In this document: one piece after another, positions 1-38,351 of the stretch
Position numbering within the stretch: position 1 is the first letter of the stretch
Layout of the letters: each line of letters starts with the position of its first letter
Source: Bacteroidaceae bacterium
Lineage (GTDB): Bacteria; Bacteroidota; Bacteroidia; Bacteroidales; Bacteroidaceae
NCBI GenBank assembly: GCA_016280445.1
Contig: JAEEGS010000007.1
Span: forward strand, 1-38,351
Reading direction: 5' to 3'
Length of the DNA stretch: 38,351 bases
Notes under the pieces: model-generated
Told to the model about the DNA's origin: nothing
The model's input: only the letters and a program-made list of their open reading frames with translations
The model's database searches: none
Translations under genes and position numbers: made by a program

Positions 1-504
1 CTGCGGGTCTTTCTCAGCGATGTGCTGCATCAGCGCAGAAAAGGCTTTCAGGTCGGCCTGCAGCACGTTGTTACTGAAGCACGAGGCTATCTCCAATGGT
101 TTTCCTTCTGCCGTCACGGCCCGAGGGAACCGCTTAACATCGCGTTTGAACCACGCCGGCGCATAGCACGACATTGAGTTTTTCCATGCTCCAAACCACA
201 ACGGAACAATCTTCAGTCTCTGTTGACGGGCTACATCGATGGTGCGGTCAAAAAGTGTGAAGTCCATCTGCCCCTCAACAGGTTCAAGGAACTCCCAATA
301 GACAGGTACCAGCACCGTGTTCAGCCCCAGCACCTTCATGCGTGGCAACACCTCTTCAATATCACCTACCGAAGTCGCTGCCGAGTTGCTCAACTCACCG
401 CCAAGAATATGAAACTGTGAAATGACGTCGTCAGCTCGCAATGTATTTGACAAGAGCATCATGAATATGCTCAACAATGCCGATAAAATTCTGCCTTTCA
501 TCAT
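1..504 (-). CDS. GH35-type beta-galactosidase (DUF5597-containing family), N-terminal 168 residues, cut by window edge
   Basis: The frame is open from an ATG at 504 down to base 1, so only the first 168 residues are present. A signal peptide (about residues 1-24, hydrophobic core ILSALLSIFMMLLS) predicts export. The mature start FHILGGELSNSAATS, then VYWEFLEPVEG, FDRTIDVARQ and LKIVPLWFGAWKNS, match the first strands of the TIM barrel in GH35 enzymes of the DUF5597 type, which remove beta-linked galactose from polysaccharide side chains. The catalytic glutamates lie beyond the window. ATG codons at 504 and 501 are both possible. A TATATTTG -7 box at 526-533 lies just upstream. The assignment rests on recalled family motifs; a related clan-A glycosidase cannot be excluded. 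Confidence 0.75.
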   Translation of the reverse strand, partial: MMKGRILSALLSIFMMLLSNTLRADDVISQFHILGGELSNSAATSVGDIEEVLPRMKVLGLNTVLVPVYWEFLEPVEGQMDFTLFDRTIDVARQQRLKIVPLWFGAWKNSMSCYAPAWFKRDVKRFPRAVTAEGKPLEIASCFSNNVLQADLKAFSALMQHIAEKDPQ

Positions 505-730
505 AAACTATCCTAAATATGGCTGCAAATATACGAATAAACTGGGAATTATAAGTACCTTTGCAAATAAAAATGGTATTGGCTTTTTCAGCATAGAACA
601 AATCCACGCTATTGATGCCACACATACAGAAGCTTATCAATGCGACATCCTGCCCACTCACCTTCACTGAATGCTGACAACTCGTCAACATCAATAGGAA
701 TACTGATATTGTTGTTATTATCTTCTTCAT
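431..730 (-). CDS. Possible small lipoprotein, or remnant of one (99 aa)
   Basis: The first 20 residues form a convincing lipoprotein signal: MKKIITTISVF then LLMLTSC with lipobox Cys18. A promoter-like TTTG - 20 nt - TTAATTTG (796-827) lies about 66 nt before the start, which supports expression. Against it, the second half runs through the -7 box of the downstream GH35-type gene and overlaps its first 74 bases in another frame, and nothing after about residue 60 resembles a known domain. It is either a very small lipoprotein whose true end I cannot judge or a decayed gene. No function is assigned. Confidence 0.35.
   Translation of the reverse strand: MKKIITTISVFLLMLTSCQHSVKVSGQDVALISFCMCGINSVDLFYAEKANTIFICKGTYNSQFIRIFAAIFRIVYDERQNFIGIVEHIHDALVKYIAS
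526..533 (-). promoter_or_regulatory. -7 promoter box of the GH35-type gene
   Basis: TATATTTG on the minus strand fits the Bacteroidota -7 consensus TAnnTTTG and lies 22 nt before the start codon at 504. No clear TTTG -33 box is seen at the usual distance. Confidence 0.4.
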
Positions 731-795
731 ATTCTGGCGTATTTGTTTCTTGTTCTATTGTTCCTTTCTTCCCTAATGAGATAATGACACGATTG

Positions 796-827
796 CAAAT
801 TAACCACATTTTCTATATTTATCCAAA
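796..827 (-). promoter_or_regulatory. Probable promoter for the small lipoprotein
   Basis: On the minus strand TTTG (824-827), 20 nt and TTAATTTG (796-803) match the Bacteroidota promoter with one mismatch in the -7 box. Confidence 0.4.
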
Positions 828-882
828 CTTTTGTGGATTTTTTTGGAAACGTGTCCAAGAGTGCCAATAGGTGTGCCGTTGT

Positions 883-3300
883 TTATTTCAGCAGAACTTT
901 TTGGCCGTTCTTGAGATAAATGCCCTTCGTGGTTGGTTTCTTATGCAAGCGGCGGCCGATGAGGTCGTACCAGGTGTCTGATTGGTTATCACTTCTGGTT
1001 GTGAACTGTAAACTTTCAACCCCAGTAATGTCTGAGTCGGTGAGGGTGAGCGGCATAGTGGCGAAGACAAAGTAGTCGTTCGGAGAGACACTGTAGAAAT
1101 CATTGGCGATGCTGAGGTTGACGAGGTAGTCGCCCGGTGTCAATGCCTGTGGAAGCTCTATGTAGAAGTCAGCCTGCGCCTCGCTGGGAACGGCGACAAA
1201 GGTGTAGAGAAAATTGGGGGTATCCACAGGGACATAGTCGCCGGAATCATCGCGTTTGTTGATGTCTATCAAGATGACTGCATCGTAATCCAGCGGCGTT
1301 CCGTTGTACACAGTAGCATTGATGCAGTAGAGAGGGTCTTCGTTCTCGTCGGCATACACCCCATAGCTGATATCCTGGCAGACAAACTGGAGTTCGTCGA
1401 TGGTGATAAACTTGTGAGTCAGATAGTAAGGCACATGCTCGATGTCGGCAAGCGAGACACCGGTAGCGTTGCCAATCTCGCTCGTCATCAGAAGCACGTG
1501 GTCGCCCACTGACGGAACGGCGATGCCGGAGAACAACTTGGACGTGCCACCGCCCTCAATCATGAGTCCTGTCATGCTTAGGCCGTCAGCATCGCACAGC
1601 ACACCGTTATCGACAGGATACACATAGAAGAACACGGTGCCGCTGTAGTCGTCGGTGGAAGCGTTGTGAATGACCGCACTGACCGACTGGAAGAAGCCGC
1701 GCTGTTTGAGTCCCTCCACTTGGAGTTCGTCCGAAGATGACCAAAGCAGCGGATTCGGGTGTAGAATCGTCTGCTCCAACTGCCCTTCGGCGCCGATGAC
1801 AACCTCAATGTAGCAGTTAGGACCATAGACAGGTTCCCAAGTGGCTCCCTCGACGTCCTCCTTGCTGACAAACATGTAATTGTGGTGTCCGGGAGCAAGA
1901 CCACTGAAGAGCTCTTCGCAAACACTCTCGTTGAACTCCAGGGAAATCACACCCAATGGGTTATCATTCAAAAAGTCGGCGCTGGAGAATCCCTCCACCT
2001 CGAAAACCTCATTGAAACACACATCGTCGTAGTCAGGTGTGCCGTCGTTCTGGCGGCCGACGATGGCGATATTGAAGGAAGCATCCTTGTAGGTGAAGTT
2101 AGCCATATCGAACAAAAGGCCGTCGTCCCCCGATACGTTCCTGCCATAGGCATAGAGGTGGCGGTAGAACTTTGAATCGTCAGTGCGAGGCTTCAGACCG
2201 ATGAGAGCCTGCTGCCTTGCATTGTATCCGTCTTTGGTCGTGCTGCCGCCCGAACCAGAGGCATCGGGGTCGAGCAGGTCTATCTTGAAGAAGCCGTTTG
2301 CCGCGCCGCCCCAGCCCCAGTTCACGCTATAGTAGCCCTCACCGTCCATCACCTCGTAGCCGTCGATGACAAAAGCATGCCCACCTCCGGTTGAGAATCC
2401 AATATACACCAGAGGACGTCCCTCGTGCAGTTCGTTGTAGATGAGCGCGTCCCAACCGCTCACGGTGTAGTTCTCGAACCGAGCGAAATAGACACCCGGG
2501 TCGTAGCCGAAAGCGTTTACCAGCAAATCGAGGTCGTAGAACAAACCATTGGACACATCTGAGCCATATTCCATCTGTATCGTCTGTCCGCAATAGCGCA
2601 TCAGTGTCGCAACAGCCTCATTCTGTGCATCGGTGGCATCATTGTGATAGTCGTCCAGCATATTGTCCCAGTCGAATGTCGTGGAGGGCAGGCCTTCCAC
2701 TATCTGACCGGTGGACATCGGATAGGCGGGCAGGATATCGGTGGCAGCCTGTGGCCAGCGATGGTAGTGCATCACTTGCGCCAGTGCCGTAGCCATGCAG
2801 CCAGTGATAGACAACTGCCCGTCTACAATGGGGCAGAAGTTGTTGAAGGGAAAAAACTGGTCCCACTTGGTGGTCAACATGGGGGCAATGTCAGCATGCA
2901 GCGTCGCACTCGTCGCCCTATTGCCGAGGCCTTTGAGTCTGGCAATTCCGTTGGCCGTAGCATCGAGCCACCACTGCAAGTTGTCGGGAACATCATCTGC
3001 GCAGAAGTTGCCCTGCACAGCATAGCCCAGCACAAGGTTGTCGCCCACACAGTCGTCACCGCTCACCACAACAAAGCCCTGTGCCGCGTCAGCATTGAAG
3101 ATATAGTAGGCAGGAGCATCGTTGAGTGCTGTAACCCTCCCACTGCGCTGCGAGTGTGCAACATCGTCAGCCAGCGTGGCACCCTGCGCCCTGAAAAACT
3201 GTTCTGCCACCTGTCGGGCTGCAGAAGGAGAAACGGTTTCAGCCGTCAGTGTTGCCGCACAACAAACGACAGCAACGAGTGTCAACCATATCTTTTTCAT
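883..3300 (-). CDS. Secreted C10 family (streptopain-like) cysteine protease, 805 aa
   Basis: Exported papain-fold protease of family C10. A signal peptide covers residues 1-20. Residues about 22-125 look like the inhibitory propeptide typical of the family (VSPSAARQVAEQFF, then AYYIFNADAAQGFVVVSGDD). The catalytic domain spans about 140-375: nucleophile Cys168 in SITGCMATALAQ, catalytic His308 in GGGHAFVIDGY and the conserved Trp-rich stretch NWGWGG at 327-332. About 430 further residues form beta-rich modules, and the chain ends in DLIGRRL...GIYLKNGQKVLLK, like the C-terminal tail of many secreted Prevotella proteins. That tail may be a type IX secretion signal, which is inference. Substrate unknown. 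The gene stands alone, with a TATCTTTG box upstream. No catalytic residue is missing. Confidence 0.9.
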   Translation of the reverse strand: MKKIWLTLVAVVCCAATLTAETVSPSAARQVAEQFFRAQGATLADDVAHSQRSGRVTALNDAPAYYIFNADAAQGFVVVSGDDCVGDNLVLGYAVQGNFCADDVPDNLQWWLDATANGIARLKGLGNRATSATLHADIAPMLTTKWDQFFPFNNFCPIVDGQLSITGCMATALAQVMHYHRWPQAATDILPAYPMSTGQIVEGLPSTTFDWDNMLDDYHNDATDAQNEAVATLMRYCGQTIQMEYGSDVSNGLFYDLDLLVNAFGYDPGVYFARFENYTVSGWDALIYNELHEGRPLVYIGFSTGGGHAFVIDGYEVMDGEGYYSVNWGWGGAANGFFKIDLLDPDASGSGGSTTKDGYNARQQALIGLKPRTDDSKFYRHLYAYGRNVSGDDGLLFDMANFTYKDASFNIAIVGRQNDGTPDYDDVCFNEVFEVEGFSSADFLNDNPLGVISLEFNESVCEELFSGLAPGHHNYMFVSKEDVEGATWEPVYGPNCYIEVVIGAEGQLEQTILHPNPLLWSSSDELQVEGLKQRGFFQSVSAVIHNASTDDYSGTVFFYVYPVDNGVLCDADGLSMTGLMIEGGGTSKLFSGIAVPSVGDHVLLMTSEIGNATGVSLADIEHVPYYLTHKFITIDELQFVCQDISYGVYADENEDPLYCINATVYNGTPLDYDAVILIDINKRDDSGDYVPVDTPNFLYTFVAVPSEAQADFYIELPQALTPGDYLVNLSIANDFYSVSPNDYFVFATMPLTLTDSDITGVESLQFTTRSDNQSDTWYDLIGRRLHKKPTTKGIYLKNGQKVLLK

Positions 3301-3344
3301 ACTCCAAAAATTTTAGTTCAACATGTTTTCCATTCTTTTGCCGG

Positions 3345-3352
3345 CAAAGATA
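3345..3352 (-). promoter_or_regulatory. -7 promoter box of the C10 protease gene
   Basis: TATCTTTG on the minus strand, 44 nt before the ATG at 3300. No clear -33 TTTG at 19-21 nt. Confidence 0.45.
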
Positions 3353-3501
3353 TAAAAAAATCCCCATATCATTACGATACAGAGATTTTTTTGTGATTAT
3401 TTGGAATATATAATACCGATGAAGGGATATTGTTTTGGGGATATCGCTTTTTTGAGTTCGGAAATCACTTCTATTTCTCTATTGAACCGGAACACCCACT
3501 G

Positions 3502-3658
3502 CCTCCACTGACTCAGTGGAAGAACCTCCACCTACTCAGTGGAAGAGACAAAATCAATTCGTTCTTGGAATTGATGGATTAGTAGAAGGAATTGATCAAT
3601 TAGTAGAAGGAATTGATGGATTGGTAGAAGGAATTGATGACTACCATCGCCAATAGAA
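3502..3658. repeat. Two adjacent tandem repeats with palindromic segments, in the 3301-3781 intergenic region
   Basis: The 481-bp gap holds no convincing gene. At 3502-3546 two 22-nt copies at 23-nt spacing differ at two positions; the first contains CCACTGACTCAGTGG, a perfect dyad around one central base. At 3567-3629 follow three 21-nt units built on GGAATTGAT and TTAGTAGAA, with a fourth partial copy; the second contains the perfect 12-bp palindrome AATTGATCAATT. The 21-nt period would encode a seven-residue repeat in one frame, but that frame has no start codon. Function unknown. Confidence 0.8.
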
Positions 3659-3662
3659 GGAA

Positions 3663-3690
3663 AGGCTTCCTGACCTGAGGAAGCCTGTTT
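3663..3690. terminator. Hairpin, probable terminator downstream of the TraB/GumN gene
   Basis: AGGCTTCC, 8-nt loop, GGAAGCCT: a perfect 8-bp stem followed by GTTTT on the plus strand and TTTCC on the minus strand. It lies about 92 nt past the stop of the minus-strand gene ending at 3782. Confidence 0.5.
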
Positions 3691-3781
3691 TCAACGGCAA
3701 AGATACAACATTTTTTTGATTTTTCCAAATGTTTTTGGCTCTTTTGTCCGACACTGGCGAACGCCACTTCTCAACGTCCCT

Positions 3782-4705
3782 TTACTTCACAAACTCTACC
3801 TTATATCCTGCTTTGCGAAGTTGGTTGACGATTCCTTCTGGACCTGCAAGGTGACCGGCTCCAAAGACAAAGAGTGTTGGTGTTTCCTTGATGGCTTCGG
3901 TGATGATGGGCATCCACTTCTTGTTGCGGTCGGCATAGAGGGCGGGAGTGGCTTCTGCTACTGGCAACATGAAACGTTCAAAGCCTTCGTAGTCGCCCGC
4001 GGTCCAATAGTCGCACACGGTCTGTACCCCTTCATATTCTTTCAGCACTTTCTGCTTGTGCTCGTCGAAGTTGTTGAGCAAATCCATGAGCGTATCGACT
4101 TGCGCTTCGGTGGATTGACTCATGTTTTCTTGGGCTTCGTCCATTTCTTCGGGCTTTTGCGGACGGTCGAGATTGCTGACCTTCCATCCGCGGGCTTTGG
4201 CTCTTGTCGCACAGGCTACATCCATCATGTTGCCGTTACGCATGGCTGGATATTTCTTCATGGCCTCTATGTGAACGATGTAGTAAAACAAATACGTATA
4301 ATAGGAAGGCTGATAGTGCAGGTATTTCTGTGCTGCGGAATCGGCCAGATTGATGTGGAGCAACTCCTTCGCCTTTTCTTGCAAGATGTTCATCTTCTCT
4401 TCACCGAGGATGTCGGAGATGGTCTTACCGTCGGGCAGTGTGACCAACTGATGGCCTGTGGCTTGTCTGTCTTTTTTGTTTTGCGGGTCGGTCACGTCTT
4501 CCTCCACATACAACTGCTGACATTGATTCTCGGCTTCCAGAAAGGCGGGAATGCTGTCGAGCAGGTCGCCTGACAGTACATGTAACGAGCCGAGCATGTA
4601 CGAGGGTTTCTCCAGCCCGTTGCCACTGACGCGGAAGATGAACTGGGCATTTGCCGCAATGCCTGCCATGAAAAGCAGGGCGGTAATCATTATTTTCTTG
4701 TTCAT
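3782..4705 (-). CDS. TraB/GumN family protein, 307 aa
   Basis: Exported protein of the TraB/GumN family (possible metalloprotease-like fold; role in bacteria not established). The signal peptide is MNKKIMITALLFMAGIAANA. Two family hallmarks are visible: the N-terminal MLGSLHV (G39, His42) and the C-terminal FGAGHLAGPEGIV (His285), the pair proposed to form the active site. Length is normal for the family. I chose the ATG at 4705 because it begins the signal peptide and follows an excellent promoter; a longer reading from 4822 would run back through that promoter. Transcribed alone, divergent from panC. Substrate unknown. Confidence 0.85.
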   Translation of the reverse strand: MNKKIMITALLFMAGIAANAQFIFRVSGNGLEKPSYMLGSLHVLSGDLLDSIPAFLEAENQCQQLYVEEDVTDPQNKKDRQATGHQLVTLPDGKTISDILGEEKMNILQEKAKELLHINLADSAAQKYLHYQPSYYTYLFYYIVHIEAMKKYPAMRNGNMMDVACATRAKARGWKVSNLDRPQKPEEMDEAQENMSQSTEAQVDTLMDLLNNFDEHKQKVLKEYEGVQTVCDYWTAGDYEGFERFMLPVAEATPALYADRNKKWMPIITEAIKETPTLFVFGAGHLAGPEGIVNQLRKAGYKVEFVK

Positions 4706-4732
4706 AGTTTTTAATGGTTTTGTTTTGGCATG

Positions 4733-4765
4733 CAAAGTTACTACATTTTCATTGACTTTTCCAAA
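4733..4765 (-). promoter_or_regulatory. Promoter of the TraB/GumN gene
   Basis: Minus strand: TTTG (4762-4765), 21 nt, TAACTTTG (4733-4740), a full match to the Bacteroidota core promoter, 28 nt before the ATG. Confidence 0.75.
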
Positions 4766-4790
4766 TGTTTTTTTGAGGGATGTTTGTGAG

Positions 4791-4931
4791 CGCGCAAGGT
4801 ACTCTCGCTCGGAAAAACTCAAATAAATTTGGTTATTCTCTCACTTATCCGTACCTTTCGCTTCGCGCAAGGTACTCTCGCTCGGAAAAACTCAAATAAA
4901 TTTGGTTATTCTCTCACTTATCCGTACCTTT
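4791..4931 (+). repeat. 73-bp tandem duplication carrying the panC promoter
   Basis: Positions 4791-4858 and 4864-4931 are identical over 68 nt with a 73-nt offset. Each copy starts CGCGCAAGGTACTC and ends at the -7 region. Copy 2 has the intact TACCTTTG; copy 1 reads TACCTTTC, so its -7 box has lost the final G. Confidence 0.95.
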
Positions 4932-4932
4932 G
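4901..4932 (+). promoter_or_regulatory. panC-panD promoter, within the repeated element
   Basis: TTTG (4901-4904), 20 nt, TACCTTTG (4925-4932). Transcription would begin a few bases downstream, giving a leader under 25 nt before the ATG at 4956. The upstream duplicate (TTTG 4828-4831, TACCTTTC 4852-4859) is a degraded second copy. Confidence 0.8.
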
Positions 4933-4955
4933 CACCACTTTTACATTTTGGAAAA

Positions 4956-5825
4956 ATGGTAATTATCAATTCAGTCAAGGAACTCAAGGCCAAGGTTTCT
5001 GCCCTGAGAAGTGATAACAAGACCGTCGGACTTGTGCCGACGATGGGTGCGCTCCATGCTGGTCACGCATCGCTTGTGGCAAGAAGCGTGAAGGAAAATG
5101 ATGCCACCGTGGTGAGCGTGTTCGTCAATCCCACCCAATTCAACGACAAGAAGGATTTGCAGGCTTATCCCCGCACGTTGGAGGCAGATTGCGCCCTGCT
5201 GCAGAGCATCGGTGCTGACTATGTGTTTGCCCCATCGGTGGAGGAGGTCTATCCTGAGCCTGACACCCGTTCGTTCTCCTACCCTCCTACGGATTCGGTG
5301 ATGGAAGGTGCTTTCCGTCCTGGCCACTTCAACGGTGTTTGCCAGATTGTGAGCAAACTCTTCATGTTCGTGGAGCCCGACAGAGGCTACTTCGGCGAGA
5401 AGGACTTCCAGCAGATTGCCGTCATCAAGGCAATGGTGGCTGACTATGTGTCGCGCGGTGCTGAATGGGCGAAACGCCTCGAAATCTGTCCTTGCCCCAT
5501 CGTGCGCGAGGAGGATGGACTTGCTCTTTCCAGCCGCAACACGCTGTTGGCTGAGAACGAAAGAGCCATCGCGCCCAACATCTACAAGGCGCTGAAAGCC
5601 AGCGTTGCATTCAGTGAAAGCCATACTGTAGAAGAAACAAGACAAATGGCTATCAATCAAATCAATGCAGTGGAAGGACTTGAGGTGCAGTATTACGACA
5701 TCGTGAACGCTCTCACCCTCGAAAGCGTCACCTCATGGGACGAGGCTGAACACATTCAGGGCTGCATCACCGTCTTCTGTGGTGCCACTCCCATCCGACT
5801 CATCGACAACATCAACTATAAATAA
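4956..5825 (+). CDS. panC: Pantothenate synthetase
   Basis: Condenses pantoate and beta-alanine with ATP hydrolysis to AMP, the last step of pantothenate (CoA precursor) synthesis in the cytoplasm. The 289-residue length is typical. Motifs: [11 protein letters not shown] (27-37) containing the nucleotide-binding HAGH (34-37), VNPTQF (57-62), [17 protein letters not shown] and the SSRN signature near the KMSKS-like loop. The start at 4956 ([10 protein letters not shown]) is chosen because the longer frame from 4902 begins inside the duplicated promoter. panD follows after 6 nt, so the beta-alanine supplier and its consumer are co-transcribed. Confidence 0.97.
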
Positions 5826-5831
5826 CGAACC

Positions 5832-6185
5832 ATGCAGATAGAAGTGCTGAAATCGAAACTGCACTGTGTGAGGGTGACGGAAGCCAACCTCAACTACATG
5901 GGCAGCATCACCATCGACGAGGACCTGATGGATGCTGTCGGCATCATTGCCGGTGAACGCGTCTATATCGTCAACAACAACAACGGCGAACGCTTCGACA
6001 CCTATGTCATCAAGGGTGAACGCGGCAGTGGTTGCATCTGTCTGAACGGTGCCGCTGCCCGCAAGGTGCAAGTGGGCGACATCGTCATCATCATGGCCTA
6101 CGCCACCATCACTCCTGAGGAAGCCCGCACGTTCCAGCCTCAGATTGTCTTCCCCGACCAGAACACGAACAAAATCGTCAGATAA
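5832..6185 (+). CDS. panD: Aspartate 1-decarboxylase precursor
   Basis: Pyruvoyl-dependent enzyme making beta-alanine from aspartate for pantothenate synthesis. At 117 aa it has the usual size. The self-cleavage site is clear: NYMGSITID with Gly24-Ser25, where Ser25 becomes the pyruvoyl group. The family hallmarks [13 protein letters not shown] and [18 protein letters not shown] are present, as is [19 protein letters not shown]. It lies 6 nt after panC and its stop overlaps the next start (TAATG, one shared base), indicating translational coupling with the phosphatase gene. Confidence 0.97.
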
Positions 6186-6664
6186 TGAGCAGAATCCTCT
6201 TTATCTGTTTAGGCAACATCTGCCGTTCGCCAATGGCTGAAGCGGTGATGCGAAAGTTGGTGAAGGAACGTGGTTTGGAAGCGAAGTATGAGATTGACTC
6301 GGCAGGACTCATCAGCTACCACGAAGGTGAAGGGGCTGACCCGCGCATGAAGTTTCATGCTAAGAGACACGGGTATCTGCTGACCCATATTTCCCGACCT
6401 GTCCGCGAAATGGACTTCGACCTGTTCGACCTCATTGTCAGCATGGATGACAGCAACTGGGAGCGTCTGCATCGCTTGGCTCCAACGGTGGAAGCGGAAA
6501 CGAAGATAGTCAGAATGACGGATTACTGCCGAACACACGTCATCGACCATGTGCCTGACCCCTACTACGGCGGCGACCAAGGTTTCGAGAATGTGATTGA
6601 GATTCTGGAAGATGCTTGCGAAGGGCTGTTGGAGGAGTTGGAGAAGTTGGAGGGTAAAGTTTAA
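6185..6664 (+). CDS. Low-molecular-weight protein tyrosine phosphatase, 159 aa
   Basis: Cytoplasmic phosphatase acting on phosphotyrosine. The P-loop CLGNICRS places the nucleophile Cys8 and Arg14 at the N-terminus, and the general acid is Asp125 in DPYYGG. Length and layout are standard, so an active enzyme is expected. In many bacteria such enzymes oppose BY-kinases that control capsule export, but here the gene is third in the panC-panD operon with no kinase or polysaccharide gene nearby, so its substrate cannot be inferred from context. The stop codon lies inside the first unit of a heptamer array. Confidence 0.95.
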   Translation: MSRILFICLGNICRSPMAEAVMRKLVKERGLEAKYEIDSAGLISYHEGEGADPRMKFHAKRHGYLLTHISRPVREMDFDLFDLIVSMDDSNWERLHRLAPTVEAETKIVRMTDYCRTHVIDHVPDPYYGGDQGFENVIEILEDACEGLLEELEKLEGKV

Positions 6665-6743
6665 AGTTTAGAGTTTAAAGTTTAAGGTTTAGAGTTGAGA
6701 GTTTAAGGTTTAGAGTTGAGAGTTTAAGGTTTAGAGTTTAAAG
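6660..6743. repeat. Heptamer tandem array, 12 units
   Basis: Twelve consecutive 7-nt units, variants of TTTAAAG, TTTAGAG, TTTAAGG and TTGAGAG. The first overlaps the stop of the preceding gene. The same heptamers recur at 25432-25459. Confidence 0.9.
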
Positions 6744-6751
6744 ATAAAAAA

Positions 6752-6790
6752 TCCGCTCTGTCTGCAGGATGTGCAGGTAGAGCGGACTTT
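6752..6790. terminator. Bidirectional terminator between convergent genes
   Basis: Stem TCCGCTCT / AGAGCGGA (6752-6759 and 6779-6786) with an inner TGCA pairing, A-rich on the left and CTTTT on the right. It serves the panC operon and the minus-strand outer-membrane gene. Confidence 0.8.
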
Positions 6791-6814
6791 TGTTTATCTT
6801 GTTAGAGCAGCCGT

Positions 6815-8350
6815 TCAGAAGCGGAAACCGAGTGTGGCCATGAGGTGTGAACGGTTGTTTTTGATTTTCGTGGGTTTGAGATTCTCATCGTCGAAGGCGT
6901 AGAAGTCGCCCTTTTGTGCTTGATATTGCCAAGCTAAGTCGAAGTAACCACCTTTGTAGCGATAGCCAAGACCGACTGTGAAGCGGTTGGTGGCGCCCCA
7001 GTTGGTGTAGTCGGTTTCGGTGTAGATGCCGTCATATCCAATCGTGCGAAAAGCATTCTTCTTGAAAGGAGATGATACGAGGTTGTAACCGGCACGAAGC
7101 GAGAGGGCTTCGATGGGCTTGTATTCTACACCCACCTTCAGCGTGTGTTGTCCGCGAAGAGTCTCCTGAGTAATCCTGTTCGTGTTGCGGAAATAATCGG
7201 ATTCGTGGTTGCCCACTTCGCTGTACTTGGCTGTGCTCAAATCCTGAAACTCATACTCTGCGCCGATGGCGAACTTGTTGCCGATGGTGTGGCCAACGCT
7301 GGCTGCAAACTTCCAAGGAGTGCGGAAGTTGTAGTCATATTCACCATTATCACGAGGAGGGCCAATCTGGTCGTTATTGTAGCAGAGGTATCCACCATTG
7401 GAATCAGTCAGTCGGTACCAGATGGGCGTGTGGATGGAGACACCAAAACGGAAGGGGCTGTCCTCTATCGGACGGCAGATGAAGCCGAGTTTCACATCGA
7501 AGCCGTCGCCGTCGGTCTTGTACCAGTTGGTGAAATCATAGAAATTGCCATCACCATCTGTCTCACGATAGAACGACTCGCGGTCGTACTCCATGCTGTA
7601 CACGCCAACAGAACCACCGAAGAACAATTGGTCGCTGACATTGAAGGACACGTTGATGTCTGCCTGGATGTTACCTCCGTGTGTTGCCTTCTCGAAATAG
7701 CCTCTGTGCGCTCCGACGCCATCATACATGACATTGCCGTAATCGTCCGTTCTCTGATTGCCGTCGACATCGAGGGCATCCACCAGCACTGTGTTATCCT
7801 CATAGGTTGCCAGTTGCAGCATCGTGCCGAACCATGCGTCATACGCCTGACCAGCACGCCTTGCATCGTACATGGCCCAGTTGGCCATATCGGCCAGTTG
7901 GTAAGATTGGCTGAAGATGCCATTCAGATGGTTCACATCGGTCACCTGATTGCTCAGGTAGTTGCGATTCTTCCGATAGTTCACGCCAAAGTTAACAAAC
8001 TGAAGGCCCTTGCTGGATGGGTTGTCCAAATCGAAAGCGATGACCACACCGCCTTGGTCGAGCGACATGCGTGACTTGTCCTCTCCTCTTGCGCTCTTCG
8101 AGGTGAAGAGGCCGCCCATCGACACAGACGCGTCGCTCGAACGATACATAGCAGTTCCGGCAGGATTGGTGCTCATGACGCTGATGTCGCCACCTAATGC
8201 ACCGAGAGCACCACCCATCGCCACAAAACGTGCGGTTCCATTCAGGTCGCTGTTCACGATGTTTTGTGCATCATAACTGTCTTGTGCGTATGCCGCGCTC
8301 GCCACACTGACCAGTGCGCCAAGCAAAAGATATTTCCGATTTCTTTTCAT
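6815..8350 (-). CDS. FadL/OmpP1-like outer-membrane protein, 511 aa
   Basis: Predicted outer-membrane beta-barrel of the OmpP1/FadL/TodX type, often annotated hemin receptor in Bacteroidales; related proteins import hydrophobic compounds. MKRNRKYLLLGALVSVASA begins a signal peptide ending near AYAQ. The mature N-terminus has the family-typical SDLNGTARFVAMGGALGALG followed by STNPAGTAMYRSSD, equivalent to the NPA segment of the hatch domain. The rest alternates in beta-barrel style, and the chain ends LMATLGFRF with the terminal aromatic residue used in barrel assembly. I start at 8350 because the longer reading (8383) only adds a non-signal leader. Ligand unknown. Confidence 0.8.
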   Translation of the reverse strand: MKRNRKYLLLGALVSVASAAYAQDSYDAQNIVNSDLNGTARFVAMGGALGALGGDISVMSTNPAGTAMYRSSDASVSMGGLFTSKSARGEDKSRMSLDQGGVVIAFDLDNPSSKGLQFVNFGVNYRKNRNYLSNQVTDVNHLNGIFSQSYQLADMANWAMYDARRAGQAYDAWFGTMLQLATYEDNTVLVDALDVDGNQRTDDYGNVMYDGVGAHRGYFEKATHGGNIQADINVSFNVSDQLFFGGSVGVYSMEYDRESFYRETDGDGNFYDFTNWYKTDGDGFDVKLGFICRPIEDSPFRFGVSIHTPIWYRLTDSNGGYLCYNNDQIGPPRDNGEYDYNFRTPWKFAASVGHTIGNKFAIGAEYEFQDLSTAKYSEVGNHESDYFRNTNRITQETLRGQHTLKVGVEYKPIEALSLRAGYNLVSSPFKKNAFRTIGYDGIYTETDYTNWGATNRFTVGLGYRYKGGYFDLAWQYQAQKGDFYAFDDENLKPTKIKNNRSHLMATLGFRF

Positions 8351-8424
8351 GTGATATGATATTATTATAATAATGTATAACACTCATGCGAGGCATGATG
8401 GTTCTTTCTTGTCATCTCAAGGCA

Positions 8425-9642
8425 TTAACGTCGGCCACCGCCGCCGCCTCCACCACGGCTACCACCACCGCCGCCGAAGCTGCCTCCTCCACGACTGCCT
8501 CCGCCACCGAAGCTACCGCCTCCGCCACCGAAACTGCCGGAACTGCGGGTGGAAGGTGTATAGGAAGGAGTAGAAGGAGCGGACTGCACGGTTGATGTGC
8601 GGCTGCTGCTGTTTTGGTTGCTGTAGGAACGTGACGGGCTATAGACATTATTGCCACGAACAACGGTGCCACGCTGTGCGGCGCTGGTGCGTTCACGGCT
8701 CATGCTGGGTGTACGTGCTCCCTCGTTGGTTGAACTGCTTGTGCGACCTGTTCGGGTGGCTGTGTAGTTAGTGTATGCACCGCTACGTGTGCCTCGAACA
8801 TCCTGTGCAGAGGTGCGTCCCATTTGAGAGCCCATACGGGAACCAGACGCCATCGCACGATTGTCCGACACCATTGTACGGTTGCCTGATGCCATCACGC
8901 GGCCAGTCCCCGCACCTGAACGCCCAAGCGCACTTGTGCGAGTGGTGTTGATGGAACGACCCATTGCGTTGGTGCGGATGCGGTTGTGGGCAGCCATGTG
9001 ACCACGTGCTGAGTTGTATTGACGAGGTGCCACATTGTGACGATACCCTCCATAATGTACAGGATGGCTCCAACTTGGTCCCCATCCCCAATAAGTCCAA
9101 GCATACGGACGGTGCCAGCCCCAGATGCTACCATACCAGCAATCCCAAGGGCCCCATGCCCAGCCGTATCCCCAACCATAGTGCCAATACCAGGGGTCGT
9201 AGGGGTCGTAAAGATAATCCCATGCGCCCCAGCCGTAATAGAGGTCCCAATAATAGGGGCTAGTCAGAGCGTAGTAACGAGGGCTGTGAAAACGTACGAT
9301 ACGACGGGAGAAACGATAGTCCAGTTCCGGGTCGTTCATGTCGTAGTAATCGCTTTCTACCGAATCAATGCGGGCAGCCAGCGAGTCGTCCAGCACCGCA
9401 CCTCCCGATGTCTGATATTCCCCCGTGTGTACATAACGGCGGTTGTAATCATCGTCGGAACGCTGGTTGCTGTGATAATCCACAATGGAAGGTGGAACCA
9501 CGGTTTCTGTCCTCGCACGCAACGAGGTGGATCTTTTCTGCGCTGCCTCTTTTGCCTTTTTGGATGAGGTGAAATACAGGTCATCCTGTGCCATTCCGAG
9601 CAAAGGAAGCAGAACGAGAGCCAATGTCAGTAATCTTTTCAT
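8425..9642 (-). CDS. Secreted Trp/Tyr-rich protein with a Gly-rich tail, 405 aa, function unknown
   Basis: A clear signal peptide (MKRLLTLALVLLPLLGMAQ) precedes a charged region (20-120). Residues 121-200 are extraordinarily aromatic: by my count 16 Trp and 17 Tyr in 80 positions, in runs such as DPWYWHYGWGYGWAWG. Then follow a Ser/Thr/Arg/Met-rich low-complexity region (about 210-370) and a terminal stretch of Gly runs broken by Ser, Phe and Arg. I recognise no catalytic domain. Similar aromatic and glycine-rich secreted proteins occur in Bacteroidales, but I know of no assigned function. A structural, adhesive or glycan-contacting surface role is speculation. The frame is continuous and codon use looks ordinary, so it is a real gene. 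Confidence 0.8.
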   Translation of the reverse strand: MKRLLTLALVLLPLLGMAQDDLYFTSSKKAKEAAQKRSTSLRARTETVVPPSIVDYHSNQRSDDDYNRRYVHTGEYQTSGGAVLDDSLAARIDSVESDYYDMNDPELDYRFSRRIVRFHSPRYYALTSPYYWDLYYGWGAWDYLYDPYDPWYWHYGWGYGWAWGPWDCWYGSIWGWHRPYAWTYWGWGPSWSHPVHYGGYRHNVAPRQYNSARGHMAAHNRIRTNAMGRSINTTRTSALGRSGAGTGRVMASGNRTMVSDNRAMASGSRMGSQMGRTSAQDVRGTRSGAYTNYTATRTGRTSSSTNEGARTPSMSRERTSAAQRGTVVRGNNVYSPSRSYSNQNSSSRTSTVQSAPSTPSYTPSTRSSGSFGGGGGSFGGGGSRGGGSFGGGGGSRGGGGGGGRR

Positions 9643-9691
9643 AAATTTATCTTATTTGTACAAATATTTTATAGGATAGTTTTCTCCATTG

Positions 9692-9721
9692 CAAAGGTCG
9701 CAATATTCTCTCAAGGCACAA
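9692..9721 (-). promoter_or_regulatory. Weak promoter candidate for the Trp/Tyr-rich protein gene
   Basis: Minus strand TTG (9719-9721), 19 nt, GACCTTTG (9692-9699): one mismatch to TAnnTTTG. About 50 nt before the start codon. Confidence 0.35.
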
Positions 9722-9730
9722 GTACCCAAA

Positions 9731-9757
9731 TCCCTACTACGATAGGGAAAATCCCTA
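9731..9757. promoter_or_regulatory. TCCCTA inverted and direct repeat, possible operator
   Basis: TCCCTA (9731-9736), 6 nt, TAGGGA (9743-9748), 3 nt, TCCCTA (9752-9757): three copies of one hexamer, the middle inverted, in the 261-bp divergent gap 9643-9903. It could bind a regulator of either flanking gene. Nothing else is evident in the gap. Confidence 0.35.
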
Positions 9758-9903
9758 AAAAGTCACATGCGACGATACAAAGATAGAAAAAATCGTCCAA
9801 AAAGTGTCATGAATAGTCCTAAAATCGTTCTTTTTCACGTTTGACACATCTATATATCGTCAGAAATCACTAATTTTACACAAAATTTCAAGATTGTTAG
9901 ATT

Positions 9904-12870
9904 ATGAAGAAAAACTTAAAACTTACCTTTTGTGGCATCATGGCCCTCTTTCTTGTGTGGCCAGCAACGGTATTGGCCACAACAACACTCAATGTTCCTG
10001 GCCAAGCAGCCAAAGCCAAGAAACGCACCATTGTGAAGGTGGAAGCCATCCAAGTGGAGACACCTGTCGGTACTGCTCCTCGACTACCTTGGCAGGTGTG
10101 GGTCACCTACAGCGATGGCTCCCACGAATGGCGACAGACAAAATGGTCGAATTCCTTGCTCTCGACAGAACAGCAGGAAGCAAACCCTGAGATGTTCCCT
10201 GCTGGCAAGGAGTACACTGTTGCCGGATTCATCATCGGCGACAACACAACCGACAACGGCTATCCCATCACAGCCCAGGTGCTGGTGGTGGACAAGGCGT
10301 GGGAAGTGCCTGCCAACACTCCTGTCGCCCAACCGCTGCCGTTAGGGAATGTCACCATAACGGGCGACAACCGACTGACCAACAATCGCGACCTCGACAT
10401 TCGAACCATCCTTTCGTGGGATGTGGCGCAACAACTCTATAATTACCGCGATACGTATGGATTGCCCACAGAGGGATATCCAGTAGCGGATGGATGGGAT
10501 TCTCCCACCACCAAACTAAAGGGACATGGTTCCGGACACTACATGAGTGCATTGGCATTTGCATACGCTTCTACTACGGATGCGAATCTGCGGAAAGAAC
10601 TGCGGAGTCGCATCGAACGCATGGTGAACGAACTGCGTGAATGTCAGGAGCGTACGTTCGTATGGGACAGCACCCTCAACCGCTATTGGGAAGCACGCGA
10701 CTATGCACCAGAGGAGGAACTGAAACAAATGAAGGGAAACTGGGCTGCCTTTGACGAATACAAGAAAGACTACCGTCATTATGGTTATGGTTACCTCAAT
10801 GCCATTCCTGCGGCTCACCCAGCACTGATTGAATGCTACAGGGCGTACAATAATGAAGAATGGGTTTGGGCACCCTACTACACCATCCACAAGCAATTGG
10901 CTGGTCTCATCGACATTGCCAACAACATCGACGATAAGCAGATTGCCGACCAGGCCCTGCTCATCGCCAAAGATATGGGATTATGGGTGTGGAACCGCAT
11001 GCACTACCGCACATACGTAAAGACGGATGGCGATAAGGCCGAACGTCAAGCCAAGCCCGGCAACCGATATGAGATGTGGAACATGTACATCGCTGGTGAG
11101 GTAGGTGGAATGGCCGAATCGTTAGCACGTCTTGCCGAGATGGTCAGCGACCCAACAGAAAAGGCTCATCTGATTGAAGTGGCCAATTGCTTCGATTCTC
11201 CTGCCTTCTTTGACCCTGTGGCTAAGAATGTGGATGATATCCGCACCCGTCACGCCAATCAGCACATCCCGATGATTACTGGTGCTTTGCGCTCGTACAT
11301 TACTAATAACAATCCATATTATTACAACCTTGCCTACAACTTCTGGAGTCTTGTTCAGGGACGTTACGCCTACGCGATGGGTGGTGTGGGAAATGGCGAG
11401 ATGTTCCGCCAGCCTTATTCACAGATATTGTCGATGAACACCAGTGTGATGAGCGACCGTCATCGCAACATGTATCCGAACCCCGACATCAACGAGACCT
11501 GTTGTGCCTACAACCTGGCCAAACTGACCAAAGACCTCAATTGCTTCAATCCCGACAATGCAGCATACATGGATTACTATGAGCGCATCCTCTACAACCA
11601 GATTGTCGGCTCTGTGCACCCCGAACATTGGGGCGTAACATATCAATACGCTGTGGGCATGAATGCCACCAAACCTTATGGCAACGAAACACCACAAAGC
11701 ACTTGCTGTGGCGGTACGGGCGCTGAGAATCATGTGAAGTATCAGGAGGCCGCCTACTTCGTGAATGAAAACACCCTTTGGGTGGCTCTATATCTGCCCA
11801 CCAACGCAAACTGGAAGGGTGTCGGAATCAAGCAGGAATGTGAATGGCCTGCTGAAAAAAGCACCCTCACGTTTAAGCCATCCGCCAACGCGGATTCCAA
11901 CACTTTTGTGCTGAAACTTCGTGTGCCATACTGGGCAACTGAAGGTTTCGACGTGAAACTGAACGGAAAGTCCATCGCAAAAACATATCAACCATGTTCC
12001 TACGTGGAAATTCCCGCACGGGAATGGAGTGCGACAGATAAAGTGGAAATCATCATGCCGTTCACGAAGCATATCAACTGGGGACCTGACAAGATGGATC
12101 TTGCCGCCACAGGCAAAAACGAGACACGCACGCCATTCAACCCCGAGTGGGTCGGTGCTGTGATGTATGGTCCGCTGGTTATGTCCACTCCCGACGTCAA
12201 GGAATGGAAAGATGCCGATTTCACGCTCCAATCCAACCTCAACGACATCCAACTGAATGGTGCCAGCAGCGACAAAGGTTACAACGGACATCTCTACACC
12301 CTCTCTATGGCAGGCAAGCAGTTCCAACCCGACTATTATCAGACCGGTCACTCGACGCATTACCTCCGTCTGAAGGTGGAAACAGGTGCTAAACAGAAAG
12401 CAAAGAAGGGCATTGACAAGACCAGTCTCGAACAAGCACTACAAGTGGCCAAAGAACGTGTAGATGCACAAAATTCATGGAACGCGCTGACCGTGAAAGT
12501 GCCTGCTTTCTCGCCTTGGGCTCCTAACGGCTACGCCCGTCTGCTCACTCAGATGGAAGCTGCACAACGAGTGGCCAACAAACCTCTCAAAGAACTCACC
12601 CAAGACGATATCAACGCTGCCACTTCTGCCCTCAATGTCGCCATCAACACCATGCGTCCAGGCAATCTTGCAGAACCAGAAGACCTGAACGAACTTCTGC
12701 CCCTGCTCACCGAGACAAAAAACATTCTCAACAAGACGACAGAACTGCGCGAGGCTATCAGCTATGCCGATATGGTTGTACAATATGTCAACGACGGCTC
12801 TGGAACACATGACCTCATCAAGAAAGCCCTCTCTCGCCTCATTGAAGCACGAAAAACGTTGCAGAAATAA
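9904..12870 (+). CDS. GH127-family beta-L-arabinofuranosidase-like enzyme with Ig-like and helical modules, 988 aa
   Basis: Exported glycosidase of the former DUF1680 family, known for releasing beta-L-arabinofuranose. Order: signal peptide (1-25); Ig-like group 4 domain (about 42-130: VEAIQVETPVGTAPRLPWQV, VTYSDGSHEW); alpha/alpha toroid catalytic domain (about 150-650), with KGHGSGHYMSALA at 206-218 and the metal-thiolate site INETCCAYN (Glu531, Cys533) plus STCCGGTG (Cys601, Cys602), corresponding to the Glu and three Cys of characterised GH127 enzymes; a beta domain (to about 830); and a helical FIVAR-like C-terminus. No SusC/SusD pair or regulator is adjacent, so it is not in a classical utilisation locus here. 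GH146 or a sister family is possible. Confidence 0.88.
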   Translation: MKKNLKLTFCGIMALFLVWPATVLATTTLNVPGQAAKAKKRTIVKVEAIQVETPVGTAPRLPWQVWVTYSDGSHEWRQTKWSNSLLSTEQQEANPEMFPAGKEYTVAGFIIGDNTTDNGYPITAQVLVVDKAWEVPANTPVAQPLPLGNVTITGDNRLTNNRDLDIRTILSWDVAQQLYNYRDTYGLPTEGYPVADGWDSPTTKLKGHGSGHYMSALAFAYASTTDANLRKELRSRIERMVNELRECQERTFVWDSTLNRYWEARDYAPEEELKQMKGNWAAFDEYKKDYRHYGYGYLNAIPAAHPALIECYRAYNNEEWVWAPYYTIHKQLAGLIDIANNIDDKQIADQALLIAKDMGLWVWNRMHYRTYVKTDGDKAERQAKPGNRYEMWNMYIAGEVGGMAESLARLAEMVSDPTEKAHLIEVANCFDSPAFFDPVAKNVDDIRTRHANQHIPMITGALRSYITNNNPYYYNLAYNFWSLVQGRYAYAMGGVGNGEMFRQPYSQILSMNTSVMSDRHRNMYPNPDINETCCAYNLAKLTKDLNCFNPDNAAYMDYYERILYNQIVGSVHPEHWGVTYQYAVGMNATKPYGNETPQSTCCGGTGAENHVKYQEAAYFVNENTLWVALYLPTNANWKGVGIKQECEWPAEKSTLTFKPSANADSNTFVLKLRVPYWATEGFDVKLNGKSIAKTYQPCSYVEIPAREWSATDKVEIIMPFTKHINWGPDKMDLAATGKNETRTPFNPEWVGAVMYGPLVMSTPDVKEWKDADFTLQSNLNDIQLNGASSDKGYNGHLYTLSMAGKQFQPDYYQTGHSTHYLRLKVETGAKQKAKKGIDKTSLEQALQVAKERVDAQNSWNALTVKVPAFSPWAPNGYARLLTQMEAAQRVANKPLKELTQDDINAATSALNVAINTMRPGNLAEPEDLNELLPLLTETKNILNKTTELREAISYADMVVQYVNDGSGTHDLIKKALSRLIEARKTLQK

Positions 12871-12997
12871 GCACCACACAAGAACGACTGTATCGCTGTA
12901 ATTCATGGATGAACATGGATTTTTGCGGAAAGGAGCAACAAAGTTCTGTTGTTTCGGCATGTTTCGTCAATTTGTGATGCAAGTTTTTGAGAAAATG

Positions 12998-13029
12998 TTT
13001 GAGCATTCGGGGAAAATGTTGTAATTTTG
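12998..13029 (+). promoter_or_regulatory. Promoter of the membrane TPR gene
   Basis: TTTG (12998-13001), 20 nt, TAATTTTG (13022-13029), full consensus, 41 nt before the ATG at 13071. I see no clear GH127 terminator between 12871 and here. Confidence 0.7.
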
Positions 13030-13070
13030 CATGATTTTTGCAAAAAAGAAACAAAAAACAAAAACATATC

Positions 13071-13751
13071 ATGGCAAAGAACAAAAAACAACAAGTGACA
13101 GATGAGCCAATTGCACTTGACGTCCAATTGAACAAGGGCGAGGCATTCATCGAAAAGAACTGGAAGACGATTGCTGCCGTAATTGGTGCTATCATTGTGA
13201 TTGTAGCAGGTGTTTACATCTACAGACACTTCATGTCAGAGAAAGAATTGGAGGCTCAGAAGGCTATCGCAGGAGCCCAAACTGCTTTCGCTCAGCAGCA
13301 GTATGAGCAGGCTTTGAAAGGTGAAGGCACCACAAAGGGATTCCTGAAAGTGATTGATGAGTACAGCGGAACAAAAACTGCCAATCTGGCTAAGTTGTAC
13401 GCAGGTTTGGCTTATGCAAAGACAGACAAGGTGGACGAAGCCATCAAATATCTGGAGGACTTCTCCGTACAAGATGACGAAATGGTTTCACCTGCAGCCA
13501 TCGCTGCTCTCGGCAACCTCTACGTAAAGAAAGGCGATACAGAAAAAGGCATCACAACACTGTTGAAAGCAGCAGCAGAGGCTGACAACGATGCATTGAG
13601 CCCTGTTTTCCTTCTTCAAGCTGGACAATTGTACGAATCAACAGGTCAGAACGACAAGGCACTGGAACTCTACAACAAAATCAAGAAGGAGCACATCCTC
13701 AGCCCAATCGCTCAAGATATTGACAAGTATATAGAGAGAGCTACAAAATAG
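13071..13751 (+). CDS. Membrane-anchored tetratricopeptide repeat protein, 226 aa
   Basis: A cytoplasmic N-terminus of about 33 residues precedes one transmembrane helix (about 34-51, TIAAVIGAIIVIVAGVYIY) and an extracytoplasmic helical repeat region. TPR-like helix pairs are visible at LYAGLAYAKTDKVDEAIKYL, AALGNLYVKKGDTEKGITTL and LQAGQLYESTGQNDKALELY. The layout resembles YfgM-type ancillary proteins of the Sec/envelope machinery, which is suggestive only. The start is set at 13071 (MAKNKKQQ) after a consensus promoter; an upstream in-frame start at 13038 would leave almost no leader. ribH follows after 107 nt with a long hairpin between. Confidence 0.85.
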   Translation: MAKNKKQQVTDEPIALDVQLNKGEAFIEKNWKTIAAVIGAIIVIVAGVYIYRHFMSEKELEAQKAIAGAQTAFAQQQYEQALKGEGTTKGFLKVIDEYSGTKTANLAKLYAGLAYAKTDKVDEAIKYLEDFSVQDDEMVSPAAIAALGNLYVKKGDTEKGITTLLKAAAEADNDALSPVFLLQAGQLYESTGQNDKALELYNKIKKEHILSPIAQDIDKYIERATK

Positions 13752-13775
13752 CCGTATAAAACCAGATTTCAGGGA

Positions 13776-13833
13776 TGAGGAATCAGGAATTGGTGCCACA
13801 AATGATGGTAAAACAGCAATTCCTAATTCCTCA
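13776..13833. repeat. 17-bp inverted repeat between the TPR gene and ribH
   Basis: TGAGGAATCAGGAATTG (13776-13792) and CAATTCCTAATTCCTCA (13817-13833) pair over 17 bp with one mismatch around a 24-nt loop; more ATTCCT-like copies follow. There is no T-run, so it may be a repeat element, a processing hairpin or a weak attenuator rather than a standard terminator. Confidence 0.75.
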
Positions 13834-13858
13834 TTTCTAATTCCTTACAAAAAGTATT

Positions 13859-14350
13859 ATGGCAACCAAGAATCACAACTTATCCGATTACGACATCAAC
13901 TCCATGCCTGATGGCACAGGCATGAAGATGGGCATCGTCGTTGCAGAATGGAATGAGAACATCACAGCCGCATTGTTAGAGGGAACAAAGCAAACGCTGA
14001 TGAGAAACGGGGTGTTTCCTGAAGACATTACAGTGATGACGGTTCCTGGCAGTTTTGAATTGGTGTATGGTGCATCGCAAATGGTGAAAACAGGCGTGGA
14101 TGCTGTCATCGCCATCGGTTGCGTCATTCGCGGAGACACACCGCATGACCGCTATATCTGCCAAGGAGTCACGTATGGATTGGCTCGTTTGAATGCGGTA
14201 CAGAATGTTCCCGTCATTTATGGGCTCATCACTACGCTCGACATGAAACAAGCAGAGGAACGTGCTGGTGGAAAAATGGGCAACAAAGGCGACGAATGTG
14301 CTGTGACTGCCATCAAGATGGTGGATTATAGAAGAAAATTGAATCTCTGA
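13859..14350 (+). CDS. ribH: 6,7-dimethyl-8-ribityllumazine synthase
   Basis: Penultimate enzyme of riboflavin synthesis: joins 5-amino-6-ribitylaminouracil with 3,4-dihydroxy-2-butanone 4-phosphate, usually as a cytoplasmic icosahedral or pentameric assembly. Visible motifs: [10 protein letters not shown] with the substrate-stacking Trp31, [11 protein letters not shown] (62-72), [16 protein letters not shown] with catalytic His96, and [18 protein letters not shown] at the C-terminus. The 163-aa length is normal. The initiating ATG follows directly on the end of the repeat-bearing spacer, and no separate promoter is seen. tamB begins 22 nt after the stop. Confidence 0.96.
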
Positions 14351-14372
14351 CACTCCTCTCCCTTTCGAGACA

Positions 14373-17300
14373 TTGAGGCGGCTTGAGAAAATATTACTCA
14401 ACATCGTAGGCGCGGTGATTGCTATCTATGCAGCCATCGTGTTGTTGTTCAGTTTGCCTTTTATGCAAAGCGCCTTGGCCAATTGGACAGCAGAAGCCTT
14501 ATCTGACCAACTGCATGCGAAGGTTGAGATTGGAAGTATCAACCTGGGCTTTTTGAACCGAGTGATAGTCAATGATATGACCCTCTATGAACCGAATGGA
14601 AAACAAATGGCGAAGGTGGCACGCATGTCGGCAAGCCTCAATTTGTTCTCATTGCTCTCAGGAAAGGTGGATATTGGCACAGCACAACTTTTCGGAACAA
14701 AAGCCACCCTCTACAAAAAGACACCCGACAGTTCCCCAAACTATCAATTCATCGTTGACGCCTTCTCTTCTAAAGAAGAAAAGCCCACGAAACTGAATCT
14801 GCATGTTGGCTCATTAATCATGCGACATGTTGACATCACATATGACATCTTATCGGAAGAACGGCATCCGGGACATTTGGATGTCAATCATTTGAATCTG
14901 AAAGATGTGGGCATGAATCTGGTGCTGCGTTGTCTGACAGATGACACGCTCAACATTTCTGTACGACGACTGCAAGCAAAAGAAGTCAATTCTGGGTTGC
15001 AGTTGCTGGACACACGGGCAAAATTGGTGGGTAATAAACAAAAGGCGCTCTTATCCGATTTCAGTCTTTCTCTTCCCCACTCCATTATTTCTACCGACTC
15101 ACTACGAGTGGAGTATGGACATTTCGAGGCAGACAGCACTTTCAAATTTAGCGGAGCCCCTATTGTTGGTCATATCACTCCTTCAGACCTTACTGCATTA
15201 TATAGTGATTTGTCGAACTTGACAAAGAGCATTCCTTTCACTCTTTCCGCAGAGGGAGACGAAAAGGTTATCCGTATCAACGAATGTAATATCGGAGACC
15301 TTGATGGCGATTTCCTATTGCGCGCCACAGCAACCGCAACGGATCCATTCAACAAACAGAAGAGGGACATTCATGCCAACATCAACACATTGTATGTTGG
15401 CCATGATGAGATGCTTTATTGGACCAACGTGCTCTTTCCCGAACATCACCAAGAAAAGACCATCAATGCCATACAATATGTGGATTACGAAGGCAACATA
15501 AACTATGCGGCCAATGGAGACATCACCTCACATGGCAATATCTTGACAGGAATTGGTGATACATCTTACGATTTGACATACGATGCGGAAAACTTTCTCA
15601 CAGCAAACGTGAGCGGCAAAAATGTCAATGTCGGCGCACTGCAAGAGGACAGCCCGTTAGGTACTGCATCATTCGATTTAGAGGTTGCCATGCATTTGGC
15701 TGAAACCACCCCCTTCCCTGCTGGTTCTCTAAGAGGTGACATCCACAATATTTATTATAAGGACTATAATTATCAGGACATTGAGGTGGATGTTCGAAGC
15801 ACAACAACTGCAATAGAAGGTACACTTTCTCTGAACGACAAGAATGCCAAAGGTACTGCTGATTTTGCCTATACAGATTCCCCGTCGAAGGGATTGGAAC
15901 TTAATCTTTTGCTAGAGGAATTCAGGATTAATCGTTTGAATATCACAAATCAATACAACATAGAGAATTTGGCTATGAATGTACAAGCCAACTTGAAAGG
16001 GTATGATTATAACCATCTCTATGGAACGTTCAACATTGAAGATTTCAACCTGTATGTTCCCACGGAACATTACCACCTTGAGGGCCTCAGGATAACAGCC
16101 GAGAAACAAGAAGAGAACAAAAGTCTCTATACCATCAACAGCGATTTCCTCTCTGGTAGCATTGAGGGAGAGACAAGTCTGCTTGGCGTCGTACGAAGTT
16201 TTAGCAACCAGATTGCCCAACATCTGCCCATTCTTGTATCCCCCACTCAAGCAGAACCTGCTTCCTTTGATTACGATTTGACATTGAGCGACACGCCATT
16301 GCTGCACTACTTCACGAATGCGGACTTTGCCATCACGAACCCCATCCACATCTACGGAGCAATGGACACGAGGGCTCAGGAGATGTCTTTCAATCTCAAT
16401 GCTCCACAAGTTGCATACAACAACACCCCCTATGAACACATTGTGTTAAAATGCAACAGCACAACCGACAACATGAACGTGCGTGCGATGGCATCGACCT
16501 ACCAAGAAAGCCAAGATGACGATAGACCATCAACCCAAACAAAAATGGAGTTGAATGCTGATGTACACAACAACTATATAGGCAGCAACTTGAACCTTAA
16601 CATTGTTGGACACAACAACATCAACTTGCAATTGCTACCAATGGTGCACTTGCACGACTCCCTGGGAAGCATGAAGACAGATATCACCCTTCATCCATCC
16701 CAAGCCATCATCAACGATACAACATGGACGGTTTCACCAGCCACCATCTCATTTTATAAAAAAGATATAGAATGCCGCAATGTGAAGTTTGCCAATATGC
16801 GAACAAACAGTTTCCTTTCCATTGACGGCAAAGCATCGCCCTCGCCTTCCGATTCTCTGGTTGCGACATTGAAGAATCTCGAAATCAAATATCTGCAATC
16901 ACTTGCGAATTTCAATGTGGTGCGATTTGCGGGTAAGGCATCCGGTAAAGTCATCGTAAACAACGTGATGGGTGATGGAGTGCCCGACATCAGGACAAAC
17001 CTGTATGTGGAAGATATGTCCATTCAAGAGGGACCTTTGGGTGACGCCAACATCACGGCACATTGGGACAAGGAAGCGGAAGGTATCGTGGTGGACGGTC
17101 GAATCGTTGATGTATACGATGTGCCAGACGCTTTGACAGGAAAAACAAAGAATGTCACGGGTGTCACCACGGTGGGCGGTTGGATTTCACCTGCCAAAAA
17201 CGACATGTCCCTTCTTATCAACACACAGAACACCAATGCGACTTTCCTTCATGGTTTCCTCCGGGGAATTTTCAAGGAGATGTCTGGTTATGTCACAGGT

Positions 17301-18893
17301 CCTGTTCGCATTATCGGTCCTTTCAACAACGTCAACATCATTGCTGATGCTGTGCCTAATATGAACCTTCGTTTACGTGCCACCAACGTTCCTTACCACA
17401 TTGAGGGTGACACCATTCGCATGAGGCCATATTTGTTTGACTTCCAGAACATCAGCATCTACGACCGTTTTGGTCATCGTTCCACTTTGAATGGTCAGGT
17501 GACTCACCGCAACATGAAGAACTTCTCCTATCATTTCCAAGCCGACTTGCACGAGTTGTTGGCATACGACGAGAAGGAGTTCAACAGCGATAAGTTCCTT
17601 GCCACCGTGTTTGCAGATGGTAATCTCTCCATCGATGGAAGTGACGGGCATCCGCTTTATGTCAATGCGAGTGTTACCCCCACCAAGGGTTCTGTCTTTG
17701 CCTATGATGCAGCCACTCCTGATGCTATCACAGGAAACTCTTTCATCGAATTCCGCGACCGCGATTCCATCACCGCCTTCAACCCGCATTTCTTCAACAG
17801 AAACCCTGAAGAAGAGGAAACGCCTGTGGTCAAGGACTCTCTCACCATTGTGAAAGAAGCGAAGAAGAATTACAACAGCGATATTTTCATCAACTTCGAC
17901 ATCAATCTCACACCAGCGTGTGAAGTGAAATTGCGCATGGACAATCTGGCCGACGATGGTTACATGCACACCTTTGGCAACGCTAAAATCAATGCACAAT
18001 GGTATAACAAGGGTTCGTTCCAGATGTTTGGCAACTACAACATCGAGTCAGGTTCATACCGTCTGTATCTACAAGACATCATCTTCCGCGATCTCGCCTT
18101 GCGACCCGGTTCTATGGTGGAATTTAATGGTAACCCGTTCGATGCCAACATCCATCTTATCTGCCATCACACCATCAACTCTGTGCCTCTGAGCGACTTG
18201 ACAAACACCACAGCCTTCTCGCAGAACAACAAAGTGAAAGTCATCTGTTTGCTCGACATTACAGGCAAACTCGGCAATATGGATTTCAAATTTGACATCG
18301 ATATTCCTAATGTGAATGAGGAGATTCGCCAACTGGTGCGTTCTATGATTAACTCAGAAGAGGAGATGAACACGCAAGCCATCTATTTGCTCGGAGTCGG
18401 ACGTTTCTACCCCAACGAATACGCTCGTGCCAATGGTAACGGGAATTCGGGGCAAGCGGCCAATTCTCTGCTCTCTTCCACGCTGAGCGGACAAATCAAT
18501 CAGATGCTCGGCAACATGATGGGCAACAATCCCAACTGGAATTTCGGATCTTCGCTCACCACGGGTGAAAAAGGATGGCAAGACCTCGATGTGGAGGGAA
18601 TCCTCGAAGGCCGATTGCTCGACGAACGGCTCATCATCAATGGTGCATTTGGATACCGCGACAACGCAATGACGAACAACTCCGGATTTATAGGCGACTT
18701 TGAAGTGAAGTGGCGTATGGATCAGAAGGGCAATCTCTATGTGAAGGCCTACAACCAAACCAACGACCGCTATTTCACCAAGTCAACGCTTAACACACAG
18801 GGAATCGGTCTCTCATGGCGCCGCCAATTTGAGAGCATTCGTCGGAAAGTGAAAGACAGAGAGAAGACAACACGCAAAAAACATACCAAATAA
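14373..18893 (+). CDS. tamB: TamB-like translocation/assembly protein, 1506 aa
   Basis: Large inner-membrane-anchored periplasmic protein of the TamB/DUF490 (AsmA-like) family, implicated in moving phospholipids or assembling outer-membrane proteins. An N-terminal signal anchor (about 7-30, ILLNIVGAVIAIYAAIVLLF) is followed by a repetitive beta-rich body of more than 1400 residues, as expected for the beta-taco groove. The C-terminal DUF490 region covers about the last 350 residues (NYNIESGSYRLYLQDIIFRD, then GLSWRRQF). The start is TTG at 14373: the frame opens after a stop at 14340-14342 and has no ATG before the membrane helix. It lies 22 nt after ribH and 18 nt before the next gene. No TamA/BamA gene is adjacent. 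Confidence 0.88.
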   Translation: MRRLEKILLNIVGAVIAIYAAIVLLFSLPFMQSALANWTAEALSDQLHAKVEIGSINLGFLNRVIVNDMTLYEPNGKQMAKVARMSASLNLFSLLSGKVDIGTAQLFGTKATLYKKTPDSSPNYQFIVDAFSSKEEKPTKLNLHVGSLIMRHVDITYDILSEERHPGHLDVNHLNLKDVGMNLVLRCLTDDTLNISVRRLQAKEVNSGLQLLDTRAKLVGNKQKALLSDFSLSLPHSIISTDSLRVEYGHFEADSTFKFSGAPIVGHITPSDLTALYSDLSNLTKSIPFTLSAEGDEKVIRINECNIGDLDGDFLLRATATATDPFNKQKRDIHANINTLYVGHDEMLYWTNVLFPEHHQEKTINAIQYVDYEGNINYAANGDITSHGNILTGIGDTSYDLTYDAENFLTANVSGKNVNVGALQEDSPLGTASFDLEVAMHLAETTPFPAGSLRGDIHNIYYKDYNYQDIEVDVRSTTTAIEGTLSLNDKNAKGTADFAYTDSPSKGLELNLLLEEFRINRLNITNQYNIENLAMNVQANLKGYDYNHLYGTFNIEDFNLYVPTEHYHLEGLRITAEKQEENKSLYTINSDFLSGSIEGETSLLGVVRSFSNQIAQHLPILVSPTQAEPASFDYDLTLSDTPLLHYFTNADFAITNPIHIYGAMDTRAQEMSFNLNAPQVAYNNTPYEHIVLKCNSTTDNMNVRAMASTYQESQDDDRPSTQTKMELNADVHNNYIGSNLNLNIVGHNNINLQLLPMVHLHDSLGSMKTDITLHPSQAIINDTTWTVSPATISFYKKDIECRNVKFANMRTNSFLSIDGKASPSPSDSLVATLKNLEIKYLQSLANFNVVRFAGKASGKVIVNNVMGDGVPDIRTNLYVEDMSIQEGPLGDANITAHWDKEAEGIVVDGRIVDVYDVPDALTGKTKNVTGVTTVGGWISPAKNDMSLLINTQNTNATFLHGFLRGIFKEMSGYVTGPVRIIGPFNNVNIIADAVPNMNLRLRATNVPYHIEGDTIRMRPYLFDFQNISIYDRFGHRSTLNGQVTHRNMKNFSYHFQADLHELLAYDEKEFNSDKFLATVFADGNLSIDGSDGHPLYVNASVTPTKGSVFAYDAATPDAITGNSFIEFRDRDSITAFNPHFFNRNPEEEETPVVKDSLTIVKEAKKNYNSDIFINFDINLTPACEVKLRMDNLADDGYMHTFGNAKINAQWYNKGSFQMFGNYNIESGSYRLYLQDIIFRDLALRPGSMVEFNGNPFDANIHLICHHTINSVPLSDLTNTTAFSQNNKVKVICLLDITGKLGNMDFKFDIDIPNVNEEIRQLVRSMINSEEEMNTQAIYLLGVGRFYPNEYARANGNGNSGQAANSLLSSTLSGQINQMLGNMMGNNPNWNFGSSLTTGEKGWQDLDVEGILEGRLLDERLIINGAFGYRDNAMTNNSGFIGDFEVKWRMDQKGNLYVKAYNQTNDRYFTKSTLNTQGIGLSWRRQFESIRRKVKDREKTTRKKHTK

Positions 18894-18911
18894 ACCTAAA
18901 ACCCTACAACA

Positions 18912-19940
18912 ATGAAAAAGATTCATTTCGCAGCTCTCCCGCTGCTTGTTGCAGTCACATCCTGCGACCAACCAAAAACTGCCACTCCAACCAACGAACT
19001 CTTCACCGAGCAAGCATTGGAGTATCTCGAAACCGTTCCTTACGATGTCAACCGCACCTCGCTCTACAATGCGGAAGACCTCTATGCCGGTTATGACCCA
19101 GCAAAGCCTGAGACTTTTGAGACTTGCTATGACACCAAGGTGTACAAACACTACATCGAGAAGGGCAAGCAGGCTCAGGATGTTGAGGAATCGCTGGCAC
19201 GCACGCTCCACGATCACGGCATCCACGTAGCCCTCGACGAGTTCTTCCGTCAGCACGACCCACGTCTCTGCGTCGGCATCATGGGTGGACACGCTTTGTT
19301 GCGCACCGACCCCATGTATAAGAAGGTGGTGCTTCTCAGCAAGCGTCTCACCGAACAGGGTTTCATCATGCTCAGCGGTGGTGGTCCTGGTGCGATGGAG
19401 GCAACCCATCTGGGTGCTTGGATGGCTGGCAGAACAGAAGAAGAGGCGAATGCGGCTATCGAGATGCTGACTGTGGCACCTTCCTTCAAGGACGAGGGTT
19501 GGCTTGCTTCATCTTTCGAAGTGATGAAGAAATACCCCTTGCAGGGCGACTACGTGAGCCTTGGCATCCCCACTTATCTGTATGGCCACGAACCATCAGC
19601 GCCGTTTGCCACCCACATTGCCAAGTTCTTCGAGAACAGCATTCGTGAAGACCTCATCCTTACAGTTGCTTTCGGCGGTATCATCTACACTCCTGGAAGT
19701 GCTGGCACGATGCAGGAAATCTTCCAAGACGCTGTGCAGAACCACTATCTCTCGTTTGGTTATTCAAGCCCGATGATTTTCCTCGGAACCGACTTCTGGA
19801 CAAAGGAGATGCCTGTCTATCCTTTCTTGCAGGAGTTGGTTGAGAAGGGCAAGTACAAGAATTTGCAGTTGAGCCTCACAGACGACTTCGACGAGATTGA
19901 AGGTGAACTGAAGAAATTCCGCGACACCAAGCAGGATTAA
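18912..19940 (+). CDS. LOG-family (lysine-decarboxylase-like Rossmann) protein with a lipoprotein signal, 342 aa
   Basis: Residues about 115-330 form a LOG/TIGR00730-type Rossmann domain: GIMGGHALLRTD (122-133), GGGPGAMEA (156-164) and PGSAGTMQE (261-269), the last matching PGGxGTxxE with Ser for the second Gly. LOG enzymes release cytokinin-type bases from nucleotide monophosphates and normally act in the cytoplasm. Here the chain begins MKKIHFAALPLLVAVTSC, a lipoprotein signal with lipobox Cys18, and no later Met precedes the domain, so a lipidated, membrane-bound form is predicted. The substrate and the meaning of that location are unknown. Expected to be co-transcribed with tamB (18-nt gap). 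Confidence 0.85.
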   Translation: MKKIHFAALPLLVAVTSCDQPKTATPTNELFTEQALEYLETVPYDVNRTSLYNAEDLYAGYDPAKPETFETCYDTKVYKHYIEKGKQAQDVEESLARTLHDHGIHVALDEFFRQHDPRLCVGIMGGHALLRTDPMYKKVVLLSKRLTEQGFIMLSGGGPGAMEATHLGAWMAGRTEEEANAAIEMLTVAPSFKDEGWLASSFEVMKKYPLQGDYVSLGIPTYLYGHEPSAPFATHIAKFFENSIREDLILTVAFGGIIYTPGSAGTMQEIFQDAVQNHYLSFGYSSPMIFLGTDFWTKEMPVYPFLQELVEKGKYKNLQLSLTDDFDEIEGELKKFRDTKQD

Positions 19941-19952
19941 TCAAGGACAAAT

Positions 19953-20001
19953 AAAAGAGGGGCAGCCTATTGCTGATGTTGCAAAAGGCTGCCCCTCTTT
20001 T
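19953..20001. terminator. Strong bidirectional terminator
   Basis: AAAAGAGGGGCAGCCT (19953-19968) and its exact reverse complement (19986-20001), a 16-bp stem ending in A and T runs, between the convergent LOG gene and uxaB. Confidence 0.93.
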
Positions 20002-20015
20002 ATTTATGTCTCGTT

Positions 20016-21494
20016 TCAGAGAATGGTCTTTACTGCTTCCAGCATGCCTTTCTCCTGAATGAGGTCGAGGTCTTTCTTGACGAGTGCGGTGAGACCTGGA
20101 ACGGTTTTGTTGAGGTCTTCCTTCCAGATGTTCTCAGCAGCAAGCACTCCTTCAGCCACCTTCTGTGTGTCGCCCGTTGCCCAGAGGTCTTTGAGCAGTT
20201 GCATAATTTCGGGTGCATCGTTGGGTTCGATAGGTGCTCCATCGGCACGCATTCCACCTTTATAGTAGGTGATGATGGCGGCCAAACCGAAGACGAGGCC
20301 TTGTGGAAGTTCGCCTTTTCGCTCCAAATAAACCTTCACGCCAGGGAGGTCGCGAGTCTCGTATTTGGGGAAAGAGTTGAGCATGATGCTCGTCACCTGA
20401 TGGTCAACGTATGGATTGTTGAAACGTTCCAGCACATCGGTTGCAAACTGCTGCAGTTCCTCCATCGGCAGGTTGAGCGTCTGCATGAGTTCGTCGAATT
20501 GCACTTTGTGGATGTACTTGCCCACCACCTCGTCGTTGCAGGCATCGCGCACGATGTTGATGCCGCTGAGGTAAGCCACAGGAGAGAGCACCGTGTGGGG
20601 ACCGTTCAGAAGGGTGACTTTCCTTTCGTGGTATGGCTTTTCGCTTGGAGCGATGAGCACGTTGAGACCTGCTTTCTCGGCTGGGAATTCTGCCTTGAGG
20701 TCGTCGATATCCATGTTCTCAGGCTTCTCGATGACCCACAGATGGAAGGCTTCGCCCTGCACGACAAGATTGTCGGCGTAGCATACTTTCTGCTGAATCT
20801 CAGCGATTTCCTTACGTGGAAAACCAGGCACGATGCGATCGACGAGCGTCGCGCACACATAGTTGTATTTTGTGAACCACTCCTTGAACGCAGCATAGTC
20901 GGCACCGAAGTCATCCTTCCACAACTCGATGTATTGGTAGATGCACTCCTTCAGGTGGTGTCCGTTCAGGAAAATCAATTCGCAAGGCATGATAATCAGA
21001 CCTTTGTCGGCTGCACCGTTGAAGGTCTTGAAGCGGCGATAGAGCAACTGAGTGAGTTTGCCCGGATAGGAAGAAGCGGGAGCGTCGTTCAGTTTGCACT
21101 CGGGGTCGAAAGCAATGCCCGCCTCAGTTGTGTTCGAGATGACGAAACGGATTTCAGGCTGCTCGGCCAGCGCCATGAAGGCTTGATTCTGCGAATATGG
21201 ATTCAGCGCACGGCTGATGCAGTCGATGCGGGTGAGCGAGTTCACTTTCTCGCCATTCAGACGACCCTGCAGGTTGACGTGATAAAGGCAATCCTGGCCG
21301 TTGAGCCAGTCAACCATTCCGCGTTCGATAGGCTGCACCACCACCACGGAGGCGTTGAAGTCAGTCTTCTGATTCATGTTGTAGACAATCCAATCCACAA
21401 AACAACGAAGGAAATTTCCTTCGCCAAACTGGATGATTCTCTCCGGTGCATGGCTCTTCGGAGCCGTGCGAGCGTTCAAAGCTTTAAGTGCCAT
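20016..21494 (-). CDS. uxaB: Tagaturonate reductase (altronate oxidoreductase)
   Basis: NADH-dependent reduction of D-tagaturonate to D-altronate in galacturonate breakdown. It belongs to the long-chain mannitol dehydrogenase family: the N-terminal cofactor motif QFGEGNFLRCF (22-32) and the catalytic stretch RKVTLLNGPHT with Lys292, Asn297 and His300. Total length (492 aa) matches UxaB. Fructuronate or mannitol specificity cannot be excluded by eye, but the overall sequence fits UxaB best. It is monocistronic here, with its own promoter and terminator; uxaA, uxaC and pectin genes are not in the window. Confidence 0.9.
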   Translation of the reverse strand: MALKALNARTAPKSHAPERIIQFGEGNFLRCFVDWIVYNMNQKTDFNASVVVVQPIERGMVDWLNGQDCLYHVNLQGRLNGEKVNSLTRIDCISRALNPYSQNQAFMALAEQPEIRFVISNTTEAGIAFDPECKLNDAPASSYPGKLTQLLYRRFKTFNGAADKGLIIMPCELIFLNGHHLKECIYQYIELWKDDFGADYAAFKEWFTKYNYVCATLVDRIVPGFPRKEIAEIQQKVCYADNLVVQGEAFHLWVIEKPENMDIDDLKAEFPAEKAGLNVLIAPSEKPYHERKVTLLNGPHTVLSPVAYLSGINIVRDACNDEVVGKYIHKVQFDELMQTLNLPMEELQQFATDVLERFNNPYVDHQVTSIMLNSFPKYETRDLPGVKVYLERKGELPQGLVFGLAAIITYYKGGMRADGAPIEPNDAPEIMQLLKDLWATGDTQKVAEGVLAAENIWKEDLNKTVPGLTALVKKDLDLIQEKGMLEAVKTIL

Positions 21495-21525
21495 AGATTT
21501 CTAATTAGTTGTGTAAAATGATGTG

Positions 21526-21557
21526 CAAAAGTACGCATTTTATTCCACACAGACAAA
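21526..21557 (-). promoter_or_regulatory. uxaB promoter
   Basis: Minus strand TTTG (21554-21557), 20 nt, TACTTTTG (21526-21533), full consensus, 31 nt before the ATG. Confidence 0.75.
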
Positions 21558-21657
21558 TCCCCACTCCTTTTTTGCGGAAATCTGCCCGCTAAATGCCCTT
21601 CAGCCGCCCGTGCAGGGAGGGGGTCGGTTCATCTGCCACACCCTCTCAAACGGCACT

Positions 21658-21807
21658 GTCGTTGCCGTAATTACCTCTACGTCGCTACCGTAATTACGGT
21701 TACGCCACTACCGTAATTACGGTAACGACGTTACCTCCGCGGGCTTTACGTCGTTGCCCTCGTGAGCCTTTCGACGCTACCCTCGCGAGCCTTACGACGT
21801 TGCCTCT
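21658..21807. repeat. 23-bp tandem array with palindromic cores (6.5 units)
   Basis: Six exact-length 23-nt units start at 21658, 21681, 21704, 21727, 21750 and 21773, plus a partial at 21796. Each has a left arm like GTCGTTGCC or GACGCTACC, an 8-nt core and a right arm like CCTTAC. Cores in order: GTAATTAC three times, TCCGCGGG, CTCGTGAG, CTCGCGAG. Unit 3 holds the 16-bp perfect palindrome TACCGTAATTACGGTA; the junction of units 3 and 4, GGTAACGACGTTACC, is a second dyad. It sits in the 522-bp gap between divergent uxaB and the TMEM43-family gene; 21558-21657 shows nothing else. Confidence 0.93.
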
Positions 21808-21921
21808 AAAGCACAGCATCAACTCTTTCTCAACCACTTATTCGGGAACAAGCGGCACTGGATGCATTTCATCACCCTCAAAGGGAAAAAGCAGGAGAAA
21901 AAGAACAAAAAACAAAAAATG

Positions 21922-21954
21922 TTTAGCATATATGAAAGAAAAAGCATAACTTTG
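21922..21954 (+). promoter_or_regulatory. Promoter of the TMEM43-family gene
   Basis: TTTA (21922-21925, one mismatch), 21 nt, TAACTTTG (21947-21954), giving a leader of roughly 55-60 nt before the ATG at 22017. Confidence 0.6.
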
Positions 21955-22016
21955 CAACGAAAACTGCAAAAGTTACACATTATATTACTATTTACAAATT
22001 CTAAAAATCTTAACTT

Positions 22017-23333
22017 ATGGCTTATCAAGAAAAAACAACCACGGGTTATGGTACCCGTGTGGGCAATTCGCTCAAGTCGGTTCTCATGGGATTTGTCATG
22101 ATTATCGGCGCAACCATTCTGCTTTTCTGGAATGAGTTCAACTATGTGAAGCAGGACAACAAACTCGATGCTGTGCAGGAGGCTTGTGTTGACATGCCTA
22201 ACCCAGAGAAGAAGAGCGCCGAATTTGAAGGCGAAGTGGTGTGCGCCACTGCTATGGCAACCACTGAGGAGGTGCTGACTGACCAGGAATTTGGCATCAG
22301 CGAGAACGCTATCGGCCTCATTCGCAAGGTGGAATACTACCAGTATGTAGAGCACTCTGAGTCAAAGTCAGAAGACAAGCTCGGCGGCAAGGAGGAGACT
22401 ACCACCACTTACACTTACAAACCAGAATGGGTGAGCAGCCCTGTGAACAGCGCTGACTTCAAGGATCCTGCCTACCAGAACAAGAACTTCACACTGGCTC
22501 AGGTGGAAGAGCAGAAGGTTTATGCCAAGAACGTATCTTTCGGCGCATACGTGCTGAGCGAGTCTCTCATCTCATCCATCAGCTCAAAAGAGGCTGTTGA
22601 GCTCAACGTCAACCCACAGACTCTGCAGTCAATCAACACTTCTGTTGCTAACACATTCTTCGCTGTGAGAGGTGTTTCTGCTGGTGCTGCTGCACCTGCT
22701 CCTCAGCCTGCTGTTGCTGACAGCACTGCTGCTGCTGCCGACAGCGTTGCAACGAACAACAAGGTTGACCTCGAATACGTACACCAGGCTGGCAACACAC
22801 TCTACTATGGCCGCACCGCAAACGCTCCTGAGATTGGCGACGTGCGCATCACATTCGAGAAGGTTGTTCCTGCTAAGGTGACTATCATCGCACAGGTTGA
22901 TGGCAACACCTTCAAGTCTTACAAGACCAAGTATGGTTCATACCAGACTCTCCGCATGGGCAAGATGACTTCTGAGGAAATCTTCCAGGATGACCACGAA
23001 AGCAACAGCATGTGGACTTGGATTCTCCGCATCGTCGGCACACTGCTCGTTATCTCTGGTATCAAGAGCCTCTTCTCATTCGTTGAGACCCTGCTCAAGG
23101 TGGTTCCATTCCTCTCAAGCCTCTTCGCTTTTGGCGTGGGTATCATCAGCACCATCATCGGCCTTGTTTACTCACTCATCGTGATTGCCATCGCATGGGT
23201 GCTCGCACGTCCACTCGTGGGTATCATCATCTTAGTCGTTGCAGGTCTCCTCATCTGGGTATTTGCCTTCAACGGTAAGAAGAAGCTGGCTGAACTCGCC
23301 AACAAAGGCAAGGCAGCCCCAGCAGCTGAATAA
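22017..23333 (+). CDS. TMEM43-family membrane protein, 438 aa
   Basis: Resembles the bacterial branch of the TMEM43/LUMA family (PF07787), whose role in bacteria is not established. A transmembrane helix at 21-38 is followed by a large extracytoplasmic region (about 40-330) and hydrophobic segments at about 332-350, 364-396 and 400-417. The conserved layout of N-terminal helix, soluble lumenal domain and C-terminal helix cluster matches. Residues 219-246 are an Ala/Pro-rich low-complexity insert (SAGAAAPAPQPAVADSTAAA). The sequence shows strong use of a restricted codon set (GCT, CTC, AAG), which suggests good expression. Transcribed alone between its promoter and a terminator. Confidence 0.8.
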   Translation: MAYQEKTTTGYGTRVGNSLKSVLMGFVMIIGATILLFWNEFNYVKQDNKLDAVQEACVDMPNPEKKSAEFEGEVVCATAMATTEEVLTDQEFGISENAIGLIRKVEYYQYVEHSESKSEDKLGGKEETTTTYTYKPEWVSSPVNSADFKDPAYQNKNFTLAQVEEQKVYAKNVSFGAYVLSESLISSISSKEAVELNVNPQTLQSINTSVANTFFAVRGVSAGAAAPAPQPAVADSTAAAADSVATNNKVDLEYVHQAGNTLYYGRTANAPEIGDVRITFEKVVPAKVTIIAQVDGNTFKSYKTKYGSYQTLRMGKMTSEEIFQDDHESNSMWTWILRIVGTLLVISGIKSLFSFVETLLKVVPFLSSLFAFGVGIISTIIGLVYSLIVIAIAWVLARPLVGIIILVVAGLLIWVFAFNGKKKLAELANKGKAAPAAE

Positions 23334-23358
23334 TGAATAAGCATTTTCGCAATAACTG

Positions 23359-23402
23359 AAAAAGGTCTGGGTAACACATCAGTTGGTTATCCAGACCTTT
23401 TC
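23359..23402 (+). terminator. Terminator of the TMEM43-family gene
   Basis: AAAAGGTCTGG (23360-23370) pairs with CCAGACCTTTT (23391-23401), extended inward by GTAAC/GTTAT with one wobble pair. Confidence 0.9.
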
Positions 23403-23452
23403 ACTCCCCAAAACATCTAACCACAAAACAACCTAACCAAACAAACAAGAAC

Positions 23453-24043
23453 ATGAAAAAACTCCTATTCATTCCCCTCGCACTCTCGGTCCTCATCGCA
23501 GGGACATCATGCGGCAGCAAAACGCCCAACACGCCTGGCGGAGAACCAGAAGATTCCGTCTTCATGCTCGACGGCCCCGGCTCTGAATACGTGCCCACAG
23601 CTGAAGAAATGGAGGCAGCCGTGCTGGCTCAAGCACAGAAAGTCTATGAGGCGGTACACAACGCCTATGCCAGCGATGATTGGCAAACTCAATCCAACGC
23701 ACTTGACAAACAGTTCTGCTCGAAGGATTGGAACGCCACCGTTGCAGCCGTTGTGGAGAAGGACAAGGACGTCGACATGGGTTTCTTCGATGCCGACTAT
23801 TGGGTGATGGGACAAGACTTCGACGAGAAGAATCTGCATGCCACCGACTTCTATGTGGAGAAACTCCTGATGGACGACACACCTTGGCAAGCAGCCGTGA
23901 CACTCAAACTCCACAACTTCAACGTTGTACCTGTACGCGTGAATTTCGTGATGGAAGACAGCGAGTGGAAAGTCGATGACTTGACCGACCTGAGCAACGA
24001 CCTCGACTGGAAGGCAAGCATGAAAGAATATCTGGCAGAATAA
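23453..24043 (+). CDS. Lipoprotein, DUF3828-like, 196 aa
   Basis: A lipoprotein signal (MKKLLFIPLALSVLIAGTSC, lipobox Cys20) is followed by an acidic linker and a small alpha/beta domain (about 45-196). The domain pattern, a helix with KVYEAVHNAYASDD, then a paired-strand region ending in WKVDDLTD, resembles DUF3828-type proteins; this is a weak match. Predicted to be anchored in the envelope. No catalytic residues are recognised. cdd starts 16 nt downstream, so the two are probably co-transcribed, though no functional link is evident. Confidence 0.75.
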   Translation: MKKLLFIPLALSVLIAGTSCGSKTPNTPGGEPEDSVFMLDGPGSEYVPTAEEMEAAVLAQAQKVYEAVHNAYASDDWQTQSNALDKQFCSKDWNATVAAVVEKDKDVDMGFFDADYWVMGQDFDEKNLHATDFYVEKLLMDDTPWQAAVTLKLHNFNVVPVRVNFVMEDSEWKVDDLTDLSNDLDWKASMKEYLAE

Positions 24044-24059
24044 TTATAGCCGTCCGAAG

Positions 24060-24539
24060 ATGAAAGATATATCTCTCCACATTCCCATCTGTCTGAAACA
24101 GGAAGACGAACTCACCCCAGAAGAAACAAAACTCTTGGACGAGGCCCGTCGTGCCACCTATCGCAGTTACGCACCCTACTCCCACTTTTCCGTCGGAGCC
24201 GCTGTCGAACTGGAAGATGGCACCATCATCTCTGGCAGCAATCAAGAGAATGCCGCCTATCCTTCAGGACTTTGTGCCGAACGCACCGCTGTCTTCTATA
24301 CCAACTCGCGCTATCCCGACCTCGCTATCCGCCGCATCTGCATTGCGGCAAGAAACACGGAAGGTGACCTGCTTCAGCGCTATATCTCTCCCTGTGGTGC
24401 CTGCCGTCAGGTGCTCCTTGAAGCCGAACAACGTGCCCAACACCCCATCGAAGTGCTCCTCTACGGCACCCAAGGCATCTGTTGCATTCACAGCATCAAA
24501 GACCTCCTTCCACTCTGCTTCGACGACAGTTATCTGTGA
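24060..24539 (+). CDS. cdd: Cytidine deaminase
   Basis: Zinc enzyme converting cytidine and deoxycytidine to uridines in pyrimidine salvage. Ligands: Cys72 in GLCAERTA with proton-shuttle Glu74, and Cys112 and Cys115 in SPCGACRQ. The substrate-side motifs YSHFSVGAAV and GSNQENAAYPSG are intact. At 159 aa it is the short homotetrameric type. A 15-bp-stem terminator follows, closing the two-gene unit with the preceding lipoprotein. Confidence 0.96.
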   Translation: MKDISLHIPICLKQEDELTPEETKLLDEARRATYRSYAPYSHFSVGAAVELEDGTIISGSNQENAAYPSGLCAERTAVFYTNSRYPDLAIRRICIAARNTEGDLLQRYISPCGACRQVLLEAEQRAQHPIEVLLYGTQGICCIHSIKDLLPLCFDDSYL

Positions 24540-24577
24540 GTCCCTCAAAGACTGTAAAAACAGATGAAAAACATCAA

Positions 24578-24620
24578 ACGGAAAAATTTTATTGAAAAAC
24601 GATAAAATTTTTCCGTTTTT
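24578..24620 (+). terminator. Terminator downstream of cdd
   Basis: ACGGAAAAATTTTAT (24578-24592) and its exact reverse complement (24602-24616) form a 15-bp stem with a 9-nt loop and a T tail. Confidence 0.88.
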
Positions 24621-24621
24621 A

Positions 24622-24653
24622 TTTGGTGGATATTTTTTATTGTTTTACCTTTG
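24622..24653 (+). promoter_or_regulatory. Promoter of the DUF2975-YozG-CPBP-SppA cluster
   Basis: TTTG (24622-24625), 20 nt, TACCTTTG (24646-24653), full consensus, beginning right after the cdd terminator. The leader to the ATG at 24740 is about 80 nt. Confidence 0.75.
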
Positions 24654-24739
24654 CACCGAAAAAAGTTATCGAATAACAATAAATAAACAAACTAAAACAA
24701 TAAAATTACTAACAACCAAAACAAAGAAAGGGTACAGAA

Positions 24740-25429
24740 ATGAAAAAGAAGTTCAACATCTATTGTGGTCTGCTGATAGCAGCCATCGTGTTCGGAATCG
24801 GCATCCACATGTTTGAAACATGCTACCACATGTACACTGGTGGCAAGGCAGGCATTGAAGCTGCAAGGAAGGGGAGAACAATGGGCGCCAAGCATCAACC
24901 TTTTGAGAGTCTTCAAAGAGTATATAGAATGACAGGGGTGGAAATGATGCCTAAGGGTGAACACATCATGGATTTTGCCACGGGAGACAGCATCGTCAAT
25001 CTGAAAACAGGAGAGAAAATGCCCATCTTGATAGCATCGGGCATCGTGCTGCCTGAAAATGGCAACAGCAGCAGGATGATTGTCATGCAGGGCATCGGTC
25101 ATCTGGGCTTCTTCCTCATCATTGTCTTCTTGGTGGCATTCATCAAACTGGTTGTCACTGTGAACAAAGGAGGCATCTTCGAGAAAAGTATGGAGAGACA
25201 ACTGGCTTGGGGCGGTTGGGCTGTGTTCGGCATGTATGTATTGGGGTGGATCAGCACGCTCTACAATTACATCCTCAACATGCAAGAGTTTGAATTTGAG
25301 GCATACAATATAGAAATCCTCCAAAAGCCCGACATCGCCCTGCTCTACTCTGCTTTCGGCATGTTGCTGATGGGACAGATCTTCAAGATTGGCCGTCAGA
25401 TGAAAGAAGAGCAGGAGTTGACGATATAA
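24740..25429 (+). CDS. DUF2975-family membrane protein, 229 aa
   Basis: Four hydrophobic segments at about 7-24, 119-139, 157-175 and 198-213, with an extracytoplasmic stretch of about 90 residues between the first two. The C-terminal pattern NKGGIFEKS...GMLLMGQIFKIGRQMKEEQELTI is the family hallmark of DUF2975. In other bacteria these proteins are usually encoded beside a small YozG/HTH_26 repressor, exactly as here. The pair's function is not established; a membrane sensor that controls the repressor is a reasonable inference. Confidence 0.85.
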   Translation: MKKKFNIYCGLLIAAIVFGIGIHMFETCYHMYTGGKAGIEAARKGRTMGAKHQPFESLQRVYRMTGVEMMPKGEHIMDFATGDSIVNLKTGEKMPILIASGIVLPENGNSSRMIVMQGIGHLGFFLIIVFLVAFIKLVVTVNKGGIFEKSMERQLAWGGWAVFGMYVLGWISTLYNYILNMQEFEFEAYNIEILQKPDIALLYSAFGMLLMGQIFKIGRQMKEEQELTI

Positions 25430-25431
25430 AG

Positions 25432-25459
25432 TTTAGAGTTTAAAGTTTAAAGTTTAGAG
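25432..25459. repeat. Heptamer tandem array, 4 units
   Basis: TTTAGAG, TTTAAAG, TTTAAAG, TTTAGAG in a row, filling most of the gap between the DUF2975 gene and its partner repressor. Same heptamers as at 6660-6743. Confidence 0.85.
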
Positions 25460-25463
25460 ACTC

Positions 25464-25667
25464 ATGATTATCGTGAACTTAGACGTGATGATGGCACGAC
25501 GGAAGATGTCATCAGGTGAATTGGCTGAACGCATCGGCATCACGCAAGCAAACCTGTCGGTGCTGAAAACAGGAAAGGCGAAGGCTGTACGCTTCTCCAC
25601 CTTGGAGCAAATCTGCAAGGTGTTGGATTGCCAGCCGGGCGATATTTTGGAATACAAAGAAGATTAA
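25464..25667 (+). CDS. YozG-type (HTH_26) XRE-family regulator, 67 aa
   Basis: A stand-alone Cro/C1-type helix-turn-helix protein: SSGELAERIGITQANLSVLK (16-35) forms the two DNA-binding helices and STLEQICKVLDCQPGDILEY the C-terminal helices. It is almost entirely the DNA-binding domain, so signal input must come from a partner, most likely the DUF2975 membrane protein just upstream, its constant neighbour in many genomes. The upstream gap is filled by heptamer repeats with no separate promoter. Autoregulation of the 24622 promoter is likely but not shown. Confidence 0.9.
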   Translation: MIIVNLDVMMARRKMSSGELAERIGITQANLSVLKTGKAKAVRFSTLEQICKVLDCQPGDILEYKED

Positions 25668-25677
25668 AACTGGAAAC

Positions 25678-26502
25678 ATGAAGAAAATAATTTATCCTAT
25701 TCTGGCTGTGGTGGCATTTCTGGTGATGCAGACGTTGGCAGGAATTGGCCTTGTGGTGTTCTTTCTTGTGTTACAACCCGAATTGATGAAGACCATCAGA
25801 ACGGGTGGTCTTGAGAACATTCTGAATACTCAACCAGCTATCATTTCGTTGGCCATCGATTTGAGTGGCATCGCCACCATCGCCATCATAGGTCTGTTAG
25901 GCATGATTAACTGGAAACAGGTGTTGAACGTCAAGAGCATCGAATGGAAATGGGGCACTGTGTCCATTGTTGCCGCCATCCTCGGCATCTTTGTGCTCGA
26001 CATCATGGAAGAGATGATTGATCTGCCAAACCTAATGGAGGATCAATTCATCGCGATGTCCAGTTCGTGGTTAGGCATATTATCCATCGGTGTGGCAGGA
26101 CCCATTATCGAGGAATTTATCTTCCGCGAGGGCATCATGGGCTATATGCTGCGCAACGGCATGAACAAATGGGTGGCCATCACGGCAAGTGCGCTGTTGT
26201 TTGGCATCATTCACATGAACCCCGCGCAAATTCCTTTTGCTGCTGCAATGGGATTTATCTTCAGCATCATATACTATAAGACGGGGAATATCGTTATTCC
26301 TAGTATATTGCACATTCTGAATAACAGTTTCGTGGTGGTGATGATGTACATCATGGGCGATGCTGCCAAGGACGTGAGTTTCACAGAAGGTTTGGGAGGA
26401 TATCCCATCGTCATCGTTCACCTCATCGTGTATCTCACCATCTGCACCAACCTGTTTCAGAAATTTTGGAAAAACTATCAACCTAAACGAATCAATAATT
26501 AA
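25678..26502 (+). CDS. CPBP-family intramembrane metalloprotease, 274 aa
   Basis: Multi-pass membrane protein of the CPBP (CAAX protease and bacteriocin processing, ABI) family. The catalytic motifs are all present: PIIEEFIFRE with Glu145, Glu146 and Arg150, FGIIHMNP with His179, and SILHILNN with His212 and Asn216, so activity is expected. It starts 10 nt after the YozG-type gene and ends 15 nt before sppA. Bacterial members process peptides, prenylated proteins or anti-sigma factors, or give self-immunity to bacteriocins; the substrate here is unknown. Confidence 0.92.
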   Translation: MKKIIYPILAVVAFLVMQTLAGIGLVVFFLVLQPELMKTIRTGGLENILNTQPAIISLAIDLSGIATIAIIGLLGMINWKQVLNVKSIEWKWGTVSIVAAILGIFVLDIMEEMIDLPNLMEDQFIAMSSSWLGILSIGVAGPIIEEFIFREGIMGYMLRNGMNKWVAITASALLFGIIHMNPAQIPFAAAMGFIFSIIYYKTGNIVIPSILHILNNSFVVVMMYIMGDAAKDVSFTEGLGGYPIVIVHLIVYLTICTNLFQKFWKNYQPKRINN

Positions 26503-26517
26503 AACCAAACCAACGAT

Positions 26518-28302
26518 ATGAAAAAGTTTTTCAAGTATGTATGCGCCACCGTTGTGGGCCTGTTTATCGCTATCGCCATCGTGGTAATCCTCTCGATGCT
26601 GAGTCTGGTGAGCATGGCATCAATGGGTAGTGCAACTACCAATGTGAAGGATAACAGTGTGCTGGTGATTCAACTGCAAGGCATCATCAGCGAACGCAGC
26701 GATGAAAATCCTTTTGCAGAACTATTTGGCAATGCCGCTCTGAAGGAACAAGGACTTGATGACATTCTCCTGGCCATCAAACATGCCAAGAAGGAAAAGA
26801 AGGTGAAGGGCATCTATCTGGAAGCTGGCACCTTTGCCGGAGCAATGCCTGCCACTTTGCAAAGCATCCGCAAGGCACTGGTCGATTTCAAGAAGGAAGG
26901 CAAGTTCATCGTTGCGTATGGCGATGTTTACACACAGGGTGCTTACTATGTGTGTTCTGTGGCCGACTCCGTGATTGTCAATCCGCAGGGCATGATTGAC
27001 TGGAGCGGATTGAGCAGCACCGTCACCTACTACAAGGAACTGATGGAGAAAGTGGGTGTTGACATGCAGGTGGTGAAAGTGGGCACCTACAAGAGTGCCG
27101 TTGAACCATTCCTCTTGAAAGAGATGAGCGATGCCAACCGTGAACAGATAGAGACCTACGACGGTGAAATCTGGAAAGAGATAACCCAAGCAGTCAGCAA
27201 GAGCCGCGGCATCAGTGTGGAGCAACTCAATGTATTGGCCGACTCGATGATGCTTTTGCAAGATGCACGACTGTATCAAAAGGTGAAATTGGTGGACAGG
27301 CTTGCTTACAGCGATGCGGTACCACAGACGATTGCCAAGATGATGAAGGTTGACAGTCCTGACGACTATAACACCATCAGCGTGAAGGATTTGTCAGGTA
27401 TTGCTGCAAGTGAACCTAAAGGTATCAGCGGCAATGTTGTTGCAGTTTATTATGCTGTGGGCAACATCGTGGAGGAGACCTCTTCTGATTGGAACACAGA
27501 ACCTGAAATCGTGGGCAAGAAAGTCATCAAGGACTTGCAGAAACTGGCCGACGACGATGATGTGAAAGCCGTTGTGTTGCGCGTCAACTCTGGTGGTGGT
27601 TCCGCATACGCAAGTGAACAAATCTGGCATCAAGTGATGAACATCAAGAGCAACAAACCCATCGTGGTCAGCATGGGCGATATGGCTGCATCGGGTGGTT
27701 ACTACATCAGTTGTGCTGCCAACTATATCTATGCTGAACCTACCACCATCACGGGTTCCATTGGCATCTTCGGCATGTTCCCCAACGCAGGTGAATTGCT
27801 CAACGACAAGTTAGGAGTCCATTTCAGCACGGTGAAGACAAACGAGTACTCCGACTTTGGCGATATCAGCCGTCCGTTTACAGAACAAGAACGTGCTATC
27901 GCGCAGCGTTACATCAACAGCGGTTACGAACTGTTCACAAAACGGTGTGCTGACGGCCGAAAGATGAAGCAAGACGACATCAAGAAGATTGGAGAAGGAC
28001 GTGTGTGGACAGGCATTCACGCCAAGCAAATCGGCTTGGTCGACGAATTGGGCGGTCTAAACGAAGCAATTGCTAAAGCCAAACAATTGGCCAAGGTGGA
28101 CGAGGCTTCCATTATCAACTATCCAGCCAAGTCCACAATGTTCGACAATTTGATGAACGAGATGCAAGGCAACAGTTATGCAGACAAGCAACTGCGTCAA
28201 GCGTTGGGTGAATACTACATCTTCTACTCTAACATCCAACATCTCCACCAACGAACAGGCATTCAAGCCAGCATGCCTTACTTCTTGACTTTCAATCTCT
28301 AA
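26518..28302 (+). CDS. sppA: Signal peptide peptidase SppA, 67-kDa type
   Basis: Membrane-anchored serine protease that digests signal peptides left after export. An N-terminal helix (about 10-35) anchors it. The long form has two ClpP-like halves: the first supplies the general base Lys192 in VGTYKSAVEPF, the second the nucleophile Ser392 in DMAASGGYY, preceded by NSGGGSAYASEQIW. The 594-aa length matches the tandem-domain enzyme. It ends the run that starts with DUF2975, so two membrane proteases lie beside a membrane-linked regulator. A strong terminator follows. Confidence 0.95.
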   Translation: MKKFFKYVCATVVGLFIAIAIVVILSMLSLVSMASMGSATTNVKDNSVLVIQLQGIISERSDENPFAELFGNAALKEQGLDDILLAIKHAKKEKKVKGIYLEAGTFAGAMPATLQSIRKALVDFKKEGKFIVAYGDVYTQGAYYVCSVADSVIVNPQGMIDWSGLSSTVTYYKELMEKVGVDMQVVKVGTYKSAVEPFLLKEMSDANREQIETYDGEIWKEITQAVSKSRGISVEQLNVLADSMMLLQDARLYQKVKLVDRLAYSDAVPQTIAKMMKVDSPDDYNTISVKDLSGIAASEPKGISGNVVAVYYAVGNIVEETSSDWNTEPEIVGKKVIKDLQKLADDDDVKAVVLRVNSGGGSAYASEQIWHQVMNIKSNKPIVVSMGDMAASGGYYISCAANYIYAEPTTITGSIGIFGMFPNAGELLNDKLGVHFSTVKTNEYSDFGDISRPFTEQERAIAQRYINSGYELFTKRCADGRKMKQDDIKKIGEGRVWTGIHAKQIGLVDELGGLNEAIAKAKQLAKVDEASIINYPAKSTMFDNLMNEMQGNSYADKQLRQALGEYYIFYSNIQHLHQRTGIQASMPYFLTFNL

Positions 28303-28334
28303 GAAAGAAGACAAATCAAAGTGCACACAAAACA

Positions 28335-28380
28335 AAAGAGCGGCGGTTAAGACGAGAAAGCCTTAACCGCCGCTCTTTTT
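28335..28380. terminator. Bidirectional terminator between sppA and kdsD
   Basis: AAAGAGCGGCGGTTAAG (28335-28351) and its exact reverse complement (28362-28378), a 17-bp stem with a T run, between convergent genes. Confidence 0.93.
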
Positions 28381-28387
28381 ATATCAC

Positions 28388-29332
28388 TTAATTCATAATT
28401 GCAAAGTAATCAACAATTCCGACCAGTTTGCCGTGATCCGTCACAAGGAGAGAGTGAATCTTGTGATTGCGGAACATCTGCTGAATCGTGGTCAGTTTCG
28501 CCTCTGGCGAGATCGTTTTAGGCGTGGTGGTCATCGCCTCGCTGACAGGCAGATTGATGAAGTTCTCACGCGCACCCTCCACAGCACGACGAATATCGCC
28601 ATCGGTGATGATGCCCAAAATCTTTTCATCCTCCATCACGATGCCAAGCCCCAGTTTACCAGAACTAATGGTGATGAGCGCATCGGAAAGACGCATGGTG
28701 GGAGGAACGATGGGAAAATTCTCCGTGTACATCACATCCTTCACACGCACCAGCAACTTACGTCCAAGCGTACCACCCGGATGGAACTGCGCAAAATCTT
28801 TGGCACGGAACTTTCGAACCTCCATCAAGGCGCATGCCAACGCATCACCCAAAGCCATTGCAGCGGTGGTGCTCGATGTGGGAGCCAAATTCAAAGGACA
28901 AGCCTCACGCTCCACTTTGCATAAGATATGGTAATCTGAGTGTTGAGCTAACAAGGAACCGGCTTCACTCGTCATCGACACAATCGGAATGTGGCGGTCT
29001 TCGAGCGAAGCAATGATACGCAATAATTCATCTGTGGTACCCGAGTTACTAATCATCAACAAGATGTCATTACTCATAATCATACCCAAATCGCCATGAA
29101 GTGCATCAAGCGCGTTGAGATAGATGGCAGGGGTTCCAGTCGATGCCAACGTGGCGGCAATCTTGGCACCCACATGCCCCGACTTCCCCACTCCCGTCAC
29201 AACCACATGGCCTGTGCAATGGTGAATCAGATCAACCACTTGTTCAAAGTTGTTGTCCAACTGAGGTATAAGATCCAGCAGAGCCTGTGCTTCATCACGC
29301 AGACATCGCTCAGCATAAACTTTGGAATTCAT
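28388..29332 (-). CDS. kdsD: Arabinose-5-phosphate isomerase (KpsF/GutQ family)
   Basis: Interconverts ribulose 5-phosphate and arabinose 5-phosphate, the first step to Kdo for lipopolysaccharide. The SIS domain (about 35-190) has TGVGKSG (46-52), HGD (79-81), SNSGTT (95-100), APTSSTT (150-156) and HPGG (184-187). Two CBS domains follow (about 200-255 and 265-314), ending DYFAIMN. At 314 aa it is slightly shorter than the E. coli enzyme. It lies 37 nt after kdsA, so the two Kdo-precursor genes form a pair at the end of the slyD-to-kdsD run. Confidence 0.94.
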   Translation of the reverse strand: MNSKVYAERCLRDEAQALLDLIPQLDNNFEQVVDLIHHCTGHVVVTGVGKSGHVGAKIAATLASTGTPAIYLNALDALHGDLGMIMSNDILLMISNSGTTDELLRIIASLEDRHIPIVSMTSEAGSLLAQHSDYHILCKVEREACPLNLAPTSSTTAAMALGDALACALMEVRKFRAKDFAQFHPGGTLGRKLLVRVKDVMYTENFPIVPPTMRLSDALITISSGKLGLGIVMEDEKILGIITDGDIRRAVEGARENFINLPVSEAMTTTPKTISPEAKLTTIQQMFRNHKIHSLLVTDHGKLVGIVDYFAIMN

Positions 29333-29369
29333 CGTTTGTCAATTAGTAAGTCTTTTTTTTTTCACTCCA

Positions 29370-30128
29370 TCACCCCTTCATCAAACTGGCAATCACACGG
29401 TCGAGATCTGAGAGATAAAGCATGTTCGGTCCATCAGAGAGCGCATTGTCAGGATCGGGATGCACTTCGAAGAAGAAACCGTTGGCACCAAACGCCTTGG
29501 CTGCTAAAGCCATAGCAGGCACAAATTCGCGATTACCGCCCGTCTTCCCTCCAGCAGCACCAGGACGCTGAACAGAATGAGTACAATCCATGATGACCGT
29601 ATCGGTGAAGTGGTGCATGTCAGCAATGTTGCGGAAGTCAACAGCAAGGTTGTTATACCCATAGATGTTGCCGCGTTCTGTCAGCCACACATTATCGTTG
29701 CCGCTCTCGCGCACCTTCTGCACAGGATATTCCATATCCATGCCCGAAAGGAACTGTGCCTTTTTGATGTTGACAATGCGTCCTGTACGAGCCGCTGCCA
29801 CCAAAAGGTCTGTCTGTCGACACAGGAAAGCAGGAATCTGCAACACATCGGCCACCTCACCAGCAGGTTGAGCCTGATAACTCTCGTGGATATCAGTCAA
29901 TATACGGAGTCTAAACTTCTCCTTGATGTTGGAGAGCATCAGCATGCCCTTTTCCAATCCTGGGCCGCGATAAGAATGGATGCTTGTACGGTTGGCCTTG
30001 TCGAATGACGATTTGAAAATGATGTCCAGGTCATATTTCTCGTTCAATCTGACGAGTTCTTGAGCCACCTCTTCGAGGCAGTCCATCGACTCTATGACAC
30101 AAGGACCGGCAATGATAGTTGGTTTCAT
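29370..30128 (-). CDS. kdsA: 3-deoxy-D-manno-octulosonate 8-phosphate synthase
   Basis: Condenses arabinose 5-phosphate with phosphoenolpyruvate to Kdo-8-phosphate. Motifs: IAGPCVIES (6-14), FKSSFDKANRTS (38-49), LTERGNIYGYNN, DCTHSVQRPGA and HPDPDNALSDGPNML. The Cys at position 10 in GPCVIES is where metal-dependent enzymes such as that of Aquifex have their metal ligand and the E. coli type has Asn, so this is probably a metal-dependent form (inference). It lies 22 nt after ssb and directly before kdsD, its substrate supplier. Confidence 0.96.
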   Translation of the reverse strand: MKPTIIAGPCVIESMDCLEEVAQELVRLNEKYDLDIIFKSSFDKANRTSIHSYRGPGLEKGMLMLSNIKEKFRLRILTDIHESYQAQPAGEVADVLQIPAFLCRQTDLLVAAARTGRIVNIKKAQFLSGMDMEYPVQKVRESGNDNVWLTERGNIYGYNNLAVDFRNIADMHHFTDTVIMDCTHSVQRPGAAGGKTGGNREFVPAMALAAKAFGANGFFFEVHPDPDNALSDGPNMLYLSDLDRVIASLMKG

Positions 30129-30150
30129 AAGGAGAGGAGTTTATTGGATA

Positions 30151-30570
30151 TCAGAAAGGATATGCACCATTATTTTCAGATGGAGCAACGGCAGCAGGAG
30201 CAGCGGGTTGAGGGGCTGATGCTGAGGTTGAAGATGCCGATGGCTTAGGAGTCAAGAGTTCCATATTGTCCACCATAATGTCGATGGACTTACGCGAAAT
30301 GCCCTGACGATCAGTGTAGTCGCGACTCTGAATCTTTCCCTCCACATAGAGTTTGTCACCCTTGTGTACATATTTCTCAACCACCTCGGCCTGTTTGCGC
30401 CAAAAGATACAATTATGCCATTCTGTACGGTCTGGCACCTGTGTCCCATTCTGCAACGTATAGCCACGCTCAGTAGTAGCCAATCTGACTTGTGCCACAC
30501 ATACACCCTGATCGAGATATTTCACTTGTGGGTCTTGTCCCACATTGCCAATAAGTATTACTTTATTCAT
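30151..30570 (-). CDS. ssb: Single-stranded DNA-binding protein
   Basis: Binds and protects single-stranded DNA in replication and repair. The OB-fold covers residues 1 to about 107 (MNKVILIGNVGQDPQV, TEWHNCIFWRKQAEV, KLYVEGKIQSRDY). A Ser/Ala/Pro-rich linker (about 110-130) leads to the tip ENNGAYPF. The final Pro-Phe that partner proteins grip is conserved, but the usual run of Asp residues before it is nearly absent. The gene lies 31 nt after aroC and 22 nt before kdsA with no promoter seen in either gap. The genome may encode other SSBs. Confidence 0.95.
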   Translation of the reverse strand: MNKVILIGNVGQDPQVKYLDQGVCVAQVRLATTERGYTLQNGTQVPDRTEWHNCIFWRKQAEVVEKYVHKGDKLYVEGKIQSRDYTDRQGISRKSIDIMVDNMELLTPKPSASSTSASAPQPAAPAAVAPSENNGAYPF

Positions 30571-30601
30571 TGTTCGAGATTTTACGATTAACTTTTCAAA
30601 T

Positions 30602-31678
30602 TTAGAATTTGACCGTTTTGTTCAATAGATAATGGTCAAGAATCGTCATAGCCGCCATCGCTTCCACCACAGGTACAGCACGTGGCAACACGCAGGGGTC
30701 GTGGCGTCCCTTCACTTCGAGCGTGATTTCTTCGCCATCCACCGTCACTGTTGGCTGTGGCCGCAACTGGGTGGCCACTGGTTTGAAGAGCACGCGGAAA
30801 TAGATATCCTGTCCGTTAGAGATGCCACCCTGAATTCCTCCAGAATGGTTGGTGCGCGTGCTGATACGTCCATCAGCATTGTAGAAGATGTCGTTCTGCT
30901 CAGAGCCACGCTGTCCCACTCCGTCAAATCCTTCTCCATATTCAAATCCCTTCACAGCATTGATGCCCAGCATGGCAGCGCCAAGTTCGGCATGCAGTTT
31001 AGAGAAAGCTGGTTCACCCAATCCAACAGGGCATCCTTGAATGACACATGTGACAACACCACCAATCGTGTCGCCATCAGCCTTCACTTTGAGAATGAGT
31101 TGTTCCATCTGTTGAGCGGCATCGCTGTCTGGACAACGAACAGAATTCCGTTCAATCTGCGTAAAGTCATGGCGGTGATAATCACGGTCTATCGCAATGT
31201 CACCCACCTGTGAGGTATAAGCTGTAACCCGTATGCCCAACTGTCGCAAAGCCAACTTGGCCAATGCGCCACCCACACAACGGGAAATGGTTTCGCGGGC
31301 AGAAGAACGTCCTCCACCACGATGGTCTCGCAAACCATATTTCTGAGTATAGGTATAATCAGCGTGAGAAGGTCTATAGACCTGACGCACATTTTCGTAG
31401 TCAGTGGAATGCTGGTTGGTGTTCCTTACCAGAAAACCGATGGGACATCCAGTCGTTTTCCCTTCAAACACACCCGAGAGGAGTTCCACACGGTCACCCT
31501 CTTGGCGTCCTGTCGTGATACGGCTCTGCCCTGGTCGACGACGGTCGAGTTCCGACTGAATAAAGTCCATATCGACAGCAATGCCAGCAGGCATGCCGTC
31601 CACCACACCACCGATACCAGCTCCATGACTTTCGCCGAAAGTAGTCAGCGTGAAAATATGTCCAAACGTGTTTCGCAT
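30602..31678 (-). CDS. aroC: Chorismate synthase
   Basis: Final shikimate-pathway step, converting EPSP to chorismate with reduced FMN. The 358-aa length and the motifs TFGESHG (13-19), RPSHADYTY (102-110) and [13 protein letters not shown] (118-130) are diagnostic. I start at 31678 ([10 protein letters not shown]), the conserved N-terminus; the frame stays open to 31855 but that extension lies inside slyD in another frame. It follows slyD by 10 nt, so it depends on the slyD promoter. Confidence 0.97.
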
Positions 31679-31688
31679 CGTCACCACA

Positions 31689-32258
31689 TCATTTATTACC
31701 ACAGCCGCCGCAACCTCCGCTACAACCGCCACCGTCGCAGCTTCCTCCACATCCAGCGCACTCGCTCGAAGCGTTGAGCACATCAGATATTTCCTCGTTG
31801 GTGGCAGGTCGGCTGTCGATGACATGACCCACGAAATGCAAGTCCTGTCCTGCACGTGGATGGTTCAGGTCGATGGTGATGGCATCCTTCTTCATCTCGA
31901 TGATTGTCGCATTGAAACGGCTTCCGTCTTCACCCATCATGGGTACGATGGCACCCTCGTGCACATAGTTGAAATCTATTTTGCCATCCATCATGAAGAC
32001 AGTTTCTGGCACATCGAACATCAGTTCGTCGTTGAAATCTCCATAAGCATCGGCACAGGGAATCACGAAATCGAACTCGTCACCACGCACAAGGTCACGC
32101 ACATTCTCCTCAAACTTCGAGAGTACCAACCCCAGTCCTGTGATGAACTGGAACGGATGGCGGCGGTTTGCCACCTCGATGGGTTCTTCATCTTCCTCAC
32201 CATCTTCGATGGCATAGAGCCTGTATGCAAGCGTCATGTATTTGTTATCTACTTCCAT
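31689..32258 (-). CDS. slyD: SlyD-like FKBP-type peptidyl-prolyl isomerase with Cys-rich tail, 189 aa
   Basis: Cytoplasmic prolyl isomerase and chaperone. The FKBP core with inserted flap domain is seen in [39 protein letters not shown] and [18 protein letters not shown]. In E. coli SlyD the tail is rich in His and Cys and binds nickel; here residues 165-189 are Gly/Cys with six cysteines (167, 170, 174, 179, 183, 186) and no His. A metal-binding tail with a different preference is inferred. A later in-frame Met (residue 8) is a possible alternative start. First gene of the run ending at kdsD; its promoter carries the shared block also found at panC and valS. Confidence 0.92.
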
Positions 32259-32300
32259 CTTTGAATGTATTGATTGTTTGTCTTAAAAAAAATGATGTTG

Positions 32301-32331
32301 CAAAGATACGGATAAGTGAGCACAATACAAA
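32301..32331 (-). promoter_or_regulatory. Promoter of the slyD-aroC-ssb-kdsA-kdsD run
   Basis: Minus strand TTTG (32328-32331), 19 nt, TATCTTTG (32301-32308). The spacer reads TATTGTGCTCACTTATCCG, identical to the valS spacer and in its 12 right-hand bases to that of panC. Confidence 0.8.
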
Positions 32332-32380
32332 ATAATAAAAGCATTTTTTATGGAACATCATCCCCTTTCCATCAAAGCCC

Positions 32381-32472
32381 GTAAAGCTCACGAGGGCACT
32401 GAGGTAAAGCTCATGAGGTTTACGAGCGTAAGCTCATCGGCCAAACGACGTTACATCTACAGGGGCAACGAA
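32381..32472. repeat. 23-bp tandem array, 4 units, reverse orientation of the 21658 array
   Basis: Units start at 32381, 32404, 32427 and 32450. Read on the minus strand they fit the same frame as the 21658 array: left arm CTCAGTGCC, CTCGTAAAC, GTCGTTTGG or TTCGTTGCC; cores CTCGTGAG, CTCATGAG, CCGATGAG, CCTGTAGA; right arms CTTTAC, CTTTAC, CTTACG, TGTAAC. The core CTCATGAG is a perfect palindrome, and the junctions TTACGAGCGTAA and AACGACGTT are dyads. It lies in the 297-bp gap between divergent slyD and the GIN-domain lipoprotein gene. Confidence 0.85.
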
Positions 32473-32512
32473 AGTTTTCCCTTTTCTCCTTTTCCGTATC
32501 ACACAAAATGCC

Positions 32513-32520
32513 TATCTTTG
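32513..32520 (+). promoter_or_regulatory. -7 box of the GIN-domain lipoprotein gene
   Basis: TATCTTTG, 35 nt before the ATG at 32556. A T-rich TTTT about 19 nt upstream may serve as the -33 box. Confidence 0.55.
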
Positions 32521-32555
32521 CAAACAAAATCAACGTAATCAACACTTTCCACCAT

Positions 32556-33293
32556 ATGAGATACGGAACAATACTCACCTTGGCAGCAGCGTTTGTGCTG
32601 GTTTCATGCCAAAATAAAAAGAATGAAGAAATCAGTCAGACCGTTGGAACGCCAAGCGAACAGAAGGTTGTCAAGAAGAACATCATCAAGAAACGCATCA
32701 GCATTTTAAGCGACTTCACCTATCTGACTAACCTCGGATGCATCGACATCATCTACACACCTGGCAACAACTCCATCGAAGTGGAGGGCGACAGCACCAC
32801 TTTGACATATTTGACTACCATTTTTGACAGTAACCTACTCACGGTCAGCATCAAGGGCGACAACAACACAGGTCTGAATGTGTATGGCAACACCAGCAAC
32901 GTCAAGATGTACATTTCCAGTCCCAAGTTGGAGTGTGTGAGTGTCTGCAGCAACGGAGGTTTCGAGAGCCAGGCAACATGGCGCGGAGAGGACATACAAG
33001 TGGGAGTGCTCGGCACTGGAGCGGTGAATCTTGCTTCCGTGGAATGTACCACATTCAGTCTCCAATCAAGCGACATGGGACCTGTCAAGATTGCCAACCT
33101 GAAGGCTGACGACGCGGTGTTCATGTCAACCAATTCGTCCACCATTGAGGCGAATGTGGAAGTAAAGAACCTCACCGTCATCAACGAAGGCAAACAAACC
33201 ATCAAACTGACGGGACAGTCACAAAACACGATTGTCAAAAACAAAAAAGACCCGAATCTTCACCTGGACTTGAACACCCCAATCCTCAAGTAG
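32556..33293 (+). CDS. Lipoprotein with GIN-type (DUF2807) beta-helix domain, 245 aa
   Basis: The signal MRYGTILTLAAAFVLVSC has a lipobox ending at Cys18. The mature protein is a run of short strands typical of the GIN domain (head of putative autotransporter adhesins, DUF2807): ILSDFTYLTNLGCIDIIYTP, then SIEVEGDSTTL, LLTVSIKGDNN, VKMYISSPKLECVSV and later strands. Such lipoproteins are common in Bacteroidales without known function. I start at 32556 rather than 32508 because the upstream part overlaps the TATCTTTG box. Monocistronic with its own terminator. Confidence 0.8.
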   Translation: MRYGTILTLAAAFVLVSCQNKKNEEISQTVGTPSEQKVVKKNIIKKRISILSDFTYLTNLGCIDIIYTPGNNSIEVEGDSTTLTYLTTIFDSNLLTVSIKGDNNTGLNVYGNTSNVKMYISSPKLECVSVCSNGGFESQATWRGEDIQVGVLGTGAVNLASVECTTFSLQSSDMGPVKIANLKADDAVFMSTNSSTIEANVEVKNLTVINEGKQTIKLTGQSQNTIVKNKKDPNLHLDLNTPILK

Positions 33294-33301
33294 TAAACCA
33301 C

Positions 33302-33357
33302 AAAAAAGTGGCGTGGCAATGTGCTTATCTTCACACATTACCACGCCACTTCTTTTA
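33302..33357. terminator. Bidirectional terminator between the GIN lipoprotein gene and valS
   Basis: AAGTGGCGTGG (33306-33316) pairs with CCACGCCACTT (33341-33351), extended by AATGTG/CACATT, flanked by A and T runs. Convergent genes end on both sides. Confidence 0.9.
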
Positions 33358-33379
33358 TTGTTGCAACAATTCTGCGCGC

Positions 33380-36130
33380 TTACTTCTTCAACTTTGCCAG
33401 ACTCTCCGTCAAAGAGGCAATCTTGGTTTCTGCATCGCTCTGCTTCTTGCGTTCCAGTTCCACCACTTGCGCTGGCGCATTGGCCACGAAACGCTCGTTG
33501 CTGAGTTTCTTCTTCACACCAACGAGGAAGCCCTGCAAGTGCTTCAGTTCAGCCTCCATCTTCTGGATTTCAGCCTCTGTGTCGATGAGGTTACCAAGTT
33601 GAACAGCATATTCAGCCGTGCCAATCATGAAGGCAGAAGTGCCCTCACTCTTTGTCTCCACATACAGCGTGTCAGCCAGCGAAGCCATCTTCTTGATAAT
33701 TGTGCCGAGTGCTGAGCAACGGGTCACATTATTGTCATCAATCGTTCCTGACACCACCTCCAATGTAAGCGGTTCGCGTGGAGAAATGTTCTTGCTCTGA
33801 CGAACGGCACGAACACCTGAGATGATTTGCTTGGCCTCCTCATACTGAGCCATCAAACGTGCATCCTCCTTTGTGGGTGCATCAAGTACGAGCGGGTCAA
33901 CCATGATGCTCTCGCCGTCCTTGCGCTCTGCGATGTGCTGATAGAGCTCTTCCGTGATGAACGGCATGAACGGGTGAATAATCTTCATCAACTGCTCGAA
34001 GAAACCAAGCGTTGACTTGAAGGTTTCTGCGTCAATCGGAGCCTGATAGGCAGGTTTAATCATCTCCAGATACCAGCCAGAGAACTCGTCGGTGAACAAT
34101 TTGAACACAGCCATGAGTGCCTCATTCAGACGATACTTCGAATAGAGGTCATTAATCTCAGCCAACGCTGTTTTGATGACTGCCTCCATCCATGCAATGG
34201 TCTTCTTGTTTTCTGCCGGCTGCTCGAGTGAGTCAGACACTTCCCAACCCTTCACCAGGCGGAAAGCATTCCAAATCTTGTTGCAGAAGGCAGCACCCTG
34301 CTGACAAAGTTGCTCGTCGAAGAGAATGTCGTTACCTGCTGGTGCAGAAAGCAGCATACCCATACGCACACCATCAGCACCATACTTATCTATAAGACCT
34401 AGCGGGTCAGGCGAGTTGCCCAGCGACTTCGACATCTTGCGGCCCAATTTGTCACGCACAATGCCCGTGAAGTACACGTTACGGAAAGGCACATCCTTCA
34501 GATACTCCTCACCGGCCATAATCATGCGAGCCACCCAGAAGAAGATGATATCGGGACCCGTCACCAACACACTGGTGGGATAATAGTAGTTGATTTCCTC
34601 ATTGCCAGGATTGTTGATGCCATCGAAGAGCGAGATGGGCCAGAGCCAAGAAGAGAACCACGTGTCGAGTGCATCCTCATCATGTGTGAGTTGGTCGATG
34701 GTGATGTTCTCATAACCCTTTATCTTGCGCGCCTCTTCCAGTGCCTCCTCTGCCGTGAGTGCCACCACATACTTTTCCTCCTCATCCTCTGCAGTAGGCA
34801 AGAAATAGGCAGGAATACGGTGTCCCCACCACAACTGACGGCTGATGCACCAGTCCTGAATGTTTTCAAGCCAGTTGCGGTAAGTGGTTACATACTTCGT
34901 TGGATAGAACTTAATCTTACCCTCCAGCACTGGTGGCAGAGCGATGTCGGCAAAATGCTTCATGTTGAGGAACCACTGCTTGCAGAGACGAGGTTCCACT
35001 GCCGTGTCCTGATTGCGCTCGGAGTAGCCCACCTTGTTCTCGTAGTCCTCCACCTTTTCCAACAGACCTGCTTCTTTCAAGTCAATGGAAATCTGCTTGC
35101 GCACGTCCATTCTGTCCATACCCACATAGAGACCCGCCTCCTCTGAGAGCGTACCATCGGGGTTGAAGATGTCGATAGTCTCAAGGTTGTGCGTTTTACC
35201 CAGCGCATAGTCATTCACATCGTGCGCAGGAGTGACTTTCAGACAGCCAGTACCGAACTCAATGTCCACATAGCGGTCTTCAATCACAGGAATGACGCGG
35301 TTCACCAGCGGCACAATCACCTTATGACCACGCAGCCACTGGTTCTTCGGGTCTTTCGGGTTGATACACATAGCGGTGTCGCCCATGATGGTCTCAGGAC
35401 GTGTGGTAGCCACCACTGCATAGTAGCCCTTGGCATCCTTATGGATGATGTTGCCCTCTTTCTCCAGAGTGTCAATCGAAACCTTGCTCCCCACCGAAGT
35501 GAGATTTTCCGGGTCGGCCACATAATACTTCAAGTGATACAAGTGGCTCTTTTCGTCACGATAAATTACCTCCTCGGTGGAAAGCACCGTCTGTGCCTTC
35601 GGATCCCAGTTCACCATACGGAGACCACGATAGATGAGTCCCTTCTTGTAGAGGTCAACAAACACCTTCAGCACACTCTCGCTGCGCTTCTCGTCCATCG
35701 TGAAGGCAGTTCTATCCCAGTCGCACGAAGCACCCAAACGGCGCAACTGCTTCAGGATGATGCCACCGTGCTCGTCCGTCCAAGCCCATGCATGCTTCAA
35801 GAACTCCTCACGGGTAAGGTCACGCTTCTTGATGCCCTGTTCAGCCAGACGATTCACCACCTTCGCCTCCGTAGCAATCGAAGCATGGTCAGTACCTGGC
35901 ACCCAACAAGCGTTCTTGCCATCAATACGTGCCTTACGGATGAGAATATCCTGAATCGTGTTGTTGAGCATGTGCCCCATATGCAGCACACCCGTCACAT
36001 TTGGTGGCGGAATCACAATCGTATATGGTTCACGGCTATCTGGTTTACTCGCAAAGAGTTTGTGGTCAATCCAATACTGGTACCACTTCCCCTCCACCTC
36101 GGAAGGGCTATAGTTTTTTGCTAATTCCAT
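33380..36130 (-). CDS. valS: Valyl-tRNA synthetase
   Basis: Class I aminoacyl-tRNA synthetase, 916 aa. Motifs: [13 protein letters not shown] (41-53, HIGH box HMGH 50-53), [11 protein letters not shown] (78-88), KMSKSLGN (565-572), and an editing domain between about 200 and 350 ([13 protein letters not shown], then [12 protein letters not shown]). The C-terminal coiled-coil arm (about 845-916, [16 protein letters not shown], then a Lys-rich end) is the tRNA-binding stalk of bacterial ValS. The start at 36130 ([11 protein letters not shown]) is the conserved one; the frame is open to 36331 but that part spans the promoter. Transcribed alone between its promoter and a bidirectional terminator. 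Confidence 0.97.
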
Positions 36131-36151
36131 TGGTTTGTCAAATTTTGACTG

Positions 36152-36182
36152 CAAAGGTACGGATAAGTGAGCACAATACAAA
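36152..36182 (-). promoter_or_regulatory. valS promoter, shares the panC/slyD block
   Basis: Minus strand TTTG (36179-36182), 19 nt, TACCTTTG (36152-36159), 21 nt before the ATG. About 45 nt further upstream the minus strand reads CGCGCAAGGTACTC, the same block that opens each 73-bp repeat in front of panC. The remaining gap to 36391 holds only a weak hairpin (CACTCCC 36329-36335 with GGGGGTG 36353-36359), a possible end of the TPR transcript. Confidence 0.8.
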
Positions 36183-36391
36183 GAAGAAAAGAAAGTTTTT
36201 ACTTTTATTGTCGAACGTGAGTACCTTGCGCGGAGCGAACAATAAGCATTTTTCCACAAACCACAAGATATCATCACAAAGAAGGAGGGGTGAACATGAA
36301 CCTTTAGCTCGCTGCTAAGCAAATTGTACACTCCCTTATTTTTTGGTTTGAGGGGGGTGAGTTTTTTGCAACTCTCTTGTGTTATGAGGGA

Positions 36392-38351
36392 CTATTGGTT
36401 GTTTATTTTCTGTTTGACATATTCAATGTTATCTTTTACTGTTTTTGTATCGGGATGATTGGGATCTAGCACCTTTTCCAAGATGGCGAGAGCCTTGGAA
36501 TAGTATTCCAAGGCCTTTGGGTAGTCACCTTGGTGGTAGTATACAAGACCAATGTTGTTGTAGGATGCGGCAACATCAGGATGTTCCGTTCCCAGCACCT
36601 TTTCCTTGATGGCGAGTGCTTTGAAATGGTATTCCTGTGCCTTGGGGTAGTCTCCTTGGTGGGAGTAGACAGAACCGATGTTGTTGTAAGATAAGGCCAC
36701 ATTGGGATGTTCAGAGCCCAGCGCCTTTTCCCAGATGTCAAGTGCCTTGGAATAGTATTCCAAGGCCTCCTGGTAGGCACCTTGGTTGTAGTAGGACATA
36801 CCGATGTTGTTGTAGGATAAGGCGACATCGGGATGTTCGTTCCCTAGCACCTTTTCCCTGATGGCGAGTGACTTAGAATGGTATTCCAGTGCTTTCGGAT
36901 GGTTTCCTTGGTAGGAGTAGACAAGACCGATGTTGTTGTAAGATGTGGCGACATCGGGATGTTCGGTGCCCAGCACCTTTTTCCAGATGTCAAGTGCCTT
37001 GAAATGGTATTCCAATGCCTTTGGATAGTCACCTTTGTTGTAGTAGACAAGACCGATGTTATTGGAGGATTGGGCGACATAGGGATGTTCCGTTCCCAGA
37101 ACCTTTTCTCTGATGGCGAGTGACTTGAAATAATATTCCAGTGCCTTTGGGTAGTCACCTTGGTTGTAGTAAACATAACCGATGTTGTTGTAAGACAAGG
37201 CGACATTGGGATGTTCCATTCCTTGCACCTTTTTCCAGATGTCAAGTGCCTTGAAATGGTATTCCAGTGCCTTTGGGTAGTCACCTTGATTTTGGTAGAT
37301 AGTAGCGATGTTGTTGTAAGATGTAGCGACATCGGGATGTTCCGTTCCCAATACATTTTCCCTGATGGCGAGTGACTTGAAATGGTATTCAAGTGCCTTA
37401 GGGTAATCACCTTGATTGTAGTAGACAATACCGATGTTGTTGTAGGACGTGGCAACATCGGGGTGTTCCGTTCCCGATACCTTTTCCCTGATGGCGAGTG
37501 ACTTGAAATGGTATTCAAGTGCCTTAGGGTAGTCACCTTGGCTGGAGTAAACACCACCGATGTTGTTGTAGGACAAGGCGACATCGAGATGTTCAGTGCC
37601 CAGCACCTTTTTCCAGATGGCGAGTGACTTGGTAAAGTATTCCAAAGCCTTAGGGTAGTCACCTTGGCTGGAGTAGACAAGACCGATGTTGTTGTAAGAT
37701 GCGGCGACTTCGGTATGTTCCGCGCCCAGCACCTTTTCCCGGATGACGAGTGACTTGGAATGGTATTCCAAAGCCTTAGGGTAGTCACCTTGGCTGTCGT
37801 AGACAAGACCGATGTTGTTGTAGGCAATAGCAACCCACTCACTTTCTTCTCCCTCCTTTGATAATGACTGACGAAGAACCAATTGGTAATAATTGAGGGC
37901 TTTGGAATAGTCGGCAAGATATTCGTGGATAAATTTCCCTGCTTCATTATGCCATTGCAAATTTGTGGTGTCCAACTTCGCCCGCAACTCCAAATAATAG
38001 GCAGCGGAGTCGTTCTGGTGCTGAGCCAAGAATTCTTCGTGGAAACTATAGCAGCGTCTGGCAAGTTCTTCGTTATCAGCGGCATGTACCGCCTTGGCTT
38101 TGGCAAGTTCCTCTTCCTTCATGGAAATCACCTGTCCCTTCTGAAGTTGCTCTGACACCTGGGCACGCACGTCGCCTCGGGTGCGCAGGAGCGAGTCAGC
38201 CTTCGTCAGTTCGCCATTTTCGATGCAGTAGTTCACCTGCCGATAGAAGTCATCCAACTGGTCATAGTCCAGTTCGGAGTAGCGTTTGGCCATGTCGCTG
38301 ATGAGCCGCTCGTTGTTTTCCTGGTCGGCATACAACTTTTGCAGGAGTTTC
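36392..38351 (-). CDS. Tetratricopeptide repeat protein, 5' end beyond the window
   Basis: The frame is open to the last base of the window (reading KLLQKLYADQ at its edge), so the N-terminus is missing. A helical region of about 170 residues (SELDYDQLDDFYRQVNYCIE, then RAKLDTTNLQWHNEAGKFI) leads into eleven consecutive 42-residue TPR units of the kinesin-light-chain type, each with YNNIG, GDYPKALEY and a GxEHPDVA-like end (36437-37822). Two helix variants recur (SLAIREKVLG and ALDIWKKVLG). A short tail KDNIEYVKQKINNQ ends the protein. A protein-interaction scaffold or sensor role is likely, but nothing visible gives its partner. Confidence 0.88.
   Translation of the reverse strand, partial: KLLQKLYADQENNERLISDMAKRYSELDYDQLDDFYRQVNYCIENGELTKADSLLRTRGDVRAQVSEQLQKGQVISMKEEELAKAKAVHAADNEELARRCYSFHEEFLAQHQNDSAAYYLELRAKLDTTNLQWHNEAGKFIHEYLADYSKALNYYQLVLRQSLSKEGEESEWVAIAYNNIGLVYDSQGDYPKALEYHSKSLVIREKVLGAEHTEVAASYNNIGLVYSSQGDYPKALEYFTKSLAIWKKVLGTEHLDVALSYNNIGGVYSSQGDYPKALEYHFKSLAIREKVSGTEHPDVATSYNNIGIVYYNQGDYPKALEYHFKSLAIRENVLGTEHPDVATSYNNIATIYQNQGDYPKALEYHFKALDIWKKVQGMEHPNVALSYNNIGYVYYNQGDYPKALEYYFKSLAIREKVLGTEHPYVAQSSNNIGLVYYNKGDYPKALEYHFKALDIWKKVLGTEHPDVATSYNNIGLVYSYQGNHPKALEYHSKSLAIREKVLGNEHPDVALSYNNIGMSYYNQGAYQEALEYYSKALDIWEKALGSEHPNVALSYNNIGSVYSHQGDYPKAQEYHFKALAIKEKVLGTEHPDVAASYNNIGLVYYHQGDYPKALEYYSKALAILEKVLDPNHPDTKTVKDNIEYVKQKINNQ
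36437..37822 (-). repeat. Eleven tandem 126-bp coding repeats
   Basis: Each 126-bp unit encodes one 42-residue TPR module. Neighbouring units are very alike at DNA level (for example GATGTTGTTGTA recurs in most units on the plus strand), which suggests recent duplication or gene conversion and potential for unit gain or loss. Confidence 0.95.

Follow-up and report, generated by a model that had tools for sequence, protein, structure and literature searches.

Palindromic repeats of bacteria are usually explained either by selection for hairpins or by RAYT transposases moving them. Small dispersed repeats (SDR) of Nostoc, whose units of 21–27 nt are scattered among heptamer repeats, have folds that are supported by compensatory changes. 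Porphyromonas gingivalis, which belongs to the same bacterial order as the host of the DNA studied here, carries a 23-nt system. This system, the BrickBuilt MITE, is described as a spacer-free tandem repeat of imperfect 23-nt units, found at 19 dispersed intergenic copies in which the unit number varies and long stem-loops are predicted; intact copies have leader and tail segments and IS5-like terminal inverted repeats, and the 23-mer has a single consensus (PMC4596501). REP and REPIN elements are described as short palindromes dispersed in noncoding DNA and often arranged as inverted dimers (PMC3733652; PMC3116915), and the CGTC-tagged REP families are reported not to be linked to a transposase gene (PMC3733652).

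Here we analyse an array of palindromic 23-bp units in a window of 38,351 nucleotides (the whole stretch of DNA under study) from a Bacteroidaceae bacterium with a 3.07 Mb genome in 84 contigs (G000). The array is probably one copy of a young, genus-restricted, non-coding family of dispersed palindromic repeats that is REP- or minisatellite-like, non-autonomous and acts at the DNA level. BrickBuilt is the closest known system because of its 23-nt step, and comparison is invited by the presence of another 23-nt array in the same order: both are spacer-free intergenic tandem repeats in many copies, a likeness of layout. Unlike BrickBuilt, the copies of the window family have no flank in common, and several of its unit classes share one 23-bp step. 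It resembles REP and REPIN elements in that its palindromes are short, dispersed and able to form inverted dimers (here of CTC cores), but it forms tandem arrays with a locked spacing, and an unpaired GTAG/CGTC head on an 8–9 bp stem was not recognised in it by eye. With Nostoc SDR it shares dispersed units in the 21–27 nt range, here 23, but not the compensatory changes, as 65 of its joints do not covary. The family works like a REP or minisatellite family, which is a statement about behaviour and not a demonstrated membership in any named one. Searches of a library of open-licence papers yielded no description of it in Prevotellaceae, the sole basis on which we call it undescribed.

The window array (Table 1) has six 8-bp cores of four types at exact 23-bp steps between 21667 and 21789, as the preliminary description had reported. 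TRF finds a period of 23 at 21658–21720 and 21665–21735, and the outer limits come from a lag search. A unit combines one core with a 15-nt joint, and the ideal joint is an odd dyad of 7+1+7 nt, GGTAACG-N-CGTTACC. Shared arms had been described on both sides of the cores. On the left all but GCCACTACC are indeed GWCGYTRCC-like; the right arms, proposed as CYTTAC-like, vary (CTCTAC, GGTTAC, GGTAAC, CTTTAC, CCTTTC, CCTTAC). Several of the cores were said to keep dyad symmetry, which is perfect for GTAATTAC and CTCGCGAG, while CTCGTGAG and TCCGCGGG pair at only three of four positions. A second dyad at the junctions, GGTAACGACGTTACC, is perfect at one junction of the window only, where the sister species G011 reads GTTTACGACGTTGCC. 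Symmetric sites do alternate every 11–12 bp, with dyad centres 11.5 bp apart, but this follows automatically from a palindromic unit with the odd period of 23, and is geometry rather than extra evidence. The symmetry itself exceeds chance (9 of 11 dyad pairs in the unit consensus, p=0.004 against permuted units), and the array is not plain slippage of one unit; on both points the initial impression was right.

Table 1. Positions of repeat features in the window.
Feature	Position	Strand	Remarks
23-bp dyad array, whole	21650..21808	.	~159 bp; lag search, TRF, dyad test
Core 1, GTAATTAC	21667..21674	.	perfect palindrome
Core 2, GTAATTAC	21690..21697	.	
Core 3, GTAATTAC	21713..21720	.	
Joint GGTAACG-A-CGTTACC	21721..21735	.	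sole perfect odd dyad in window array; imperfect in G011
Core 4, TCCGCGGG	21736..21743	.	3/4 dyad pairs
Core 5, CTCGTGAG	21759..21766	+	3/4 dyad pairs; directional
Core 6, CTCGCGAG	21782..21789	.	perfect palindrome
Second family copy, CTCACGAG / CTCATGAG 23 bp apart	32380..32427	.	lag search, core search, alignment to G011
Period-23 array of different sequence class, CCACTGACTCAGTGG odd dyad + 8 nt	3496..3557	.	TRF, lag search, flank comparison
21-bp GAATTGATC-type array joined to the 3496..3557 array	about 3558-3640		

The strictest feature of the family is its fixed spacing, which the preliminary description had seen only in part. Two core classes (GTAATTAC and CTCRYGAG) were searched in noncoding DNA with at most one mismatch and no lag assumed. 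Among the 88 neighbouring core pairs within 75 bp, which include 25 from G011 that partly repeat those of G000, 71 are exactly 23 bp apart, six are at 46, one is at 69, and none is below 23 or at 24–27. The ten remaining distances are 28, 29, 32, 52, 57 (twice), 59, 66, 68 and 75. In most of these pairs no more than one core has arm-like flanks. The 68-bp distance of L214, measured from a CTC dimer to an adjoining GTAATTAC-type array, is genuinely off the lattice and separates two arrays. In 15 triples, neighbouring 15-nt joints are unlike at 43% of their sites. A comparison of G000 with G011 in noncoding DNA away from arrays counts 82 indel events against 682 substitutions, and about 27 indels would be expected under free drift in the 46 pairs of G000, G043 and G029, a rough figure that assumes point substitution and would fall if whole 15-nt modules swap.

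The 23-bp step is common to several classes of core and motif. Among further motifs, which were picked from arrays already seen and are therefore not an unbiased sample, CAGTGGAAG, CAGTGTAAG and TCCACTGAC (one overlapping class), CCAATTAAT, AACGACGTT, GGCAACG and GGTAACG are spaced only 23, 46 or 69 in G000; additional distances occur for TGTTACAAA (9, 32, 60) and CCGATGTCG (9 and 69). G043 and G029 together give AACGACGTT at 23 once, 46 three times and 60 twice, CCAATTAAT at 32 once, and CCGATGTCG at 9 and 14, with no spaced pairs for the remaining tested motifs. The GAATTGATC motif is spaced 21 (20 times), 42 (four times) or 26 (once) in G000. What is conserved is distance, not sequence, which makes the family a good starting point for asking what copies such arrays or what they bind. 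As a tentative idea, some enzyme or oligomerising DNA-binding protein might, largely irrespective of sequence, read or write the DNA between genes in steps of 23 bp, placing different palindromes on one lattice, while other families or relatives would use other steps (21 bp in the second family of the same genome, 22 bp in G022). Such an activity would amount to a lineage-specific DNA ruler.

The period also stands out in a wider survey of the host. In 829 kb surveyed (65 kb noncoding) at a criterion of at least 17/23 identities at a given lag, the places in noncoding DNA number 37 for lag 23 and 28 for lag 46, and those in coding DNA 8 and 2. Neighbouring lags have few noncoding places (22, three; 24, seven; 25, none; 26, one), and lags 8, 9, 14, 16, 21 and 42 are also common, with 11 to 26 places each. 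Because the stretches come from contigs on which matches had been found beforehand, the density in this survey is not representative. The lag-23 peak recurs in G011 (18), G043 (11) and G029 (6), is weak in G034 (3), and was not found in G032 (0 in 200 kb) or G022 (0 in 140 kb, with four places at lag 22). Two genomes of other genera, a weak baseline of 80 kb, have no place at lag 23, and a 132-kb pool of other loci has two at lag 23 and six at lag 22. Array calling at lags 23 and 46 returned 47 arrays; six control periods returned 3, 3, 6, 7, 9 and 13, so part of the 47 arise by chance.

A dyad-symmetric unit consensus (p<0.05 against permuted units) is present in 21 of the 47 period-23 arrays, in 0 of 67 arrays at periods of 14, 16, 18 and 24, and in 7 of 22 at period 21. 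The preliminary description had read the symmetry as a sign of selection, and had suggested testing whether core substitutions are paired across the dyad more often than chance. Selection for symmetry through paired changes was not borne out. Dyad pairing across 65 distinct joints is 0.448, against 0.476 after permuting right halves (p=0.92), and allowing G-U or A-C pairs in 60 strand-collapsed joints gives 0.512 vs. 0.525 and 0.550 vs. 0.572 permuted. The flanks of GTAATTAC cores (48) pair as permuted (0.512 vs. 0.526), and those of CTC cores (37) fall below their permuted value (0.436 vs. 0.570). The window array, compared between G000 and G011, has no change in 48 core bases and four in 75 joint bases, none of them paired. 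The cores do exceed permutation (0.616 vs. 0.539, 105 windows), a signal that fits whole cores coming in two classes; a single unit of 66 joins both classes, the TCCGCGGG core of the window lying outside the search set. The spacing is near-fixed without base-pair covariation.

The array-bearing intergenic gaps, 41 in all, comprise 9 convergent, 11 divergent and 21 tandem ones, with orientations taken from crude ORF-based genes. The length-matched expectation (39 of the 41 gaps) is 6.9, 11.3 and 20.8, so there is no gene-orientation preference. The window array itself lies, as originally stated, between divergent genes for tagaturonate reductase (uxaB, NF002969) and a TMEM43 protein (PF07787). 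One TAnnTTTG site, which we take to be the promoter −7 motif of the host's phylum, faces each gene, at 21526 (−) and 21947 (+), and the array is therefore upstream of both. These placements bear on whether the arrays could be tandem amplifications of transcription terminators or of stem-loops that stabilise mRNA. Such structures do occur: some period-23 units belong to terminator-like hairpins followed by T runs at L033:15224 and L044:17984, and a gene-end hairpin of period-23 units at L135:18154-18221 has stem changes that are paired relative to G011, unlike the window family. The RNA folds are also very stable on both strands (z −5.75 and −6.38), as any palindrome array would give. But the arrays do not keep to gene 3' ends, the divergent share of their gaps being that expected for gap length, and the window array lies between divergent genes, upstream of both TAnnTTTG sites, and has no T run. 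Stem-loops, moreover, would not need an exact 23-nt step and would be expected to covary, which the 65 joints do not. We consider a role of the arrays as RNA hairpins unlikely.

Across genomes we located 30 TMEM43-like loci, 14 of which have uxaB as a neighbour. The gap has no array in 11 of these 14 (183–266 bp), holds a different array in G043 (343 bp), and is 522 bp long with the window array in both G000 and G011. The window array is recent, and its control of the uxaB/TMEM43 pair is unlikely because most of the syntenic gaps do without it. The same counts weigh on the proposal that the arrays are operator-like, bound by a nucleoid protein or a dedicated regulator through which genes close by would be controlled. 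A spacing that stays near-fixed while joints vary, and a dyad symmetry at the level of the motif, speak for this proposal. Against it, promoter-containing gaps are not preferred, the array is missing from those orthologous gaps, and the several core and motif classes on one spacing would not be explained by one sequence-specific regulator; we regard the proposal as improbable. The arrays are presumably mostly neutral to adjoining genes, and the many short palindrome arrays in this gut bacterium more closely resemble a young repeat family peculiar to the genus than a means of switching the genes beside them.

Arrays are present, absent or replaced between species, and they change in 23-bp steps. 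The first G011 stretches allowed 14 of the 47 arrays to be mapped, a set that favours presence because these stretches were chosen around G011 matches, and a 227-kb alignment of the two sister species lists 18 noncoding length differences of at least 12 bp. L147 has four units in one species and two in the other, and L050 shows one exact 23-bp insertion together with concerted changes. A CCGATGTC array of G011 stands where G000 has a terminator-like hairpin, and the second copy in the window is replaced in G011 by unrelated sequence in the same gap. Of 24 core chains, 7 are spanned by a single alignment. In these, substitutions between the sister species number 2/168 in cores, 10/210 in joints and 22/865 in flanks, with no indels; the core rate is lower, but not significantly so (p=0.07 against joints; p=0.41 against flanks). 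A purely mutational origin, in which unit duplication and quasi-palindrome template switching make or correct palindromes with no function and no element, would suit the 23-bp steps, the concerted change in L050 and the alternating orientation of asymmetric CTC cores (11 vs. 2; p=0.02, the units not being independent). Why several sequence classes share one spacing, why the family is confined to one genus and why similar dimers lie at separate loci is not readily explained in this way, and we regard a mutational origin alone as improbable.

The genome-wide search that the preliminary description had suggested did return other copies in the genome and its relatives. The window array has 61 matches in its own genome at E<=10, 45 of these at E<=0.02, and 11 of 45 genomes of the genus, the host included, match at E<=0.001 (8 of 14 among those of good quality). 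In a family-wide draw of 151 genomes, with at most five candidates scored per genome, at least six match, every one from the same genus among the matches listed; nine of the draw are same-genus, and none of the roughly 142 genomes from other genera is among the matches listed. An exact 18-mer compared with 84,980 named genomes matched 18 stretches. Six come from Prevotellaceae/Bacteroidaceae MAGs (three being RGIG3223), and all six have a further core at +/-23 bp with 0–1 mismatch, a feature absent from the 12 others. Crude open frames contain all 12 of those others and two of the six. Dispersed copies thus occur in some species of one genus. Similar pieces also lie at separate places: 18 pairs of separate noncoding stretches share 37–65 nt at 88–98% identity. 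All of these shared pieces contain a core, and in 17 of the pairs they are CTC-core dimers.

A dispersed repeat family of this kind would be built from a module of an 8-bp palindromic core and a 15-bp joint, used in tandem or as inverted dimers. Elements would arrive by insertion into intergenic DNA, and arrays would then grow by unit duplication. If the arrays matter at all, they may do so as double-stranded DNA, and a DNA-binding or DNA-copying protein that reads or writes the spacing could be what keeps the step. The analysis turned up no transposase, binding protein or insertion footprint for the family. Y1 (RAYT) transposases are present in 14 of 45 genus genomes, with none over the cut-off in the four array-rich genomes G000, G007, G011 and G043, and a RAYT-driven REP was rejected on this ground. 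Spread by a reverse transcriptase was likewise rejected, as RVT_1 does not follow the arrays: it is over the cut-off in array-bearing G007, G011, G026 and G029 and in many genomes without matches, and below or not over it in array-bearing G000 (one match below), G043 and G035. Neither of the usual explanations of bacterial palindromes fits the window family, which combines symmetry without covariation with no RAYT over the cut-off in those four genomes.

Other candidates were also set aside. A CRISPR-like array is at odds with cores of only 8 bp and with joints that recur between arrays, and duplication of a target with the 8-bp core is at odds with adjoining cores that can differ. An Rfam search of 21400-22100 gave five matches, all under the gathering score, and a phage collection had no match to the array at E 1e-5, so neither a known Rfam RNA nor a phage origin was retained. 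For the window family, a MITE with leader and tail was rejected for lack of common flanks: the flanks of the window array match none of the other arrays' (70 flanks of 47 arrays), and arrays with GTAATTAC or CTC cores have only scattered flank pieces in common, mostly of 25–45 nt, with one of 134 nt at 74%. The class at window 3496 has an 80–140 bp neighbouring part that is common to six arrays.

Several other repeats were noticed. That class is a composite at window 3496-3640, with the 23-bp CCACTGACTCAGTGG-dyad array beside a 21-bp array of GAATTGATCAATTC-like palindromes; its relatives, in the six arrays with the common adjoining part, lie near L041:3053-3277, L046:6523-6788, L050:6005-6220, L148:3448-3706 and L153:8322-8568. 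Further examples of the 21-bp part lie in L138, L146 and L048. In G022, whose 140 kb lack lag-23 places, palindromes of the TTGCCGTCGG type stand 22 bp apart (three pairs, with one pair at 19) in L196:3310-3400 and L199:6923-7027. Arrays of CCGATGTCG/CGATGTCGG with a 23-bp period are found in G000, G011, G043 and G034 (L050:17283-17431, L175:11917-12066, L206:3024-3098); where those of G000 have GTCGWCG at the centre, the aligned copies of G011 have GTCCCCG. Heptamer repeats (TAAAGTT) occupy window 6655-6743 and 25427-25456, and lags of 14, 21 and 42 are common in noncoding DNA of the seven genus genomes sampled. Window 4791-4931 is an exact 73-bp direct duplication (1.9 copies, 100% matches). 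At window 36468-37824, about 11 tandem 126-bp repeats lie in a minus-strand open frame that probably encodes a repeat protein, TPR being a guess.
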